A DNA stretch of 64,000 nt, from NCBI RefSeq assembly GCF_900095225.1, contig NZ_LT607414.1:434618-498617 (forward strand). Direction: 5' to 3'. The position numbers and the translations under genes were made by a program. This document shows positions 1 to 64,000 of this stretch, piece after piece. The notes below the pieces were generated by a model, which was given only the letters and a program-made list of their open reading frames with translations, was not told where the DNA came from and did no database searches. This DNA comes from Pseudomonas sp. UMAB-08 (GTDB taxonomy: Bacteria; Pseudomonadota; Gammaproteobacteria; Pseudomonadales; Pseudomonadaceae). The number at the start of each line of letters is the position of its first letter. Within the stretch, counting starts at the first letter, position 1.

Positions 1-780
1 GTGGCTGAGCGAACCACCCAAGGTGTCGAGCAGCAAAATGCCGAAACCGAACTGGCCGCCACGGCGATGCAACAGATGACCACCACCGCCCAAGAAGTCG
101 CACGCAATGCCAGTGATGCCTGTAGCGCCGTGCAGCAAGCCAACCGCGAGGCCCGTCGCGGCGATGATCTGGTGCGTCAGGCCAGCAGCCGCATCGACCA
201 TCTGGCAGACGAGATGACTGGCTGCAGTGAGGCGATGCAGCGCTTGCTGCAAGAAAGTGGCGCGGTGGGCCGGGTACTTGAAGTGATCAACGCACTGGCC
301 GAGCAGACCAACCTGTTGGCGCTCAATGCCGCCATCGAGGCCGCACGTGCTGGCGAGCATGGCCGTGGCTTTGCCGTGGTGGCCGACGAAGTGCGCAGCC
401 TGGCCCTGCGAACTCGGGCCTCTACCGAGGAAATAGCCACCATCGTCGAGCAACTGCGCCATGTCAGCGGCGAGGCCTCGCAACGGCTGCAGGGCAGCCA
501 GGAACTGACCCGAGCCAGCGTCGAGCTTACCGCGCAGGCCTCACAAGCGTTGCAGGCGATTAGTGCTGCTGTCTCCACCGTCGAGCACATGAGCCAACAG
601 ATCGCCGCCGCAGCTGAGCAACAGAGTGCTGTCGCCGGACAGGTCGGCGACAGCATGGCGCGGGTACGAGCAATCGCCGAACGCAGTGGCACGGCGAGTG
701 CTCATCTGGAAGACGCAGTACGCGAACTGGGACTGGTGGGCAGCACCCTGAATGCCGCAGTAAGCGGTTTTCGCACGTGA
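1..780 (+). CDS. Methyl-accepting chemotaxis protein, C-terminal part (5' truncated by window)
   Basis: This is the cytoplasmic signalling domain of a chemoreceptor, which controls CheA through CheW. The highly conserved hairpin tip is visible at about residues 93-135 ([19 protein letters not shown], then [15 protein letters not shown]), flanked by long heptad-rich helices. No ligand-binding domain, HAMP domain or transmembrane segment is present, so the gene must begin upstream of the window. The GTG at base 1 is simply the first in-frame codon here. The ligand cannot be inferred. Its proximity to catabolic genes could mean chemotaxis to an aromatic, but that is only a guess. Confidence 0.95.
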
Positions 781-870
781 ATTCGACTCAAAGGCGGCTA
801 TGCCGATTTCCTGACGAATGAGCGGTGGTCGTACTGTTCAAGGAGAAAACTCCCTTGCTCTGAAGAGGCT

Positions 871-901
871 GAGAAAGAAACGCCCGGCACAGGGCCGGGC
901 G
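871..901 (-). terminator. Rho-independent terminator of the meta-pathway operon
   Basis: An 8-bp perfect GC-rich stem (CGCCCGGC / GCCGGGCG, 5-base loop) is followed on the minus strand by a T-rich run (TTTCTTTCTC). It lies about 50 bases past the aldolase stop and fits as the end of the long minus-strand cluster. Confidence 0.85.
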
Positions 902-951
902 TGATGATGCGCGAACGCACAGCACCAAGCGGTGCGTGCGTCATGAGGGTG

Positions 952-1971
952 TCAGCGCTTGAGAAGGTCCAGCGCGACGTCGACAATCATGTCTTCCTGG
1001 CCGCCGACCATCCGGCGTTTGCCCAGCTCGACGAGGATGTCGAGGGTCTTCAGGCCATATTTGGCGGCGGCGACTTCGGCGTGGCGCAGGAAGCTCGAAT
1101 AGACCCCGGCATAGCCCAGCGCCAAGGTCTCGCGATCAACCCGCACCGGACGATCCTGCAACGGACGCACGATGTCATCGGCGGCGTCCATCAGCGTGTA
1201 AAGGTCGGTGCCGTGGTTCCAGCCCAAGCGCTCGGCCGCCGCGATGAACACTTCCAGCGGCGCGTTACCGGCGCCCGCGCCCATACCCGCCAGGCTGGCG
1301 TCGATGCGGTCGCAACCTTCCTCAACGGCCGTGATCGAGTTGGCCACCCCGAGGCTCAGGTTGTGGTGGGCGTGCATGCCGGTTTCGGTTTCGGGCTTGA
1401 GCACAGCCTTGAACGCACGGAAGCGGTCGCGGATGTCCTGCATGTTCATCGCGCCGCCGGAGTCGGCCATGTACACGCAGGTCGCGCCATAGCTTTCCAT
1501 CAGCTTGGCCTGCGCGGCCAGTTGTTCAGCCGGGATCATGTGGCTCATCATCAAAAAGCCGACCGTGTCCATACCCAGCTCGCGGGCGTATTCGATGTGC
1601 TGTTTCGAGACGTCCGCTTCGGTGCAATGGGTGGCGATGCGCACTACGCGGGCACCGGCGTTGTAGGCGGCTTTCAGGTCGTGCACCGTGCCAATACCGG
1701 GCAACAACAAGGTGGTGATTTTGGCGTGACTGATCACATCGGCGGCCGCTTCGATCCACTCCAGGTCGGTGTGGGCCGCAAAGCCATAGTTGAAACTTGA
1801 GCCTTGCAGACCGTCGCCATGGGCGACTTCGATACTGTCGACCTTGGCCTTGTCCAGGGCGCGGGCAATGTCCTGGACGTTCTGGATCGAGTATTGGTGG
1901 CGGATGGCATGGCTGCCGTCGCGCAGGGTGACATCGGAGATGTACAGTTTTTTACCGGGATTAAAACTCAT
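952..1971 (-). CDS. dmpG: 4-hydroxy-2-oxovalerate aldolase
   Basis: This class II aldolase splits 4-hydroxy-2-oxoacids into pyruvate and an aldehyde, the last carbon-carbon cleavage of the meta pathway. At 339 aa it has the family length. The N-terminal motif [13 protein letters not shown] carries the arginine and aspartate of the active site, and [14 protein letters not shown] gives the metal-binding His pair. The C-terminal part (about 290-339) is the communication domain that docks acetaldehyde dehydrogenase and channels the aldehyde. It is the last gene of the cluster, 11 bases after the dehydrogenase, with an AAGGAG ribosome site. Symbol by analogy with the dmp/xyl lower pathway. Confidence 0.96.
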
Positions 1972-1982
1972 GGCGATTCTCC

Positions 1983-2921
1983 TTAGGCGTTCAGCATCGA
2001 CAGCGCCATGCGCTCGGCGGTGGCCAAGGCCGCGGAGGTCATGATGTCGAGGTTGCCGGCGTAGGCTGGCAGGTAATGGGCGGCGCCTTCGACCTCGAGG
2101 AAGATCGAGGTCTTGAGGCCCGAGAACGTGCCCAGGCCCGGAATCTTCAGCGGTGCGTCTTCAGGAATGACGTCGAACTGCACCTTTTGCTTGAGTCGAT
2201 ATCCCGGCACATAGGCTTCTACCGCAGCGGCCATTTCTTCGATGGACGCTTCGATCTCAGCCTGGTCGGCGGCTTCGGACAACACAAACACCGTGTCGCG
2301 CATCATCAGCGGCGGCTCGGCCGGATTCATCACGATGATCGCTTTGCCCTTGCTCGCGCCGCCGATCACTTCGATGGCTTTGGAGGTGGTTTCGGTGAAC
2401 TCGTCAATGTTGGCGCGAGTGCCGGGGCCCGCGGATTTGCTGGCAATCGAGGCGACGATTTCGGCGTAATGCACCTTGGCGATACGCGAGACCGCCGCGA
2501 CCATCGGGATGGTCGCCTGGCCACCGCAGGTGACCATGTTGACGTTGAGCTGGTCGAGGTTCTGCTCAAGGTTGACCACCGGCACGCAGTACGGGCCGAT
2601 GGCGGCCGGGGTCAGGTCAATCAAGCGGATGCCCGGTTTGATCGACCGCAGGAACGCGTCGTTCTTCACATGAGCACCGGCCGAGGTGGCATCGAACACG
2701 AAGTCGATGTCCTTGAATACGTCCATGCGGGTCAGGCCTGCAACGCCTTCATGGGTGATGGCCACGCCCATGCGCTGCGCGCGGGCCAGGCCATCGGAGG
2801 CCAGGTCGATGCCGACCATGACCGCCATTTCCAGGTGTTTTGCATTACGCAGAATCTTGATCATCAGGTCGGTGCCGATGTTGCCGGAACCGACGATGGC
2901 GACTTTGAGTTTTTTGTTCAT
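1983..2921 (-). CDS. dmpF: Acetaldehyde dehydrogenase (acylating)
   Basis: The enzyme converts the aldehyde released by the neighbouring aldolase to acyl-CoA with NAD+. The Rossmann motif [16 protein letters not shown] is at about residues 6-21. The catalytic cysteine lies in [10 protein letters not shown] (about 130). Length is 312 aa, normal for the DmpF/BphJ/MhpF family. The reading frame stays open 47 codons further upstream, but the conserved protein starts at [11 protein letters not shown], so that ATG was chosen. It is followed at once by the aldolase gene, as expected for partners that form a channelling complex. Confidence 0.96.
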
Positions 2922-2976
2922 GACATAGCTCCAGCCGTGCATGACAGGCCGGTCAATAGGAGCCGGCCCAGAGTGT

Positions 2977-3192
2977 CTAGGGGTTCTTGGCGGTCTTGCG
3001 CAGCACCAGATAAACCCCGATGAAGCCGCTGAGCAGGCCACTGACGAAGCCGCTGATGCCATTGCCCAGCGAGTTATCCAGGATGGTTTGCGGGAACGGC
3101 ACCAGAAATTGATTGGCGCAGAAAGCCAGAATGGCAGCGATGATGCCGCCGATGATCCCGGCCAGGATCGATTCTTTAAGTACGAAGCCCAT
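2977..3192 (-). CDS. Small two-helix membrane protein, unknown function
   Basis: I do not recognise this 71-aa protein. Two glycine-rich hydrophobic segments are visible, at about residues 9-27 and 45-65 ([20 protein letters not shown]), joined by a short polar loop, with a basic C-terminus (LRKTAKNP). The start was set at MGFVLKES because a GGAG ribosome site sits about 8 bases upstream. The frame is open 16 codons further. It lies between the hydratase and the acetaldehyde dehydrogenase in the same direction with short gaps, so it is probably co-transcribed. A role at the inner membrane (transport accessory or small scaffold) is conceivable but unsupported. Confidence 0.75.
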
Positions 3193-3253
3193 ACCTTGTC
3201 TCCTTATTGTTTTAGAGGCCGTTTCACGCGCGGCTGCCAAAGGCCCGCCAGCG

Positions 3254-4042
3254 TCAGGTGAAACGCACCGAGCAACTGCCGACGCCGCCGATGGACACCC
3301 GTAGGTTGTCGCCCGCCTTCACCGGTATCATCGGACCGAGTGAGCCGGAGAGGATCACTTCGCCGGCCTTCAGCGACATGCCCAGACGCCCCAAGGTGTT
3401 GGCCAGCCAGGCCACGGCCACCGCAGGCGAACCCATGGTCGCGGCACCTGCCCCGGTGGCGACGATCTCGCCGTTTTTCTCCAGAACCATGCCACACAAC
3501 CCAAGGTCCACATCCTGCACCGGCACCAGCCGGTCACTGAGCACGAAAACCCCGCAAGAGGCGTTGTCCGCCACGGTGTCCTGGATCTTGATCTTCCAGT
3601 CCTGGATACGTGAGTCGACGATCTCGAAACAGACCATCACGCCCTCAGTGGCGCGCAACACGTCAGCGACGGTGATGCCTGGCCCCATCAGGTCGTGCTT
3701 GAGCACGAACGCCAGCTCGCCCTCAGCCTTGGGCTGGATCAACGAGGACGCCGCGATGGCCGCTCCAGAGTTGACGGTCATGGCATCGGTGAGGATGCCG
3801 AAGTCCGGCTGACCGACGCCCAGGAGGTTCATTACCGCCTGGCTGGTCACACCGATTTTCTTGCCGACCACACGCTCGCCATCATTCAGACGCAGGGCCA
3901 TCAGGCGCTGTTGGATCGCATAGGCATGCTCGAGGGTCAGTGCCGGATAACGCTCAGTGAGCGGCGCGATGGCCTCGGCCTTGCGCTGGGCGTTGTACAG
4001 GTCGACGCTGATTTCTTGCAGCAACGAATCGTCAATATTCAT
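3254..4042 (-). CDS. dmpE: 2-hydroxypenta-2,4-dienoate (2-oxopent-4-enoate) hydratase
   Basis: This enzyme adds water to the 2-hydroxydienoate left after hydrolysis of the ring-fission product, giving the 4-hydroxy-2-oxoacid used by the aldolase. It is 262 aa and fits the XylJ/DmpE/MhpD family: GKKIGVTSQAVM near residue 60, the metal-binding acidic motif PKAEGELAFVL near 105, EIVDSRIQDWKIKIQDTVAD near 140, and a GEVILSGSLGPM C-terminal segment. The related 4-oxalocrotonate decarboxylase shares the fold, so the exact substrate is inferred from context: hydrolase, aldolase and acylating dehydrogenase are all adjacent. It follows the FAD monooxygenase by 13 bases. Confidence 0.93.
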   Translation of the reverse strand: MNIDDSLLQEISVDLYNAQRKAEAIAPLTERYPALTLEHAYAIQQRLMALRLNDGERVVGKKIGVTSQAVMNLLGVGQPDFGILTDAMTVNSGAAIAASSLIQPKAEGELAFVLKHDLMGPGITVADVLRATEGVMVCFEIVDSRIQDWKIKIQDTVADNASCGVFVLSDRLVPVQDVDLGLCGMVLEKNGEIVATGAGAATMGSPAVAVAWLANTLGRLGMSLKAGEVILSGSLGPMIPVKAGDNLRVSIGGVGSCSVRFT

Positions 4043-4055
4043 AGGGGACTCCCGC

Positions 4056-5186
4056 TCAAATGGGTTCGCTAAGGGCCAGCAGCGCTCGTTCTACCACCTT
4101 GGTCTGCTCTTCGACTGGCGCCCGCGCCTGCTCCAGACGACCGAGTTCCATTGAGCTATCGGTGACAAGTCGGCAACGCGCCTCGCGGCGTGCCATGAAC
4201 CGAGCGAACGTCTGCTCCACGCTGTCAGCCAGTACCAGCTCTTCGGCCAGGACCAATGCGTCTTCGATGGCCATGCCGGCACCGGAGGCCAGTTGTGGGG
4301 TGGTGGGATGCGCAGAGTCACCCATCAGCAGGACGCGGCCGCGATACCAGGGCGCCGGCAGGCTGAATATCTCCAGAGGGCGGAAGTTGATCGCCGCGTT
4401 ATCCTTCTCGCCGAGCGAGTCGCGGATCTCGGCGAGCGCGCCCCCGTAGCTTGCAAGACGGGTAGCCAGTTCACGGTGGAAGTTCGCCGGTTCGATGAAC
4501 ACCTGAGGGGTACGTTCGAGCAGGAACATGTACATATGGGTAGCCGAGACTGGGGTGAAACCGACCTTGTGCGGCCCACCCAGAAAGTAGGTCCGGCGGT
4601 CGACGCTGGCCGGGCGCTCGAGAAACAATCGCCAGCAGCTCTGGCCGGTGTACTCGGCCTTGGGTGCATCGGGCATGATCAGCCCGCGCACTTTAGAGAA
4701 CACACCGTCAGCGCCCAGTACGATGTCGTACCGGTCACGGCTGCCGTCGCTGAAGGTCACGTCCACGCCGCTGTCATCCTGCTCCAGCGCCTCGACAGTG
4801 AGGCCCAGACGGATCGGCGTGCCTTTGGCGTTTGCGTGCCGAGCGAGGATGCCATGCAGGGTCGGGCGCATGATGCCTCCGCTGCTTGCGGTCGGACTGT
4901 CTGCCGGCATGGGGGTTGCCAGCTTTCTCAGCAGCTCACCCTGGGTGTTGCAGACCTGAATGCCTTCACCGACGTAAGCTTCATCGACCATGTCCGAGTA
5001 GACGCCGAGCTGATGCAAGGCGCGCAGGGTCGGCCCAGTGATGGTTAGCCCGGCCCCCAGCGCGCCCCAGTTCGGGTTGATGTCGATCATGTCGACGTCG
5101 ATACCGATGCGCCGTAAGGTGATGGCGGCAGACATTCCGGCGGTGCCGGCGCCAACTATCAACGCTTTTTTTACTGTCTTGGGCAT
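4056..5186 (-). CDS. FAD-dependent aromatic-ring monooxygenase (group A)
   Basis: A 376-aa flavoprotein of the PHBH/salicylate-hydroxylase superfamily. The dinucleotide motif IVGAGTAGMSAAI is at about residues 9-21, the DG motif in VLGADGVFSKVRG near 160, and the GD motif GDSAHPTTPQLASGAGMAIE near 290. Such enzymes hydroxylate a phenolic or carboxylated ring with NAD(P)H and O2. The start at MPKTVKKALIVG puts the FAD motif close to the N-terminus as usual. An AAGGAA ribosome site and an A-rich AACAACAA tract precede it. Its place next to the meta-cleavage genes suggests an alternative route to a catechol, but the substrate is unknown. Confidence 0.9.
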   Translation of the reverse strand: MPKTVKKALIVGAGTAGMSAAITLRRIGIDVDMIDINPNWGALGAGLTITGPTLRALHQLGVYSDMVDEAYVGEGIQVCNTQGELLRKLATPMPADSPTASSGGIMRPTLHGILARHANAKGTPIRLGLTVEALEQDDSGVDVTFSDGSRDRYDIVLGADGVFSKVRGLIMPDAPKAEYTGQSCWRLFLERPASVDRRTYFLGGPHKVGFTPVSATHMYMFLLERTPQVFIEPANFHRELATRLASYGGALAEIRDSLGEKDNAAINFRPLEIFSLPAPWYRGRVLLMGDSAHPTTPQLASGAGMAIEDALVLAEELVLADSVEQTFARFMARREARCRLVTDSSMELGRLEQARAPVEEQTKVVERALLALSEPI

Positions 5187-5198
5187 AGCGAGATTCCT

Positions 5199-5215
5199 TG
5201 TTTTTGTTGTTGTTC
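5199..5215 (-). promoter_or_regulatory. AAnAAnAA (CA) motif before the FAD monooxygenase
   Basis: On the minus strand AACAACAACAAAAACAA stands just upstream of the AAGGAA ribosome site. It matches the AAnAAnAA consensus that Hfq/Crc binds in pseudomonads to block translation of catabolic mRNAs. The match is seen directly. The regulatory role is inferred. Confidence 0.6.
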
Positions 5216-5244
5216 GGCTCTTGTTCGAATGCAAAGGAGCGCGT

Positions 5245-6075
5245 TCAGTCGGCCTTGAGGAAATTCGTCACCAACTGGCAGAAGGCGGCGGCGTGCTCGA
5301 TCTGGGTCCAGTGACCACAGCGCCCGAAAATATGCAGTTGGCTGTCGTCGATCCATTGCTGCAGGGTCAGCGAGGTGGAAAGCGGGATCACCTTGTCGTC
5401 ACGGCCGTGAACCAGCAGCGTCTTGTGCCCAATGCCGCGAATCTCGGCCTCGTCATGGGCCATCGCCTCAACCCAGCGCTGGCGCGGTGCAGGGAACATC
5501 GCCGCATAGGCTTCCTGGACCCCGGCGCGCTTGCTCGCCTCGTAACGCATGCGCACCAAGTCGTCGCCGACCAACGTCTGGTCGTAGGCGAATATGCGCA
5601 TGATCGCCCGCATGTTCTCCTGCGTCGGCTCATAGCCCCACACTGCGTCCAGACCTGGGGTGAGTTCAAAAGGCACGCCAACGCTGCCCATCAGGATCAG
5701 CTTGTTGATGCGCTCCGGATGGTGGATAGCCAGGGCCAGGGCCATGGAACCGCCGAACGAGTTGCCGATCACGTTGACCTTCTCGACACCCACGGCATCC
5801 AGAAAGGCGACCATCTGATCCAGCCAGAGCTGGCGTGAGTAAACGATCTCCTGCGGCGTCTCGGTGAAACCGAACCCGGCCAGATCGGGCGCCAGCAGGC
5901 GGAAATCGTTCTTGAGGCTCTGAATGCTCAGGCGCCAGTTGGCCCAGGCACTGACGCCAGGCCCAGAGCCGTGCAGCAGCAGCACAGGCTCACCGCTGCC
6001 GACGTCGTGGTAATTGGTCACGATTGAACCGGTCTGAATGCTCTGACCGATTTCGGGATTTTGTAGGCTATTCAT
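5245..6075 (-). CDS. Meta-cleavage product hydrolase (alpha/beta hydrolase)
   Basis: This 276-aa hydrolase belongs to the DmpD/XylF/TodF/CumD group, which cleaves the yellow ring-fission product of extradiol dioxygenases to a 2-hydroxydienoate and an acid. The oxyanion segment LLLHGSGPGVSAW is at about 32-44. The nucleophile elbow GNSFGGS places Ser106, and Asp226/227 (HGRDDKVIP) and His255 (GHWTQIEH) complete the triad. The frame is open 26 codons upstream, but MNSLQNPEIG fits the family start and avoids overlap with the preceding gene. The product goes straight to the hydratase encoded two genes downstream. Confidence 0.93.
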   Translation of the reverse strand: MNSLQNPEIGQSIQTGSIVTNYHDVGSGEPVLLLHGSGPGVSAWANWRLSIQSLKNDFRLLAPDLAGFGFTETPQEIVYSRQLWLDQMVAFLDAVGVEKVNVIGNSFGGSMALALAIHHPERINKLILMGSVGVPFELTPGLDAVWGYEPTQENMRAIMRIFAYDQTLVGDDLVRMRYEASKRAGVQEAYAAMFPAPRQRWVEAMAHDEAEIRGIGHKTLLVHGRDDKVIPLSTSLTLQQWIDDSQLHIFGRCGHWTQIEHAAAFCQLVTNFLKAD

Positions 6076-6091
6076 CGCTGTTTCTCCGTGT

Positions 6092-6532
6092 TCAAACGTC
6101 GGCACGCCGCCAGACCAGGCGTGCGCTGCGGGCCTGCGGCGTACCTTCTTCAAGACGCGCGCTCAAGGTCAGCGTGCCGTCGGCATTGACCTCGAAACGG
6201 CGCTTCTGGGCACCACCGATCCAGTTGGGGAACAGGCTGATATCGACCAGGTGCGTAATAACGTCGCCGTGTACCTCGTAGCGGCCGCCATAGGCCAGCA
6301 TGCTGGTGTAGGCATTGGCCTTCTCGGCGTCGCTGGCGTTCCACTGACCGCCGGTTTCGAAGTTCAGCCGCTCGGCTTTAGCGATCATGCAGGCCATGTA
6401 GCCGCCTTCGGTGTACAGGATGAAACCCTGCAAGTGCTCGCCCATCGGCAGCTCGCGGCGGCCGTCGTCGAAGGCCTGTTCCCAGGAAAGAATTTCCCAG
6501 CGACCTACTGGATTAAGGGTGGTTGTCGACAT
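6092..6532 (-). other. Possible internal translation start giving a free lipocalin-like protein
   Basis: Within the fusion gene an ATG (MSTTTLNPVGRW) is preceded by GGAG at 9 bases and lies exactly at the domain boundary. A 146-aa product of normal length for a stand-alone lipocalin-like protein would result. Whether it is used cannot be told from sequence. Confidence 0.4.
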
Positions 6533-7438
6533 GTGGGTTTTCTCCGCTGATAGCTGCGATTCAAGGAAGGCAGTCACGACCTCGTTGTGTTCGGCCGCAC
6601 TCTCGAACTGGGCCCAGTGCCCCGTGTCGCTGGCGCAATGGAAGGTGCCGTTCTGTACCTGACGCGCAATGTGCTCGCCGAGGGCCGGCGGTGTGCGATT
6701 ACGATCACCCCAGTAAACCAGGGTGGGCTGGCTGATCTGCCGGGCCAGTGCGTCGCTCACCAGATGCTTGCGAATGGTGGAACCGGCCAGGTACTCAGCG
6801 ATGAACACCTGCTGCACGGCGGCCAGCGCGGGTTGGCGATAGAGCGCCTGACGTACCATGACCGCTTCATCGGTGAGCCGCTCCGGTCTGGCCAGAATGC
6901 GTGCCATACGGGTGCGCACATTGTCGAAGCTCGGATCGCGCAGCACTTCAAGCGAGCTCGGCAGGTTGCTCGCCCAATCCGGCTCGACATAGCCCTCAAT
7001 CGCGTCTGCGGCCGGCGTGTAACCCATGGTAGTGGTCAGCACCAGTGCATCGACCCGTTCGGGATGACGCAAGGCCAGTTGCATGGCCACCCAGCCGCCC
7101 AGCGACTGCCCTTCGACGAAGGCACTGGCCAGGCCAAGCTGGTCCATCACATCGACCACCTGATCAACCAGATTGGGGATGATTTCGGGGTCGTAGCCCT
7201 CAGTCTGCGACCTGCCATGCCAGAGGAAGTCCATGGCGATGACATGGAAGTGCTTGGCCAACTCGGCAATATTCAGCGCGTAGTTTTCCGCATGGCCGCC
7301 GGTCCCGTGCAAAAGGATCAGCGCCGGGCCTGAGCCTGCCTCGATGATGCGGGTGCGGTACTTGCCTTTGATCTGACGCACCTGGGTGTGCAGCAGCTCT
7401 ATCCAATATGGGGTTTGAAGGGTGTTCGATTCGGACAC
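6092..7438 (-). CDS. Alpha/beta hydrolase fused to a C-terminal lipocalin-like domain
   Basis: A single uninterrupted frame of 448 codons with two modules. Residues 1-300 are an alpha/beta hydrolase: LLHGTGGHAENY near 43, elbow EGQSLGGW with Ser112, Asp245 (WGDRNRTPP), His274 (GHWAQFES). Residues 303-448 form a lipocalin-like domain (VGRWEILSWEQ, then GFILYTEGGYMACMIAK) of the type usually found as a separate ~145-aa protein. The start is a GTG preceded by GAGGAG at 8 bases; upstream codons would run into the dioxygenase gene. A second ATG at codon 303 has its own GGAG 9 bases upstream, so the lipocalin could also be made alone. The substrate is unknown. Confidence 0.85.
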   Translation of the reverse strand: MSESNTLQTPYWIELLHTQVRQIKGKYRTRIIEAGSGPALILLHGTGGHAENYALNIAELAKHFHVIAMDFLWHGRSQTEGYDPEIIPNLVDQVVDVMDQLGLASAFVEGQSLGGWVAMQLALRHPERVDALVLTTTMGYTPAADAIEGYVEPDWASNLPSSLEVLRDPSFDNVRTRMARILARPERLTDEAVMVRQALYRQPALAAVQQVFIAEYLAGSTIRKHLVSDALARQISQPTLVYWGDRNRTPPALGEHIARQVQNGTFHCASDTGHWAQFESAAEHNEVVTAFLESQLSAEKTHMSTTTLNPVGRWEILSWEQAFDDGRRELPMGEHLQGFILYTEGGYMACMIAKAERLNFETGGQWNASDAEKANAYTSMLAYGGRYEVHGDVITHLVDISLFPNWIGGAQKRRFEVNADGTLTLSARLEEGTPQARSARLVWRRADV

Positions 7439-7530
7439 GAAAGATGCTCCTCGAAGCCTGGTGAAGAGGTGCCCTCCACTCTCGCCGAAGCGATGGCGTA
7501 GCGGGACACCCGATGAGGAAGCTGCGGGCG

Positions 7531-8502
7531 TTAGAGCTTCTGTTCCTTGCTTGCGGCAATCGGCCCCTTGAGCGTGCCGTCGGATTTTTCCAGGCCGAAG
7601 GTCCATTCAGAGAAGATGTGCGCGATGGCAGCGAAGTCCTGAGCTTCCCATTCGTCCGTCACGACGTCCTCGTCGGCGGCGTATTCCCAGGAACCGCCGA
7701 ATGGCGTCTGGAAGTACCAGAAGCAGGCCGAGGAAATAGTGTGGCGACCCGGACCGGCGAAGGTCTTCCAGCCCAGCGAGTCGAGATGCTGGCCACCACC
7801 GATGACCTCGTGGATGTCGCGCACCTTGAAGGCCAGATGGTTGAAGCGGGTTCCCGGCACCCGCGCGTTCATGAAGAACACGTGATGATGGTTACCGGAT
7901 GGCGAGCAGCGCATGAACAGACCGCGATTGGCATAGCGGTCGGAAACGATGAAGCCCAAACGTTCAATATAGAACCGCGCGGCCGCGGCCGCGTCGTCCA
8001 CACCGATGGCGATATGGCTGATCTCGCGTGGCATGGCGACCTTGTAGGCCGCTGCGCGGCGGTTGATGCGGGCCGGCTGACCCGGCGCGTTATAACGGGT
8101 CACATCGAAGTGCGACGATTTGCGTTGGGCAATGCGGAAAGCCAGGTTGATTCCCAGGTCGTCGACGCTGTGCAGCACGCCTGCGGCATCGAGCTCGACG
8201 CGGCGATCACGGCCCAGGTCCTCGGCCAGCGCCACGAGGGTGGCCTGATCCTCAACGCCCCAGACGATCTCGCACAAGCCGCTGCCACCGCCAATCGGTG
8301 TGCGCTCAATGCGCGACAGATCAGCAGCGACGACCTGGACTTCCGAGCCGTCGACTGCGCGAAAGAGCTTCACCTCCGGGTCGGCCGAAGGCACATAGGA
8401 AAGCCCCCAGTCGGCAGCGAAACGGCATGCATCGGCAAGATCCTCAACCGCGAACCTGACACACTCGACACCGGTGAAACGAAATGGATTGCCCTTCGTC
8501 AT
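7531..8502 (-). CDS. Type I extradiol ring-cleavage dioxygenase (VOC), copy 2
   Basis: A 323-aa two-domain vicinal-oxygen-chelate dioxygenase that would cleave a catechol next to its hydroxyls. The C-terminal domain shows the 2-His-1-Glu iron site: His in REISHIAIGVDD (about 162), His in TRFNHLAFKV (about 222) and Glu in GGSWEYAADED (about 272). The N-terminal domain (GVECVRFAVEDL) is the non-catalytic repeat. The start MTKGNPFRFTGVE was chosen over an open 35-codon extension because it fits the domain start and follows a GAAGG ribosome site. It begins a segment separated from copy 1 by a terminator and a 318-base gap, so it may have its own promoter. Confidence 0.93.
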   Translation of the reverse strand: MTKGNPFRFTGVECVRFAVEDLADACRFAADWGLSYVPSADPEVKLFRAVDGSEVQVVAADLSRIERTPIGGGSGLCEIVWGVEDQATLVALAEDLGRDRRVELDAAGVLHSVDDLGINLAFRIAQRKSSHFDVTRYNAPGQPARINRRAAAYKVAMPREISHIAIGVDDAAAAARFYIERLGFIVSDRYANRGLFMRCSPSGNHHHVFFMNARVPGTRFNHLAFKVRDIHEVIGGGQHLDSLGWKTFAGPGRHTISSACFWYFQTPFGGSWEYAADEDVVTDEWEAQDFAAIAHIFSEWTFGLEKSDGTLKGPIAASKEQKL

Positions 8503-8516
8503 GATTGCCTTCTCTA

Positions 8517-8524
8517 TTGTTCTT
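8517..8524 (-). promoter_or_regulatory. AAnAAnAA motif before extradiol dioxygenase copy 2
   Basis: AAGAACAA on the minus strand, about 14 bases before the start codon and next to the GAAGG ribosome site, matches the Crc/Hfq target consensus. Functional role inferred. Confidence 0.4.
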
Positions 8525-8603
8525 ATCGTTGTTTCGTTGATTGCTCGCTGAAACTTCGCAAGCAGTACGCGTGCTCCAGGAGCGTTCGCGTATTCATTGA
8601 GCT

Positions 8604-8665
8604 CCATCTTAGGGAGCGCTGTTCAGGCGAGCCAGAGGGATTCGGACAAGGCAGATATTCAAGAA
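8604..8665 (-). promoter_or_regulatory. Possible degenerate third copy of the cluster promoter element
   Basis: The 318-base gap between the two extradiol genes contains AGGCGAGC and, 27 bases on, CAGATATtc. Element A at the head of the cluster has the same two blocks at the same spacing. A possible minus-strand -10 (TAAGAT) lies at the equivalent end. The remaining positions agree poorly, so this is a weak candidate. Apart from it and the terminator, nothing else was found in the gap. Confidence 0.3.
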
Positions 8666-8770
8666 GTGCAAGGCTCACGCGGTTCCCTGCTGATGGAGGT
8701 GACGCAGCGTTCAAGCGCTTTCATGCAGGATCAAGTACGCCCATTCAGTCCCTCACTGCGGGAACTGAAA

Positions 8771-8799
8771 GCAAAAAGCCGAGGTGCGGACCTCGGCTT
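8771..8799 (-). terminator. Rho-independent terminator after extradiol dioxygenase copy 1
   Basis: A perfect 10-bp stem (AAGCCGAGGT / ACCTCGGCTT) with a 4-base GCGG loop runs into TTTTT on the minus strand, about 20 bases past the stop of the upstream dioxygenase gene. It splits the cluster into at least two transcripts, or attenuates read-through. Confidence 0.88.
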
Positions 8800-8820
8800 A
8801 CGGATGAATCACGCGGGCCG

Positions 8821-9777
8821 TCAGGCAGCGTTGTTCGCCGGTTTGCGCGGGCCGTTGAAAGGTGCCCAGTTCTCCTCGAGCATTTCCATCAGGTAGGCCT
8901 GGGCATTGTCCGCATGCAGCGGTTTCTCACGCGGGACCCAATTGTCGTCGTGCTTGTCCATGTCCGCGTCGTACTCGAAGCGACAGCCCAGCGGACCGTC
9001 GAAGTACCAGAACCAGTTCGAACCGAAGTTGTGCCGGCCAGGCCCCCAGAAGCTTGGATGACCCAAGTCGCGAAAGCGGTTGCCCGCCTGCATCACTTCA
9101 CTCGGCCCACCGAGATGAAAAGCCATATGCTCAATGCCCTTGAGCTGCGGCGGGCTCTGGATAAGGAACATGGTGTGATGCTCCAGAGTGCCCTTGGAGC
9201 GCATGAACGGCCCGCCGCCGAGACGGTCGTTGACGCGAAACTGCAGGCGGTTGACGTAGAACGCCTCGGCCTTGGCCACGTCCGGCACGAACATCGCGAA
9301 GTGCCCCAGGCTACGCACCTGCGGCACAACATCCTGATCGTCAACCCCTACACAATTGATTGATCGCTGCAGCGGCGCACCCGGTGCATTGATCTTCTCG
9401 GCCGGCAGGCTGAACTCGCGGCGCCTCGTCAGCTGGAACACCAGTGGGATACCCAGGTCGTCGAGTGCCTCAATGGCACCGTCGGCCAGGCGCTTGACCT
9501 CACGGTCCTTGCCCAGTTCGGCAGCGATCTGCTCGAGACTTTGCTGATCGGCGACGCCATAGATGATCTTGCGCGCCTTGTTGGTCGGGCTAAGCGGCGG
9601 CGGCAGGCTTGGATCGCTGGCATCGCAGATGATCACGCCGGTGCCGTCCAGGGTTTCGAACAGCAGGCCTTCACGTACCTGCCCTGCGGGCTTCAAACCG
9701 AAATCCGTCATGTACTTGGTTGCGACTTCGATGTCGTCCACACCGAAGACCACCGCATCTGGACCGATGATATTCAT
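8821..9777 (-). CDS. Type I extradiol ring-cleavage dioxygenase (VOC), copy 1
   Basis: A second two-domain extradiol dioxygenase, 318 aa. The iron ligands are visible as His in VRSLGHFAMFVPD (about 160), His in KGIEHMAFHLGG (about 214) and Glu in CRFEYDADMD (about 267). It shares the FWYF..P.G....EY.AD C-terminal signature with copy 2 but is clearly divergent elsewhere, so the two probably act on different catechols or on the same ring at different stages. The ATG follows GGAG at 10 bases. It ends the transcript that starts with the Rieske oxygenase genes and is followed directly by a strong terminator. Confidence 0.93.
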   Translation of the reverse strand: MNIIGPDAVVFGVDDIEVATKYMTDFGLKPAGQVREGLLFETLDGTGVIICDASDPSLPPPLSPTNKARKIIYGVADQQSLEQIAAELGKDREVKRLADGAIEALDDLGIPLVFQLTRRREFSLPAEKINAPGAPLQRSINCVGVDDQDVVPQVRSLGHFAMFVPDVAKAEAFYVNRLQFRVNDRLGGGPFMRSKGTLEHHTMFLIQSPPQLKGIEHMAFHLGGPSEVMQAGNRFRDLGHPSFWGPGRHNFGSNWFWYFDGPLGCRFEYDADMDKHDDNWVPREKPLHADNAQAYLMEMLEENWAPFNGPRKPANNAA

Positions 9778-9843
9778 GAATCGTTACTCCGTTATTCGCG
9801 CAGTGCGCTTCATGGGGCGGCGGCAACGCTCGCCCCGGTCGGA

Positions 9844-10383
9844 TCAGGAAGTGATACTGACGTTCTCGCCACGGCGCAGTGCGGCCATGCGTTCGTTCAG
9901 CTCACCGTCGACGTAGTACAGCTCGGTGTAGAAACCGATCAGTTCGCGGGTGTCCCAATAACTCCAGCGACAGTTACCGAACGGACCTTCGAAAAACCCG
10001 GCCATGGCTTTTTCCAGCCCCTGCTCCTGGTAGTGGCGCTCGGCTTGAGCGTATTCCTCGGCGCTGGACTGGCGGAAACCGATGTGGTGTGGCCCGTAGC
10101 CACGGCTGTCTATCCAGTCCTTGTACAGGCTGTTGCCGCCGTCGTGACGGGCCAGCTCGATCAGGGTGTCGCCGGCGAAGCCGTAGGCGCAGCTGAACTG
10201 GAAGTCACCGGGTTGTCCACGGTACTCCTTCTGCGTCTGCGCCTTGGCCAGGTCATGGGCGACGTTCCACACTTCGACACCATTGGTCTTGCTCCACAGG
10301 GCCATGGCCGCCTCAAGGTCCGGAACGACGAAGCAGATCTGGTCAAATTTGCGGCCAATCAGGTTTTTGGCTATTTCACTCAT
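9844..10383 (-). CDS. VOC-family (glyoxalase-like) protein, function unknown
   Basis: A 179-aa vicinal-oxygen-chelate protein. The first motif FDQICFVVPDLEAAM has Gln where many members have His; GPHHIGFRQ and the WSYWDTRELIGFY segment follow. It is too short to be a two-domain extradiol enzyme. Members of this fold isomerise, cleave or bind small oxygenated molecules. Between the ferredoxin and a ring-cleavage dioxygenase it most likely acts on a ring intermediate, but I cannot assign the reaction. The ATG is preceded by GGAG at 8 bases and the gene is 15 bases from the ferredoxin gene. Confidence 0.8.
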   Translation of the reverse strand: MSEIAKNLIGRKFDQICFVVPDLEAAMALWSKTNGVEVWNVAHDLAKAQTQKEYRGQPGDFQFSCAYGFAGDTLIELARHDGGNSLYKDWIDSRGYGPHHIGFRQSSAEEYAQAERHYQEQGLEKAMAGFFEGPFGNCRWSYWDTRELIGFYTELYYVDGELNERMAALRRGENVSITS

Positions 10384-10398
10384 GTTTTGCTCCAGTAT

Positions 10399-10614
10399 TC
10401 ACTCTTGAACCACACGAAGGCTGATGGCGCCAGCCGGGCAATCACTGACCAGTTGCTCAAACTCGCCTTTGCGCGAGATATCCACGAAGCGTTGCTTCAG
10501 GTGGGCGAGGTTTGCCACGGAGTCCAGTTCAAAGACGTCATCAGCGCCCAGGCACAGGCCATAGCCCTGGCACTTGAGGCTATCGAGGATCACTTCCACT
10601 TTTTCGCTCGCCAT
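10399..10614 (-). CDS. [3Fe-4S]-type ferredoxin
   Basis: A 71-aa ferredoxin with the CQGYGLC...CPAGAI pattern, where Tyr replaces the second cysteine of a 4Fe-4S motif. This gives a 3Fe-4S cluster as in ferredoxins that serve cytochromes P450 and some Rieske oxygenases. It lies 24 bases after the oxygenase beta subunit and presumably passes electrons to it. This is unusual because most three-component ring-hydroxylating dioxygenases use a Rieske ferredoxin. No ferredoxin reductase is encoded in the window, so one must be borrowed. Confidence 0.9.
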   Translation of the reverse strand: MASEKVEVILDSLKCQGYGLCLGADDVFELDSVANLAHLKQRFVDISRKGEFEQLVSDCPAGAISLRVVQE

Positions 10615-10626
10615 ATCACCGCTCTC

Positions 10627-10640
10627 TTGTTTTTGTTGTT
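10627..10640 (-). promoter_or_regulatory. AAnAAnAA motif before the ferredoxin gene
   Basis: AACAACAAAAACAA on the minus strand, just upstream of the weak GAGAGCGG ribosome site of the ferredoxin, matches the Crc/Hfq target consensus. It overlaps the stop codon of the beta-subunit gene. Role inferred. Confidence 0.55.
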
Positions 10641-11142
10641 ACAGGAATACGCCGAGGTTGGGCGTCTGCAGCACCGCATGGGTGATCAATGCCCTGCGCT
10701 TGAGCAGCTTCAAACCCTCTTCGGTGATGCGCAGCAAGTCGTGGCGGCGGACCGGGATCACATCACCGGGTTCGTCGTGGCCGCGCTGGCGATAGAGGAT
10801 CATGGCGCTGACCACCGAAATCACATCGGCACGCTCGGTGGCATCCACCAGCACACTACCGACCACGCGCAGCGTGCGTGACGGCGGCACTTCGGCCCAG
10901 GCGTGATCGCTTTCCAGGCGGGCGATGCGCGTCTGGATATGCGCCTTGCAATCCTTGATGCGAAACGCGCCATCAGGAAACTCGTCGGCATAGTTGCGCA
11001 TGGCGATGCGGATCGGCACGTCGTAGTCGATCTCATCGTCGAGCAGCGCGAACCAGTCACGGAAGCGGCGCTCGTCGAGAATGAGCGCTTCACGGGCGAG
11101 AAAGTCCTCTGCGACCCCGCGCATTTCATGCAAATTTTTCAT
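10639..11142 (-). CDS. Rieske aromatic oxygenase, small (beta) subunit
   Basis: This 167-aa protein has the NTF2-like fold of ring-hydroxylating dioxygenase beta subunits: AEDFLAREALILDERRFRDW near the N-terminus, DEIDYDVPIR, and the C-terminal RRHDLLRITEEGLKLLKRR. It stabilises the alpha3beta3 hexamer. The ATG chosen (MKNLHEM) overlaps the alpha-subunit stop in a TGATG junction and has AGGGGG 9 bases upstream. An ATG three codons earlier is too close to that site. The overlap indicates translational coupling with the alpha subunit. Confidence 0.93.
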   Translation of the reverse strand: MKNLHEMRGVAEDFLAREALILDERRFRDWFALLDDEIDYDVPIRIAMRNYADEFPDGAFRIKDCKAHIQTRIARLESDHAWAEVPPSRTLRVVGSVLVDATERADVISVVSAMILYRQRGHDEPGDVIPVRRHDLLRITEEGLKLLKRRALITHAVLQTPNLGVFL

Positions 11143-12542
11143 CACTCGCATCCCCCTTGGTCATCGCACTGATCGGCAGGTTTACTCGTGCTCTTGCCTT
11201 CGGTCATTTCCTTCACCCAGCGGCGCCAGAAACGCTCCTGGCTGTACTCGCCATAGATCGACGGGTGGAACTCACCCGGGCCTTTCCAGTCCGGATCAGG
11301 GCCGCCGCGCTTCTGTTGGTAATGCAGGCGCATGCCTTTGGTACGACCCCAAGGGCTGGAAGCGACCTTGGCGATACCTTCCCACACGGCAGTGTCGTCC
11401 TGCTCGAAGATGCCGCCAGAGCCAAAGCCAAACTGGCCGGCCATATACGCTTTGGCCTTGAACTCTTCCGGCAGGAAGTCGTACTCCAACTCGTAGTTCC
11501 ACAGTTCCATCACGCCCGGCGCCACCGGCTGCCACATACGGATGCTGGTGAACGGAACCGGCATTGCACCCGGCACGTCAGGTTGTGGGAAGCGCAGGAA
11601 ACTGAAGTTCGGGAAGATGGTGCCGATGGTCGGCGGGACCTTCTTGAGCATCTCCAGTTGCACTTCATCCAGTTTGCTCAGATCAAACTGATCGCGGTAT
11701 TCCTGCGGGTAGCCCCAGAAATCGAACATTGGCGCGATCAGCTCCGGCAGCGCGTGACCAATAAAGCTGTTGCCGTTGCCGAAGTCGTAGCCGCTGGCCA
11801 GGCTGCTGACCTGATTGACCCCAGGAATGAACTCCGACAGCGAGGCCGACAAGTGCGCAGTGCTGACGTGATAAGCGTCGCCGCTGAAGTTTTCCGCACC
11901 GCTCTTCCAGTCCGCCTTGACCACAAAACGTTCTGGCTCCTTGAGCACCTTCATCCCATCCGGATGCAGGCCGAACAGCGCATCGAACATCCAGGCCGCT
12001 CCACCGAGGTATTCGCGCAGCGGCGGCACGTCCTCGCTCAGCGAGGCGAAAACGAAGCCATGGATGGCCTCGATCTTGGCCGCCCGCAACAGGCCCCACT
12101 CCTTTTTGTCCAGCGGACCGCCGTAGGCATCTTTGAGGTGTGGCGCGCCGGCCCAATCGCCGTTATTGCGATAGGTCCAGCCGTGGTACGGGCACTTGAA
12201 ATGCCGGGCATTGCCCTTGTCCTGATGACACAGTTCCGAGCCACGGTGCCGGCAGTGATTGAGCAACACGTTGATCTGATCATCGTCGTCACGGGTGACG
12301 ATGACCTTATCGATGCCTATGCGGCGCAGTACATAGTCGCCCTTGTTGGGGATCTCCGAGGTATGGGCAACGAAGATCCAGTTGCGGGTGAAGATACGTT
12401 CCATTTCCGCACGGAACACGGCGTCGTCGCGAAAGACTTCGACTGGCAGCAGACCTTCGTCCATGCCTTTCGAGACGCGCTCGCAAAGATCGTCCAGGTA
12501 CTGGTCGGGGTTGCCCGGGTAGATAAGATCGTAATTGATCAT
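11142..12542 (-). CDS. Rieske aromatic-ring-hydroxylating oxygenase, large (alpha) subunit
   Basis: The 466-aa catalytic subunit. The Rieske [2Fe-2S] ligands are in NHCRHRGSELC and KCPYHGWTY (about residues 80-103). The mononuclear iron site is GDAYHVSTAH (about 213-222) with a distal Asp in FEQDDTAVW. It would dihydroxylate (or O-dealkylate/deaminate) an aromatic ring. The long inserts and 466-aa length exceed benzoate/toluene-type subunits slightly. The ATG at MINYDLI follows AGGAGA; the GTG six codons earlier lies inside that ribosome site. It follows the RND transporter gene with a short gap. The true substrate cannot be read from motifs. Confidence 0.95.
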   Translation of the reverse strand: MINYDLIYPGNPDQYLDDLCERVSKGMDEGLLPVEVFRDDAVFRAEMERIFTRNWIFVAHTSEIPNKGDYVLRRIGIDKVIVTRDDDDQINVLLNHCRHRGSELCHQDKGNARHFKCPYHGWTYRNNGDWAGAPHLKDAYGGPLDKKEWGLLRAAKIEAIHGFVFASLSEDVPPLREYLGGAAWMFDALFGLHPDGMKVLKEPERFVVKADWKSGAENFSGDAYHVSTAHLSASLSEFIPGVNQVSSLASGYDFGNGNSFIGHALPELIAPMFDFWGYPQEYRDQFDLSKLDEVQLEMLKKVPPTIGTIFPNFSFLRFPQPDVPGAMPVPFTSIRMWQPVAPGVMELWNYELEYDFLPEEFKAKAYMAGQFGFGSGGIFEQDDTAVWEGIAKVASSPWGRTKGMRLHYQQKRGGPDPDWKGPGEFHPSIYGEYSQERFWRRWVKEMTEGKSTSKPADQCDDQGGCE

Positions 12543-12566
12543 TTGAGTTGCTCTCCTCACTACTTA

Positions 12567-12574
12567 TTCTTGTT
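12567..12574 (-). promoter_or_regulatory. AAnAAnAA motif before the Rieske alpha subunit
   Basis: AACAAGAA on the minus strand, about 7 bases upstream of the AGGAGA ribosome site, matches the Crc/Hfq consensus. Role inferred. Confidence 0.4.
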
Positions 12575-12600
12575 TGTTTTGAGCCTTTGAGCGGTCCCGG

Positions 12601-15039
12601 CTAGCGGCCGGTATGCTCCAGTACGGCCATATCCACGTTGCAGGACAAAGACTCCGGTTTTGTTGCCGAACCCTGCTGCGACTTCAACAGGAAGACGGAC
12701 AACGAAGGCACCAGGACCAGGGCTCCTAACATGTTCCACAGGAACATGAACGCCAGTAACGCCCCCATGTCAGCCTGAAACTTGATGGGGCTTGCCAACC
12801 ACGTGGAAACGCCGATGGACAGGGTGATGCCGGTCAGCATAACCACCTTGCCGGTAAAGATTAACGAGCGGTAATAAGCCATCGAAAGGGGCTGCCCGGC
12901 CTTCATTTGCACCAGCATCACCGACAGGATGTACAGCGCATAGTCGACACCTATGCCGACGCCCAACGCGATCACTGGCAATGTTGCTACTTTCACGCCC
13001 ATGCCCAAAACGACCATCAATGCCTCAGCCAGTATCGAAGTCAGCATCAGCGGCAATAATGCGACGACGACTGCGCGCCAGGAGCGGAAGGTGATCAGCG
13101 CAAGTAACGCGACAATGGCATAAACCAGCAGGTTCATCTGTCGCCACGCATCAGTGACGACCATGTTGGTAGCCGCCTCAATGCCGGCCGTCCCGGCTGC
13201 CAGCAGGAATTTCACATCTTCGGTGTTGTTGGCCGAAGCAAACTGTTCGACGTGTTTGACGACCCGCGACAAGGTGGCTGCCTTGTGGTCGGTCAGGTAC
13301 ACGTAGAGCGTCAGCAACGAGCAGCTGTCGTCATAGAGCCCGCGCGGGGCGCTGGCAGTAATCGTGTTGAGCATGTCCTGATTAGGCACAAAGTCGTACC
13401 ACTTGGGGTTGCCTTCGTTCAGTGCCGCGCTCATGCGTCGGCTCAGCAGGGCTAGGGTATCAGTGCTTTCCACCCCTTCGAGCTGGCGCAACTGCCACTC
13501 CAGGGCGTCCACCTTATTCAAGGTCGGTAGCGCAGAACAGTAACCCGCCGAGGTTTTGACCATGATCGCCAGCACGTCGCTGGAAGCACCATAACGGCTG
13601 TTCATAAAAGCCATGTCGCGGTTGTAACGGCTGTCCTGGCGCAATTCCGGCGCGCCGGGGTCCAGGTCGCCGATTTGCAGATGGCTGGCAACGATCAACC
13701 CGCCGATGGCCAGCAATACACTGACGGCGATTGCACCGATGGCCCAGCGGCGCTGGGTGAAACGGTCGAGCAGGCGCCATACCAGATGCCTGGCCGCCCC
13801 GCTCTGCTCGGCGTGTTCGGCGCGCAAGCTGCGCTGTGCGGCACGCGGCGAGACGCCGACGTAGCTGAGGATCACCGGCAGCAGGATCAGGTTGGTGAAA
13901 ATCAGAATTGCGACGCCAATCGAGGCGGCCAGCGCCAGCTCGCGAATCACCTCGATGTTGATCACCAACAGCACGCCGAAGCCGACTGCGTCGATCACCA
14001 GCGCGGCCATACCAGCACCGAACAATCGACGGAAGGTCAAACGTGCGGCCGTTAGCTTGCTGACGCCTCGCCCGACATCCTGCAGGATGCCGTTCATCTT
14101 CTGCGAGCCGTGGCTCATGCCGATGGCGAAGACGAGGAATGGCACCAGAATGGAATAGGGATCAAGCGCAAAGCCGAGGGTCGGCAGCATGCCGAGTTCC
14201 CAGACCACGGCAATCAACGAGGCAACGACCACGGCAGCGGTGGAGCGCCAGCAGCGGGTAAACCAGTAGAGTACGGCGCTGCTCAGGGCCAGGGTGATGA
14301 GGAAAAACAGCAACACGCTACGCACCCCATCGATCAGATCGCCGACCAGCTTGGCGAAACCGGTGACATGCATCTCATAGCCGCGTGCTTCGTACTTGTG
14401 GCGTAATTGCTCCAGAGACTCTGCCAGTGCGGCGTAGTCCAGTGCACGTCCTTCGGCATCTTTGGCGAGTAACGGCACGAAGATAGCCGTGGAACGGAAG
14501 TCGGTAGCGACCAGGCGGCCGATTTCGCCGGAGCGTGCCAGGTTAGCTTTCAGTTGTTGCAAGCTGGCTGGAGATCCGTCGTAGCCGTCCGGAATCACCG
14601 GACCGCCCTCCAGGCCCTCCTCGGTGACACCTGCCCAACGAGTCGACGGCGTCCACAGCGACTTCATCTGCATACGATTGACACCGGGCATCAAGAACAA
14701 CTCGTCGTTCAACTCACGCAGAGCGTCCATGTACTGTGCGTCATAGACAGTGCCCTTGGGATTGGCCAGAGCAATGCGCACGGCGTTGCCAAGCCCCACC
14801 AGGTCTTTCTCATGGGCAGTGAAGTTCTGGATATAGGGATGCCCTTGCGGAATCATCTTTTCGAAGCTCGCAGAGAGCTCAAGATGACGCAACTGGCTGG
14901 CGAAGAAGACGGTAAACAGGAAGCACAGCACCACTACGATCAAGCGATGGTTGAATATCGCGCGCTCGACCAGTGAGCCGGAACGGGAGTCGAAATCGGC
15001 CATTGGGGCACGTCCTGGCAGAGAGATATTCAGATTCAT
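12601..15039 (-). CDS. RND/MMPL-family transporter
   Basis: An 812-aa membrane protein with the RND repeat layout: one N-terminal helix (about 30-48), a large periplasmic loop, a helix bundle (about 225-385), a second single helix (about 415-435), a second loop and a second bundle (about 625-790). The motif GVGIGVDYALYILSVM in the second half is the MMPL-type proton-relay segment. The equivalent place in the first half reads FAIGMSHGSQ. Relatives occur beside DUF1302/DUF1329 and YCF48-like genes in hydrophobic-compound degradation clusters. No adaptor or outer-membrane factor is encoded next to it. Its ATG overlaps the YCF48-like stop (ATGA), so the two are coupled. Confidence 0.9.
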   Translation of the reverse strand: MNLNISLPGRAPMADFDSRSGSLVERAIFNHRLIVVVLCFLFTVFFASQLRHLELSASFEKMIPQGHPYIQNFTAHEKDLVGLGNAVRIALANPKGTVYDAQYMDALRELNDELFLMPGVNRMQMKSLWTPSTRWAGVTEEGLEGGPVIPDGYDGSPASLQQLKANLARSGEIGRLVATDFRSTAIFVPLLAKDAEGRALDYAALAESLEQLRHKYEARGYEMHVTGFAKLVGDLIDGVRSVLLFFLITLALSSAVLYWFTRCWRSTAAVVVASLIAVVWELGMLPTLGFALDPYSILVPFLVFAIGMSHGSQKMNGILQDVGRGVSKLTAARLTFRRLFGAGMAALVIDAVGFGVLLVINIEVIRELALAASIGVAILIFTNLILLPVILSYVGVSPRAAQRSLRAEHAEQSGAARHLVWRLLDRFTQRRWAIGAIAVSVLLAIGGLIVASHLQIGDLDPGAPELRQDSRYNRDMAFMNSRYGASSDVLAIMVKTSAGYCSALPTLNKVDALEWQLRQLEGVESTDTLALLSRRMSAALNEGNPKWYDFVPNQDMLNTITASAPRGLYDDSCSLLTLYVYLTDHKAATLSRVVKHVEQFASANNTEDVKFLLAAGTAGIEAATNMVVTDAWRQMNLLVYAIVALLALITFRSWRAVVVALLPLMLTSILAEALMVVLGMGVKVATLPVIALGVGIGVDYALYILSVMLVQMKAGQPLSMAYYRSLIFTGKVVMLTGITLSIGVSTWLASPIKFQADMGALLAFMFLWNMLGALVLVPSLSVFLLKSQQGSATKPESLSCNVDMAVLEHTGR

Positions 15040-16124
15040 TTCAGACCCTCCGCGCGCCCATCGAGCCGCAGCGTGGTCAACCCGCGATTACTGAGCAATA
15101 CAACGTTTTCGGCATTGACCAGCGCGATGCCGTTCAGCGATGGCAAGGCTTGCTGACTCAACTGCACCAGACCGCCATGCTGCAGGCCGAGCATATGACC
15201 GGCTTGGGTCACAAGGTAGAGGGAGCCGTCGGCACCGAGGGCGGAGCCGGTGAATGAAGACGCATCGGCGGCCGTGAGACGCTGCCAGGTCGCCCCGTTG
15301 TCAGGGCTACGCAACAGGCTGCCTTTAAGGCCGGCGACGACGATATCCCGCTCGCCAGACAGTTCGGCCGTGAACAGACTGCCCTTGTAAGGGGTTTGCA
15401 GGCGCTCGAACGTGGTTCCGTCATCTACGGAGCGCAGCACCAGACCGCGCTCCCCAGCCACCAGCAATTCATTGCCGCGTTGGCGAATCGCATACAGGTG
15501 CAGTCCGTCAGGATTGTCCAGGCGCCCCATCCAGGAGCTCCAGTTCTGCCCCTGATCCGGCGAAGCGAAGATCATGCCGTACGCGCCGACCACCAACAGG
15601 CGACCTTGATTGTCGATCGCAACATCGAGAAAGGGCTTGTCCGGACCTTCGTCCATCAGCAGCTGTGCGCTACCGACCAGCGCAGCATTGTTGTCCGCCT
15701 TGGCGGCCTTTAAAGCCAATTGAGCAGCACGCTGGCCGTCCAGGCGCAGCTCCCAGTGCTCGCCACCGTCGCTGCTGGTCAACACCACGCCGCCGTGACC
15801 AACGGCAACTCCCTGCTCACCGGCGAAGCGTACGGCCGTGAGGGTCACGCTGACGGGGACGACGCCCTGGTGCCACTGAACGCCGCCATCATCGGACAGT
15901 AGCACCATGCCACGCTCGCCCACCGCGACCAGGCGGTTGCTGCCGGTGACGGCAGCGCCCAGCAGGACAGCTTGCTTTGCCTGGTTGGAGACCAAGGCCG
16001 TGCGGTGGGCTGGCTCGCCGACCTCGGAGTTCTGCACCGAAGCGACGACGCACATGGAGATTCCACAGAGCATCGCCCCAAGCACGCCGCTGCGCACCTT
16101 GTTGGATTTGCGACTCATGGGCAT
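15036..16124 (-). CDS. Secreted YCF48/BNR-repeat-like protein
   Basis: A 362-aa protein with an N-terminal signal-like helix (about 12-30), then repeated beta-propeller blades with the S.DGG..W pattern: LSDDGGVQWHQG, TSSDGGEHWELR, ASPDQGQNWSSW, RSVDDGTTFERL, RSPDNGATWQRL. This is the photosystem-II-stability-factor-like (YCF48) fold, which in proteobacteria is often paired with an RND transporter as here. It presumably acts in the periplasm as a partner of the transporter. Two ATGs are possible, MPMSRK or MSRK two codons later; the AGAGG ribosome site is better spaced for the second. Confidence 0.85.
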   Translation of the reverse strand: MPMSRKSNKVRSGVLGAMLCGISMCVVASVQNSEVGEPAHRTALVSNQAKQAVLLGAAVTGSNRLVAVGERGMVLLSDDGGVQWHQGVVPVSVTLTAVRFAGEQGVAVGHGGVVLTSSDGGEHWELRLDGQRAAQLALKAAKADNNAALVGSAQLLMDEGPDKPFLDVAIDNQGRLLVVGAYGMIFASPDQGQNWSSWMGRLDNPDGLHLYAIRQRGNELLVAGERGLVLRSVDDGTTFERLQTPYKGSLFTAELSGERDIVVAGLKGSLLRSPDNGATWQRLTAADASSFTGSALGADGSLYLVTQAGHMLGLQHGGLVQLSQQALPSLNGIALVNAENVVLLSNRGLTTLRLDGRAEGLK

Positions 16125-16129
16125 TGCCT

Positions 16130-16145
16130 CTTGTTGTTGTTTTTA
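16130..16145 (-). promoter_or_regulatory. AAnAAnAA motif before the YCF48-like gene
   Basis: AAAAACAACAACAAGA on the minus strand, adjoining the AGAGG ribosome site, contains overlapping AAnAAnAA matches, the Crc/Hfq target consensus. Role inferred. Confidence 0.6.
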
Positions 16146-16178
16146 GTGACAGCCGCGCTTTCCGGCTGTTGTGAATCG

Positions 16179-16242
16179 AGTGTATGGACTGCGCCCGGTA
16201 CCAGCTACGCATCGGCTTCTAATTCAGATATCTACAAAATGC
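16179..16242 (-). promoter_or_regulatory. Cluster promoter element B (upstream of YCF48-RND-Rieske transcript)
   Basis: A 63-base stretch aligns without gaps to element A at the head of the cluster, with 45 of 63 identical bases. Shared blocks are the 8-bp palindrome AGATATCT (with CAGATATCTA..AAAA around it), CTAAT, AGCTACGCA and, at the gene-proximal end, GACTGCGCC and GAGTGTATG. On the minus strand the latter reads as a possible -10 (CATACACTC). The conservation inside non-coding DNA upstream of two operons indicates a common activator or repressor site. Confidence 0.8.
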
Positions 16243-16318
16243 AGATCTTGAGTGGGGCTGATGCAGAAAAAACGAAGGGGCCTCTCGGCCCCTTCGGTTG
16301 TGTGCAGGCATGGCGGTT

Positions 16319-17683
16319 TCAGCGCACGCTGTTACCGGCCAGACCGTCCGGCGAGAACACCTTGTCGTTGTCGAGTTCCTTGAGCACGTATTGCTTGGGC
16401 TTGCTGTTGTTGAGCTGGGCTACGAAGGCGGTGTCCGTTTGCAGGTCGTTGTAGCCAAAGGTGGAGATCGCCGATCCCGGCAATTCGGGTACTACGATGA
16501 CCTGCGACCACAAGGTTCGCCATAGCTGGCCGTTGCCATCCCATCGATCAGCAAGCACGCAGATCCAGGTGTCCTCGTCGCAGTAGTAGCGGCTCTTGGC
16601 GGCCTGATGGCGCTGGCCGCTACGCACGTTTGCCTCGACCACCCACACACGATGCTTCTCCCAACGCACGTAATCCGGATTCAGCAGGTTGCCTTTAAGC
16701 AACTCCTCGTCCTTGGTCGGCTGTAGCATGCGGTTGACGTTGTAGGGGATGAACAGCTCCTTCTTGCCTATCATTTTCCAGTCGAAGCGGTCCATACGGC
16801 CGGTCCAGGTGTACATCTCATCGAAGGTCATCACGCCGGCGGCGGCTGGCGTTGGAGTATCACAGCAGCCATTGGGCAACTTGCGCACCCGGCGCTGGCC
16901 TTTCAAATAGACCCAGGTCTGTAACTTGTCGGCATCAAGGTACTCGTGAGCCAGTAGCGCCTCGCCTGCACGCAACGGTGGTCCGACGTTGCGGATCGCC
17001 ACCTGCCAGAACGGCTTGCCTTCGCTCTCGAATTGTTCGAGGTTGCTGTTCTTGTCGTAGTACGGCAGCTGCTCGTTGATCTCGGCATCGGTGACCAACA
17101 CGGCGCGGCCATCGGCGACAATTTGATACCAGTTGTTGAAATGCTGGAAACGGGCGCCGCGCCAACGCAGCACGTGGTTCCACATTATTTCTTCAGCGCT
17201 ATGGGGTATCGGGTATGGAATCCCGCCGTAGACGCCTTTGGGCACGCCCTTATCCAGCGAGCCTCGGGTCGCATTGACGAAGGTATTGTCATATACCCAT
17301 TGCGGAGCAGCCGCAGTGCGTCGGGTCGGGTAAACGTCCAGACGGAAACCCGGGTACTTTTTTAGCATCGCCTGCACCCCGTCGCTGAGGTTGCCGACGT
17401 ACTGCGCCATGTTCTGCGCGGTGATCGAGAACTGCGGCTTTTCATCCTTGAACGGATCGCCGCGTCGTCCACCCGGAACGTCGCCAGGTGTCGGTTTGGT
17501 AAGCCCACCGGTCCAGGCAGGAATGGAACCGTCGGCGTTACCGGCCTTCTCGGCGCCCACGGGGGTCAAATCTCCCCCTTTCAAACGCTGGGCCTGGTCG
17601 GCCGGAACCGCCGCATGGACGGGCAAGGCGATGGCGCAGGCCAGCAGCGCCAGCACTGTCCCGAAGGTAAAAACCTTATTCAT
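16319..17683 (-). CDS. DUF1329 envelope protein
   Basis: A 454-aa protein with a cleavable signal peptide (LALLACAIALPVHA, about 10-24) and the DUF1329 signature: LKGGDLTPVGAEKAGNADGS near the mature N-terminus, then GGIPYPIPHSAEE, RRVRKLPN and a TFDEMYTWTGRMDRFDW motif. The fold resembles LolA/LolB-type lipid carriers, and members are nearly always next to a DUF1302 gene, as here. It likely works in the periplasm or at the outer membrane in handling a hydrophobic substrate. The gene is 34 bases after DUF1302, with GAGGAG and AACAAGAA before the ATG. The transcript may end before promoter element B. Confidence 0.92.
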   Translation of the reverse strand: MNKVFTFGTVLALLACAIALPVHAAVPADQAQRLKGGDLTPVGAEKAGNADGSIPAWTGGLTKPTPGDVPGGRRGDPFKDEKPQFSITAQNMAQYVGNLSDGVQAMLKKYPGFRLDVYPTRRTAAAPQWVYDNTFVNATRGSLDKGVPKGVYGGIPYPIPHSAEEIMWNHVLRWRGARFQHFNNWYQIVADGRAVLVTDAEINEQLPYYDKNSNLEQFESEGKPFWQVAIRNVGPPLRAGEALLAHEYLDADKLQTWVYLKGQRRVRKLPNGCCDTPTPAAAGVMTFDEMYTWTGRMDRFDWKMIGKKELFIPYNVNRMLQPTKDEELLKGNLLNPDYVRWEKHRVWVVEANVRSGQRHQAAKSRYYCDEDTWICVLADRWDGNGQLWRTLWSQVIVVPELPGSAISTFGYNDLQTDTAFVAQLNNSKPKQYVLKELDNDKVFSPDGLAGNSVR

Positions 17684-17695
17684 GACTTCTCCTCA

Positions 17696-17703
17696 TTCTT
17701 GTT
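17696..17703 (-). promoter_or_regulatory. AAnAAnAA motif before DUF1329
   Basis: AACAAGAA on the minus strand immediately upstream of GAGGAG, consistent with the Crc/Hfq consensus. Role inferred. Confidence 0.4.
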
Positions 17704-17717
17704 TTTAAACGGACTGA

Positions 17718-19406
17718 TCAAAAGCTGCGGCGGACGGTGAAGGCGACAAAGTCCCGGTCGGCACGGGCCTGCTTGTAGCTGTAGGAATTGGTGTCATCCA
17801 GAAAATTGCCGGATGGCCCGAAGAAGCGCGTGTAGGCCAAATTGAGGTTCCAGGCGTTCATGTACAAACCATTGACGCCGAGGGTGACATCACCACCGTT
17901 CTCTGGCGGTACGGCCGCCGGGCCGAGCGGGTTACGCGAGCCCTTGGGCGTGAAACCGACGCCCATCGGCAGGCTGATGTCCCAGCCGAGCATTGCCTGG
18001 CGGTACATCGGTTTGAACACCGCACGCATCGACCAGGCGTCGCGTGTGATATTGGGGTCCAGGGCCGCAACGCCGGCGACGGTGGCGTCGCAGTTCTGCG
18101 TGCAACTGAGCAGACGGGTCCATGCCACTTCGGCCGCCAGGCTCGCCTCGTTCCACAGTGCCGTTCGTGGCACCGTCCAGATGGTCGAGAGGTTGACATG
18201 GCCGGTATTGCCCACCGCATAGGCGGGATGATCGCGGTTGTCCGGCACGGGGCCACCCAACGCGGAGGTGTCGACAGCATGCGTGGTAGCCAGCGACTGG
18301 CCCTTGCGTATCGAGGCTTCCATCGCCAGGTTCAAGTCGCCAAAGCTGCGGCTGGCACTAAAGCCGTATAGCTGGGTGTCCTCGTGGTAGGCCAGGTAAT
18401 AGCCGGTCGGCAGGACTGGCCCGAAGGCGCCGAACGGCTGCCCAAGGCTCGTGACCTGCTGGAAGTCCTTGTCATGAAATTGCAGCGCATAGAATCCCAG
18501 GTCGAACTCGCCGACCTGCCAGCGCACCTGCACACCAAACTGCCCGGAGTCCTTGGCATCGCGGTCTGACTCCTTGACGGCCGACAACCCGGTAGTCGGA
18601 TCAAGCACCAGCCGCTCGGCGCCGGCACCAACGATATCGGACACCGAGAAATAACTCCCCGAAGCAGGGATGCGGTTATGCACGTAACGGAACTGATAAT
18701 AAGCACCGATCGACAGGGAGTCGTTCAGTTGCCACTGTGCCGACACCTGCGGCACCGGAAGCACGAACTCCTTGGCCTCCGCCGTCGGGTCATCGAGCAA
18801 GCGGGTCGTATCGAACGGGCTCTGCGCACCGGCCACCGCGTTGTTAGCGAAGAACAGGCTTTCGCCCCAGACCAGCGAGTGCTGACCAAGGCGGCCGGTC
18901 AGCTCGGTGCCACCCAGTTGCAGGCGCCCGAATACGAAGGCATCGCGCAGCTCGGCGTTGCGACCTTGCTGGTCCCGTGTCGAGTGCGTAAATGAGTCCT
19001 GGCCGACGGAAAGCTGGTTAGGGTAGGCGCCACCGGCAAAGCCAGGGTTGTCGTTGTCACGGTTGTAGACAGAGTCGTACCAGCCATCGGCACTGATCCG
19101 CGCACCGAAACCGCTGGAGTGGACGACGTCCAGTTCGCTGAACAGTTCACCGCGATTGGAAACCAGTCCTGTACTGAAATTCCTGTCACCGTCATCCTGG
19201 TTTGGATTCGACAACAACCCGCTATCGCGCTTGTCGACGCGGAACATGGCGGAGTAGCGCAGCGAGTTATTCCAGTCGACCTTCAGACCATCATCTGACT
19301 CCCAACTAAAACTCGCCCAACTCTGCGTGGGTGACAAGGCACCGACCGTAAGGACGATTCCCAGGGCGACCGGTAAACGAACACACTTCTTCTGACGATA
19401 TGTCAT
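17718..19406 (-). CDS. DUF1302 outer-membrane protein
   Basis: A 562-aa protein with a signal peptide (VALGIVLTVGALSPTQSWA) and alternating aromatic/polar beta-strands, ending in DFVAFTVRRSF with a C-terminal Phe typical of outer-membrane barrels. The mature start SFSWESDDGLKVDWNNSLRY is characteristic of DUF1302. Family members are thought to import or retain hydrophobic compounds such as steroids, terpenoids and plant aromatics. The ATG at MTYRQKK was preferred to an in-frame start 12 codons earlier because it gives a normal signal peptide. It is followed by DUF1329, its usual partner. Confidence 0.92.
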   Translation of the reverse strand: MTYRQKKCVRLPVALGIVLTVGALSPTQSWASFSWESDDGLKVDWNNSLRYSAMFRVDKRDSGLLSNPNQDDGDRNFSTGLVSNRGELFSELDVVHSSGFGARISADGWYDSVYNRDNDNPGFAGGAYPNQLSVGQDSFTHSTRDQQGRNAELRDAFVFGRLQLGGTELTGRLGQHSLVWGESLFFANNAVAGAQSPFDTTRLLDDPTAEAKEFVLPVPQVSAQWQLNDSLSIGAYYQFRYVHNRIPASGSYFSVSDIVGAGAERLVLDPTTGLSAVKESDRDAKDSGQFGVQVRWQVGEFDLGFYALQFHDKDFQQVTSLGQPFGAFGPVLPTGYYLAYHEDTQLYGFSASRSFGDLNLAMEASIRKGQSLATTHAVDTSALGGPVPDNRDHPAYAVGNTGHVNLSTIWTVPRTALWNEASLAAEVAWTRLLSCTQNCDATVAGVAALDPNITRDAWSMRAVFKPMYRQAMLGWDISLPMGVGFTPKGSRNPLGPAAVPPENGGDVTLGVNGLYMNAWNLNLAYTRFFGPSGNFLDDTNSYSYKQARADRDFVAFTVRRSF

Positions 19407-19498
19407 GGCACTACCTGCTTTTATGATTGTTTTGGGGGCCACATTGCGGTGAAACGACCCGCTGCATCGTCATGCCGCGGGTCACGTGTTGCTGTGTG

Positions 19499-20971
19499 CT
19501 ACATCGGCGTCACGCCGTCCCAGCACAGGTACTTGATCTCGAGAAATTCTTCGATCCCGTAGTGCGAGCCCTCGCGACCAAGCCCGCTCTGTTTGATGCC
19601 GCCGAACGGCGCTACCTCGCTGGAAATCAGTCCGGTGTTGATCCCGACCATTCCCACTTCCAATGCTTCGGCAGTGCGCCAGATACGCGCCGCGTCACGG
19701 CTGAACAGGTAGGCGGCCAGGCCAAAGTCGGTGTCGTTGGCGATGGCGATGGCTTCGGCGTCCGTGCCAAAACGCAACAGCGGCATGACCGGACCGAATG
19801 TCTCATCACGGGCAATGGTCATGCTCAGCGTCACCTCCGAGACCACGGTCGGCTCGAAGAAGGCACCGCCCAGCGCGTGACGCTTGCCGCCTGCGAGCAC
19901 CCTGGCACCACCGGCCACGGCATTGTGCAGATGCTCCTCGACCTTCTTCACCGCAGCGGCATCGATCATCGGACCGATCTGCACGCCCGCCTCCAGGCCA
20001 TTACCCACTTTCAGTTCCGCGGCGCGGCGGGCCAGACGATCAGCAAGCTGGTCATAGATGCCCTCCTGGATCAACACCCGGTTAGCGGCGATACAGGACT
20101 GGCCGGTATTGCGGAATTTGGCATTGAGAATCCCCTCCACCGCGAGGTCCAGATCAGCATCCTCGAACACGATCAGCGGCGCATTCCCCCCAAGCTCCAT
20201 CGAGCATTTCTTGATGGTTTCGGCGGACTGCGCGAGCAGCACGCGGCCCACCTCGGTGGAACCGGTAAAGGTGATCTTGCGCACCAACCGGTGACCGGTG
20301 AGAACGTTGCCCACCGACCGCGTAGCGTTGCCGGTCAGCACACTGAATACGCCAGCGGGTATGCCGGCACGGCGCGCCAACTCGGCCAGCGCCAGGGCAG
20401 CCAGCGGCGTCTGGCTGGCGGGTTTGACCACCATGGAGCAACCAGCGGCCAGCGCCGGACCAGCCTTGCGGGTGATCATCGCCGCGGGGAAGTTCCACGG
20501 AGTGATCGCCGCGCACACGCCAATCGGCTGTTTCAGCGCGATGATGCGCTGGGTTTCCTTCGGTGCCGGGATCACGTCACCGCGCACCCGTTTTGCTTCC
20601 TCGGCGAACCACTGCAAAAAGGACGCTGCATAGTCGATTTCACCCCGCGCCTCGGACAGCGGCTTGCCTTCTTCCAGGGTGATCAACGTGGCCAGATCGT
20701 CCTTGTGTTCGACCACCAGTTGGTACCAGCGATTGATAATGTCGGCACGCTGTTTGGCGGGGACCTTGCTCCAGCGCGTGAAGGCTTCGTGGGCCGACTC
20801 GATGGCGAATTCGGCTTCTGCCTCCTTGCACACCGGCAACTCAACCAGCACCTCACCATTCGCCGGGTTGCGGACGGCGTACTTGCCGTGAGGGGTCTGC
20901 TCGACCCATTCGCCGTTGATGAAGGCGCCCTGTCGCCACAACGAAGGGTCTTTCAACAATTCAATGCTCAT
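19499..20971 (-). CDS. Succinate-semialdehyde-type aldehyde dehydrogenase
   Basis: A 490-aa NAD(P)+-dependent aldehyde dehydrogenase. Visible motifs are TPWNFPAAMITRKAGPALAA (about 155-175), the NAD-binding FTGSTEVGR, catalytic Glu in MELGGNAPL (about 261), catalytic Cys in NTGQSCIAANR (about 295), and the C-terminal PFGGIKQSGLGREGSHYGIE that is typical of GabD and related semialdehyde dehydrogenases. The natural substrate could be a short dicarboxylic semialdehyde or an aromatic aldehyde made by the adjacent DHDPS-family lyase. It is 10 bases from that gene. Confidence 0.9.
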   Translation of the reverse strand: MSIELLKDPSLWRQGAFINGEWVEQTPHGKYAVRNPANGEVLVELPVCKEAEAEFAIESAHEAFTRWSKVPAKQRADIINRWYQLVVEHKDDLATLITLEEGKPLSEARGEIDYAASFLQWFAEEAKRVRGDVIPAPKETQRIIALKQPIGVCAAITPWNFPAAMITRKAGPALAAGCSMVVKPASQTPLAALALAELARRAGIPAGVFSVLTGNATRSVGNVLTGHRLVRKITFTGSTEVGRVLLAQSAETIKKCSMELGGNAPLIVFEDADLDLAVEGILNAKFRNTGQSCIAANRVLIQEGIYDQLADRLARRAAELKVGNGLEAGVQIGPMIDAAAVKKVEEHLHNAVAGGARVLAGGKRHALGGAFFEPTVVSEVTLSMTIARDETFGPVMPLLRFGTDAEAIAIANDTDFGLAAYLFSRDAARIWRTAEALEVGMVGINTGLISSEVAPFGGIKQSGLGREGSHYGIEEFLEIKYLCWDGVTPM

Positions 20972-20981
20972 CGACAGGTCC

Positions 20982-22001
20982 TCAGCAGGGGAATCGGCCG
21001 ATCAGGTACTGGCTGTCGTCGTCCGAGGTGCACTCGAGCTTCGACGCTACCAGCCCCTGACGCAGGACCTTCATCAGGCGATCCGGGATACGCCCACCCG
21101 GAGCGCGCAGCGGACCACCATTGAAACCGGCCAGCCAGTCCATGTATTTCCAGTGCGCACGGTTGATGTAGTTGGAACCCGCCATATAGGCACCGGTAGC
21201 CGCGCCCACCGCGCCGCGCGCCGGCTGAATCTGCCAGTGCAGTTGCATGGCCTCTTCCCACTTGCCATTACGGGCGAGGTCAAACATCTTCGGAAAATGG
21301 TTGCCCATCCACTGGGTGTAACTGGTGCCGGAAAACTGCAGGTCCATGAACTTCATCAACGGAATCACGTCGCTTTCGATCGGACAGCTGATGATCACTT
21401 CCTCACCAAAGCGGTGATAGGTCTCGATCAGACCAGCCACATGCGGGAAGCCCTGTTCAGCTTTGATCGCCACGATGTTCGGACAGTCATCGAGAAGACG
21501 ACGGATCAACTCGGGGGACATGCCTTGCGGATGCACCCGCTCGAAGCCCCACAATGGGATAGGAAACAGCATCACAGCCAAGTCGGTGGCGTCGCACACG
21601 CTCTTGGTGTAGTCGTAAATTTCCTGCTCGCTGGTCGGCCAGAAGTTCGACGGATAAGACAGCAGCACGATGTCGGCACCCGCCTTCTCAGCCAGTTTCA
21701 GCGCCTCGATATTCTCGGCCAGGGTGCCAAAGCCGGCGTGAAAGAACAGGCCCAGCTTGTCGCCTGTAGTCTCTTTGGCCCAGGCAGTGAACTGCGCGTT
21801 CTCCTGCGGGGTGATGGCGACTTCGGTACACAGCAATGTGTAGGTGAAGCCAAGGTCCGCGACTTTCTGAATGTCGTGACGGATACCCTGTTCGTTGAGG
21901 TGCTTGAGGTCAGTGCTGTAGCTGGGAATGGTCACCCCAGAGCAGCCCACCAGCATTTCATTGGCCCAGGCACGGGCGTCTTTGCGTTTGTAGTTGGCCA
22001 T
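20982..22001 (-). CDS. DHDPS-family aldolase/lyase
   Basis: A 339-aa member of the dihydrodipicolinate synthase/N-acetylneuraminate lyase superfamily. The Schiff-base lysine is in NIVAIKAEQGFP (about 183). It lacks the standard YN.P tyrosine motif; the equivalent region reads MLFPIPLWGFERVHPQG. It is longer than DapA (about 290 aa), nearer to hydratase-aldolases that split arylidene-pyruvates. With an aldehyde dehydrogenase directly downstream, release of an aldehyde plus pyruvate is a reasonable hypothesis, not shown. The ATG at MANYKRKDARAW follows AAGGAG, with AACAACAATA between. Confidence 0.85.
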   Translation of the reverse strand: MANYKRKDARAWANEMLVGCSGVTIPSYSTDLKHLNEQGIRHDIQKVADLGFTYTLLCTEVAITPQENAQFTAWAKETTGDKLGLFFHAGFGTLAENIEALKLAEKAGADIVLLSYPSNFWPTSEQEIYDYTKSVCDATDLAVMLFPIPLWGFERVHPQGMSPELIRRLLDDCPNIVAIKAEQGFPHVAGLIETYHRFGEEVIISCPIESDVIPLMKFMDLQFSGTSYTQWMGNHFPKMFDLARNGKWEEAMQLHWQIQPARGAVGAATGAYMAGSNYINRAHWKYMDWLAGFNGGPLRAPGGRIPDRLMKVLRQGLVASKLECTSDDDSQYLIGRFPC

Positions 22002-22011
22002 TATTGTTGTT
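22002..22011 (-). promoter_or_regulatory. AAnAAnAA motif between ribosome site and start of the DHDPS-family gene
   Basis: AACAACAATA on the minus strand lies between AAGGAG and the ATG, so a bound Hfq/Crc complex would directly cover the initiation region. Role inferred from the consensus. Confidence 0.5.
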
Positions 22012-22029
22012 CTCCTTGGATAGGGTGGA

Positions 22030-23055
22030 TCAGCGGTCAATCGTCACGATGCCCGCAGGGATGAGTTGGTACCGATTGCTGGAGAGCGCCTCGCGCAGCA
22101 ACATCTCGGCAGTCACGACGTCCTGCAGGGCGCTGCCGACCGATTTGTAGATGACGATGTCGCTGGCTGAACGACGTGCGGGTACCTGGCCGGACACCAC
22201 CGCGGCGAGACTGACGGTCTTGCTCGCCACATCCACGCCGTCACGGGTCGCGACAAGGGAATCACCCGTCTCGTGCAGCACTTCTTCGGGCATGTCGGCG
22301 ATGATCAGGTCGGCACAGGCCATGGCGGCCGAGTCAACTTCGCGCTGTTCCGGCAGCGTGGAGCCAACCGACAGCACCACCATGCCTGGCTGCAGCCATT
22401 CACCCAGCAGCACCGGCGACTCGTCACGACTGCGTGCGGCGCAGATCACGACATCGACACCGTCGATTGCCGCCTGCGCGCTATCGACGACCTCCAACTG
22501 CAGGCCGTGGGATTCGTCAAAGGAAGCGGCGAACTTGGTTCGACTCGCAGGGGTCGGGCTGAATACGCGAGCCAGGGACACTTCGCGCACCGACAACAGC
22601 GCAGTCAGCATGCCCTTGGCGACAGAACCGGAGCCAATCACGCCCACACGCAGGGCGCCCTCGGGAATCACTGCATTAGCAGCCACCACCGCAGTCGCGG
22701 CAGTGCGCAGGTCGGTGATACGGTTGCCGTCTACCAGCGCGGCCAGCTCCATGGTCCGCTGATCAAACAGAGAAATGAGGTAGCTGGCGCGACGAATTTT
22801 TGGTGAGGCGGCAATCAGCTTGCACCCCATGTACTCGCCCGACGGTGAAACCGCACACAGGCTGCGCAACCAGAAGCCCTCACCGCGGGCCATGATGCGC
22901 GGCGGGACCATGGCGTCCTTAATGGGCTTGGCGTAGGCCTCGGTGAGGGCCGCTATAACCTTCGGCCACTTAGCCAGTTCAGCGATGTCCGTGTCCCTGA
23001 TAAAGGGCGTCGAGACTTCAAGCTTTTCAGTGTTTAGGGAATGTGCAACGTCCAT
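22030..23055 (-). CDS. Ornithine cyclodeaminase / mu-crystallin family protein
   Basis: A 341-aa protein with the family layout: N-terminal PPRIMARGEGFWLRSLCAVS, the GCKLIAASPKIR segment with the substrate-binding lysine, RTAATAVVAANAVIPEGALR, and the NAD(P) motif RVGVIGSGSVAKGM (about 141-154). Family members include ornithine cyclodeaminase, alanine dehydrogenase and ketimine/pyrroline-2-carboxylate reductases. Its presence at the head of a ring-degradation cluster is odd. An imine reductase or oxidoreductase role on a nitrogen-containing or keto intermediate is possible. It is the first gene after promoter element A and is divergent from the GntR regulator. Confidence 0.85.
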   Translation of the reverse strand: MDVAHSLNTEKLEVSTPFIRDTDIAELAKWPKVIAALTEAYAKPIKDAMVPPRIMARGEGFWLRSLCAVSPSGEYMGCKLIAASPKIRRASYLISLFDQRTMELAALVDGNRITDLRTAATAVVAANAVIPEGALRVGVIGSGSVAKGMLTALLSVREVSLARVFSPTPASRTKFAASFDESHGLQLEVVDSAQAAIDGVDVVICAARSRDESPVLLGEWLQPGMVVLSVGSTLPEQREVDSAAMACADLIIADMPEEVLHETGDSLVATRDGVDVASKTVSLAAVVSGQVPARRSASDIVIYKSVGSALQDVVTAEMLLREALSSNRYQLIPAGIVTIDR

Positions 23056-23081
23056 AGAAACCTCCGGATCTCGTTGAGCCG

Positions 23082-23144
23082 GAGTTTATGAACTGCACCG
23101 GAGGCGAGCTACGCAAGCCGGCCTAATACAGATATCTATAAAAC
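23082..23144 (-). promoter_or_regulatory. Cluster promoter element A (head of the catabolic cluster)
   Basis: It shares 45 of 63 bases, ungapped, with element B 7 kb away. It contains the palindrome AGATATCT, about 75 bases before the first gene, and at the proximal end a minus-strand CATAAACTC that could be a -10. It lies in the divergent gap with the GntR/FCD gene, so that protein is the first candidate to bind it. Confidence 0.8.
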
Positions 23145-23221
23145 AAGACGCTTGGATGGCCTTCTGAGAACGCAGCAACCCCGCAGCACAAGAAGGCCGA
23201 AAAGCTCTTCGCAATCAAAAA

Positions 23222-23240
23222 TGGATAACTGCTTTATCCA
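23222..23240. promoter_or_regulatory. 19-bp inverted repeat in the divergent GntR gap
   Basis: TGGATAA-ctgct-TTATCCA has perfect 7-bp arms. It lies about 45 bases upstream of the TATAAT box of the regulator gene. Size and position suit an operator for a dimeric GntR-type repressor acting on its own gene or on both directions. Binding is inferred. Confidence 0.5.
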
Positions 23241-23284
23241 AATCGAGATGGATTCTCCTGCCTGATCAAGGTGCGTCAGCTGCC

Positions 23285-23290
23285 TATAAT
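23285..23290 (+). promoter_or_regulatory. -10 box of the GntR/FCD regulator gene
   Basis: A perfect TATAAT lies 34 bases before the ATG. A poor -35 (CTGATC) is 18 bases upstream. No clear ribosome site precedes the ATG. Confidence 0.5.
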
Positions 23291-23323
23291 GGAGCGTCGC
23301 AACCAGCCGAAGCCCTGCCCCGA

Positions 23324-24103
23324 ATGATCGACAACATCGAACCACCTCCCCCCCGCCGCAAGCGCCAGAGCTTTACCAAAACATTGGTTGTGGAGCTTTC
23401 CCGACAAATCACCGAAGAGGTGATCAAGTGCGGCGAGAAGCTGCCGACCGAATCGGAAATCATGAGCGCACATAACGTGAGCCGAACGGTGGTACGCGAG
23501 GCGATCTCCAGGCTGCAGGCGTCTGGGCTGGTGGAAACCCGACATGGGGTGGGCACCTTCGTGCTGGATAACCTCAACACCCATGGCTTGCGCATTGATC
23601 CGGCAACCATCGTCACACTGCGAGACGTGATTGACATCCTGGAGTTTCGAACCAGCCTGGAGGTCGAGGCCGCAGGGCTCGCAGCCAGTCGTTGCAGCGC
23701 CGAGGATGTGGCCTTGATGCGTAAAGCGCTGGATGAGTTCAATCAAGCTCTTCACTCAAGCAACGTTGTGGCGTCGGACTTCCGGTTTCACTACCAGATC
23801 GCATTGGCGACCCGTAATCGTTACTTCACCGACATCATGTCTCACTTCGGGCCCGGTATTCTGCCGAGAACGCGCCTTAACTCGGCGCTGCTGGCTCACA
23901 GCGATCCAGAGCAATACCAGGCACGACTGATTCGCGAACATGAGGACATTTATGAGGCGATCGCATGTCGGGATGCTGATGCAGCACGGGCCGCAATGAG
24001 ATTGCATCTTACAAATAGCCGGGAGCGGTTGCGCAAGGCTCATGATCAGACGGAGATGACGAACGTGCTGTTCGGCATCCCGCACTCATGTTGCCGGAGA
24101 TAA
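23324..24103 (+). CDS. GntR-family transcriptional regulator (FCD/FadR subgroup)
   Basis: A 259-aa regulator. The N-terminal winged helix spans about 18-88 (KLPTESEIMSAHNVSRTVVR, then GLVETRHGVGTFV). An all-helical FCD domain follows, with metal/ligand histidines in DFRFHYQIA, RLIREHEDIYEAI and AMRLHL. Such proteins usually repress an adjacent catabolic operon until an acid or sugar-acid ligand binds. It is divergent from the 952-23055 cluster and convergent with the dehydrogenase operon, so it could serve either. The divergent gap with the two inverted-repeat elements favours the former. Confidence 0.9.
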   Translation: MIDNIEPPPPRRKRQSFTKTLVVELSRQITEEVIKCGEKLPTESEIMSAHNVSRTVVREAISRLQASGLVETRHGVGTFVLDNLNTHGLRIDPATIVTLRDVIDILEFRTSLEVEAAGLAASRCSAEDVALMRKALDEFNQALHSSNVVASDFRFHYQIALATRNRYFTDIMSHFGPGILPRTRLNSALLAHSDPEQYQARLIREHEDIYEAIACRDADAARAAMRLHLTNSRERLRKAHDQTEMTNVLFGIPHSCCRR

Positions 24104-24141
24104 CGCACAGGTGATGTGCAAAGGCTCAAGCCCCCGTCTTA

Positions 24142-25524
24142 TTAAGCACGGCGTCGACGACGGATCAGCCAGAAAACCAGCACGAGAAGGACAATAACAC
24201 CCACAACAATGGCCCCCTGGGCCAAGGCCGCCAGATGGGATTTCGCCCCGCCAGCACGTTGCTGTTCGACTTGATCCACGCTGACCTTGGCGCCGGGATT
24301 GCCGTAGTGTTGGGTCAGGTAATTGGCCAGCGTCGCGATCTGATGGTCAGTCAATTCCCTGGCGAAACCGGGCATCCTCACATCCGAGCCATCGCTTTTA
24401 CGATGAATCCCTTCGAGGATGACCATCACCAGGTTATGGGTGTTGCTACGACCGACCGCCGTGTTGTGCGACAAAGAAGGCAAGCCACCGTCGAAACTGC
24501 CTTGGCCCTGGGCCTGGTGGCAAGTACCGCAGTAGCCATCGTAGATTTGCGCACCGGTCATCTTGCTCGGATCGGCAGGCAATGCAACGCCACGCAGGCT
24601 GCTCAGTTCATCGGTTTTCTGACCCAGGGCATAAACCGGCTTACTGTCCGCAGCTTCACGCTGCGCAGGAACGCTTTTGATGTAAACCGCGATAGCTTTC
24701 AGATCAGCGTCGGTGAGGTACTGCAGGCTATGGTCGACCGCTTCAGCCATCGGCCCGGCCGCTTGGCCCTTACCCAGACTCTCGCCCGTCTTCAGGTATT
24801 TGATCAACTCCTCGGTATCCCAACCGCCAACCCCGCTGTTGAGGTCTGATGTGATATTGGGCGCGTGCCACGTCCCGACGTCACCACCCGCCAGTTCCTT
24901 CGAGGCCACCTCGGCCATCATCAGGTTGCGTGGCGAATGGCAGGCGCTGCAGTGGGTCAGGCCTTGAGTCAGGTAGGCGCCCCGATTCCATTCAGTGCTT
25001 TGCGCAGGGTCGGCCTTGTAGGGCTGGCTATCGAGGAACAGCAGATTCCAGCCGGCCATCGATAAGCGAATGTTGAACGGAAAGGGTAGCTGGGTCGGCT
25101 TCGGTGCAGTCTCCACGGCGGCGACATCGTTCATGAAGTAGGCGTACATCGCCTTCACGTCGTCATCACTGACCTTGGCGTATGAGGTATACGGCATGGC
25201 GGGATACAGATGCTTGCCATCAGCGCGGATGCCTTTGCGCAACGCGTCACTGAATTGTTCCAGGGTGTAATTGCCGATACCGACCGTTTTCGAGGGGGTG
25301 ATGTTGGTGGCGATGATCTCGCCAATCGGTGTTGGCAATGCCAGCCCACCAGCAAAGGGCTTGCCTCCGGGTACGCTGTGGCAGGCCACACAATCGCCGG
25401 CAGTAGAAAGGTATTTACCGCGCTGGATCAACTCGTTGTCAGGAGTCGAAGCATTGGCGTGCAGCGTGACGATACTGGTGGCCAGGATAACCAGATGGCC
25501 GATGAGGTGTTTTTTCCAGTTCAT
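24142..25524 (-). CDS. Membrane-anchored triheme cytochrome c subunit
   Basis: A 460-aa cytochrome with a signal peptide (about 8-26) and three heme c sites: CVACH (about 45), CSACH (about 192) and CGTCH (about 330). Each is followed by a Met ligand region (YPAMPY, PMAEAV, RMPGFA). A C-terminal transmembrane anchor (about 435-454) ends in RRRRRA. This is the electron-transfer subunit of three-component membrane dehydrogenases (gluconate, fructose, sorbitol, alcohol), which pass electrons to ubiquinone. It is 6 bases after the GMC flavoprotein gene. Confidence 0.93.
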   Translation of the reverse strand: MNWKKHLIGHLVILATSIVTLHANASTPDNELIQRGKYLSTAGDCVACHSVPGGKPFAGGLALPTPIGEIIATNITPSKTVGIGNYTLEQFSDALRKGIRADGKHLYPAMPYTSYAKVSDDDVKAMYAYFMNDVAAVETAPKPTQLPFPFNIRLSMAGWNLLFLDSQPYKADPAQSTEWNRGAYLTQGLTHCSACHSPRNLMMAEVASKELAGGDVGTWHAPNITSDLNSGVGGWDTEELIKYLKTGESLGKGQAAGPMAEAVDHSLQYLTDADLKAIAVYIKSVPAQREAADSKPVYALGQKTDELSSLRGVALPADPSKMTGAQIYDGYCGTCHQAQGQGSFDGGLPSLSHNTAVGRSNTHNLVMVILEGIHRKSDGSDVRMPGFARELTDHQIATLANYLTQHYGNPGAKVSVDQVEQQRAGGAKSHLAALAQGAIVVGVIVLLVLVFWLIRRRRRA

Positions 25525-25530
25525 TGAAGG

Positions 25531-27177
25531 TCAGCCTCGCACGTGTTCGATCGATGAGCCGAAGGGCGATACGCGAGCAATGATGCGATCGGGCAGTATG
25601 TGATGCGCGGTCCGTAGCGCCAGGGCCACGCCCGTCAATGTCGAGTTCATGGTTGCCGCGGTAGGCATCACACCGGTGCTGCAGATGAACAGGTTTTCAT
25701 GATCGTGGGTTCGACCGAAGCTGTCACACACCGAAGTTTTGGGGTCATTCCCCATGCGCATGGTGCCGGTGATGTGCTGGTTATTGGCGAAACTACCCTC
25801 TGCGCTGTAGCGCACATTGGTACCGCCCATGAGTTCGACGATGCGCGCAAAATCCTTGTGCGAGGCCTGCGCGCCACGCCGGGTGTAGTCGTCGATGGCG
25901 TAATGCGCCTGCGGTTTTGGAATGCCCAACGCATCTTTCTGCGAGCTGAGGGTGATGCGGTTTTCCGGGTTTGGCAACACCTCTAGAACGTCTTTGAGGC
26001 TCATTTCGAACGCGGCGCGGTGACGCAGTTGTTTCTCGAACTCTGGACCATAAACGCCGTTGGCGATCAACGAATCGGTAGCGCTGTTGACTCGCGAAAT
26101 ATTGGTGAAGTCCAGGCGGTAAGGTGCGTGTTCTTTGCGAAAGGCACCGTCGCGCATGGTGTTGATCGAGCTGGGACTCTGTGGCCCACGGCCCAGCCAC
26201 AACTCCTCATCGGCGTCAAAGGTGACCGAGGTGCTCGGGTGGTCCATCAGGTTGCGGCCGACCATGCCGGAACTGTTGGCGAGGCCATTGGGGTATTTGT
26301 CGCTGGCAGACAGCAGCAACAGCTTGGGACTCTCGATACCATTGGCGGCGAGGATAAAGGTCTTGCCGGTGACTCGATGGGACTTTTTATCCGGGTCGAA
26401 ATAATGGACCGCTACGATCTTGCCACTGTCGTCATGCTCGATACGGTAAACCACCGCATTGATCTGCATTTTGACGCCTGCATCCACCGCTGATTGAATC
26501 GCGATGCCGCCATGGTATTGCGCGTCAATCGGGCAAATCGGCTGGCAACTGTTGTTGCCACAACAGGCAGGTCGGCCGTCGTAACTGCGACTGTTGCGTG
26601 CGGTTGTATTACCCACCACCGCGTAGGTCGGGGCAAGCCGCTCACGAATGCGACGCATGGCGTAGGGCTCGGTGACGGGCTCCATCGGAAACGGCTTGCT
26701 GCGCGGCGAACCGGTATTTTCCGCGCCCGAGACGCCCCAGATCTCTTCCGCTTCCTGATAGAAAGGGTCGAGTTCCTCATACGTCAGCGGCCAGTCGACG
26801 CCCACGCCATACAGGCTGTGGATGCGCATATCGCCCGGTACCACGCGCCAGGCCTGGGCCGCCCAGTGCCACGTCGTGCCACCGACACCACGAATGTATT
26901 CCGCCGGATACGGATAGGGCCCGGCCTGCACCAGATAGCCGTTATCGACAGGCTTGTAGACTGGATGTGGCGCCCATTCCGAGCAGGTATAAGGTGACAT
27001 CCAATCGCTTTTGCGCGTGGAGTTGCGGAACGCCGCAACTATCCGGCCGCGTTCAATCGGCCCGCCAGCTTCGAGAATCAGAACAGATACGCCCTGCTTC
27101 ACCAATTTCAACGCCGCCAGCGATCCGCAGATCCCCGAACCGATAACGACAATATCAGCCGATAGCTGGTCAGACAT
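25531..27177 (-). CDS. GMC-family FAD dehydrogenase, large subunit of periplasmic dehydrogenase
   Basis: A 548-aa flavoprotein. The FAD motif VVIGSGICGSLAALKLV is at about 10-26, GGTTWHWAAQAWR around 100 is a GMC signature, and the C-terminal HITGTMRMGNDP and TGVMPTAATMNSTLTG contain the catalytic His/Asn region. A cysteine cluster (CCGNNSCQPICPIDA, about 205-220) suggests an iron-sulfur site as in fructose and gluconate dehydrogenases. It oxidises a sugar or polyol in the periplasm and feeds the cytochrome. The start MSDQLSADIVV overlaps the small-subunit gene by 8 bases; an in-frame upstream extension was discarded. Confidence 0.92.
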   Translation of the reverse strand: MSDQLSADIVVIGSGICGSLAALKLVKQGVSVLILEAGGPIERGRIVAAFRNSTRKSDWMSPYTCSEWAPHPVYKPVDNGYLVQAGPYPYPAEYIRGVGGTTWHWAAQAWRVVPGDMRIHSLYGVGVDWPLTYEELDPFYQEAEEIWGVSGAENTGSPRSKPFPMEPVTEPYAMRRIRERLAPTYAVVGNTTARNSRSYDGRPACCGNNSCQPICPIDAQYHGGIAIQSAVDAGVKMQINAVVYRIEHDDSGKIVAVHYFDPDKKSHRVTGKTFILAANGIESPKLLLLSASDKYPNGLANSSGMVGRNLMDHPSTSVTFDADEELWLGRGPQSPSSINTMRDGAFRKEHAPYRLDFTNISRVNSATDSLIANGVYGPEFEKQLRHRAAFEMSLKDVLEVLPNPENRITLSSQKDALGIPKPQAHYAIDDYTRRGAQASHKDFARIVELMGGTNVRYSAEGSFANNQHITGTMRMGNDPKTSVCDSFGRTHDHENLFICSTGVMPTAATMNSTLTGVALALRTAHHILPDRIIARVSPFGSSIEHVRG

Positions 27178-27703
27178 TTGGCACCTCTTCATTTGGTTTT
27201 TTTGCCCAGCTGCCATAAGGACCATAGGCATAGGTCGGCGGCTTGAGCACATCAGCGACAATCACAGCGTTCAGGGCATTTTCGTAAGCAAGACAGCGCG
27301 CATGCTCACCACTGCCCACGACGCCCATGAACCAGGCAGTGGCGATTTTTCGCGGAACAACTGCTAATGGCGACTTTTCGTCATCGAGTATTTTTTGTAG
27401 CTGAAGGGGATCGATCTTGCGTTCGTTGACCAGCGCCAGCAGGTCTTTGACGCCACTGGCGAAGTTCGGATCGTCGGCAAGCAGTGCCCGGTACAGATTT
27501 TTCGCCAGCTCACTGTCGAGGGTCTGGCGCCCGGCGATAATCGCCGACATGGCGACAAACGCACCTTGGTCGGCGCTGTCTACAGGTTCGGCAAGCGCCC
27601 AGGGAATCAATGACGCAGTATAAGCAGTCACCAGGCTCTTGAGCAGGGTCCGCCGGGTGGGCTTCATCGCATTGGAGCTCTTTATCGTGTTCAGGTTATT
27701 CAT
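27170..27703 (-). CDS. Small subunit of GMC-type membrane dehydrogenase (sugar dehydrogenase family)
   Basis: A 177-aa protein with a twin-arginine-like signal (TRRTLLKSLVTAYTASLIPWALA, about 16-38, shown in part) followed by the sorbitol/fructose-dehydrogenase small-subunit core: FVAMSAIIAGRQTLDSELAK and TAWFMGVVGSG. The subunit escorts the flavoprotein across the membrane through the Tat system, since the large subunit has no signal of its own. It is the first gene of the three-gene operon and sits downstream of the OprB porin gene in the same direction. Confidence 0.88.
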   Translation of the reverse strand: MNNLNTIKSSNAMKPTRRTLLKSLVTAYTASLIPWALAEPVDSADQGAFVAMSAIIAGRQTLDSELAKNLYRALLADDPNFASGVKDLLALVNERKIDPLQLQKILDDEKSPLAVVPRKIATAWFMGVVGSGEHARCLAYENALNAVIVADVLKPPTYAYGPYGSWAKKPNEEVPNV

Positions 27704-27772
27704 GTCTTTTCCTGCGATAACAGGTCATTGAAGGGTCGAAAGCCCCCACAATTCGGTTGGGCTTGTGGCCTT

Positions 27773-29113
27773 TTAGAAAACGGTGTTGACGGTCAAACCG
27801 GCGACGAAAGCATTGTCTACCTCGTACACACCTCCTGGATTGGCCAGGTATTGCAGGTTAGGTCGTACCATTAGCCAGTTTGTCAGTTTGAAGTCGTAGT
27901 GAATTTCAGCCGCGTATTCCGCGTGCTGGATTGGCTGATAGGCAGGGTTAGCATAGTCAACGAGATTGTTGACCTGGTTATGCACGCGTTGGTTCTTTGT
28001 CAGTGCCGGATTGACATGCAGCTCACTGAAGCCGATGGCCAGAGAGTCCTGAGGGCGAGCATCAAATGGACCCGCATAAATAGCCCCAACCTGGGCCTGC
28101 CAGTCCAGCGTGCTGCTGTCCTTGTCGTACCCTGAGTAATGCGCGAACAGACTTAAGCCACGTTTGGCATCACCGTCGACTGTAGTGACTTGTTGCCGCG
28201 CGTAGGCGTACCAACCGTAACGGCCATCATGTACATCGGCAGGATTACCGGAGAGTTGCTTGTCGATACCGTTGTTATCTTTGAGCACGTCGTTAGCGTC
28301 GGCAGAGTTCCAATACCCGCCAAACATGTACTTGCCTGCCATCCCTTCAGCGCCCAGCGAAGGTGTCCAGCCCAGTTCCCCGACATAGGTCATACCTTCC
28401 TGACCCGAGGTGTTCAACTTAAAGCCATTGTTGCTATCCAGCAGCGTCGGGTTGTACTCGTACGCGCCGACCTGGGCATAGACCTGCGGCGTCATGTTGA
28501 CTTTGATCCGACCGCCCCACTGCCCGACTGGCGAGTTGAACCACACGGTAGACGCGTGACCGACCAGCCCGCCACACATCGAGTTGTTCTGGAACACGCA
28601 GCCGGTCGAGTCAAAATCACTGCCTATTGGCAACCGACCCGCTTTGATGTCGAGCACGTCATCGAAAAACTTCTGCTGATAGGCCAGGACCGTGATCCGC
28701 CAGGTCTGGCCGCGCCCATAGTTTTCTTGCACGGAAGAGCCAATCGTCCCCGTACGCGGGTCCGCCAGCCGATCATTGGTCAGGTCCCGACCACTGCGCT
28801 CAGTGATCTGCAGTTGCAGATTCGCGGCGGGCAACCCCAGGATCTTTTGCAGGTCAAGGGCTCCGCCAATATTGAACTGGTCGGTGTAGCGTGCCGTATG
28901 ATCGTGATCATAACCGCCACTGAGGTTGGCAGCGCTTTCTGACTGATAACTGAGTTGGAAGTCGTAGCCTTTATCGAGTAGCTCTGTACGAAGCCCGCCC
29001 CAGTCGCCGGTCATCCATCGGGAAGAAGCAGAAAACATCTCTTCATCGGCATGAGCGGCACAACTGACGCACCCCATAAAAAAGCAACTGCTAACAAACA
29101 CTCTGGGGCTCAT
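27773..29113 (-). CDS. oprB: OprB-family carbohydrate-selective porin
   Basis: A 446-aa outer-membrane protein with a signal peptide ending near AAHADEE. The OprB signature WMTGDWGGLRTELLDKGYDF is at the mature N-terminus, followed by many amphipathic beta-strands and a terminal Phe (LTVNTVF). These porins admit glucose and related sugars or polyols. Placed ahead of the dehydrogenase operon, it probably supplies that enzyme's substrate. It has GAGGAG before the ATG. Confidence 0.93.
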   Translation of the reverse strand: MSPRVFVSSCFFMGCVSCAAHADEEMFSASSRWMTGDWGGLRTELLDKGYDFQLSYQSESAANLSGGYDHDHTARYTDQFNIGGALDLQKILGLPAANLQLQITERSGRDLTNDRLADPRTGTIGSSVQENYGRGQTWRITVLAYQQKFFDDVLDIKAGRLPIGSDFDSTGCVFQNNSMCGGLVGHASTVWFNSPVGQWGGRIKVNMTPQVYAQVGAYEYNPTLLDSNNGFKLNTSGQEGMTYVGELGWTPSLGAEGMAGKYMFGGYWNSADANDVLKDNNGIDKQLSGNPADVHDGRYGWYAYARQQVTTVDGDAKRGLSLFAHYSGYDKDSSTLDWQAQVGAIYAGPFDARPQDSLAIGFSELHVNPALTKNQRVHNQVNNLVDYANPAYQPIQHAEYAAEIHYDFKLTNWLMVRPNLQYLANPGGVYEVDNAFVAGLTVNTVF

Positions 29114-29562
29114 GTATCAGCTCTCCTCGTGGCGAAAGGTGGTTAGAAAGATTAGTTGGAAAACTCATTAGCACGACAGTTGATTAGCTTGCTAAGCATT
29201 TAGTTATCGACTTAAAGGTGATAGCACGCCTGGCGCGATCACTCGCTATTGATACTGTTTTAGGTTCAATGGTTTAGCGCACAACGCTAAATGCGCTGTT
29301 AGATTGTCGCGAACATTCCGCCTTGAATAGCGCGCACTAATATCCGTAAAAAAACAGACTTCCGGATGTCTATGCCCAGTGATAACTAGTTTCATAGGTG
29401 ACCGCGCCGCGGAAAAGCCGACTCGATCCATCTGGAATCCCAAGGGGAGGATATTTTGAACAGGAGACAGCGAGCCTCTGAGGCAGTGGCCTCACCGGCA
29501 TAAGGAGCTTAATGTGTGAGGCAGCACATTGGCGCTTGCAAAACGAATAATCGTGTAAGGTG
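29114..29562. other. Gene-free stretch upstream of the porin gene
   Basis: No convincing gene. The AT-rich part next to the porin (repeated TTAGC, with TTAGC..GCTAA symmetry around 29186-29198) probably holds its promoter. A perfect short hairpin (TGAGGC-agtg-GCCTCA) at 29479-29494 has no T-run. Nothing else recognised. Confidence 0.5.
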
Positions 29563-29829
29563 TTACTTATTATAATTTCTTAGCTTCGTCAACGCCGCCC
29601 TGGTAATGCTTATACATTTTTTGTTATCACCCTGGGCCTGAGCAGCCTTTGCGTCCGCGATTGTTCTCTCTACCAGCGTCTTGACCACCGCGTGGGTTTG
29701 GGCGGTGCTGACCTGTTGATCGTGAAGACTTTGCAAGTTCGCTGCGCACAAGTCCCCAGCGGCAGTCGCCTGCATATTGAATGAAGCGGCAACTACAAAC
29801 ATTCCACCCGCTATTAGCAAGTGCCTCAT
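29563..29829 (-). CDS. Small secreted protein of unknown function
   Basis: An 88-aa product with a clear signal peptide (LLIAGGMFVVAASFNMQATAAG) and a 64-aa mature part, mostly helical, with two cysteines (DLCAANLQ and KKCISITR) that could form a disulfide. I do not recognise a family. The ATG at MRHLL has GAGGAG at 8 bases; the open frame upstream is rejected because it lacks a ribosome site and would bury the signal peptide. It stands alone between the porin gene and a divergent LysR gene. Confidence 0.75.
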   Translation of the reverse strand: MRHLLIAGGMFVVAASFNMQATAAGDLCAANLQSLHDQQVSTAQTHAVVKTLVERTIADAKAAQAQGDNKKCISITRAALTKLRNYNK

Positions 29830-30213
29830 ATCGGTACTCCTCAAAGTGTTAAACGCGTTCTTTTCTGCAGAGAATAGTTTAGGGGGCTTTCCTAAAATGT
29901 TCCCGACCGGGTTAAAAGGAGGTGAGCAATAGCGCTCTCCCGGAAGTTTTCCGTCCTGTTGTCTGGCTACAATCCACGACGTCTGGCGCGACGATGGTCG
30001 CCTCGGTGCGAACCTTGGCGTCCCCGCGTCTATCGCGTTGATGTGCCGCACAACGCGTTGCGACCTAGCTGATGCCGCCAAGTTAATTCACTGATAGCGA
30101 TAGATCAAATCAATAACAGATATAGGTCATATAATCTGGTTAAATAGGTTGATTCATAGCCTGCAGGTAGCCGCTCGCGGCTAGTTGCCTCTCTGATAGA
30201 CGTAGGTATCTAT
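29830..30213. other. Divergent intergenic region before a LysR gene
   Basis: No gene seen. A TATAAT at 30130-30135 (plus strand) could be the LysR -10, with no good -35. A 6-bp hairpin (TAGCCG-ctcg-CGGCTA) at 30168-30183 lies in the expected leader. Confidence 0.4.
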
Positions 30214-31140
30214 ATGGACTTGTCTCAGATCGATTTGAACCTCCTTGTTTCTTTGGAGATATTGCTGCAGGAACGCAACGTGACCCGCGCCGCACAACGC
30301 CTGAATATCAGCCAACCGGCCATGTCAGCACAACTGGGGCGACTGCGGACGGTGTTCGGCGATCCCTTGCTATTAGCCGCTGAAAACGGTCGAGGCATGA
30401 CCCCTAGCGCCTTGGCATTAACATTAGCGCTGCCGTTGAGCGCAGCACTCAACGGACTGGAAAAAGTCATCAATTTTCAGCCGACCTTCGACCCCTACAA
30501 AGACAGCCGTGAATTCAGCATCGCCATGGGTGAAGATGCAATGTTGGCCGTCGGCATGAAGCTGGTAGGGCTTCTACAAACGCTCGGTCCGCACAAACTA
30601 CAAATAAAAATCCAGCGACCACGGCCTGACCATATCGCAACTGAACTTGAACGCGGTGAAGTCGATATGCTCATTGATTTAGATCGGATGATACCCAGCA
30701 GCATGAAGGCGCGAACGCTGTATGAGGGGGGGTTTGTCATGGCGCAGCGCAAGGGCCATCCGCGCGGCACCGCTGCCTTGGATTTGGATACCTATTGCAA
30801 TCTCGAACACTTATTGATTTCCAGCGCTTCAGGCAGCCCACAACGCTACATGGACGAATATCTGGCCAATCTGGTGCGTCGACGTCGGGTGGTCATGACG
30901 CTGCCGCAACTGTCGCTGATCCCTCATTTGCTGCGCAACAGTGACTACGTCTGCACATTGCCAGCCGGACATTTTATTCAATTTGGCGATGACTTAGAGC
31001 TCTACGAACTGCCTTTCGCGGCCCCCTGCTTCACCCTGCAATTGGCTTGGCATCCACGTAATCATTTTGACCCAGCAGTGATCTGGATGCGTGATTTTAT
31101 CCAACAGGCTGCAAACCCAGTCCTCTTTGACACGTTATGA
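30214..31140 (+). CDS. LysR-family transcriptional regulator (NodD/NahR-like architecture)
   Basis: A 308-aa regulator. The N-terminal helix-turn-helix is RNVTRAAQRLNISQPAMSAQ (about 21-40), preceded by DLNLLVSLEILLQE in the style of the NodD/NahR/LinR branch. The substrate-binding domain runs from about 95 (EFSIAMGEDAM). Its target cannot be read. Neighbours are a divergent small secreted protein and a convergent ABC transporter. No adjacent operon is an obvious partner, so it may act at a distance. Confidence 0.9.
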   Translation: MDLSQIDLNLLVSLEILLQERNVTRAAQRLNISQPAMSAQLGRLRTVFGDPLLLAAENGRGMTPSALALTLALPLSAALNGLEKVINFQPTFDPYKDSREFSIAMGEDAMLAVGMKLVGLLQTLGPHKLQIKIQRPRPDHIATELERGEVDMLIDLDRMIPSSMKARTLYEGGFVMAQRKGHPRGTAALDLDTYCNLEHLLISSASGSPQRYMDEYLANLVRRRRVVMTLPQLSLIPHLLRNSDYVCTLPAGHFIQFGDDLELYELPFAAPCFTLQLAWHPRNHFDPAVIWMRDFIQQAANPVLFDTL

Positions 31141-31369
31141 GCCCCATTCCAGACCACTACCAAGCAGGGAAGCGTGAAAGTCGAAGCAACCGTGTCGACA
31201 ACGTTGTGGCGCGCATGTTGAGTGCGCAGCAAATCCGCCCCGTCAGTGTCATTTATTATGTCTAGTACATCGGCGACAATCCGCGTGGGCTAGACCGGTC
31301 CACCCAGGTCAGCCCACCTATAAAAACGCTCTTGCTCATTGATCTCGCCAACAGCTTGAGATCTGACGC

Positions 31370-32458
31370 TCAGTCACCGCGCAGAATCAGCGCACGCGCA
31401 CCGTCCCATTCGGCGAAGATTTTTTGCCCGTTCTGTACGCCGAGCAGGTTGTAATCGGCGTGCGGTTTCTGCACCTGCAGCTCGAGCCCACCGCTGGCTT
31501 CGAGGTAGATGTTTACCATCGAACCGATAAACTCTTCACCGACCACGGTGCAGGCCAGCCGGTTGCGCTGGCCAGGCTGCGCGGTCAGATCGATATGCTC
31601 GGCGCTCACGCAGACAGTGACTCGCTCGCCGGGGACGACTGACTTACCGTCCGGCAGCCGCGCCAGAAAGTCACCGTGCTCGGAATCAAGACGGACCAAC
31701 CCCTCCTCGTCGAAGCCGACGACAGTGCCGCAAAGGATGTTCTTGCCGCCAACGAACTCGGCGACGAAGCGGTTGTGTGGCTCGAGGAAGACCTCCTGCG
31801 GCGAGCCGATCTGTTCAACCCGGCCCCGACTCATGATCACAACGCGATCGGCCATCGCAAAGGCTTCGGATTGACTGTGCGTGACGTAGACGAAGGTGAT
31901 GCCAAGGTCTTTTTGGAGGCCGGTCAGCACGCCCTGCATACGCACGCTGAGATGAGCATCGAGAGCGCTTAACGGCTCGTCGAGGAGCAGGATGGGCGGT
32001 TCGGTAACCAACGAACGTGCCAGCGCCACGCGCTGGCGCTGGCCGCCGGAGAGCAGGCTGATGTCGCGTGCGGCGAACTCCTCCAGCCCAAGGCGCTCAA
32101 GCCAGTGCAGCGCTTTCTTGCGCCGCTCGGCCTTGGCCATGCCACGCATCCGCAGACCGAACTCGACGTTCTCGACCACATTGAGAAACGGGAACAGCGC
32201 CAGGTTTTGCCAGACCAGCGGCGTCTCCCGCTCCCAGGAGTAGAGGTCATTGATCCGCTCGCCGTTGAGGCGAATCTCGCCTTCGCTCGGCTTGTCGAGG
32301 CCCGCGAGCATGCGCAACGTCGTAGTCTTGCCGCAGCCGCTCGATCCCATGATCGCGACGAACTCGCCCTTGTAAATCTCCAGGTTCATACGTTCGACGG
32401 CGAGGTAACTGCCGAAATGCTTGACCACGTTGTCAAATACCACCAGCGGTTGAGTCAT
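31370..32458 (-). CDS. ABC transporter ATP-binding protein (PotA-like)
   Basis: A 362-aa ATPase with Walker A GSSGCGKTT (about 38-46), signature LLSGGQRQRVALARS (about 133-147), Walker B ILLLDEPLSALD and a C-terminal TOBE-type regulatory domain (about 280-360). It energises the permeases encoded upstream. The family imports polyamines, organic cations, iron or phosphonate-like compounds. The operon starts next to creatininase, so creatinine, creatine or a related guanidino compound is a plausible cargo. Confidence 0.93.
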   Translation of the reverse strand: MTQPLVVFDNVVKHFGSYLAVERMNLEIYKGEFVAIMGSSGCGKTTTLRMLAGLDKPSEGEIRLNGERINDLYSWERETPLVWQNLALFPFLNVVENVEFGLRMRGMAKAERRKKALHWLERLGLEEFAARDISLLSGGQRQRVALARSLVTEPPILLLDEPLSALDAHLSVRMQGVLTGLQKDLGITFVYVTHSQSEAFAMADRVVIMSRGRVEQIGSPQEVFLEPHNRFVAEFVGGKNILCGTVVGFDEEGLVRLDSEHGDFLARLPDGKSVVPGERVTVCVSAEHIDLTAQPGQRNRLACTVVGEEFIGSMVNIYLEASGGLELQVQKPHADYNLLGVQNGQKIFAEWDGARALILRGD

Positions 32459-32498
32459 GGCTGAAATCCTTCGGGTTCAGGTGTTTGTCAGGGCAGCG

Positions 32499-33296
32499 TC
32501 AGACGCTCGCCGGCTTCTTGCGCCGCATCAGCAGCAACTGTGCAAGGATTACCAAGGTCATGGTCGTGATGAAGACGATTGTCCCGATTGCATTGATGGT
32601 CGGGCTCACCTGCCCTTGTAACGTGTTAAGGATGCGCACCGGCACCGTCTCGTTGAGCCCCGACACGAACCAGGCGACCGCGAACTCGTCGAAAGAAACG
32701 GCCATGGTCACAAACAGCGCGGCGAAGATGCTGGGCGCCGAGAACGGCAGGATCACATAGCGCATGGCCTTCCATTGGCTGGCACCGAGGTTCCATGCCG
32801 CCGCCTCGATGTTCGGATCCATCTGCGCCAACCGCATCCGGATCACCGCCATCGCGAACGGCGCACACATTACGATGTGGCTGATCATCACCGCATAGAT
32901 CTCGCCGGAAAGCCCGACTCGGGACAGGAAAGCCAGCATCGCCAGCCCCATGATCACGACCGGAATGGTTGGCGGCAGCAGCGCGAGCGCCATGTATATC
33001 GACTTGCCGAAGAACTGGTAGCGGAAGTCTGTGTAGGCCGCAGTGAATCCGAGCAAGGTCGATACCAGCGACACGACCACTCCCACAGTGAGGCTGTTCC
33101 TGAATGCCTGCCAAACTGCCGGGTCGGCGGCGATCACCTCATACCAGTGCAGACTGAAGCCGCCCAGCGGCAAGGATGGGAAACGGTCGATGTTGAACGA
33201 GAACACGAAGCTGCCGGCGATTGGCGTAAAAATGAAGATGAACACCAGTACGACAAAGCTGCGCAGCAAGAAGTTAATCAAGCGATGCTCGTTCAT
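32499..33296 (-). CDS. ABC transporter permease (PotC-like)
   Basis: A 265-aa inner-membrane permease with six predicted helices. The EAA-type loop is EAAAWNLGASQWKAMRYVILPF (about 165-186, shown in part), which contacts the ATPase. The start MNEHRLINFLL overlaps the upstream permease stop by 4 bases (ATGA), so translation is coupled. An open 31-codon extension lies inside that gene and is rejected. Confidence 0.92.
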   Translation of the reverse strand: MNEHRLINFLLRSFVVLVFIFIFTPIAGSFVFSFNIDRFPSLPLGGFSLHWYEVIAADPAVWQAFRNSLTVGVVVSLVSTLLGFTAAYTDFRYQFFGKSIYMALALLPPTIPVVIMGLAMLAFLSRVGLSGEIYAVMISHIVMCAPFAMAVIRMRLAQMDPNIEAAAWNLGASQWKAMRYVILPFSAPSIFAALFVTMAVSFDEFAVAWFVSGLNETVPVRILNTLQGQVSPTINAIGTIVFITTMTLVILAQLLLMRRKKPASV

Positions 33297-34222
33297 GCGC
33301 GCCTCCGGTAAGCAAAGCGAACCGCACCGAAGGCGGTGATGAGTAGCGTCACGATCATCATCGTTGCGATCACCGCCGCGCGTGGCCATTGTTGACCGGA
33401 CTTGGTGGTGTCAGTGATTAGGGTGCTCAAGGTCGGCGGCTGACCACCGCCCAGATAGAGCGGGCTGACGAAGTCGCCGAAGGTCAGGATGAAGCAGAAC
33501 AGCGCTGCAACGACGATGCCGATCCGCGCCGACGGTACCACCACCAGCAACACCGTTCGCAGTCGTCCGCAGCCGAGGTTGTGCGCCGCCTCGATCAACG
33601 AGCGATCGATGTACATCAGGCTGAACAGTTGCAGCAACACCACCAGTGGCAGGCACAGCGTGAAATAGCCGACATAGGTGCCAAACGCTGTGTTCAGCAT
33701 TGCAAACGGCTCTCGCCCGAGTTGACCGAGTGCGGCGTTAAAGATGCCGTTATCGCTGAGGAACACCTGCCATGAATAGGTGCGCACCAGATAGCTGGTG
33801 AAGAACGGTGTAATCAGCAGCAGCACCAGCAACTGCTTTGCCGACTCGCGGAACTTGAAGGCGATCGTATAGGCGCAGGGAAAGGCCACCATGCTGACCA
33901 GCACGGTGGCGCCCGCAGCCATTGCAAGGGTGTGGACGTAAGCGTCCCAGAAGAACCCGCGGCTGAGCATGTAGCTCCAGTTCAGCCACTCGAACGTCGG
34001 CACCATCCGGAAGTTGCGCACGGTCCAGAAGCTGATGGCCACCAGAAACGCCAGCGGGAATATGAAGAAGATCAACTGCCAGATCAGGATCGGCATCGCG
34101 AACGTGAAGCCGTACCAGGGCAAGCGGAATGTCCTCTTGCCCCCGCACCGTCGCGCCAACGGCTTCGCCGCACTACTTTCGGCATACCCTGGCGGCGAAT
34201 TCCTTAACTTTTGTAACATCAT
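33293..34222 (-). CDS. ABC transporter permease (PotB-like)
   Basis: A 309-aa permease: a cytoplasmic N-terminus, a first helix FAMPILIWQLIFFIFPLAFL (about 40-60), and the EAA motif EAAHNLGCGRLRTVLLVVVP near 220. The start was set at the first of two adjacent ATGs (MMLQKLRN), 7 bases after a GGAGGT ribosome site; earlier in-frame starts fall in or beyond the binding-protein gene. Confidence 0.9.
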   Translation of the reverse strand: MMLQKLRNSPPGYAESSAAKPLARRCGGKRTFRLPWYGFTFAMPILIWQLIFFIFPLAFLVAISFWTVRNFRMVPTFEWLNWSYMLSRGFFWDAYVHTLAMAAGATVLVSMVAFPCAYTIAFKFRESAKQLLVLLLITPFFTSYLVRTYSWQVFLSDNGIFNAALGQLGREPFAMLNTAFGTYVGYFTLCLPLVVLLQLFSLMYIDRSLIEAAHNLGCGRLRTVLLVVVPSARIGIVVAALFCFILTFGDFVSPLYLGGGQPPTLSTLITDTTKSGQQWPRAAVIATMMIVTLLITAFGAVRFAYRRRA

Positions 34223-34245
34223 TGCGACCACCTCCGAGTGCCTCA

Positions 34246-35373
34246 TCAAGCGCCCTTGTATTCGGACCAGAAGTCGTTCCACTCCTCCAGGCTCTGCTGG
34301 ATCGGGAGCTCGCGGTACTTGATGCGACCATCCCTGATGTCATTCATGACGTTACGCTGGCCGAGCACCATGCCTTGACGCTTCGCTTCGGCGGGATCGG
34401 TCTGGTTCAGCAGTTCCCAACCTTTTTTGCTCGGGATGAGGGCTGGATAAGCGGCCATCTTCGCCGACTTGACCTGGCCTTCCGGCGATGTGATGTATTG
34501 GATGAACTTCTTCGCCAGCTCCGGACTGTGTGCTTTCCTGGCGATGCAGTAGGACTCCGTCCATTGCAACCCGCCCTCCTCCGGCAGCACGGTTTTCACC
34601 GGTGCGCCGGCGCGCTGCAGGACCCCGGTGATCCAGTCGCCGATACCGCACATTGCATGGATCTGACCGTTCTTCAGCGAAGAAAAGGTTCCGCCGTAAT
34701 CGAAGAATCCACCGATCTGTGGGCGCAGGCTCATCATCTTCTGTTTGACGCTTTGCCAGTGCGCGGTGTCGATGTCGTAAGGGCGCGCATTGCCGTTCAG
34801 CAGACTGATCTGCCCCAGATTCGGCAAGTGCCAGTCGAAGTGCCCAACCTTGCCCTTGAGGCTTTCGTCCCAGAACATGTCATAGCTGCGCACCTTGGCT
34901 TCGGGAATGAGCTGGGTGTTGTAAGCGATGCCCAGAAAGCCAAAGCGGATAAGGACAGAATAGAGCTTGTCACCCTGCCAGTGCCCAGGGAAGTGCTGGA
35001 ACTCAGGGTAGAAGTCGTCAAAGGGATAGTCCGCGGGGTCGAGCTCTTCAATGTATTCGGCAGCATTGAGTTGCTGCACATATTCGGCGTCGGACAGGAT
35101 CAGATCGAAGGTACCGGGCGGGGATTGCGAGATCAGCCCCAGCATGTTGTCCCCACCGGTGTAGTACTTGGCCCGGACTTTGACCCCATACTTGCGCTCA
35201 AAATCAGCGACTATGTCCGGCTCTGCGTGTCCGGCCCATGCCAGGATGACCAGTTCTTTTTCCGATGCAGCAAAGCTTCTCAAAGGCAGGAACCCAGATA
35301 GCGCTGCAGTGCCTGCCAGGATGCTGGTGGTCTTGAGGAATGTACGGCGTGAAAGGTCGACGCGATTTTTCAT
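34246..35373 (-). CDS. ABC transporter periplasmic substrate-binding protein (PotD-like)
   Basis: A 375-aa extracellular solute-binding protein. The twin-arginine signal SRRTFLKTTSILAGTAALSG (about 8-27) predicts Tat export. The mature part has the polyamine-type fold (ELVILAWAGHAEPDIVADF, YNTQLIPEA, GIGDWITGVL, KAHSPELAKKFIQYI). It starts the four-gene transporter operon and is divergent from the creatininase gene. The shared intergenic operator-like sequence supports a role in uptake of creatinine or a derivative. This is inference. Confidence 0.92.
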   Translation of the reverse strand: MKNRVDLSRRTFLKTTSILAGTAALSGFLPLRSFAASEKELVILAWAGHAEPDIVADFERKYGVKVRAKYYTGGDNMLGLISQSPPGTFDLILSDAEYVQQLNAAEYIEELDPADYPFDDFYPEFQHFPGHWQGDKLYSVLIRFGFLGIAYNTQLIPEAKVRSYDMFWDESLKGKVGHFDWHLPNLGQISLLNGNARPYDIDTAHWQSVKQKMMSLRPQIGGFFDYGGTFSSLKNGQIHAMCGIGDWITGVLQRAGAPVKTVLPEEGGLQWTESYCIARKAHSPELAKKFIQYITSPEGQVKSAKMAAYPALIPSKKGWELLNQTDPAEAKRQGMVLGQRNVMNDIRDGRIKYRELPIQQSLEEWNDFWSEYKGA

Positions 35374-35519
35374 TATTGTCTCTCCTGGGTGATGGAAAGT
35401 TGCCCGTGTCCGTTTCATCCTTTTGCGCTTGCCTCCTGCTTACTGTCGCTGCCAACCACACGCATCATTAGCTGGCTGCATGCATTGCAGCAGGTCGCCA
35501 TCACCCATTTTTGTACGCG

Positions 35520-35544
35520 TCCGACCTGAAGTTTGTCAGATCCG
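35520..35544. promoter_or_regulatory. Creatinine-locus operator-like site 1
   Basis: TCCGACCTG..GTT.GTCA.ATCCG matches the site before the creatinase gene at 21 of 25 bases. It lies 147 bases upstream of the transporter's first gene, in the same orientation relative to that gene as the other copy is to creatinase. A GlxA/GbdR-type AraC regulator is the obvious candidate to bind; two are encoded nearby. Confidence 0.7.
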
Positions 35545-35636
35545 ACCCATCGCCCCCCTTTCACCGAAAAGCGAAAAACCCGGAAAGCCTTCCCCCAGCC
35601 AGAAATGCCAAATTAGAGGATGTTTTGTCATTTACG

Positions 35637-35654
35637 GGTCGGATTTGGACAAAT
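35637..35654. promoter_or_regulatory. Partial inverted copy of the creatinine-locus operator, facing creatininase
   Basis: GGGTCGGATTTGGACAAA resembles the reverse complement of site 1 (CGGATcTG-ACAAA) with a one-base insertion. It lies about 145 bases upstream of the creatininase start. It would give each divergent operon its own site. Weak match. Confidence 0.4.
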
Positions 35655-35797
35655 CGCCCCCTTCCCGATCTGATCGAATCGCTCTATGCGCCACCTTCGA
35701 TTCCTGCAATCCAAAGGGTCGGTCAGACAATAGGCGAACGCCCCCAACCACCGGTTAAAAACCGCCAACAGTTCAATCACTTTCAAAGGGTGTGTAG

Positions 35798-36580
35798 ATG
35801 AACAACAGCGTCGTTATTGGAGAACTCACCTGGCCAGAGTATGCAGAGAAGGTCGCTACCGGCTGCCCTATCTTTCTGCCCGTTGGCGCATTGGAACAGC
35901 ATGGACATCACATGTGCATGGAGGTCGATGTTCTGCTACCTACCGCGATATGTAAGGCGGTCGCAAAAAATGTCAGCGGCCTGGTTTTGCCTGCACTGGC
36001 CTATGGCTACAAGTCTCAGCAGAAATCAGGAGGCGGCAACCACTTTCCTGGAACGACCAGTCTCGATGGGGCCACTCTGACCCATACCGTGCAGGACATC
36101 ATCAGAGAACTTGCACGCCATGGTGCACGCAAACTGGTGATGATGAATGGTCACTATGAAAACTCGATGTTCATTGTCGAGGGCATAGACCTTGCACTTC
36201 GAGAACTTCGCTACGGTGGCATCAGTGACTTCAAAGTTGTCGTGCTGTCCTATTGGGACTTCATCAACGAGCCCGCCGTGATCGAAAAGCTGTATCCCGA
36301 TGGGTTCCTCGGCTGGGACATAGAACATGGCGGTATTTTCGAAACCTCTTTGATGCTGGCCCTTCACCCTGACAAGGTCGATCTGAGTCGCGCAGTCGAC
36401 CATCCCCCAGCGAGCTTCCCGCCTTATGACGTCTTTCCCATCATTCCTGAGCGCACACCGGCGTGTGGAACACTGTCATCCCCTAAAGGTTCCAGTCGAG
36501 AGAAAGGTGAGCTGATTCTTGAAGTGTGTGTCTCAGGCATTAGTGCCGCCGTGCGAGAGGCTTTTGATTTGGAAACATAA
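35798..36580 (+). CDS. crnA: Creatininase (creatinine amidohydrolase)
   Basis: This metal-dependent hydrolase opens creatinine to creatine. It is 260 aa and matches the P. putida enzyme closely as I remember it. The ligand residues lie in VGALEQHGHHMCMEVDVLLP (Glu34, His36, Asp45), NGHYENSM (His and Glu near 120) and GWDIEHGGIFETS (Glu near 177). The GGGNHFPGTTSLDGATLTHT segment is characteristic. The ATG follows AAGGG at 8 bases. Downstream is an APC permease; creatinase, which uses its product, is 3 kb away. Confidence 0.95.
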   Translation: MNNSVVIGELTWPEYAEKVATGCPIFLPVGALEQHGHHMCMEVDVLLPTAICKAVAKNVSGLVLPALAYGYKSQQKSGGGNHFPGTTSLDGATLTHTVQDIIRELARHGARKLVMMNGHYENSMFIVEGIDLALRELRYGGISDFKVVVLSYWDFINEPAVIEKLYPDGFLGWDIEHGGIFETSLMLALHPDKVDLSRAVDHPPASFPPYDVFPIIPERTPACGTLSSPKGSSREKGELILEVCVSGISAAVREAFDLET

Positions 36581-36639
36581 AGAGCTCACGGACGTGCACA
36601 AATAACAAACGACAGCTAACCCTTCACCGTCCCAAATAG

Positions 36640-36647
36640 AATAAAAA
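36640..36647 (+). promoter_or_regulatory. AAnAAnAA motif before the APC permease gene
   Basis: AATAAAAA directly precedes the AAGGG ribosome site, matching the Crc/Hfq consensus. Role inferred. Confidence 0.35.
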
Positions 36648-36658
36648 GGGTAAATATC

Positions 36659-38053
36659 ATGTCCAGCAGCTCCACGTTGGCCCCAGGCCTCAAGCAGCGT
36701 CACGTCACCATGCTTTCAATTGCCGGCGCCATCGGTGCCGGCCTGTTCATCGGCTCAGGACACGCTATCGCCTCCGCGGGTCCAGCAACGATTCTGGCTT
36801 ACATATTTTCCGGCACTTTGGTCGTTCTGGTCATGCGCATGCTTGGAGAAATGGCCGTAGCCTCGCCCGATACAGGATCATTTTCGACCTATGCCGAGCG
36901 TGCGATGGGACGCGGCGCGGGCTTTACCATCGGCTGGCTGTACTGGTGGTTCTGGGTGTTGGTCATTCCTATCGAAGCCATTGCAGCAGCCGCTATTTTG
37001 CACGCCTGGTTTCCCGCCATACAAACGTGGGAGTTTGCGATAGCGGTAACCGGTCTGCTGACGTTAACGAACCTGTTCAGTGTCGCTCGTTATGGGGAGT
37101 TTGAATTCTGGTTCGCCATGCTCAAAGTCATTGCAGTACTGGGCTTTATCGCGCTTGGCGCGCTTGCCCTGGCTGGCGCATTACCTGATACGACGGTGCG
37201 TGGTGTCGTTCAATTAAGCAAAGAGTTTGGTGGCTTCATGCCCAATGGCATGACCGCCGTTATCGGTGCAATGCTCACCACAGTGTTCAGCTTCATGGGA
37301 ACAGAAATCGTCACCATTGCAGCGGCCGAATCTCAGAACCCCTCCAAACAGATAACCCGCGCGACAAACTCCGTCGTCTGGCGAATGGGGATTTTCTATA
37401 TTGTATCGGTGTTCCTCATTATCTCCATCGTCCCGTGGAACGACCCCATGCTTATGGAAGTCGGTTCTTATCAGAGAGCGCTTGAGTTGATGAATATTCC
37501 ACACGCGAAGATGATTGTAGATATCGTTGTACTGATTGCGGTAGCCAGCTGCCTTAACTCAGCCATCTATACGGCGTCACGTATGGTCTACTCGCTGAGC
37601 ACACGCGGGGATGGCCCTCAAGTACTGCAGAAAACTTCGTCTTCAGGGGTGCCCTATGTTGCGGTGCTAGCCAGCACAGCGGTTGGTTTCCTGACCACAG
37701 CGCTTAACTATTTTGCGCCCAACGAAGTATTCTCCTTCCTCCTGGCCAGCTCTGGAGCTGTTGCCCTATTGGTCTATCTGGCCATTGCTATTTCTCAATT
37801 GATACTTCGCAAAAAAATGAATGCTTCGGGACAGCCTATCGCATTCAAAATGTGGTTTTATCCTTGGCTCAGCTACCTGGTTATTTTCTGCATCCTGAGT
37901 ATCCTGATCGTCATGCTTATTTTGCCAGAGCACCGCATGGAAGTTATTGCTACGGGTGCGCTCGCACTGTCCATCGTTTGTATGGCCGCAATCTTCAACG
38001 CCAAGAAGAAGACATTGCAAAACGTTGAGATGGCTCAAACAGAGAATGCTTAA
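36659..38053 (+). CDS. APC-family amino-acid/GABA-type permease
   Basis: A 464-aa secondary transporter with about 12 helices. The N-terminal TM1 motif IAGAIGAGLFIGSGHAI (about 20-36) and the SFMGTEIVTIAAAESQNP segment (about 213-230) are typical of the GabP/AnsP group of the APC superfamily. It follows creatininase by 78 bases on the same strand, before a clear terminator. It probably brings in creatinine or creatine, but the substrate is inferred from position only. Confidence 0.92.
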   Translation: MSSSSTLAPGLKQRHVTMLSIAGAIGAGLFIGSGHAIASAGPATILAYIFSGTLVVLVMRMLGEMAVASPDTGSFSTYAERAMGRGAGFTIGWLYWWFWVLVIPIEAIAAAAILHAWFPAIQTWEFAIAVTGLLTLTNLFSVARYGEFEFWFAMLKVIAVLGFIALGALALAGALPDTTVRGVVQLSKEFGGFMPNGMTAVIGAMLTTVFSFMGTEIVTIAAAESQNPSKQITRATNSVVWRMGIFYIVSVFLIISIVPWNDPMLMEVGSYQRALELMNIPHAKMIVDIVVLIAVASCLNSAIYTASRMVYSLSTRGDGPQVLQKTSSSGVPYVAVLASTAVGFLTTALNYFAPNEVFSFLLASSGAVALLVYLAIAISQLILRKKMNASGQPIAFKMWFYPWLSYLVIFCILSILIVMLILPEHRMEVIATGALALSIVCMAAIFNAKKKTLQNVEMAQTENA

Positions 38054-38107
38054 CTCTATATCCACATAACGTCGCATACGAACATTCATCCTCGCTCACC
38101 TCTTTGC

Positions 38108-38142
38108 GGCCCGCTCTCCACCACAGAGCTGGCCGTTTTTTT
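38108..38142 (+). terminator. Rho-independent terminator of the creatininase-permease operon
   Basis: Stem GGCC-c-GCTCT / AGAGC-t-GGCC with a 7-base loop, followed by TTTTTTT. It lies about 55 bases after the permease stop. Confidence 0.85.
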
Positions 38143-38370
38143 CTTTCTCCCTCCCTACGTTTTGTACGCTTCCCTTCGGCCATTTAGTCGGATCCAATCT
38201 CAATCACATCTTGCATGCAAATTCATTTCGTTATGGTCTATTGATCGAACACTCGGTGTAAGATCCAGAAACCTGAAAGCAGGGTTAATAATCATAAAAA
38301 CTAGATGATGTCGCCAAAGCCGGCAGCGTGCCGAAGAGCGCGTCACTTATACAGTTGAGGAGCGGTAAAG

Positions 38371-39387
38371 ATGGCGAAACTCCAGGCGGTGCCCCCTGCT
38401 GCGGGACGTTCGGCTAATGAACAACGGCCAGTGAAGATCGTAGGTTTTCTGGTCATACCGAACTTCACTACTATCGGCTTCGCCTCTGCCGTGGAAACCT
38501 TGCGCATGGCCAATCTGGCAGCGCGCCAACCTATGTTCCGCACGGTTATCATCGCAGCCAACACAGAGCCGGTCACAGCCAGCAACGGCATGCGCATCCT
38601 GCCCGACTACTCCATTACCGATGCGCCAAAACTGGATATTCTGTTCGTTGTCGGATCAAACCCGATCGTCTCCAATCACAGCAGCCGACCGTTACTCAAT
38701 TGGCTACGTAAGCTGGCCCATGATCAGGTGGCGCTAGGCGGGATTTGCACCGGCAGCCACTTGTTGGCTCGCGCTGATTTGCTCAAGGGTTATCGCTGCA
38801 CGATTCACTGGGAAGACATCGAAGCGTTGAAGGAGCGTTTTCCAGGGATCATCATTTCCAACCAGCTGTTCGAGCTGGATCGGGATCGCTATACCTGCTC
38901 CGGTGGCGTGGCGTCCATGGACATGACACTGCAGTTGATTGCCCGCGAACCAGGTGGTCGGGACATCGCGGCCCATGCGGCCGAGTTGCTGCTGTGTGAT
39001 CGGGTACGTGGCGCGCAGGAGCAACAGCGTGTGCCATTGCGGCAAAAACTGGGCACCTCCCAACCCAAGCTCAGTCAGATGGTGGCGATCATGGAAGCCA
39101 ATCTCGAGGAGCCGGTGGGCCTTGAGGAACTCGCGCGGCTGAACGAAGTGTCGGTGCGGCAACTGGAACGCCTGTTTCACAAGCACCTGCAACGTACGCC
39201 AAGTCAGTACTACCTGGAATTGCGCCTTTCACGGGCGCGGCAATTACTGCTACGCAGCGAGTCGCAAGTACGCGATATCGCCCTCGCCTGCGGCTTTGTT
39301 TCACCTGCGCATTTCTCCAAGTGCTACAGCCGCTTTTTCGGTGTATCGCCCATCGGTGAACGTAAACAAGTGGCTTCCTTGCATTAA
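38371..39387 (+). CDS. GlxA-family AraC-type transcriptional regulator (first copy)
   Basis: A 338-aa regulator. Residues about 20-190 are a DJ-1/PfpI-like ligand domain with the elbow GGICTGSHLLARADLL retaining Cys. The C-terminal AraC DNA-binding domain has two helix-turn-helix units (about 245-330; GLEELARLNEVSVRQLERLF and VRDIALACGFVSPAHFSKCY). It belongs to the GbdR/SouR/CdhR group that senses glycine betaine, sarcosine, carnitine and similar amines, which fits creatine metabolism. The ATG has GAGGAG at 8 bases. It lies between the creatininase operon and a convergent creatinase gene. Confidence 0.93.
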   Translation: MAKLQAVPPAAGRSANEQRPVKIVGFLVIPNFTTIGFASAVETLRMANLAARQPMFRTVIIAANTEPVTASNGMRILPDYSITDAPKLDILFVVGSNPIVSNHSSRPLLNWLRKLAHDQVALGGICTGSHLLARADLLKGYRCTIHWEDIEALKERFPGIIISNQLFELDRDRYTCSGGVASMDMTLQLIAREPGGRDIAAHAAELLLCDRVRGAQEQQRVPLRQKLGTSQPKLSQMVAIMEANLEEPVGLEELARLNEVSVRQLERLFHKHLQRTPSQYYLELRLSRARQLLLRSESQVRDIALACGFVSPAHFSKCYSRFFGVSPIGERKQVASLH

Positions 39388-39475
39388 CGCGTAAGAGCAC
39401 GTCTTGCCGGTGCAGAAGGTCGATGCCACTCGTCAAAGAGAAGCGCCGCACAGGTTCACTGTGCGGCGCGTGATC

Positions 39476-40687
39476 TCACTTCTTGATGATGTTGTGTTCC
39501 GGGCCATACGGGAATTTGGTGATGTTTTCGCCACCCTGTTCGTTGACGATCAGTATGTCGTGTTCACGATAGCCGCCTGCACCCGGAAGGCCTTCAGGCA
39601 GCATGATCATCGGTTCAATGGAGACCACCATCCCCGGTTCCAGCACGGTGTCGATGTCTTCGCGCAGCTCCAGCCCGGCTTCGCGGCCGTAGTAGTGGCT
39701 CAGCGTGCCGAAGGAGTGACCGTAGCCGAAGGTGCGGTATTGCAGCAGATCGTGTTCCAGGAAGATCTCGTTCAGTTGCAGGGCGATATCGCAGCAACGC
39801 ACGCCCGGCTTGATCAGTTTCAGACCGGCCTCGTGCACTTTGACGTTAACTTCCCACAAGCGCAGATGCTCGTCGGAGCAGTGGTCCAGGAACAATGTAC
39901 GTTCCAGTGCAGTGTAGTAACCGGCGATCATCGGAAAGCAATTAAGGCTGAGGATGTCACCCTTGTTGACCTTGCGTGACGTCACCGGGTTATGTGCGCC
40001 ATCGGTGTTGATGCCGGACTGGAACCAGGTCCAGGTGTCCATCAGTTCGGAGTTCGGGAAAGTGCGGGCAATTTCGCGCACCATCGCCTGAGTGGCGTGC
40101 AGGGCCACCTCATATTCTGGAACCTGATCACGCAAGGCTTCGACGATGGCGGCACCGCCGATGTCCGCTACACGGGCACCATGGCGGATGATCGCGTGTT
40201 CTTCGGCGGACTTGATCATGCGCATGCGCATGCAGGGTGCGCCGATATCCACCAACTCAGCCTGCGGGTAGCGGCTGGCAAGTTTGTCGCGGTTGAGCAC
40301 ATTCAGATGGTCGAACTCAATGCCGATACGCCCGGCCTTGGGCAAGGCTTGCTGGATTGCGACGAAATAGTTGTCGCGCTGCCAGTCGGTGTACACGATG
40401 TTTTCAGTGCCCATGGTACGGCGCCATGGCTGACCACCATCGATGTTGGCACTGATGGTCACGGCGCTGTCCTGAGTCACAACCAGCGCGTACTGACGAC
40501 CGAAGGAGCAGTACAGAAAATCGCTGTAGTAGTTGATGTTGTGATAGGACGTGAACACTGCCGCGTCGATATTGTTCTGCGCCAGGTACGCCCGTAATTT
40601 GGCCTGGCGATTGGCGTATTCCTGGGCTGAGAACGTTGGTGTCACTTTTTCGCCGTTCTTGATCTGGATGGTTTTGGGCATTTGCAT
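39476..40687 (-). CDS. creA: Creatinase (creatine amidinohydrolase)
   Basis: This enzyme hydrolyses creatine to sarcosine and urea. It is 403 aa, the exact length of the P. putida enzyme, with the pita-bread fold of the M24 family. The N-terminal domain carries TSYHNINYYSDFLYCSFGRQ. The C-terminal catalytic domain has GAHNPVT (catalytic His near 232), FGYGHSFGTLSHYYGREAGL and SIEPMIMLPEGLPGAGGYRE (Glu near 358). The metal ligands of true aminopeptidases are not needed here. The frame is open 111 codons upstream, but MQMPKTIQIKNG is the family start and follows AAGGA. It is convergent with the first GlxA regulator. Confidence 0.97.
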   Translation of the reverse strand: MQMPKTIQIKNGEKVTPTFSAQEYANRQAKLRAYLAQNNIDAAVFTSYHNINYYSDFLYCSFGRQYALVVTQDSAVTISANIDGGQPWRRTMGTENIVYTDWQRDNYFVAIQQALPKAGRIGIEFDHLNVLNRDKLASRYPQAELVDIGAPCMRMRMIKSAEEHAIIRHGARVADIGGAAIVEALRDQVPEYEVALHATQAMVREIARTFPNSELMDTWTWFQSGINTDGAHNPVTSRKVNKGDILSLNCFPMIAGYYTALERTLFLDHCSDEHLRLWEVNVKVHEAGLKLIKPGVRCCDIALQLNEIFLEHDLLQYRTFGYGHSFGTLSHYYGREAGLELREDIDTVLEPGMVVSIEPMIMLPEGLPGAGGYREHDILIVNEQGGENITKFPYGPEHNIIKK

Positions 40688-40786
40688 GTCATTTATCCTT
40701 GTCAGTGATTGAGCGACAGAGGGCGCCACTCTGGCGGGCCGCTGGAGATCATTCGAACAGATGCAAAGTGAGATTTTTTGCGCGAA

Positions 40787-40811
40787 TCCGACCTGTAATT
40801 GGTCATATCCG
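40787..40811. promoter_or_regulatory. Creatinine-locus operator-like site 2 (before creatinase)
   Basis: TCCGACCTG..ATT.GTCA.ATCCG lies 100 bases upstream of the creatinase start and matches the site in the transporter/creatininase gap at 21 of 25 bases. T-rich and CGCG-containing flanks are also similar. Likely activator site; binding inferred. Confidence 0.7.
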
Positions 40812-40908
40812 CTGTTTCCGAAAGTGACCCTCAGGGCCATCAGACAAAGACCAAAATGCCCCCGAAAAGCGCGATGAAAGCCGCTTGGCGGGGGCATTGG
40901 CAAAGGGG

Positions 40909-41880
40909 TCAGGCGGTCAGTGAGCAAGACGGTTGCGGGGGTGTCCGTTCGTCGCGAGGGTGTACGCCGAAGTACTGACGATAGCAACGAAAGAAATGCT
41001 GCAACGAGACGAATCCGCACTCCCGCGCGACATCCGACATGGGCTGTTCACCGGCCCGCAATAACTGACGCGCCTGTTGCAAACGCAGGTCCAGGTAGTG
41101 TCTAGAGGGCGAACAACCCAGACGGTGTTTGAACAGCCGCTCCAGATGCCGCCGAGAAATGCCCATGGTCACGGCCAATTCGTCGATTCCCAGTGTTCGG
41201 GTCAAGTGCTCGTTCATTAATGCCAGCGTCGCTTGAAGTTTTGCCGGGGCGTTATGCATGGGTTGTAGAGGTCTGGCCTGGCGTGCTGAATGTTTTTCCA
41301 TACGCAGTATCAGACCGCGGCCGTGGGTCCGGGCAAGCAGTTCGTGCATCAACCCTTGAACGGCCTGCGGGCCGACGCAGGTCAGACGTTGGCGGTCAAT
41401 GCAGAACGGGGCGGTCACAGGGGTCAAATCATTGAAGGGACCCAACGACAGCAATGGATCAGATTCCGGCAGGCTGCAGCGGAAAGCGTCCAGTGCACCT
41501 ATCTGCGCCAGCAGCCAACCGGCCTTGCCAAATGCACCGAGACTGATTGGCTGCATGGCCCAGTGGCACAGCTGCTGCCGAAAGTCCGGATGATCCGTGC
41601 AAGTGTGCAGGTTCTCGCCACCACAGAGGATTAACACATCGAGCGTTTGTGCCTGATCCAGTCGCGCAGTGGCGGTAGCTATCCCGTTGCTGGCGTTCAG
41701 TTGTTGGCCCTCCAGACTGAGAATTTGCCACTGGCAAACATTGCGCCCAGCCAACTGGTTAGCCAGGCGCAAGGGCTCCAGCGCATTGGCCAGGGCATAC
41801 AAATCGAAGGCTTCCATCAACCAGAAACCAATACGCAGCGCTGGCAGTTGTGGCCCGCCAGATTCGGTCAGTTGCAGCAT
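40909..41880 (-). CDS. GlxA-family AraC-type transcriptional regulator (second copy)
   Basis: A 323-aa regulator with a DJ-1/PfpI-like sensor domain (about 14-180) and a C-terminal AraC domain (LGIDELAVTMGISRRHLERLF and MSDVARECGFVSLQHFFRCY). The elbow cysteine of the sensor is lost: the equivalent stretch reads LGAFGKAGWLLAQIG. The ATG at MLQLTESGG is preceded by a GGGAGAG ribosome site; the open extension would run into the serine dehydratase gene. It is closely followed by the creatinase operator site and lies just downstream of L-serine dehydratase. Confidence 0.9.
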   Translation of the reverse strand: MLQLTESGGPQLPALRIGFWLMEAFDLYALANALEPLRLANQLAGRNVCQWQILSLEGQQLNASNGIATATARLDQAQTLDVLILCGGENLHTCTDHPDFRQQLCHWAMQPISLGAFGKAGWLLAQIGALDAFRCSLPESDPLLSLGPFNDLTPVTAPFCIDRQRLTCVGPQAVQGLMHELLARTHGRGLILRMEKHSARQARPLQPMHNAPAKLQATLALMNEHLTRTLGIDELAVTMGISRRHLERLFKHRLGCSPSRHYLDLRLQQARQLLRAGEQPMSDVARECGFVSLQHFFRCYRQYFGVHPRDERTPPQPSCSLTA

Positions 41881-41908
41881 GTCCCGCTCTCCCTTTGGCC
41901 AAGGTGGC

Positions 41909-43285
41909 TCAGCACTCGATGGAACTGACCGCCAGCCCGCCACGAGAGGTCTCTTTATATTTGTCATGCATGTCGGCACCTGTATCGCGCATGGTGCGAA
42001 TGACCCGGTCCAGAGAGATGAAATGCGTGCCGTCACCGCGCAAGGCCATTTGTGCGGCATTGATCGCTTTCACCGCTGCGATTGCGTTGCGCTCGATGCA
42101 CGGCACCTGCACCAATCCGCCGACAGGGTCGCAGGTCAGCCCGAGGTTGTGTTCCAGGCCGATTTCCGCCGCGTTTTCCACTTGTTCGGGACTGGCTCCC
42201 AGGATTTCCGCCAGGCCGGCCGCGGCCATCGCACAGGCTGAACCGACCTCGCCCTGACAACCGACCTCCGCCCCCGAGATCGACGCATTGCGTTTACACA
42301 GAATGCCTACGGCAGCCGCGGCGAGAAAATAGTCCACCACGTCGCTGTCCTTGGCCTCGGGGCAGAACTTCATGTAGTACTGCAACACCGCCGGGATGAT
42401 CCCCGCAGCTCCGTTCGTGGGTGCGGTGACCATGCGCCCGCCGGCGGCATTCTCTTCGTTGACCGCCAGGGCGAACAGGTTCACCCATTCCATGGCGCTC
42501 AAGGTCGAACCGATGACATTCGGCTTGCCGATTTCCAGCAGACTGCGGTGTAGGCGCGCCGCACGGCGCTGCACATTCAATCCGCCAGGTAATACGCCTT
42601 CGTGCTTGAGCCCGCTGTCTACACAGGTGCGCATGGCTTGCCAGATCTGCGCCAGCCCCTGGCGGATGTCTTCTTCGCTACGCCATGCCCGCTCGTTCGC
42701 CAACATCAGTTGGGAAATGCGCAGCCCATGGGCGTTGCACTGGCTCAACAACTGTGCCGCTGTACTGAAGTCATAGGGCAGTTCGGTCAGATCTTTATCG
42801 AGTTGGCCACTCTCTGCCTGTTGCTGGTCGATGACAAAGCCACCCCCGATGGAGTAGTAGGTTTCGCACAACAGCAGATGATCCTCGGCAAACGCACTCA
42901 ACGTCATGGCGTTGGGATGGTAAGGCAGGTTCTCATCCAGTAGGCGCATGTCCCGCTGCCATACAAAAGGCACACGGTATTGACCGGCCAGCAGCAGGCA
43001 TTGCGTCTCACGCAGAGCCATCAGCCGTGGCTCGATCTGTAGCGGGTCGACCTTGTTTGGCCATTCCCCCATCAACCCCATGATCACCGCTTTATCCGTG
43101 CCATGACCAATACCGGTGGCCGACAGCGAACCATACAACCGCACCTCGATGCGCTGCACCCGCGCCAGCATTTCCCGCTCGCGCAAGGCTTCGACAAAAA
43201 GAGCTCCGGCACGCATCGGGCCGACGGTATGGGAACTGGAGGGGCCGACTCCAATTTTGAACAAGTCAAAAACACTGATAGCCAT
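41909..43285 (-). CDS. sdaA: L-serine dehydratase (single-chain, iron-sulfur)
   Basis: A 458-aa enzyme that deaminates L-serine to pyruvate. The N-terminal beta domain starts with VFDLFKIGVGPSSSHTVGPM. The C-terminal alpha domain has the Fe-S cysteines in LCKRNASISGAEVGCQGEVG, SACAMAA and LTCDPVGGLVQVPCIERNAI. In pseudomonads this gene often accompanies sarcosine/glycine breakdown: creatine to sarcosine to glycine to serine to pyruvate. Its position beside creatinase and a GlxA regulator fits that route. Sarcosine oxidase and glyA are not in the window. Confidence 0.95.
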   Translation of the reverse strand: MAISVFDLFKIGVGPSSSHTVGPMRAGALFVEALREREMLARVQRIEVRLYGSLSATGIGHGTDKAVIMGLMGEWPNKVDPLQIEPRLMALRETQCLLLAGQYRVPFVWQRDMRLLDENLPYHPNAMTLSAFAEDHLLLCETYYSIGGGFVIDQQQAESGQLDKDLTELPYDFSTAAQLLSQCNAHGLRISQLMLANERAWRSEEDIRQGLAQIWQAMRTCVDSGLKHEGVLPGGLNVQRRAARLHRSLLEIGKPNVIGSTLSAMEWVNLFALAVNEENAAGGRMVTAPTNGAAGIIPAVLQYYMKFCPEAKDSDVVDYFLAAAAVGILCKRNASISGAEVGCQGEVGSACAMAAAGLAEILGASPEQVENAAEIGLEHNLGLTCDPVGGLVQVPCIERNAIAAVKAINAAQMALRGDGTHFISLDRVIRTMRDTGADMHDKYKETSRGGLAVSSIEC

Positions 43286-43491
43286 TGTTGATCTCCGCGC
43301 ACCACTTTCAAGGTTATTAAGAACTAACCGAATTGTCTGCGTCAGGGATCATCCAGACGTGTCAGATATCGACTCCAAAGTGTTCACCACTACCACTTGC
43401 GAGCTGGATATCTACGCGCGCCGAGTTGCGGGCTGGGCGCAACAGACCGGACGCGGATCTGGTCATCACACTCAACTGCTCTTTAAATACA

Positions 43492-44424
43492 TCAGGCCCA
43501 ATGCCGTGGATCTTTCAAAACAGCCTCATGCTCCGCGAATAGCCTGGGCAACTCAGCCTTGAGAAAATCAACCCAGGTTCTGACTTTGGCATCGAGAAAG
43601 CGCCGTGATGGGTAGAGCGCATAGACAGTGCGCTCCCGTAGACGATAAGCCGCCAGCAGGCGCAGCAACTTGCCCTCACTCACCGGACGGGTAGCGGTAT
43701 AAAACGGCAGCAGACTGATGCCCATGCCAGCCTCAGAGGCTTTGACCATGGACTCGGCGACATTGCTCTGAAAGGTCTTGCCGGGGATGACACGATGCTC
43801 GCCCTGCTCGTCGTGAAATACCCATTCATCACTGTACAAAGGTTCGAGCATTCGCAGGCAGCGATGCTCATTCAGATCCAAAGGGTTGCCGGGTACGCCG
43901 TGGCGCTCCAGGTAATCCCTGGAGGCACAAGGCACGCTGTAGATCTGACCGATGGCCTGTGCGACAAATTGTGTATCGGCTAATTCCTGGGCAATCGAGA
44001 TGACCACATCGTAGCCTTCTTCCAGCGGGTCTGGATTGCGATGTGAAAGGGTCAGCTCGAAGAGCACGTCGGGGTAGAGCTCTCCATACCGAGCGATCAG
44101 CGGCGTGATCAGTACGCCCAGGCCGTTCATGCTGTGTACGCGGAGCCGACCACTGGGCTTGAGATGGGCGCCGCGGGCTTCAGCCGTGGCCTCTTTCATT
44201 TCCTCGAGAATCTGCCGGCCACGTAACAGAAAACGCTCCCCGGCTTCGGTCAATACCAGTCGCCGTGTGGTGCGTTGCAGAAGGCGGGCTTGCACATGCT
44301 GCTCCAGGTCCGCCACCAACCGCGAGACTTGCGCAGTCGATAAGTCGAGCGCCTGCGCTGCTGCGGTAAAACTGCCGCTGTCCACCACGCGGACGAACAC
44401 CCGCACGCTATTGAACAGGTCCAT
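43492..44424 (-). CDS. LysR-family transcriptional regulator (CrgA-like)
   Basis: A 310-aa regulator. The DNA-binding N-terminus is SGSFTAAAQALDLSTAQVSR (about 16-35), followed by the LLQRTTRRLVLTEAGERFL linker common to the CrgA/DsdC-like branch. The effector domain begins near 92 (GRLRVHSMNGLGV). It is divergent from a small DUF2790 gene, which might be its target. No other hint of function. Confidence 0.92.
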   Translation of the reverse strand: MDLFNSVRVFVRVVDSGSFTAAAQALDLSTAQVSRLVADLEQHVQARLLQRTTRRLVLTEAGERFLLRGRQILEEMKEATAEARGAHLKPSGRLRVHSMNGLGVLITPLIARYGELYPDVLFELTLSHRNPDPLEEGYDVVISIAQELADTQFVAQAIGQIYSVPCASRDYLERHGVPGNPLDLNEHRCLRMLEPLYSDEWVFHDEQGEHRVIPGKTFQSNVAESMVKASEAGMGISLLPFYTATRPVSEGKLLRLLAAYRLRERTVYALYPSRRFLDAKVRTWVDFLKAELPRLFAEHEAVLKDPRHWA

Positions 44425-44545
44425 AAGTCCTCCCGGCGCGCCGACTGTTGCGTTTCATGTAACGCTGCATCAAGCGAACACCTCTTTATCCATAGCAGGC
44501 GAGGAATAGACTTTAGGCATCAGGATCACCACGGAGAAAAGAAAA

Positions 44546-44791
44546 ATGAAAACGTTGATCGGTCTATTTCTGGCAGTAATCGCGACCTCGGCCATGGCGG
44601 CCGGCAACGAACAAATCCCGGCGACTCAGTACAACCCCGCGCAGCCGCCCGATATCGCCGAGGTGATATCGGTCACACCAACGGCAGGTGCCTGCGAAGT
44701 AGTGCCCGCGACCATGATTTATGTCGATCACCAAGGTGAAACCCATCGCCTGGTTTATAAGGTAATGGGCGGCTGCTCGGGCAACGTTTGA
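44546..44791 (+). CDS. DUF2790 small periplasmic protein
   Basis: An 81-aa protein with a signal peptide (LIGLFLAVIATSAMAAG) and the DUF2790 core: DIAEVISVTPTAGACEVVPA followed by TMIYVDHQGETHRL and Y.VMGGCS. The two conserved cysteines probably form a disulfide. The family is largely restricted to Pseudomonas and is usually present in several copies; its function is unknown, although some members respond to copper or other stress. The ATG follows a GGAGAAAAG-type ribosome site. Confidence 0.9.
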   Translation: MKTLIGLFLAVIATSAMAAGNEQIPATQYNPAQPPDIAEVISVTPTAGACEVVPATMIYVDHQGETHRLVYKVMGGCSGNV

Positions 44792-44982
44792 TGAAACCCG
44801 GGCAGCAGGCGCCCACTATCACCCCAGGCCAACACCACAGCGCCCACGCCTGCAACCATCAACAGCAAACCTGCCCAGACTTTACGTGCCCTATGAGCCT
44901 CCATGCCGATCACAGCGGCGTTCAGGTATGACAGAAGATCAGCCAGTTTTTCGATAACCTCATGTACGCCGATATTGCGCAT
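44755..44982 (-). CDS. Putative small single-helix membrane protein
   Basis: A 75-aa frame, convergent with and overlapping DUF2790 by 37 bases. One hydrophobic segment is clear (VWAGLLLMVAGVGAVVLAWG, about 35-54), preceded by a plausible amphipathic N-terminus (VIEKLADLLSYLNAAVIG). The ribosome site (GAGAGACGGA) is mediocre. I do not recognise a family. It could be a real small protein or chance. Confidence 0.4.
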   Translation of the reverse strand: MRNIGVHEVIEKLADLLSYLNAAVIGMEAHRARKVWAGLLLMVAGVGAVVLAWGDSGRLLPGFHQTLPEQPPITL

Positions 44983-45149
44983 GGCATCCGTCTCTCATTA
45001 TTTTTTAAGAACGGCAGACGATAAGTCCATCGTTTTTTTGAGGCCATGTGAGGCTATGGAGGAAAAACAAAATGCAATATCCGACCCGTGCAGATATCTA
45101 TCCGTTTTGTGCGGAGGTGGCGTCACGGGCCATGATCGGGGTGTTTTTT

Positions 45150-45197
45150 ATGAGTAAATACTCAGAGCAGTTCAAGCTAACAGCCGTCAACGCCTAA
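45150..45197 (+). pseudogene. Relic of an IS3-family transposase OrfA
   Basis: Fifteen codons read MSKYSEQFKLTAVNA, then a stop, followed in the same frame by LAG. This is the usual start of IS3-family OrfA proteins, which continue Y-L-x-G, so a change to TAA seems to have ended the frame. Nothing after it resembles the helix-turn-helix or DDE parts, and no terminal repeats were found. It marks an old insertion beside the efflux operon. Confidence 0.6.
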
Positions 45198-45367
45198 CTC
45201 GCAGGCGGTACCAGCTAGACGCGTGCTTGGCTGTCGCTTCCCAGGATTGCTCGAGACCATTCTTTCTCAGCACTAAGCCGGAGCTCCGGCAAATGCCCAA
45301 GCCACCGGCAAGCAGCCCCTCCGACCATCAGCTAACTACGTTGCCCCTGGAAAATGCTATTGTATAA

Positions 45368-45387
45368 ACACTGTCAGTTTCTATAGA
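45368..45387. promoter_or_regulatory. Candidate TetR operator before the regulator gene
   Basis: ACACTGTCAGTTTCTATAGA contains the inverted repeat ACTG-t-CAGT. It lies next to a TGTATAAAC sequence that could be the -10 region. It shares 14 of 20 bases with a site before the efflux operon, as expected for a repressor controlling both. Confidence 0.5.
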
Positions 45388-45431
45388 ATTCGCAAAGCAC
45401 TGAACAGCCGATTTCGAGCATCGCCAAGCCC

Positions 45432-46052
45432 ATGACCCAAAAGACCACCAAGTCCACGCCTGCCAAACCACGTAGCCGATCCTCGATTGGCGCGGTGCGC
45501 AGCCCGCAAAGCACCGAGGCCATCCTGGAAGCGGCCGCCGCTATTCTTGAAGAGCAAGGGTATCGGGCGTTCACCATGGATGCACTTGTCGAGCGCGCCG
45601 GGTCAAGCAAGCCGACCATCTATCGGTGGTGGCGCAGCAAAGGCGCTTTGTTGAGGGATGTTTACGAGCGCGCAGCGTTGACTTTCGTCACCTCCCCCGA
45701 CACCGGGAATCTGGAACAGGATTTGATTGAACATTTGCGCTCGCTTTGGAGTTGGTGGCGGTCTTCAAGCGCCGGCGAAACCCTTCGCAGTGTCTTCATT
45801 GAAATTCAGTTGGATTCAAAGGCCATTGCGGAATTCCGAGAAGAATTTCTACCGCGTCGCGAACGTACTTTGCGCAAGATATTCGCCAGAGCAGTGAGCA
45901 CAGGGGAAATTGTCGACGGTCCTGCGGTGGAGGTTGCCGTGTCTATGCTCACCGGCATGTCCTGGCTGCATCTGGTCACCGCAAACCTGGAGAATCTTGA
46001 CGACATCGACCATTCGGTGGCGTTGATCGTCAAAGGCTTGAGAGTTCGATAG
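45432..46052 (+). CDS. TetR-family transcriptional repressor
   Basis: A 206-aa regulator. The N-terminal helix-turn-helix is TMDALVERAGSSKPTIYRWW (about 48-67), after the typical ILEAAAAILEEQGYRAF helix. The C-terminal ligand domain (about 85-206) follows the TetR_C pattern. It lies upstream of and parallel to a three-gene efflux operon, which it most likely represses until an inducing toxicant binds. Confidence 0.92.
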   Translation: MTQKTTKSTPAKPRSRSSIGAVRSPQSTEAILEAAAAILEEQGYRAFTMDALVERAGSSKPTIYRWWRSKGALLRDVYERAALTFVTSPDTGNLEQDLIEHLRSLWSWWRSSSAGETLRSVFIEIQLDSKAIAEFREEFLPRRERTLRKIFARAVSTGEIVDGPAVEVAVSMLTGMSWLHLVTANLENLDDIDHSVALIVKGLRVR

Positions 46053-46089
46053 TCGGTTGGGTACCTGAATCTTTTTTTTGCCCCTAACG

Positions 46090-46109
46090 ACACTGATAGT
46101 TTTTATTAG
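46090..46109. promoter_or_regulatory. Candidate TetR operator before the efflux operon
   Basis: ACACTGATAGTTTTTATTAG, about 70 bases upstream of the outer-membrane factor gene, matches the site before the regulator gene at 14 of 20 bases, including ACACTG and AGTTT.TAT. Confidence 0.45.
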
Positions 46110-46178
46110 CTTCATCGCGCTTCCAACCGGTCACCTTTCGTTGCTGCACATCAGTCTTTAGGCCAGAGAATACCGTTC

Positions 46179-47687
46179 ATGAACAGTCGAAAAAATGAGG
46201 GGTTTACGGACGTGCGATCCAGACGCCCCTTTGCCGCCCAAGCGTCAGTCGCTGTCCTGCTGATCCTGCTTGCCGGTTGCTCTTTCAGCGACTTGAAGTC
46301 CCAGTCCAGAATGCTCTCACCCGGGGATGCCGGTGAAACCTTGGCCAATAGCGGCATCACGTTATCGCCTGCCGCTTGGCCAACCGAAACCTGGTGGACC
46401 AGCTTCAACGATGCGCAGCTCAACACATTGGTCGAAGAGGCGCTCGCGGATAGTCCGACACTGCGCTCCGCCGCCGCTCGTGTGCACCAGGCTGGCGCCC
46501 TGGAGGCCATCGAAAGTGCCTCGCTGTTGCCTCGAATTGACGCGACGGCAAGTACCACCCGCGAACGCTTCAGTGCTAACGGCACCACGCCCGCGCCCGT
46601 GAAAGGCACCTGGCAAAACGTCAACCAGGCGACACTAAATGTCGGGTACGAACTGGATTTCTGGGGTAAGAATCGCTCGGCAGTTGAAGCCGCCGTGGGG
46701 CGCCGACATGCGCTTGAGGTCGACAGCCGCGCAGCAGCGCTGATGCTATCGGCGTCCATCGTGCAAACCTACATCGCCTTGCAGGACACTTATGAGCAAC
46801 TGGACGTTGCTCAAGCGTTACTCGACCAGCAAGTGCACATCGAACAGCTGACGCAGCAGCGCTTTACCGCCGAATTGGGCACGCAGATCGACATAAAGCA
46901 AGCCCAAGCCTCGCTGCCCGCCAGCCGGGCCAATATTGCGGGCCTCAAAGAAGTGATTGAGCTTAACCAGAACAAGCTCGCCTCTTTGCTCGGCAAGGGG
47001 CCTGATCGTGGACGCTCGATTGCCCGCCCCCACATGCAGGCAACCAGCACCATCGCGCTACCCAGTAATATTCCTGCTGAGTTGGTCGGGCACCGTCCCG
47101 ACGTGGTCGCTCAACGCTGGCGCGTAGAGGCATCGGGGCATGAGATTGATGTGGCCAAAGCCCGGTTTTACCCAAACGTGAACCTCACGTCCTTTATTGG
47201 CCTGCAAAGCCTCGCGTTCGACACCTTCAACGACCACAGCAGTCGAATTCTAGGTTTTTCGCCGGCGATCAGCCTGCCCATCTTCGAGGGTGGGCGCTTG
47301 CGCGGCAATCTGGATGCTCAGGATGCGGCTTACGACCTCGCCGTTGAAAACTACAACCAGACCGTCATCGACGCGCTACGTGACATTGCGGATCAATTGT
47401 CTTCGCTGCGTTGGTTGAAAGAGCGCCTGGTACAACAGACTGAAGCGGTCAACACAGCCCAGGCCGCGGCCGATTTAGTCAACCTGCGCTATGGCTCGGG
47501 GCTGGCAACGTACCTGCAAGTGCTGGCCACCGAGAACGCGACACTGACCCAGAAAAGTCAATTGGTCACGCTGCAGTCCCGTGCGCTTTCTCTGCAAGCC
47601 AACTTGAGCCGGGCGCTGGGCGGCGGCTATCGCCCCGAGCTCTCCACCACCGCCCCTGCACTCCCAACCGTAGCTGATAAATCATGA
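46179..47687 (+). CDS. Outer-membrane factor of a tripartite efflux pump (NodT/OprM-like lipoprotein)
   Basis: A 502-aa TolC-family channel. The N-terminal signal ends in the lipobox LLAGC (about 29-33). Two repeated helical hairpin domains follow, with the family motif PADLVGHRPDV-like IPAELVGHRPDVVAQRWRVE near 305 and FEGGRLRGNL near 367. It spans the periplasm and outer membrane. Its last 4 bases overlap the HlyD gene (ATGA), so the operon is translationally coupled. Confidence 0.95.
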   Translation: MNSRKNEGFTDVRSRRPFAAQASVAVLLILLAGCSFSDLKSQSRMLSPGDAGETLANSGITLSPAAWPTETWWTSFNDAQLNTLVEEALADSPTLRSAAARVHQAGALEAIESASLLPRIDATASTTRERFSANGTTPAPVKGTWQNVNQATLNVGYELDFWGKNRSAVEAAVGRRHALEVDSRAAALMLSASIVQTYIALQDTYEQLDVAQALLDQQVHIEQLTQQRFTAELGTQIDIKQAQASLPASRANIAGLKEVIELNQNKLASLLGKGPDRGRSIARPHMQATSTIALPSNIPAELVGHRPDVVAQRWRVEASGHEIDVAKARFYPNVNLTSFIGLQSLAFDTFNDHSSRILGFSPAISLPIFEGGRLRGNLDAQDAAYDLAVENYNQTVIDALRDIADQLSSLRWLKERLVQQTEAVNTAQAAADLVNLRYGSGLATYLQVLATENATLTQKSQLVTLQSRALSLQANLSRALGGGYRPELSTTAPALPTVADKS

Positions 47688-48874
47688 CCACCCAAACACC
47701 CTCCCCCGTCCATCCCGCTCAACCCAAAGCGTCCTATCGTCCGCAGTTGTTGCTGATCCTCGGCATTGTGCTGTTAATGGCCACCTTGGGAATCTGGCAC
47801 CTGTTGGGACTTGGTACCGAATCTACCGACGATGCCTATGTGGACGGCAACATCGTTCAGGTGACCTCCCAAGTCAGCGGCACCGTGACGGTGATCAGCG
47901 GCGATAACACCGACCATATCGATGCCCATGCACCTCTGGTCACGCTCAACGCCGTTGATGCCGAGATCCAGTACCAACGCACCCAGTCCAACCTGGCCCG
48001 CGCCGTGCGTCAGGCGCGGACCCAGTATTACCAGGTGCAGCAACTGGAAGCGGAGGTCAGCCAACGACAGAACGACGTGCGCAAGGCCCAGGACGACGTC
48101 CGCAGGCGCAGTCAACTTGCCGCCAGCGGCGCTGTCTCCCGTGAAGAGATCAGCCATGCCGAGGAAGTCCTCAAAAACGCCCTCGCAGGCCTCGACGGCA
48201 CCCAGCATGCACTGGCCGTTCGCTTGGCTATGGTCGACAATACGACGCTGCGCACCCATCCCGACGTGCTGGTGGCTGCGGCCAATTTACGCGATGCCTT
48301 TATTTCCCTGCATCGCACGCAAATCTACTCGCCGGTTACCGGCCTGATCACCAAACGCAGCGTACAAGTAGGCCAGCGCATCAATCCGGGCGTAGCGCTG
48401 ATGTCGGTGGTTCCGCTTGATCAAGTGTGGGTGAACGCTAACTTCAAGGAGTCGCAGATCCAGGATTTGCGGATCGGCCAACCCGTGGTGCTGCGTGCCG
48501 ATGCCTACGGCCGCAAAGTGGTTTTTCACGGCACCATCGTGGGCCTGGATGCCGGTACCGGCAGTGCGTTTTCCTTGATGCCCGCCCAAAACGCCACGGG
48601 GAACTGGATCAAGGTGACCCAGCGCGTGCCAGTGCGAATCGCCCTGCAACCCGAGGAAATCGCCGCCAACCCGCTGCGCCTCGGACTCTCCATGCACGTG
48701 TCCGTAGATACCACCGACACCAGTGGCCAGGTGCTCAATAAAAAGACGCCCGCGCAACCGGCCTACAGCACCAACGTCTTTGAAAATGAGCTTAAGGACG
48801 CCAATGACGTCGTGGAGCAAGTGATCAGCGCCAACGATGACCGTGGCCAATATGCCAAGCATCTGAAACCTTGA
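47684..48874 (+). CDS. HlyD/EmrA-family membrane fusion protein
   Basis: A 396-aa adaptor: a cytoplasmic start, one transmembrane helix (LLLILGIVLLMATLGIWHLL, about 23-42), the first lipoyl half STDDAYVDGNIVQVTSQVSG, a coiled-coil hairpin (about 90-195), the second lipoyl half IYSPVTGLITKRSVQVGQRI and a beta-barrel region (VWVNANFKESQIQDLRIGQP). It links the inner-membrane pump encoded next to the outer-membrane factor encoded before. Confidence 0.95.
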   Translation: MTTQTPSPVHPAQPKASYRPQLLLILGIVLLMATLGIWHLLGLGTESTDDAYVDGNIVQVTSQVSGTVTVISGDNTDHIDAHAPLVTLNAVDAEIQYQRTQSNLARAVRQARTQYYQVQQLEAEVSQRQNDVRKAQDDVRRRSQLAASGAVSREEISHAEEVLKNALAGLDGTQHALAVRLAMVDNTTLRTHPDVLVAAANLRDAFISLHRTQIYSPVTGLITKRSVQVGQRINPGVALMSVVPLDQVWVNANFKESQIQDLRIGQPVVLRADAYGRKVVFHGTIVGLDAGTGSAFSLMPAQNATGNWIKVTQRVPVRIALQPEEIAANPLRLGLSMHVSVDTTDTSGQVLNKKTPAQPAYSTNVFENELKDANDVVEQVISANDDRGQYAKHLKP

Positions 48875-48885
48875 CGGGGTAGCTC

Positions 48886-50406
48886 ATGTACCGGAAAAAC
48901 GCCGCCTTGTTGATCACCGTAGGGCTGCTGTGCGCATTGGAGTATCTGCAGGCAGGCATGATCGCCTTTGCCTCCGCCCCCATCCGCGGTGAGATTGACG
49001 CCAGCCCTGAAGAATTCACCCTGATTGCAGCGCTCTATGCGTGTATCGCAGTGGTGGTTATCTCAAAACAGCGCTGGTTGGTGGAACGGCTCGGCTGGCG
49101 CAACTTCATGCTGGGCTCCATCAGCATTTACGTGTTGGGGGCTTTTGTGTGCGGCGTCAGCAGTGACCTCACCACCTTCACCGCCGGCCGCGTGGTCATG
49201 GCGCTGGGCGGCGCATCGTTCATGACCTCGGCGCGCCTGATGGTCAACCTGCTCCCGCCGGGTCCCGGGCGTTTCGTCGGGGTAAAAGTATTCGCCACGG
49301 GGCTGGCCAGCGGTACGGCAGCGGCGCCCTTTCTTTCATCACTGGTGGTGGTCGAGGACACGTGGCACGCGATCTTCTGGCTACTGATCGCCGGTGCGTC
49401 GGCGGCGGCCGTGCTCTGCACTCGCTTTTTACCCAACACACCGATTCATGAAGATGACCAGACGCCCTCCAGCCCGGCGAACATCCTGTTGTTATCCGTC
49501 AGTACTTTCTTCCTGCTGTATGTGCTCCAGCGCTCCTACTACGACTTTTACAATGAGACGTTCATCCTCCTCGCCTTCGCGCTGCTGGCCGCCCTGGGCG
49601 TGTATATCTTCTTCCACGCCGAACACGGTAAAGAGGCGCCCTTCCTTAAGGTCAAGGACTTGATGCAGTCTCGCTACATCCTCGGGGTGGCGTTGTTCTG
49701 CTTCACCTACATTGTGCTAGGCAGCAACAACTACATTTTGCCGTACTTCCTGCAAACGGCGCTGGGGTATTCCTGGGACACCATCGGTACGTTCCAGGCC
49801 TTCGGCTTGGCTGGTGCGCTGTTGACATGGATCGTCATGGCCATCGTCATTCCAAAGTACCCGGCTCCCAAGAAATTTTTCGTGGCCGGATTCGTTGCCC
49901 TGATCAGTTTTGGCATGCTGCTGTCATCCCTGACGCCCGACGCCAATATGTGGTCGAACATCTTGCCTGCGCTGGTGCTTAACGGGTGCTTCGTGATGCT
50001 GGTGCTCGCCACGGCGGCCATGCAGACATTTCGTGACGTGACACACCATGACACGCTGTTCGCCCATGCCTATCAGATCAAAAGTATGCTGGCGCAGATT
50101 GCCATGGCACTCGGCACCACCGTTGCCACCCTGTTTCTGCAATGGCGCACCACCCTGCAATACAACAACCTCAACGGGCATTTCAGCTCAGGCGATCCGC
50201 TCTATCTGGAACAGACTCAGATGCTGACTCAAGCACTCACCCCTGCCGTAGGCGCGGGCCCAGCCAGTCAGATTTCAGTGTCGACGCTTGCACAATCCTT
50301 GCACCAACAATCAACCCTGGTCGCAAGCATGGAATACTTTTGGGCTGTCATCGTAGTCGCCGCCATTGCACTGATCATTTCCATGCTGCAAAAGACCTTC
50401 AAGTAA
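48886..50406 (+). CDS. MFS multidrug transporter (EmrB/DHA2-type)
   Basis: A 506-aa inner-membrane protein with about 14 helices. It fits the DHA2 drug:proton antiporter family that works with HlyD adaptors: ASAPIRGEIDASPEEFTLIA in the first loop, RWLVERLGWRNFMLGSISIY at loop 2-3, and GRVVMALGGASFMTSARLMV for motif C/B regions. It pumps amphipathic toxicants, possibly aromatic intermediates from the neighbouring catabolic operons. It is third and last in the operon, 11 bases after the adaptor. Confidence 0.93.
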   Translation: MYRKNAALLITVGLLCALEYLQAGMIAFASAPIRGEIDASPEEFTLIAALYACIAVVVISKQRWLVERLGWRNFMLGSISIYVLGAFVCGVSSDLTTFTAGRVVMALGGASFMTSARLMVNLLPPGPGRFVGVKVFATGLASGTAAAPFLSSLVVVEDTWHAIFWLLIAGASAAAVLCTRFLPNTPIHEDDQTPSSPANILLLSVSTFFLLYVLQRSYYDFYNETFILLAFALLAALGVYIFFHAEHGKEAPFLKVKDLMQSRYILGVALFCFTYIVLGSNNYILPYFLQTALGYSWDTIGTFQAFGLAGALLTWIVMAIVIPKYPAPKKFFVAGFVALISFGMLLSSLTPDANMWSNILPALVLNGCFVMLVLATAAMQTFRDVTHHDTLFAHAYQIKSMLAQIAMALGTTVATLFLQWRTTLQYNNLNGHFSSGDPLYLEQTQMLTQALTPAVGAGPASQISVSTLAQSLHQQSTLVASMEYFWAVIVVAAIALIISMLQKTFK

Positions 50407-50552
50407 ATGAAGCTCCAGCGCTTGAGCGTGCATAAGCAAACCTAAAGAGCAATTGTTAGCTTGATCCAGTACCGCTTGGCGCAAGGGTGTCGTCGTCAAA
50501 AGCAAGGAGTGTCGGTAACCGGCTCCTCAGAGCCGATCACCGTGACCTGACG

Positions 50553-52004
50553 TCAGAACGGATAAAGTTGGTCGGAGGGCTCGACCGTGACCCACTTCAC
50601 TTCAGTAAACTCGTCGATAACGGCGCTGCCGTCGAACCGGCCATAGCCACTGTTCTTCATGCCGCCGTAGGGTGCCTGGGGCTCGTTTTGCACGGTGGCC
50701 CCGTTGATATGCACGCAACCCGCGTCCAACCGGCTGGCGAGGTCCAGGGCGAGGCTGACATTGCGGCTAAAAATCGCCGATGACAGGCCGAACGCGGTGT
50801 CGTTGGCGACTTCCAGCGCCTGCTCGGCGCCTTTGACTCGCACCACAGTAGTGACCGGGCCGAAGGTTTCTTCATCGTAGATCTCCATCGCCGAGGACAC
50901 TCGGTCCACCAGCGTCGGCGCCATTTGAGCCTGATCCGCCAGCCCACCTACAACAATATTGGCGCCCTTGCCGATGGCATCGTCAAGCAACTGGTTGATG
51001 CGCTGCACGGAGCCCTGGGAAATCACCGGACCCACTACGCTGGCTGGATTGGTCACCGGGTTACCGTGCTCAAGACCGCGGATACGCTGCGCAAACTTCG
51101 CAACGAACACGTCCGCCACGGCTTCATCGACAACGAACCGTTCGGTCGACATGCAAATTTGCCCCTGGTACAGAAAGGCGCCAAACACTGCGGCATTGAC
51201 TGCGCCATCCAGGTCGGCATCATCGAGCACGATAAACGGCGCCTTGCCGCCCAGCTCCAGAAGGCAGCGTTTAAGGTGTTTCGCACTGGTCTGGGCAATC
51301 ATCCGGCCCACTTTGGTCGAACCGGTGAAGTTCACTCGGCGAACCGTATCGTGGGCAATCAACACTTCCGTCACAGCACCGGCATCTTCGGGCGCAGAGA
51401 TGATGAAATTCAACACGCCGGGCGGAAAGCCCGCTTCATAGAAGGCCTGCACCAGCAACTCATGGGTGCGCGGGCTATTTTCCGAACCTTTGAAAATAAC
51501 GGTGTTGCCACACGCCAATGGGTAGGCGATGGATCGGGTGCCCAGGATGACCGGGCCGTTCCAGGGCGCGATGCTGAGTACCGTACCGGCGGGCTGACGC
51601 AGGGTTACCGATAAAGTGCCAGGTTTGTCGGTGGCAAGGGTTTCACCCTTGATTTGCGTCGTGAGTGCGGCGGCTTCACGGAGCAGGTTGGCCGAAGCCC
51701 CCACATTGAACTGCGACCATAACTGGGAAGCACCGATCTCTTCTGCCATGACACTGCAGAAAAGGTCCATCTTGCTTTCCAGTACATCGGCTGCCGCCAG
51801 CAACAGACGACGACGTTCGGTAGGACCGACCTTCGACCATGTTTTGAACGCCTGCTGCGAAGAGGCCGCAACACGCCGGGCGTCTTCGACGCTGCAGGCG
51901 GCGCCGGTAGTGACAACCTTGCCGCTGACAGGGTCAACACGCTGGTAGGTCTTACCGTCCGAGGCATCTTGCGAGATATTGTCGATTACGAGCTGAACAT
52001 TCAT
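50553..52004 (-). CDS. nahF: Salicylaldehyde dehydrogenase
   Basis: A 483-aa NAD+-dependent aldehyde dehydrogenase that closely follows NahF of naphthalene plasmids as I remember it: WSKVGPTERRRLLLAAADVL, LSIAPWNGPVILGTRSIAYP, FTGSTKVGRMIAQ, catalytic Glu in LELGGKAPF, catalytic Cys in QGQICMSTERFVVDE, and the end FTEVKWVTVEPSDQLYPF. It oxidises salicylaldehyde, or other hydroxybenzaldehydes, to the acid used by salicylate hydroxylase. The ATG has AAAGGA at 8 bases; a longer frame upstream runs into the alcohol dehydrogenase gene. It is the last gene of the operon. Confidence 0.9.
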   Translation of the reverse strand: MNVQLVIDNISQDASDGKTYQRVDPVSGKVVTTGAACSVEDARRVAASSQQAFKTWSKVGPTERRRLLLAAADVLESKMDLFCSVMAEEIGASQLWSQFNVGASANLLREAAALTTQIKGETLATDKPGTLSVTLRQPAGTVLSIAPWNGPVILGTRSIAYPLACGNTVIFKGSENSPRTHELLVQAFYEAGFPPGVLNFIISAPEDAGAVTEVLIAHDTVRRVNFTGSTKVGRMIAQTSAKHLKRCLLELGGKAPFIVLDDADLDGAVNAAVFGAFLYQGQICMSTERFVVDEAVADVFVAKFAQRIRGLEHGNPVTNPASVVGPVISQGSVQRINQLLDDAIGKGANIVVGGLADQAQMAPTLVDRVSSAMEIYDEETFGPVTTVVRVKGAEQALEVANDTAFGLSSAIFSRNVSLALDLASRLDAGCVHINGATVQNEPQAPYGGMKNSGYGRFDGSAVIDEFTEVKWVTVEPSDQLYPF

Positions 52005-52032
52005 TTTGGGGTCCTTTAATGAGCCTGAACAA

Positions 52033-53181
52033 TCACGCCAGGTCGGCCGCGGCCGGCATGCGTAGAATCGGTTTGATCGTGATACCGCTTTCGCTGTCGG
52101 CCATCGCTGTGTTGACCTGGTCAAACGCGTAGAACCGGCACAGCTTGTCAAACGGGAAGCGACCTTGCAGGTGCAGTTCGACGAGGGTGGGAATGAAGGC
52201 GTTGGCGACCACGTCGCCCTGGACAATGCCCATGATTCGCTTGCCAGGGATCATGACGTCGTTGATGTTGAACGCGACCTCAGTACCCATTTTCGTCGCA
52301 CCTACAATCCCGCACGTGCCCAGCGTGGTGAGGGCGTCGATGGCCTGACGCAATACTTCTGCGCGGCCCGAGCATTCCAGGCTGTAGTTCACCCCGCCGC
52401 CAGTGATCTCGCGAATGCGCTGAACCGGGTCTTCTTCCCTGCTGTTAATCACGTGGGTGGCACCCACTTCAAGCGCAAGGCTCAAGCGACTCGGCGTGAC
52501 ATCGACGGCAATAATGGTGGTCGCGCCAGCAACCTTGGCCGCCATCACCGCAGCCAGGCCTACCGCGCCAGCACCGAAGGCGGCGAAACTGGCTCCCGCC
52601 TCTACCTGCAGAGCCTTGAGTACCGAACCTGCGCCTGTCTGAATGCCGCACCCCAGCGGGCCCAGCAATTCGAGCGGTGCATGCTTGGGCACTTTCACGA
52701 CATTGCGCTCGTTCGCAATGACGTAAGTCGAAAAGGAAGACTGGCCAAAAAAATGGTCATGTATCGGGGCATCGGTGTCGCAGCTGCAGGTGGAAGTACT
52801 GCCGTCGAGGCGCCCGCCACCGAAGTTCAGCGGATGCATATGGGAACAATGTGCGGGATGCCCGGTCTCGCAGGGCAGGCACAAGCCGCAGGACATGTAA
52901 GTCATGACCACATGATCGCCAGGAACAATGGTCGTTACCGCGGCGCCCACCGCCTCAACCACGCCCGCACCTTCGTGGCCCAAGATGATTGGCAACGGCG
53001 TAGGAAAGAGCTGATCACGAACGACCATATCGGTGTGGCAAACACCTGTAGCCACGACACGCACGCGGACCTCGTCGGCACGCGGGGCGGCCAGCTTTGC
53101 GCGCTCAAGATGGAGCTTGCCACCTGTTTCACGCAACACGGCGACGGTTACTTCGATGGCTGTGAGATCGCTTGTGGACAT
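52033..53181 (-). CDS. Zinc-dependent aryl-alcohol dehydrogenase
   Basis: A 382-aa medium-chain alcohol dehydrogenase. The catalytic zinc site is GVCHTDMVVRD and GHEGAGVVEAVG (about 47-82), and the structural zinc cysteines are in SCGLCLPCETGHPAHC (about 97-112). The NAD site is FGAGAVGLAAVMAAK (about 203-217). It fits the benzyl-alcohol dehydrogenase group (XylB/AreB). In this operon it should oxidise salicyl alcohol to the aldehyde taken by the next enzyme. It lies between catechol dioxygenase and aldehyde dehydrogenase. Confidence 0.93.
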   Translation of the reverse strand: MSTSDLTAIEVTVAVLRETGGKLHLERAKLAAPRADEVRVRVVATGVCHTDMVVRDQLFPTPLPIILGHEGAGVVEAVGAAVTTIVPGDHVVMTYMSCGLCLPCETGHPAHCSHMHPLNFGGGRLDGSTSTCSCDTDAPIHDHFFGQSSFSTYVIANERNVVKVPKHAPLELLGPLGCGIQTGAGSVLKALQVEAGASFAAFGAGAVGLAAVMAAKVAGATTIIAVDVTPSRLSLALEVGATHVINSREEDPVQRIREITGGGVNYSLECSGRAEVLRQAIDALTTLGTCGIVGATKMGTEVAFNINDVMIPGKRIMGIVQGDVVANAFIPTLVELHLQGRFPFDKLCRFYAFDQVNTAMADSESGITIKPILRMPAAADLA

Positions 53182-53226
53182 GCCTTTATCCTCTTGAATA
53201 AGTTTTTCTGGGTATGCCGCTTTGGC

Positions 53227-54165
53227 TTACTCTTCTTGAAAAGCACGCGGGCGATTGCTCCGTTGCTCCGCTTCAGGGTTGGCTGCCGGGCGCAGCTGAA
53301 AATCAAATGACAATTGTGCAAAACGTCCTGCCACTTCATGGGCAGCAGCCAAGGCTTGGTCATCGATGAAGTGCACCTCACCAATCAATCCATCCCGGGT
53401 GGCGTAAGCGAAGTCATCCCAGAGGTATTTGTCGTTGGACAGGTTGATCTGCGTGGTCAAGTGTTCGTAGCCCGGGGCGGATACGAAAAAGTGGATATGC
53501 GCCGGGCGCTGGCCATGGCGGCCCAATTGGTTGAGGCACTCCTGGGTCGGACCCTGAGGGTTACAGCCGTAGCCCGACGGCACGATACTTCTGGCGCGAT
53601 AACGTCCCTCGGCGTCGGTCACGATGCGCCGGCGCAAATTGAATTCGGATTGGCTTTTATCGAAGTGGGAATAGTTGCCCTGGCTGTCGGCTTGCCACAG
53701 GTCTACCAGGGCACCAGCGATCGGCTGCCCTTGCAGATCCAGGATCTGGCCCTCGACAAACATAGGCGTCGCGACATCATCCTCGGCACCATCATCCATA
53801 CGGGCATAGCCCTGACTGAGCGGCGCGCCGGCTACGTACAAAGGCCCTTCAATCGTGCGCGGTGTTCCTCCGGTGCGCCCGGCTTCGGCTTGCTTGGCAT
53901 CGTTAAGTAGATCCAGAAAGTGCTCAACGCCCAGACCTGCCGCCAGCAGCCCCGCTTCGTTGCTTTTGCCGAGACGGTTGATGTATTCAACACCTACCCA
54001 GAATTCATCGTCGCTTATGTCCAGCTCTTCAATAAGCCTGGCGGTCTCTTGCAGGATACGTAACACGATTTGCTTGTTGCGCGGGTTGCCAGCGGCATTC
54101 TTCAGCCCTGCTGCGTCTTGGAACAGCTCAAGCATTGGTGCGGTATTGGAAATACGGACAGTCAT
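53227..54165 (-). CDS. catA: Catechol 1,2-dioxygenase
   Basis: A 312-aa intradiol dioxygenase that opens catechol to cis,cis-muconate. The non-heme Fe(III) ligands are Tyr in SQGNYSHFD (about 165), Tyr in VPSGYGCN (about 199) and the His pair in GQRPAHIHFFVSAP (about 223-225). The N-terminal helical linker domain (about 10-85) is of CatA type. No catB or catC is present in the window, so muconate must be processed by genes elsewhere. It follows salicylate hydroxylase, which makes its substrate. AATAAAAA precedes its ribosome site. Confidence 0.95.
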   Translation of the reverse strand: MTVRISNTAPMLELFQDAAGLKNAAGNPRNKQIVLRILQETARLIEELDISDDEFWVGVEYINRLGKSNEAGLLAAGLGVEHFLDLLNDAKQAEAGRTGGTPRTIEGPLYVAGAPLSQGYARMDDGAEDDVATPMFVEGQILDLQGQPIAGALVDLWQADSQGNYSHFDKSQSEFNLRRRIVTDAEGRYRARSIVPSGYGCNPQGPTQECLNQLGRHGQRPAHIHFFVSAPGYEHLTTQINLSNDKYLWDDFAYATRDGLIGEVHFIDDQALAAAHEVAGRFAQLSFDFQLRPAANPEAEQRSNRPRAFQEE

Positions 54166-54179
54166 CGAGGTATTACCTG

Positions 54180-54187
54180 TTTTTATT
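54180..54187 (-). promoter_or_regulatory. AAnAAnAA motif before catechol 1,2-dioxygenase
   Basis: AATAAAAA on the minus strand, about 15 bases before the start and adjoining the AGG ribosome site, matches the Crc/Hfq consensus. Role inferred. Confidence 0.4.
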
Positions 54188-54237
54188 GTGGGTGTCGCGC
54201 ACCAGCCTCAGGAAACGGGCGCATTGCAGGAGCGCAA

Positions 54238-55521
54238 TCAAATGGCCTCTGCCCACCCGAGTCGGGTGCGAGCCTCTGCCAGGTCCGATTGCATGTCGTG
54301 GTTCCACAGCCAGTCGAAACGACTGGCCAGGGTTGTCGACAGAAGAGGTTCTTGATCTTCGACCTGACGGTCTCGAAACTCGTAGAGTTCGCCGGCTTCC
54401 CAGGACGTTCGCTGAACCCTGCAGGCGCGAGGTCTGCGGATAGCGTCGTACACCTCAAGTACGTTTTGGGTGCCACCTTCAAGCACACGAGGGTCCCCCA
54501 GAAGGCGCGCGAGTAGCCAGGCATCTTCCAGCCCCTGCCCTGCACCGGCTCCTTGATGGGGGAGCATCGCGTGGGCGGCGTCACCGATCAGCGCTACGCG
54601 ACCATGTGTGTAGCCTGCAAGCTCCTCCAGTTCGTGAAGTGCCCAGAGGGTGGGCGCGGGAATGCACTCGAGCAGCACGCGAACGGCATCACCCCACTCA
54701 GAGAATGCTTCCAGCATCTGGGCCTGGCTGGTGCTTTTGACCCACGGTGTGTCTTGCGGCCATACCGGGTTGGGGTCAGTGCGATCAGAAACGAATGCAA
54801 CCACGTTGATCAATCGGCCCTGCTTGACCGGGAACGTGAGGATGTGGGCGTCGAGCCCCAGGTACATTTGCGGGACGTTGATCAGGTGTTCATCAATACC
54901 CGCAGCGCGATAGGCGGCGCGCAGTTGCTCACTGTCGATCATTCCACGATAGGCGCAGGTCCCGCTGAATCGGGGCGCGACCAAAGGCTGACCCAGCCCC
55001 TGGAGTACATAGTCGCGAATCGAGGATTTGATACCGTCGGCGGCAATCAAAAGGTCGCACTGATAGTCCGTGCCATCAGTGAACTGAACGCTGACCCTGT
55101 CCCCCATCTCATGGACGCCAACCGCACGTTTGTCGAAGCAGGCGATGCCTTCTGGCAATTGCGTTGCCAAGGCGTCGAGGAAATCTGCGCGGTGAACGGA
55201 GGACTGACCGACGCCTTGGGCAACGCTGGCACCTAGATAACCGGCATCGACGCCTCGACGCCATTCAAACCAGATGTCTTGCCAGGGTTGCGGGGTGCGG
55301 TCAGCGATGAGTTCATAGGGTTTGCCAATACCCAGTCCTTCGATGGCGCGGACGGCGTTCGCACCAAAGGACACGCCTGCGCCGACCTCGCCAAAGGCGG
55401 GAGCAGCTTCAAATAATTTCACATCAAGATGTTGATGACGGCAAAGATCCAGTGCCAAGGCAACGCCAGCGATGCCACCGCCGACAATGCCCACTTGCAA
55501 GACAGAATGAGGGCTACTCAT
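54238..55521 (-). CDS. nahG: Salicylate 1-monooxygenase (salicylate hydroxylase)
   Basis: A 427-aa FAD monooxygenase that decarboxylates and hydroxylates salicylate to catechol. It closely matches NahG of P. putida as I remember it: GIVGGGIAGVALALDLC (about 11-27), FEAAPAFGEVGAGVSFGANA, the DG motif LLIAADGIKSSIRD near 160, RFSGTCAYRGM, and GDAAHAMLPHQGAGAGQGLE (about 318-337). The start MSSPHSVLQVGIVGG was chosen over an open 36-codon extension that reaches into the divergent promoter region. It is the first gene of the salicylate operon and is divergent from a NahR-type activator. Confidence 0.95.
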   Translation of the reverse strand: MSSPHSVLQVGIVGGGIAGVALALDLCRHQHLDVKLFEAAPAFGEVGAGVSFGANAVRAIEGLGIGKPYELIADRTPQPWQDIWFEWRRGVDAGYLGASVAQGVGQSSVHRADFLDALATQLPEGIACFDKRAVGVHEMGDRVSVQFTDGTDYQCDLLIAADGIKSSIRDYVLQGLGQPLVAPRFSGTCAYRGMIDSEQLRAAYRAAGIDEHLINVPQMYLGLDAHILTFPVKQGRLINVVAFVSDRTDPNPVWPQDTPWVKSTSQAQMLEAFSEWGDAVRVLLECIPAPTLWALHELEELAGYTHGRVALIGDAAHAMLPHQGAGAGQGLEDAWLLARLLGDPRVLEGGTQNVLEVYDAIRRPRACRVQRTSWEAGELYEFRDRQVEDQEPLLSTTLASRFDWLWNHDMQSDLAEARTRLGWAEAI

Positions 55522-55538
55522 GGAGGAAACCTTATGTG

Positions 55539-55546
55539 TTGTTTTT
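55539..55546 (-). promoter_or_regulatory. AAnAAnAA motif before salicylate hydroxylase
   Basis: AAAAACAA on the minus strand about 18 bases before the start, next to the AAGG ribosome site, fits the Crc/Hfq consensus. Role inferred. Confidence 0.45.
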
Positions 55547-55565
55547 GGAGTAGTCCGATCATGAC

Positions 55566-55587
55566 TATTCACAAAGCATTGATAAAT
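55566..55587. promoter_or_regulatory. Candidate NahR-binding site
   Basis: TATTCAC..7 bases..TTGATAAAT in the divergent gap resembles the ATTCA...TGAT core known from NahR-controlled nah and sal promoters. It lies 45 to 66 bases upstream of the hydroxylase start. Binding is inferred from the family. Confidence 0.6.
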
Positions 55588-55668
55588 GCCCTCAACCCCA
55601 TACACACTATCACCAAACTGAATACTCATTAACTTTCAAGAGCCGCCTCCAAGCCGAGAAAAGTCGCG

Positions 55669-56568
55669 ATGAACCTGCGTGAACTGGATCTGAATCTGCT
55701 GGTGATCTTTCACCAATTGCTGGTGGATCGAAGTGTTTCAGCTGCGGCCGAGAGCCTTGGGCTGACTCAACCCGCCGTCAGTAATGCGCTCAAGCGTTTG
55801 CGGAACACGTTTAACGACGAGCTGTTTGTGCGCACCAATAAGGGGATGCAACCGACACCCTACGCCGCTCAACTGGCCGAACCGGTCTCTCAGGCGATCA
55901 GCCTCCTGCACGGCGCGATCAATCGCCATGACGAGTTCGATCCGGCGACCAGCCAGAAGCGCTTTGTAGTGGCGATGACCGACATCGGGGAAGTTTACTT
56001 TGTGCCACGGTTGATCGACGCCCTGCTCAAACAGGCCCCCGGGATATCGGTCAGCACATTGCGCAGCAATGCAGAACTTTCCGAGAACCTGGCTAGTGGA
56101 GAAGTGGATCTGGCCGTCGGCTTGCTGCCGGATCTGCAAGCGGGCTTCTACCAGAGGCGCCTGTTCCACCATCGCTACGTGTGCTTATGCCATAAAGACC
56201 ATCCGCTCACTGAACACCCCATGACACGGGAGCGCTTTTGCGAGTTCGGGCATGTCAGGATCATCGCCGCCAGCACGGGGCATGGAGAGATCGATACGCA
56301 TATGCAGCGGGCCGGTCTGCAACGAGACATTCGACTGGAGGTTCCGCACTTTGTCGCCGTCGGCCATATCCTGCAGAACACAGACCTGATCGCCACAGTG
56401 CCGGAACGTTTCGCCAACAGCTGCACGGACCCCTTCGGGTTAACGACTCTGCCACTGCCACTGCCGCTTCCCGAGATCGCCATCAACTTGTTCTGGCACG
56501 GTAAATACAATCGGGACCCGGCCAACAAATGGTTCAGGCAACTGATGTTTGATCTGTTCAGCGATTGA
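55669..56568 (+). CDS. nahR: NahR-type LysR activator of the salicylate operon
   Basis: A 299-aa regulator that closely matches NahR as I remember it: MNLRELDLNLLVIFHQLLVD at the start, helix-turn-helix SVSAAAESLGLTQPAVSNAL (about 23-42), LAEPVSQAISLL, VAMTDIGEVYF, VDLAVGLLPDLQAGF, YVCLCHKDHP, GHGEIDTHMQRAGLQRDIRL and EIAINLFWHGKYNRDPANKW. NahR responds to salicylate. It is divergent from nahG with a NahR-like box between them, so it should activate the four-gene operon when salicylate is present. Confidence 0.95.
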   Translation: MNLRELDLNLLVIFHQLLVDRSVSAAAESLGLTQPAVSNALKRLRNTFNDELFVRTNKGMQPTPYAAQLAEPVSQAISLLHGAINRHDEFDPATSQKRFVVAMTDIGEVYFVPRLIDALLKQAPGISVSTLRSNAELSENLASGEVDLAVGLLPDLQAGFYQRRLFHHRYVCLCHKDHPLTEHPMTRERFCEFGHVRIIAASTGHGEIDTHMQRAGLQRDIRLEVPHFVAVGHILQNTDLIATVPERFANSCTDPFGLTTLPLPLPLPEIAINLFWHGKYNRDPANKWFRQLMFDLFSD

Positions 56569-56632
56569 GCGATGAAGGCTGACGGAGTGGCGGTCTCATC
56601 CAGTGATAGCACTCACCTGGCGTCAGCCTGTA

Positions 56633-57535
56633 TCACTGCCAATGCTCACATAGCTTGACCAACTCATCGACCACGTACCTCACCTTCGGCCGCAGATGGG
56701 ACACCTTTGGCCAGACGGCATGCACATCGACAGCTTCCGGTTCATACGCTTGCAGAACCTCCACCAGCCTGCCCGCTTCGATATCCTCCTGGAACAGGCT
56801 GCGTGGCATCTGGCACAAGCCCGTGCCAGCGACTGCCGCGAGAATCATGGCTTCCCCGTCGCCAATCTGATGGGTCGAGGGTGGCGCGTAACGTACGGTC
56901 TGCCCCGCCTGCATGACCCGCCATGACAGCGGCTGGCCGCGTCGATGCCCGACAATGCAACGGTGATGGCTCAGATCTTCCAGGGTCTGCGGAACACCAA
57001 AGCGTGTCAGGTAGTCGGGGGCGGCACAAATGGCCCAGCGTTGTCGGGTCAGCCGCCGCGCCACCAGACCGCTGGTGTCCTGCAGTTCTCCGAAGCGGAC
57101 CAACAAATCGATCCCCTCCTCGAAGGGATCAACCAGGTGGTCGGAAAACGTCAAGTTCAGTTGCAAAGCCGGGTACTTGTTGGCGATCTCAAACAGCAAC
57201 GGGGCGACGACCCGACGCCCGAATGCCACAGGTATGTCTACTCGCAGACGTCCGGAAGGCTCACCAGCGCCGGGCCCCAATCCGCTCTCTGCAGCACCAA
57301 TTTCCTCAAGGGCGGTAGAGCACGCCACGAAATACGCCTCACCGTCCGCGGTCAGGGAAATCCGGCGAGTGGTGCGATGAAACAGCTGGGTACCCAAGCG
57401 CTCTTCCAGGCGCGCAATGGCTTTGCCTACGGCGGATTTTGACAGGCCCAGGCGCTCAGCTGCCTGGGTGAAGCTGGTCGAGCGCGCAGCCACTACGAAT
57501 GTGATGACGCCCTGAAACGAATCGATAGGTACCAT
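56633..57535 (-). CDS. LysR-family transcriptional regulator
   Basis: A 300-aa regulator with the helix-turn-helix STSFTQAAERLGLSKSAVGK (about 18-37) followed by LFHRTTRRISLTADGEAYF, placing it in the CrgA-like branch. The effector domain begins near 95 (GRLRVDIPVAFGRR). It is divergent from the tautomerase/ABM/nitroreductase/MFS genes, which are its likely targets. A GTAGA-N7-TCTAC repeat lies in the gap. Confidence 0.92.
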   Translation of the reverse strand: MVPIDSFQGVITFVVAARSTSFTQAAERLGLSKSAVGKAIARLEERLGTQLFHRTTRRISLTADGEAYFVACSTALEEIGAAESGLGPGAGEPSGRLRVDIPVAFGRRVVAPLLFEIANKYPALQLNLTFSDHLVDPFEEGIDLLVRFGELQDTSGLVARRLTRQRWAICAAPDYLTRFGVPQTLEDLSHHRCIVGHRRGQPLSWRVMQAGQTVRYAPPSTHQIGDGEAMILAAVAGTGLCQMPRSLFQEDIEAGRLVEVLQAYEPEAVDVHAVWPKVSHLRPKVRYVVDELVKLCEHWQ

Positions 57536-57550
57536 GCCGGCTCGCCGATT

Positions 57551-57567
57551 GTAGAATTTTAGTCTAC
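57551..57567. promoter_or_regulatory. Inverted repeat in the LysR/tautomerase gap
   Basis: GTAGA-attttag-TCTAC, a 17-bp dyad in the divergent gap close to the LysR start, has the size and place of a LysR-type recognition site. Binding is inferred. Confidence 0.45.
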
Positions 57568-57699
57568 CCAGATTATAGTTTAAGGCCGTTTATCGCTAGC
57601 ATGTTCAACAGTAGGATGTGTTCTAGAAAGACAACGGTGCAGATCGTGATGACACATCGCGCACCTCTCTCCAGATCAATGCCCCAAGAGGACACCATC

Positions 57700-57897
57700 A
57701 TGCCCGTCGTACGTGTGAGCTGGTTCGAAGGTAAAGAACACGCGCAAAAAGCCGCTGTTGCCGCAGACATCACCGAAAGCATCGTTAAGCACACCGGTAC
57801 CGATGCCAGCTATATCTACGTCATTTTTGAAGACGTAGCTGCTTCTGACTGGGCTGGCGCCGGCAAACTGTTCGGGAACGCGCCCGAGAAATCCTGA
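57700..57897 (+). CDS. Tautomerase family protein (4-oxalocrotonate-tautomerase-like)
   Basis: A 65-aa protein with the family hallmark of Pro right after the initiator Met (MPVVRVSWFEG), leaving an N-terminal catalytic proline. The helix EHAQKAAVAADITESIVKHT and strand ASYIYVIFEDV fit one beta-alpha-beta unit of the fold. Such enzymes shift double bonds in dienols or act as small dehalogenases/hydratases. The substrate is unknown. The frame is open 33 codons upstream, but only this ATG gives the catalytic proline. Confidence 0.88.
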   Translation: MPVVRVSWFEGKEHAQKAAVAADITESIVKHTGTDASYIYVIFEDVAASDWAGAGKLFGNAPEKS

Positions 57898-57982
57898 CCC
57901 CCATCAGCACCGAATGCATCGGCTGGGCCAGCGATGCATCCTCAACAGGCTTCTTATGAAGCCTCTGACGGAAGCGTTATCC

Positions 57983-58336
57983 ATGCACCCACATATCTCC
58001 TGCCTGTTCTCCCTCGCTGTGAAACCCGAAGAGTTTCCAGAGTTCAAGGCGCTGATCGCGAACATCGTGGCAGCCACCAGCACCGAGCCCGACACGCTGG
58101 TTTACGAATACAGCGTCAACGAAGACAACAGCACCGTTCACATCCTTGAACGCTATAAAACCGATGCCGTCGTCAGCCACGTAGACACCACCTTTGCGCC
58201 TTTCGGCAAGCGCTTCCTCGAACTGTGCACCGTGACCAGTCTGGTGGTCTATGGCACACCAGATGTCGAAGTCCGCAAACGCCTGGACCCGTTCGGGGCG
58301 GTGTACATGACCCCGTTCGACGGCTTCAGCCGCTAA
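57983..58336 (+). CDS. Antibiotic-biosynthesis-monooxygenase (ABM) domain protein
   Basis: A 117-aa ferredoxin-like-fold protein with ABM features: SCLFSLAVKPEEFPEFKALI, STEPDTLVYEYSV and STVHILERYKTDAVVSHVDT. Relatives are quinol monooxygenases (YgiN-type) or heme/quinone-handling proteins. It would suit oxidation or detoxification of quinols arising from catechols. The start MHPHISCL follows GGAA; an ATG nine codons earlier is possible. It lies between tautomerase and nitroreductase genes on the same strand. Confidence 0.85.
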   Translation: MHPHISCLFSLAVKPEEFPEFKALIANIVAATSTEPDTLVYEYSVNEDNSTVHILERYKTDAVVSHVDTTFAPFGKRFLELCTVTSLVVYGTPDVEVRKRLDPFGAVYMTPFDGFSR

Positions 58337-58408
58337 GTTCATTGACAGCGCAGGCTCGACGGCAACAACCGGGACTGCGCGCATCCCCTTTCCCACACAG
58401 AGATCACC

Positions 58409-59023
58409 ATGTCCGGTATTGCTGACATTATTAAGTCCCGAATTTCCGCCAACAGCTACGACACTGAACGCCAGCTGACGGATCAACAGGTCACCGACCT
58501 GATCGATCTGGCTACGCACGCCCCCTCCGCCTTCAACCTTCAAAACTGGAAGTTCCTGGCAGTCCGCAGCACCGAAGCAAAGGCGCGGTTGCTACCATTG
58601 GCCTACGGTCAACAGAAGGTCATGGATGCAGCCGTGACCTTTATTGTCTGCGGCACCCTCAATCCTCATGAAACCCTGCCTTCAGCCCTGAAGCCGACGC
58701 TGGATGCCGGCATCATTGACCAGGCGATCTACGACATGTGGGTGGGCGCTGCTCAAGGCATGTACCAGGAAAACCCGCAGTTACAACGCGACGAAGCGAT
58801 CCGCTCAGGCTCACTGGCCGCCATGACCCTGATGCTCGCCGCCAAGGGCCAAGGCCTTGTTTCGACGCCAATGATCGGGTTCGACCAGTCGGCAGTGGCG
58901 CAGGCATTTGGTCTCTCCGCGACTGAGATTCCCGTCATGTTGATCACCGTTGGCTATCCTGGCTCGGCCAACTGGCCGCAAAAGCCTCGTAAAGCCGTTA
59001 AAGACGTTCTGCAGTTCGTGTAA
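58409..59023 (+). CDS. Nitroreductase-family FMN oxidoreductase
   Basis: A 204-aa flavoprotein. The FMN-binding signature is SRISANSYDTERQLTDQQVT near the N-terminus and THAPSAFNLQNWKFLAVRST (about 33-52). The middle AIRSGSLAAMTLMLAAKGQG and the LITVGYP end segment are also typical. It would reduce quinones, nitroaromatics or enones with NAD(P)H. It is the third gene of the operon divergent from the LysR regulator, and the context suggests electrophile or quinone detoxification. Confidence 0.92.
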   Translation: MSGIADIIKSRISANSYDTERQLTDQQVTDLIDLATHAPSAFNLQNWKFLAVRSTEAKARLLPLAYGQQKVMDAAVTFIVCGTLNPHETLPSALKPTLDAGIIDQAIYDMWVGAAQGMYQENPQLQRDEAIRSGSLAAMTLMLAAKGQGLVSTPMIGFDQSAVAQAFGLSATEIPVMLITVGYPGSANWPQKPRKAVKDVLQFV

Positions 59024-59076
59024 GCGAATGCTGCCAGCGATAGCCAGGCACGCCCTGACTTCGCTGGCGGTGGCTG

Positions 59077-60483
59077 ATGGACTCACAACCACGACATGCC
59101 TGGGGCTGTGAAGCAGTGACCACTCTATTCAAATCACCCTCTTCGTTACGCGCGATTCTGACCGCTGCCTGTCTGGGGTTTCTAGTCGTTCAACTAGATG
59201 TCAGCGTCGTGAACGTCGGCCTTGGCGCCCTTAAGAGCGCGTTTGGCACCGACCTCACGGGCCTGCAGTGGGTCATTAACAGCTATGCGCTGCCTTTTTC
59301 TGCCTTGCTTATCCTGGGAGGTGCGTGGGGCGACAAATGGGGGGCAAAATCCGTCTTTGCCGCCGGTTTCGCTATCTTTACCCTCGCCTCCGTTGGCTGC
59401 GCTCTCGCCGACAGCATGACCATGCTGATCACCATGCGCGTCGTCCAGGGCATCGGCGCGGCCTTCCTGATACCAACATCACTCACCTTGATCCGCGTGT
59501 CATTTCATGACCCCGACGCACGTCGTGCCGCTGTTGCGCTTTGGGGCGCCTGTGGGGGTATCGCACTGGCGGCCGGTCCCGTGATCGGTGGCCTGATGAT
59601 CGAGTACTTCGGCTGGCGAAGCGTATTTCTGCTTAATATTCCGATCGGCCTGCTGGCTGTCGGGCTGATCCTGCGCTACGCCCCCGCCTCTCCTCGGGTT
59701 GATAAGCATGTCGATATTCCAGGGCAAATCAGTGTTGCGATTTGCCTGGCATCACTGACCTATGGCTTGACCGAATCCAGTGCAAAAGGCTGGGTAAGCG
59801 AAACACTCACCGCGATGGCAATTGCCGTGTTCTGTGCGGTGGCATTTATTCTGATTGAACGTCGGGTAAAACATCCGATGCTGCCCGCTCGCCTGGCCAA
59901 AAACAAAGTGCTGGGGAGCATGGCGCTCGCAGGAGCTGCGATCAATTTGACATTTTATGGAACGGTCTTTGTTTTCAGCATTTACTTTCAAACATTCCTG
60001 CACTACGACGCGTTCAAAACGGGGTTGTCATTCATCCCGCTGACGGCGGTGCTGACACTTTCAACGATGCTCTCGTCAAGGTTCGCCAAACGGTTCAGTG
60101 CCACTCGCATTATCACGACGGGTTTCACGGTTCAGGTCGTCGGGTTCATCGCCCTTTCGCAAACCACTTCCAACACCTCGCTCTGGTTGCTCAATGGTGC
60201 GCTGATGCTGGTGGGTATTGGCAGCGCCATGTCAGTACCGTCCATCACCAACTCGATGCTGTCCTCGGTCACGCAGCACGACGCGGGCATCGCCTCCGGC
60301 CTGATGGCCTCCGCGCGGCAACTGGGCGGAGTGATAGGCGTCGCGGTCTTCGGCACGATGATCGCCCATTCGGATAAGGCCGCTTTTTCCGCCGGGCTAT
60401 CCACCGCAATGCTGTTTTCAGCGCTGGTTTTGGCACTCTGCATCGCCGTAAACCTGTACGCAGCCTCTGATCAACGTCAATAA
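59077..60483 (+). CDS. MFS transporter, DHA2 (14-helix) drug-efflux type
   Basis: A 468-aa membrane protein. Motif D1 is QLDVSVVNVGLGALKSAFGT (about 39-58), loop 2-3 is LGGAWGDKWGAKSVFAAGF, and motif C is GGIALAAGPVIGGLMIEYFG (about 165-184). The DHA2 family exports quaternary compounds and antibiotics by proton exchange. An ATG is used here; a GTG 13 codons later (before TTLFKSPSS) is also possible, as neither has a strong ribosome site. Likely the last gene of the preceding small operon. Confidence 0.92.
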   Translation: MDSQPRHAWGCEAVTTLFKSPSSLRAILTAACLGFLVVQLDVSVVNVGLGALKSAFGTDLTGLQWVINSYALPFSALLILGGAWGDKWGAKSVFAAGFAIFTLASVGCALADSMTMLITMRVVQGIGAAFLIPTSLTLIRVSFHDPDARRAAVALWGACGGIALAAGPVIGGLMIEYFGWRSVFLLNIPIGLLAVGLILRYAPASPRVDKHVDIPGQISVAICLASLTYGLTESSAKGWVSETLTAMAIAVFCAVAFILIERRVKHPMLPARLAKNKVLGSMALAGAAINLTFYGTVFVFSIYFQTFLHYDAFKTGLSFIPLTAVLTLSTMLSSRFAKRFSATRIITTGFTVQVVGFIALSQTTSNTSLWLLNGALMLVGIGSAMSVPSITNSMLSSVTQHDAGIASGLMASARQLGGVIGVAVFGTMIAHSDKAAFSAGLSTAMLFSALVLALCIAVNLYAASDQRQ

Positions 60484-60548
60484 GCGCCGGCATGGGTGAA
60501 GAGGCGCCCCCTCGCGCCCTGAATCAACTGCGCCATTTCTTCAACTGA

Positions 60549-60683
60549 ATGAGACGTTACTTTGAACCACCCACTGAACAACCAATCGCTTCTCTCGCTG
60601 CTCGGCGAAGACGTTCACTCCTGGCATTGAAGAACACGGAAAAGTTCGCCAGCGACCTGCGGGGCTTTCTGGATAAGGGCTGA
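60549..60683 (+). other. Short 44-codon frame of doubtful status in a gene-free gap
   Basis: Translation gives MRRYFEPPTEQPIASLAARR, an arginine run, then a lysine-rich end (LRGFLDKG). No clear ribosome site and no family recognised. Listed only because the 227-base gap has nothing else; it may be chance or a remnant. Confidence 0.15.
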
Positions 60684-60710
60684 GTCAGACTGTGCCCGGC
60701 GAAATGCCCA

Positions 60711-61613
60711 CTATTGCTCCCATTGAGGGTGGGCAAATCGCTCAGCCAGAAAATTGATCAGCACCCGGACCTTGGTCGCCAAGTGCTTGCGTGTGGGATA
60801 GACCACGTAGATGCCCAGTTCGACCGACTGGTACTCAGGCAAAATCTCCACCAGGTCCCCCGCCCGCAAATCCTCGGCCACCATGAAGCTGGGCTGCAAG
60901 GCAATACCGCCACCCGCCAAGGCAATACTGCGGCAGGTATCGCCATTGTTGCAGCGAACAATAGAGCGGGTGCGCACACTTTCGCTGCCGTCAGGGCCCT
61001 GGAACTGCCATTCATTGCCGCTGGCGAAGTGGGTGTAGGCAATCACCCCGTGCTGTGCCAGATCCGCCAAGGTGCGCACTTGAGGGTGGCTCGCCAGATA
61101 GTCGGGCGAGGCACACAAGCACATCCGCGTGCCCGCCAAACGGCGCCCTACCAAGGACGAGTTTTCCATGCGGGCAATGCGAACAGCCGCATCGAACCCC
61201 TCCTCCACAAGATCCACCAGCCGGTCGTTCAAGCTGATGTCCAACTCAACGTTGGGGTAGGCCTTCATGAAGTCGCCCCATAGCGGCGCCAAGTGCAGCA
61301 CACCGAAACTGACCGGTGCATTCACCCTCAAAACGCCACTGGGTTCCGGTGCTGTGGACGATACGGCCTCCTCGGCCTGATCCATGAGCGCCAGGACTTC
61401 ACGCGCCTGGTGGTAAAACTGGCGCCCCTCCTCCGTCAGTGAAAGACGTCGGGTCGTGCGGTGCAGAAGCCGCGCACCGAGTCGTTCTTCAAGGCCGCTC
61501 ACATAGCGCGAGATGGCCGCCTTGGACATTCCAAGGGGCTCGGCCGCACCGACAAAGCTGCCTTTATCGACCACGGTGCAGAAGACCTGCATCTCCAGCG
61601 CTCTGTCCATCAT
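60711..61613 (-). CDS. LysR-family transcriptional regulator
   Basis: A regulator of 300 aa with helix-turn-helix KGSFVGAAEPLGMSKAAISR and LLHRTTRRLSLTEEGRQFYH, CrgA-like branch. The effector domain begins at GVLRVNAPVSFGV. The start was placed at the first of two adjacent ATGs (MMDRALEMQ) because that is the usual N-terminus; the frame is open 10 codons more. It is divergent from the oxidoreductase/dioxygenase/esterase/DoxX genes and probably controls them. Confidence 0.9.
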   Translation of the reverse strand: MMDRALEMQVFCTVVDKGSFVGAAEPLGMSKAAISRYVSGLEERLGARLLHRTTRRLSLTEEGRQFYHQAREVLALMDQAEEAVSSTAPEPSGVLRVNAPVSFGVLHLAPLWGDFMKAYPNVELDISLNDRLVDLVEEGFDAAVRIARMENSSLVGRRLAGTRMCLCASPDYLASHPQVRTLADLAQHGVIAYTHFASGNEWQFQGPDGSESVRTRSIVRCNNGDTCRSIALAGGGIALQPSFMVAEDLRAGDLVEILPEYQSVELGIYVVYPTRKHLATKVRVLINFLAERFAHPQWEQ

Positions 61614-61719
61614 TGTCTCGATAAGTGGAACGGTTAGTCGCATTTGGCCTTATTTATCTCAATATCTCAACCTATAAACTGAGCCTATCGAAACGCACAT
61701 CAATGCAAATGAGATCGCT

Positions 61720-62349
61720 ATGAAAATCACAGTAGTGGGTACCGGCAACATGGGTTCGGCGTTCGCAAAACAGCTGTCCAGCGTTGGCCATATCGTTCGT
61801 ATCACGGGCCGCGACATCGACAAGGCCAAAGCCCTGGCCGCTCAGTTTGACAATGTCAGCGCCTATCCGGCTGCCGAGGCCCTGGGTGACAGCGACGTCG
61901 TTGTCGTTGCAACCGCCTACGAAGATGCCGCCAAAGCGCTGCAAAGCTTGGGCAACCTGCAGGGCAAGGTGGTTATCGACATCACCAACCCATTGAGCGC
62001 CGACTACATGTCGCTGACCATTGGGCACATCACCAGCGCGGGCGAGGAAATTGCCAAAGCAGTGCCTCAAGCCCATGTCGTTAAAGCGTTCAACACCCTT
62101 TTCGCCCAAGTGCTTGCCGACGGCCCTACATTCGCCAATGACCAGCGCGGCAGTGTGTTTGTCGCCAGCGACAGCGAGCGGGCCAAACAGACCGCGACCG
62201 CCTTGGCACAAAGCCTGGGTTGGAACACGGTTGACGCGGGTGCACTGATCAATGCCCGTTATCTGGAGCCATTGGCAGGCTTGAATATCTACCTCGGCTA
62301 CGGCGCAGGTCTGGGCACGTCCATCGCCCCTGTCTGGCTTAACAAGTAA
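61720..62349 (+). CDS. NADPH-dependent F420-reductase-like oxidoreductase
   Basis: A 209-aa protein with the Rossmann motif VVGTGNMGSAFAKQLSSVGH (about 5-24), GRDIDKA as the NADP-phosphate-binding region, and the family segment VIDITNPLSADYM near 90. The C-terminus (YLEPLAGLNIYLGYGAGLGT) matches F420:NADPH-reductase-like proteins common in bacteria that lack F420, so the hydride acceptor is probably another compound. It is the first gene of the operon divergent from a LysR regulator. Confidence 0.88.
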   Translation: MKITVVGTGNMGSAFAKQLSSVGHIVRITGRDIDKAKALAAQFDNVSAYPAAEALGDSDVVVVATAYEDAAKALQSLGNLQGKVVIDITNPLSADYMSLTIGHITSAGEEIAKAVPQAHVVKAFNTLFAQVLADGPTFANDQRGSVFVASDSERAKQTATALAQSLGWNTVDAGALINARYLEPLAGLNIYLGYGAGLGTSIAPVWLNK

Positions 62350-62368
62350 TCATTGAGGAGTATTCACC

Positions 62369-63211
62369 ATGAACACTTCGTTCCCCCTGTTGTTTGTGTC
62401 TCATGGTGCTCCGATGTTTGCCATCGAGCCTGGTCTGGCGGGTCAAGGTCTGGCCGAGCTCGGTCGCGAACTGCCGCGACCTGATGCCATCGTCATCCTC
62501 TCCCCGCATTGGATGACGCGTGGCGAAATCAGCGTTACAGCGAGCACCGCTCCTGAAACCATTCACGATTTCGGTGGTTTTCCCGACGCGTTGTACCAGT
62601 TGCGCTACCCAGCACCCGGTGCTCCAGCCTTGGCCGCTCATATCGTGGATCTGCTGCAGAATGCGGGATGGAAGTCCCGGCTTGACGCCCGCCGAGGTCT
62701 GGACCACGGCGCTTGGGTGCCGCTGCTGCATCTGGCCCCTGAGGCAGACGTTCCAGTCGTTCAGGTATCGATGCCTGCCAGCCTCGATACCCACCAGGCC
62801 TGGAAATTGGGCCAGGCCCTCAAGCCACTGCGGGATATGAATGTGCTGATCGTGGCTTCCGGAAGCCTGACCCATAACTTGTATGAGTTTCGGGGTGCGG
62901 CCCGCCATGGGGCCGATTACGTGAAAGAGTTTGCGGCCTGGACAGCCCAAACCCTGCAGGCGGGCAACACCGATTTCCTGCTGGACTATAAGCAGCACGC
63001 ACCTTCAGCCGAACGTGCCCACCCGACTGATGAGCATTTTTTACCGCTGCTCATCGCCCTCGGCGCGGCCGGCGAACACTATGAGACTCGTGTCCTGGAA
63101 GGCGGCGTGAGCTACGGCGTACTGGCGATGGACAGCTACCTGTTTTCTTCGAACAACCCTGGTGGATTCGACTCCACTCAACCAAGCCAAGGCGTTACAG
63201 ATCATGCGTGA
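62369..63211 (+). CDS. ygiD: DODA-type class III extradiol dioxygenase (YgiD family)
   Basis: A 280-aa LigB-superfamily enzyme. Metal ligands are visible as LLFVSHGAPMF (His near 12), PHWMTRGE (His near 48) and the late SGSLTHNLYEF (His near 175), with AHPTDEHFLPLLIALGA near 220. Family members cleave 4,5-DOPA or other catechols. It has GAGGAG before the ATG and overlaps the next gene by 8 bases. In this setting it may break down stray catechols, adding a third ring-cleavage type to the window. Confidence 0.92.
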   Translation: MNTSFPLLFVSHGAPMFAIEPGLAGQGLAELGRELPRPDAIVILSPHWMTRGEISVTASTAPETIHDFGGFPDALYQLRYPAPGAPALAAHIVDLLQNAGWKSRLDARRGLDHGAWVPLLHLAPEADVPVVQVSMPASLDTHQAWKLGQALKPLRDMNVLIVASGSLTHNLYEFRGAARHGADYVKEFAAWTAQTLQAGNTDFLLDYKQHAPSAERAHPTDEHFLPLLIALGAAGEHYETRVLEGGVSYGVLAMDSYLFSSNNPGGFDSTQPSQGVTDHA

Positions 63212-63875
63212 TACCTCTTTTTCCGAAGCCGCTCGCGAGCCGCAAACGGGCCTGTTTTTCCGCAAAGGGAGCCGTACTTCGGCGCCCAAGGGTCGCCTGC
63301 TTCTGCTGCATGGCGTCGGTTCAAATGAAGCGAATCTCGCGTCATTGGCCGCATCGCTGCCCGAGGAGCTGGAAGTGATTCTGCTCCGCGGTCCGTTGCA
63401 GGTTGGCCCACAAGGCTTCGCTTGGTATCAGGTGAACTTCACCAGCAGCGGCCCTTCGTTCAATCAAGAGCAGGCGGAATCCAGCCGGCAACTCTTGCAG
63501 CGCTTCATAGAGGCGCAGCCCAAGCTGCCGACCGTGATCGCCGGCTTCAGCCAAGGCGGCATCATGAGTGCAAGCCTTGGGGTCACCGAGCCCGAGCTGG
63601 TTGCAGGTTTCGCGATATTGAGTGGCCGGATGCTGCGCGAACTTGATCCCCGGATCGCTTCAGCCGATCGGCTCAAGTCGGTCTCTGCCTTCATCGCCCA
63701 CGGTCATCAGGACAACGTCCTGCCGGTGGATTGGGCGAAAGAGGCGGACGCCTGGCTGGATCGAATCGGCGTCGTCCACGAAACACATTTCTACGACATG
63801 GCCCACGAGATTGTCGCTGAAGAACTGGCCGATTTTTCGCAATGGCTGACCAACACGTTGTCACTTTCCAAATAA
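63204..63875 (+). CDS. Alpha/beta hydrolase (carboxylesterase/phospholipase type)
   Basis: A 223-aa serine hydrolase. The oxyanion region is LLLLHGVGSNEANLASLA, the nucleophile elbow VIAGFSQGGIMSASLG, Asp in IAHGHQDNVLPV and His in YDMAHEIVAEE. This pattern is that of the YpfH/EstB carboxylesterase group. The ATG at MRDTSFSEA is preferred; a GTG 14 codons earlier would lengthen the overlap with the dioxygenase gene. The two genes are probably coupled. Confidence 0.9.
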   Translation: MRDTSFSEAAREPQTGLFFRKGSRTSAPKGRLLLLHGVGSNEANLASLAASLPEELEVILLRGPLQVGPQGFAWYQVNFTSSGPSFNQEQAESSRQLLQRFIEAQPKLPTVIAGFSQGGIMSASLGVTEPELVAGFAILSGRMLRELDPRIASADRLKSVSAFIAHGHQDNVLPVDWAKEADAWLDRIGVVHETHFYDMAHEIVAEELADFSQWLTNTLSLSK

Positions 63876-63892
63876 ACAAAAGGAACTGCACC

Positions 63893-64000
63893 ATGATCGA
63901 CTCACGTACCGCTCCATACGCCGCCTTCGTAATGCGCTTGGCTCTCGGCATCATGTTCATTGCCCACGGCCTTACCAAAGTGCTGGTGTTTACCCCGGCA
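63893..64000 (+). CDS. DoxX-family membrane protein, N-terminal part (3' truncated by window)
   Basis: Thirty-six codons before the window ends: MIDSRTAPYAAFVMRLALGI and then MFIAHGLTK. The FVMRLALGIMFIAHGLTK pattern is the first helix of DoxX/YphA-like proteins, which accompany redox operons and are linked to quinone or thiol stress. AGGA precedes the ATG. It is 17 bases after the esterase gene. Confidence 0.85.
   Translation, partial: MIDSRTAPYAAFVMRLALGIMFIAHGLTKVLVFTPA

Follow-up and report, generated by a model that had tools for sequence, protein, structure and literature searches.

An in-frame fusion of a meta-cleavage-type hydrolase to a lipocalin domain in a Pseudomonas ring-cleavage gene module

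One gene, two domains and a start site at their junction

In Pseudomonas sp. UMAB-08 an alpha/beta hydrolase runs without interruption into a lipocalin-like domain, which raises the question of whether this is a genuine two-domain protein and, if so, what a ligand-binding type of barrel might contribute to a hydrolase. The window analysed here is the whole stretch of 64,000 nucleotides around this gene (contig NZ_LT607414.1, positions 434,618 to 498,617), and all coordinates below refer to it. The gene (6092..7438, minus strand) is a single open frame read from 7438 to 6092, with 448 codons and zero internal stops, which yields a protein of 448 amino acids from a GTG start (7436..7438) to a TGA stop (6094-6092). 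The raw frame extends 5' to an ATG at 7606; given that a start there would create an overlap with the VOC gene upstream and that the homologues begin at the GTG, we prefer the latter, which has a GAGGAG just 5' of it with a duplex energy of -9.1 kcal/mol.

The first half of the protein (residues 1-296; 6551..7438) is an alpha/beta hydrolase domain of the meta-cleavage-product hydrolase type, in which residues 38-280 match Abhydrolase_1 (PF00561) over profile positions 1-244 of 245 (E 1.7e-24). The second (residues 309-448; 6095..6514) is a Lipocalin_5 domain (PF13924), matched by residues 311-446 over the entire profile (1-142 of 142; E 2.4e-36; 125.2 bits, with the cut-off at 25), and this half is free of a signal peptide. 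As the two profiles are covered fully or nearly so, both domains are complete. Between them lies a linker (residues 297-308; 6515..6550), whose residues, a single methionine excepted, differ among the fused relatives. Thus, the first-pass annotation, which had read the frame as open through the junction and both the hydrolase and the lipocalin-like domain as complete, was correct on the frame and on the Pfam matches alike. In-frame fusions are also present in six other assemblies; the gene encodes a genuine two-domain protein, each half of which belongs to an already known kind.

The GGAG-ATG that had been noticed at the junction is likewise present: an internal Shine-Dalgarno-like GGAG (6542..6545, read 6545-6542 on the minus strand; duplex energy -6.6 kcal/mol) is spaced 9 nt from an ATG at codon 303 (6530..6532, read 6532-6530), which aligns with the start codon of the separate lipocalin genes of relatives. 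Hence, on this alignment, it is best read as a relic, namely the former start site of an ancestral lipocalin gene. The first-pass annotation had gone further in proposing that one gene could yield both the fusion and a free lipocalin. That the two are made in a functional ratio, the free lipocalin from the GGAG-ATG, is possible but, in our estimate, doubtful. The start-like strength of the site stood up, its -6.6 kcal/mol resembling the mean of -6.4 kcal/mol for the real starts in the window. The internal ATG, and with it the methionine, is kept in five of the six fused Pseudomonas genes while neighboring residues vary, the GGA core is at the same position in all six, and the fused gene of Massilia niastensis (L013) keeps an AAGGAG-GTG at its junction (codon 305), a second retained internal start site. 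However, with codon usage taken from the window genes, 15% of synonymous recodings of the junction gave an equal or stronger site, 39 of 196 internal ATGs of window genes have a site at least as strong, and one fused Pseudomonas gene (L009) carries CTG in place of the ATG. The shuffles therefore lend no support to a statistically selected internal start, and it is because of these equally good recodings and the CTG that we treat two products as a possibility rather than a finding. The junction start may still be used to give some free lipocalin, and nothing requires it.

The hydrolase half and its conserved module

The sequences of solved structure nearest to the hydrolase half are those of HsaD (E 1.5e-21), CumD and BphD, and a Foldseek search with the whole-protein model returned BphD, HsaD and CumD as the best solved matches. 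Together with the Pfam match, these relationships place it among the alpha/beta hydrolases of the BphD/HsaD type, none of the NCBIfam equivalog cut-offs being reached (114.9 of 400 bits for HsaD and 80.5 of 462 bits for BphD). With HsaD, BphD, CumD and DxnB2 it shares sequence, predicted fold, the nucleophile serine and a His-Trp motif, as well as a setting with an extradiol dioxygenase and lower meta-pathway genes alongside. It differs from them not only in missing the equivalog cut-offs and in its C-terminal lipocalin domain but also in its active site. Ser112 in GQSLGG (7103..7105) aligns with the nucleophile of HsaD, and the catalytic His274 lies in DTGHW (6617..6619), but the canonical position of the catalytic aspartate is held by Asn247 (6698..6700), leaving the Ser-Asp-His triad incomplete. 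This asparagine, in the motif WG[DEG]xNRTPP, is invariant in all 20 aligned homologues (L009-L028) and in a Rhodococcus relative (L069), the serine and histidine being kept as well. A substitute acid two residues before Asn247 could be ruled out, because the relatives variously have D, E, G or S there. Given the absence of the canonical acid, the chemistry of the fused hydrolase may differ from plain C-C hydrolysis.

The neighboring genes of the module lie on the same minus strand. Just upstream lies an extradiol-dioxygenase-like VOC gene (VOC_A; 7531..8538), and downstream follow a second alpha/beta hydrolase, HsaD/BphD-like with canonical triad motifs (5245..6075), a FAD-dependent monooxygenase (4056..5186) and, each over its NCBIfam equivalog cut-off, 2-oxopent-4-enoate hydratase, acetaldehyde dehydrogenase and 4-hydroxy-2-oxovalerate aldolase (952..4042), which together make the lower meta-cleavage pathway complete. 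All 15 relatives compared for it (L009-L023) share the gene order VOC_A, hydrolase, lipocalin, second hydrolase, and in each an FAD monooxygenase is close by. The fused hydrolase is thus of the meta-cleavage-product type by sequence, predicted fold and gene neighbors, with its activity predicted, and of the options earlier suggested for it this evidence favors the C-C hydrolase. At the same time, Asn247 suggests that it is something other than a mere duplicate of the neighboring canonical hydrolase.

The region 952-23055 as a whole is a large aromatic-degradation cluster. It also holds an HcaE/HcaF-like pair of ring-hydroxylating oxygenase alpha and beta subunits, two further VOC genes (three in total), an MMPL transporter with BNR, DUF1329 and DUF1302 proteins, and a DHDPS-family gene (20982-22040) with only weak likeness to solved aldolases.

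Beyond this module, the hydrolase and the lipocalin each have other associations. In Bradyrhizobium, a gene related to the hydrolase (54%) has neither the lipocalin nor the cluster, and on a Rhodococcus plasmid the same hydrolase type sits beside a canonical hydrolase and a VOC gene, with the lipocalin absent. On an alphaproteobacterial plasmid from Pontibrevibacter (L066, 8983-10284), a ring-hydroxylating cluster contains a PF13924 gene followed immediately by an alpha/beta hydrolase gene; this pair has the reverse order of the fusion. In Azoarcus sp. BH72, according to the authors of a regulon study, bphD, bphC and a PF13924 gene form an operon regulated by BphS (PMC6449761). By the gene content given in that paper, this operon too brings together a ring-cleavage hydrolase, an extradiol dioxygenase and a PF13924 protein, there as separate genes under BphS (PMC6449761). 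The Pontibrevibacter pair and the Azoarcus operon hence indicate that the association of PF13924 with such hydrolases is wider than the fusion family.

The lipocalin barrel and its possible role

Modeled alone, the lipocalin half is an eight-stranded calycin-type barrel (pLDDT 94.1). Its closest solved structures are Bacteroides lipocalins (4gzv: Z 13.7, rmsd 3.5, 110 residues aligned); none of the solved-structure matches of the barrel names a ligand, and a search of the PDB found no sequence relative of this half. The full-length model (pTM 0.65) shows two domains joined by a linker of low confidence (pLDDT below 50 for residues 299-306) and with no defined interface, so a transfer from pocket to pocket is not visible there. 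Stand-alone PF13924 proteins resemble the lipocalin of the window in matching the family over their full length well above the gathering score and in having the same barrel fold. In contrast to it, most of the PF13924 proteins found across 398 genomes sampled from the phylum lack a hydrolase of this kind within about 1.5 kb, which indicates that the fold serves other roles too. The literature searched contained no characterized PF13924 member, and a search for the function of the family gave only the Azoarcus operon.

The suggestion of the first-pass annotation that a tethered barrel could hold a hydrophobic intermediate is plausible. Given this context, we propose that the barrel holds or reshapes a hydrophobic ring-cleavage product for the hydrolase to which it is tethered, a reading that we consider evenly poised between right and wrong in its steps of binding, conversion and transfer. 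The extradiol dioxygenase encoded just upstream would open the ring, and the barrel, on its flexible linker of about 10 residues, would bind the hydrophobic and reactive enol/keto product. It may favor one tautomer or isomer of this product, and would then hand it to the adjoining Ser112-His274 hydrolase, with the fusion fixing the 1:1 ratio and proximity that neighboring genes had previously given.

Alternatively, the lipocalin half could itself be an enzyme, such as a tautomerase, a cis-trans isomerase or a cyclase, whose substrate would be either the ring-cleavage product or an intermediate that precedes it, so that the fusion would be a bifunctional enzyme for two successive steps. Outside the family core, many polar and aromatic residues of the barrel are conserved (DDGR, GGQWNA, FPNW, QKR and ARLEE), which exceed the needs of a loose carrier; within this module the barrel always adjoins the same hydrolase, and its weak structural matches include catalytic barrels, namely prostaglandin D synthase, the spirocyclase OlmO and NanoLuc. 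However, no set of catalytic residues could be identified, the literature searched held no characterized enzyme of the PF13924 family, and matches to enzymes of the barrel fold that are this weak show no function, which leads us to regard an enzymatic barrel as unlikely. A bolder version would combine these elements: the Ser-His-Asn hydrolase subfamily would need a dedicated barrel that tautomerizes or isomerizes the product prior to hydrolysis, would repeatedly have been fused to it, and would obtain additional free barrel from the internal start. This we consider a long shot.

Recurrent merger of two neighboring genes

The distribution of the fusion bears on whether tethering matters. The same in-frame junction as in the window gene is found in five other Pseudomonas assemblies (L009, L010, L011, L014 and L025), that of L025 coming from a one-contig genome, and Massilia niastensis has an in-frame fusion with a junction different from the Pseudomonas one. 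The fusion thus exists elsewhere, as the first-pass annotation had proposed to check, and its concern that homologues might always be separate genes is not borne out, even though they often are separate and adjacent. In 12 other relatives, namely two Pseudomonas (G241 and G265), Serpens, Stutzerimonas, Massilia cavernae, six Acinetobacter and Acidocella, the homologous hydrolase and lipocalin domains occur in the same order and module as the fusion, but as two adjacent genes separated by a short gap of a few bases or with overlapping stop and start, an ATGA being shared in one case (L027; G241). A further genome (G417) encodes hydrolase and lipocalin proteins that match those from the Stutzerimonas locus exactly. 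In PLSDB no plasmid relative of the whole fusion was found at 80% coverage, nor any by DNA match.

One of the fused Pseudomonas assemblies, Pseudomonas sp. TH10 (L014), has a frameshift 3' of the junction that breaks the lipocalin. Frameshifts affect four of its cluster genes (the oxygenase beta subunit, VOC_A, the lipocalin and the FAD monooxygenase), reflecting either an assembly of poor quality or a decaying pathway, and we therefore counted it for the junction only.

On trees of the hydrolase, of the lipocalin and of both combined, the fused forms are scattered. A topology uniting all of them, from Pseudomonas and Massilia, in one clade was rejected (p-AU 1.3e-6), while one uniting the Pseudomonas fusions alone was borderline (p 0.045). 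A single origin is thereby ruled out, and the fusion must have arisen at least twice. It is an in-frame merger of two adjacent genes that recurs in two lineages. A comparable merger of pathway genes involving an alpha/beta hydrolase is seen in the PcaCD/PcaDC fusions (NCBIfam models so named), but there the partner of the hydrolase is a decarboxylase rather than a lipocalin. Between the fused L025 and the unfused L028, the first 150 columns of the hydrolase are 98% identical and the remainder 78-89%, a pattern that suggests recombination.

Comparison of the window gene with its fused Pseudomonas relatives gave dN/dS values of 0.07-0.11 in the hydrolase half and 0.08-0.17 in the lipocalin half; these low values indicate that each half is under purifying selection and is kept in the fused state. 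A neutral fusion, in which a stop was lost between neighboring genes and the merged protein works like the separate ones with nothing gained by tethering, would fit the alternation of fused and separate forms among close Pseudomonas relatives and the fact that the unfused genes already lie only a few bases apart. Against it are the at least two independent fusions and the retention of the Pseudomonas fused frame across a dS of 0.3-0.9, each half showing a low dN/dS, so that we think it rather improbable. As for a missed frameshift or stop at the junction, which the first-pass annotation had wished to see checked, the genes are indeed separate in the close relatives G241 and G265, but the recurrence of the fusion in six other assemblies, with the same in-frame junction in five of Pseudomonas, including the one-contig genome, and a different one in Massilia, rules out a sequencing or assembly error that merged two separate genes.

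The merger of the same two neighboring genes on at least two occasions ties the barrel to a step of ring-cleavage breakdown, consistent with our preferred reading of a lipocalin serving the tethered hydrolase. Within the widespread PF13924 barrel family, repeated fusion to one hydrolase, inside a ring-cleavage module that is itself conserved, points strongly to the role of this branch. The fusion also flags a hydrolase subfamily in which asparagine replaces the catalytic acid. The role of the barrel thereby becomes testable in the form of a definite question, namely whether a lipocalin holds or converts an unstable intermediate of catabolism on behalf of a C-C hydrolase.
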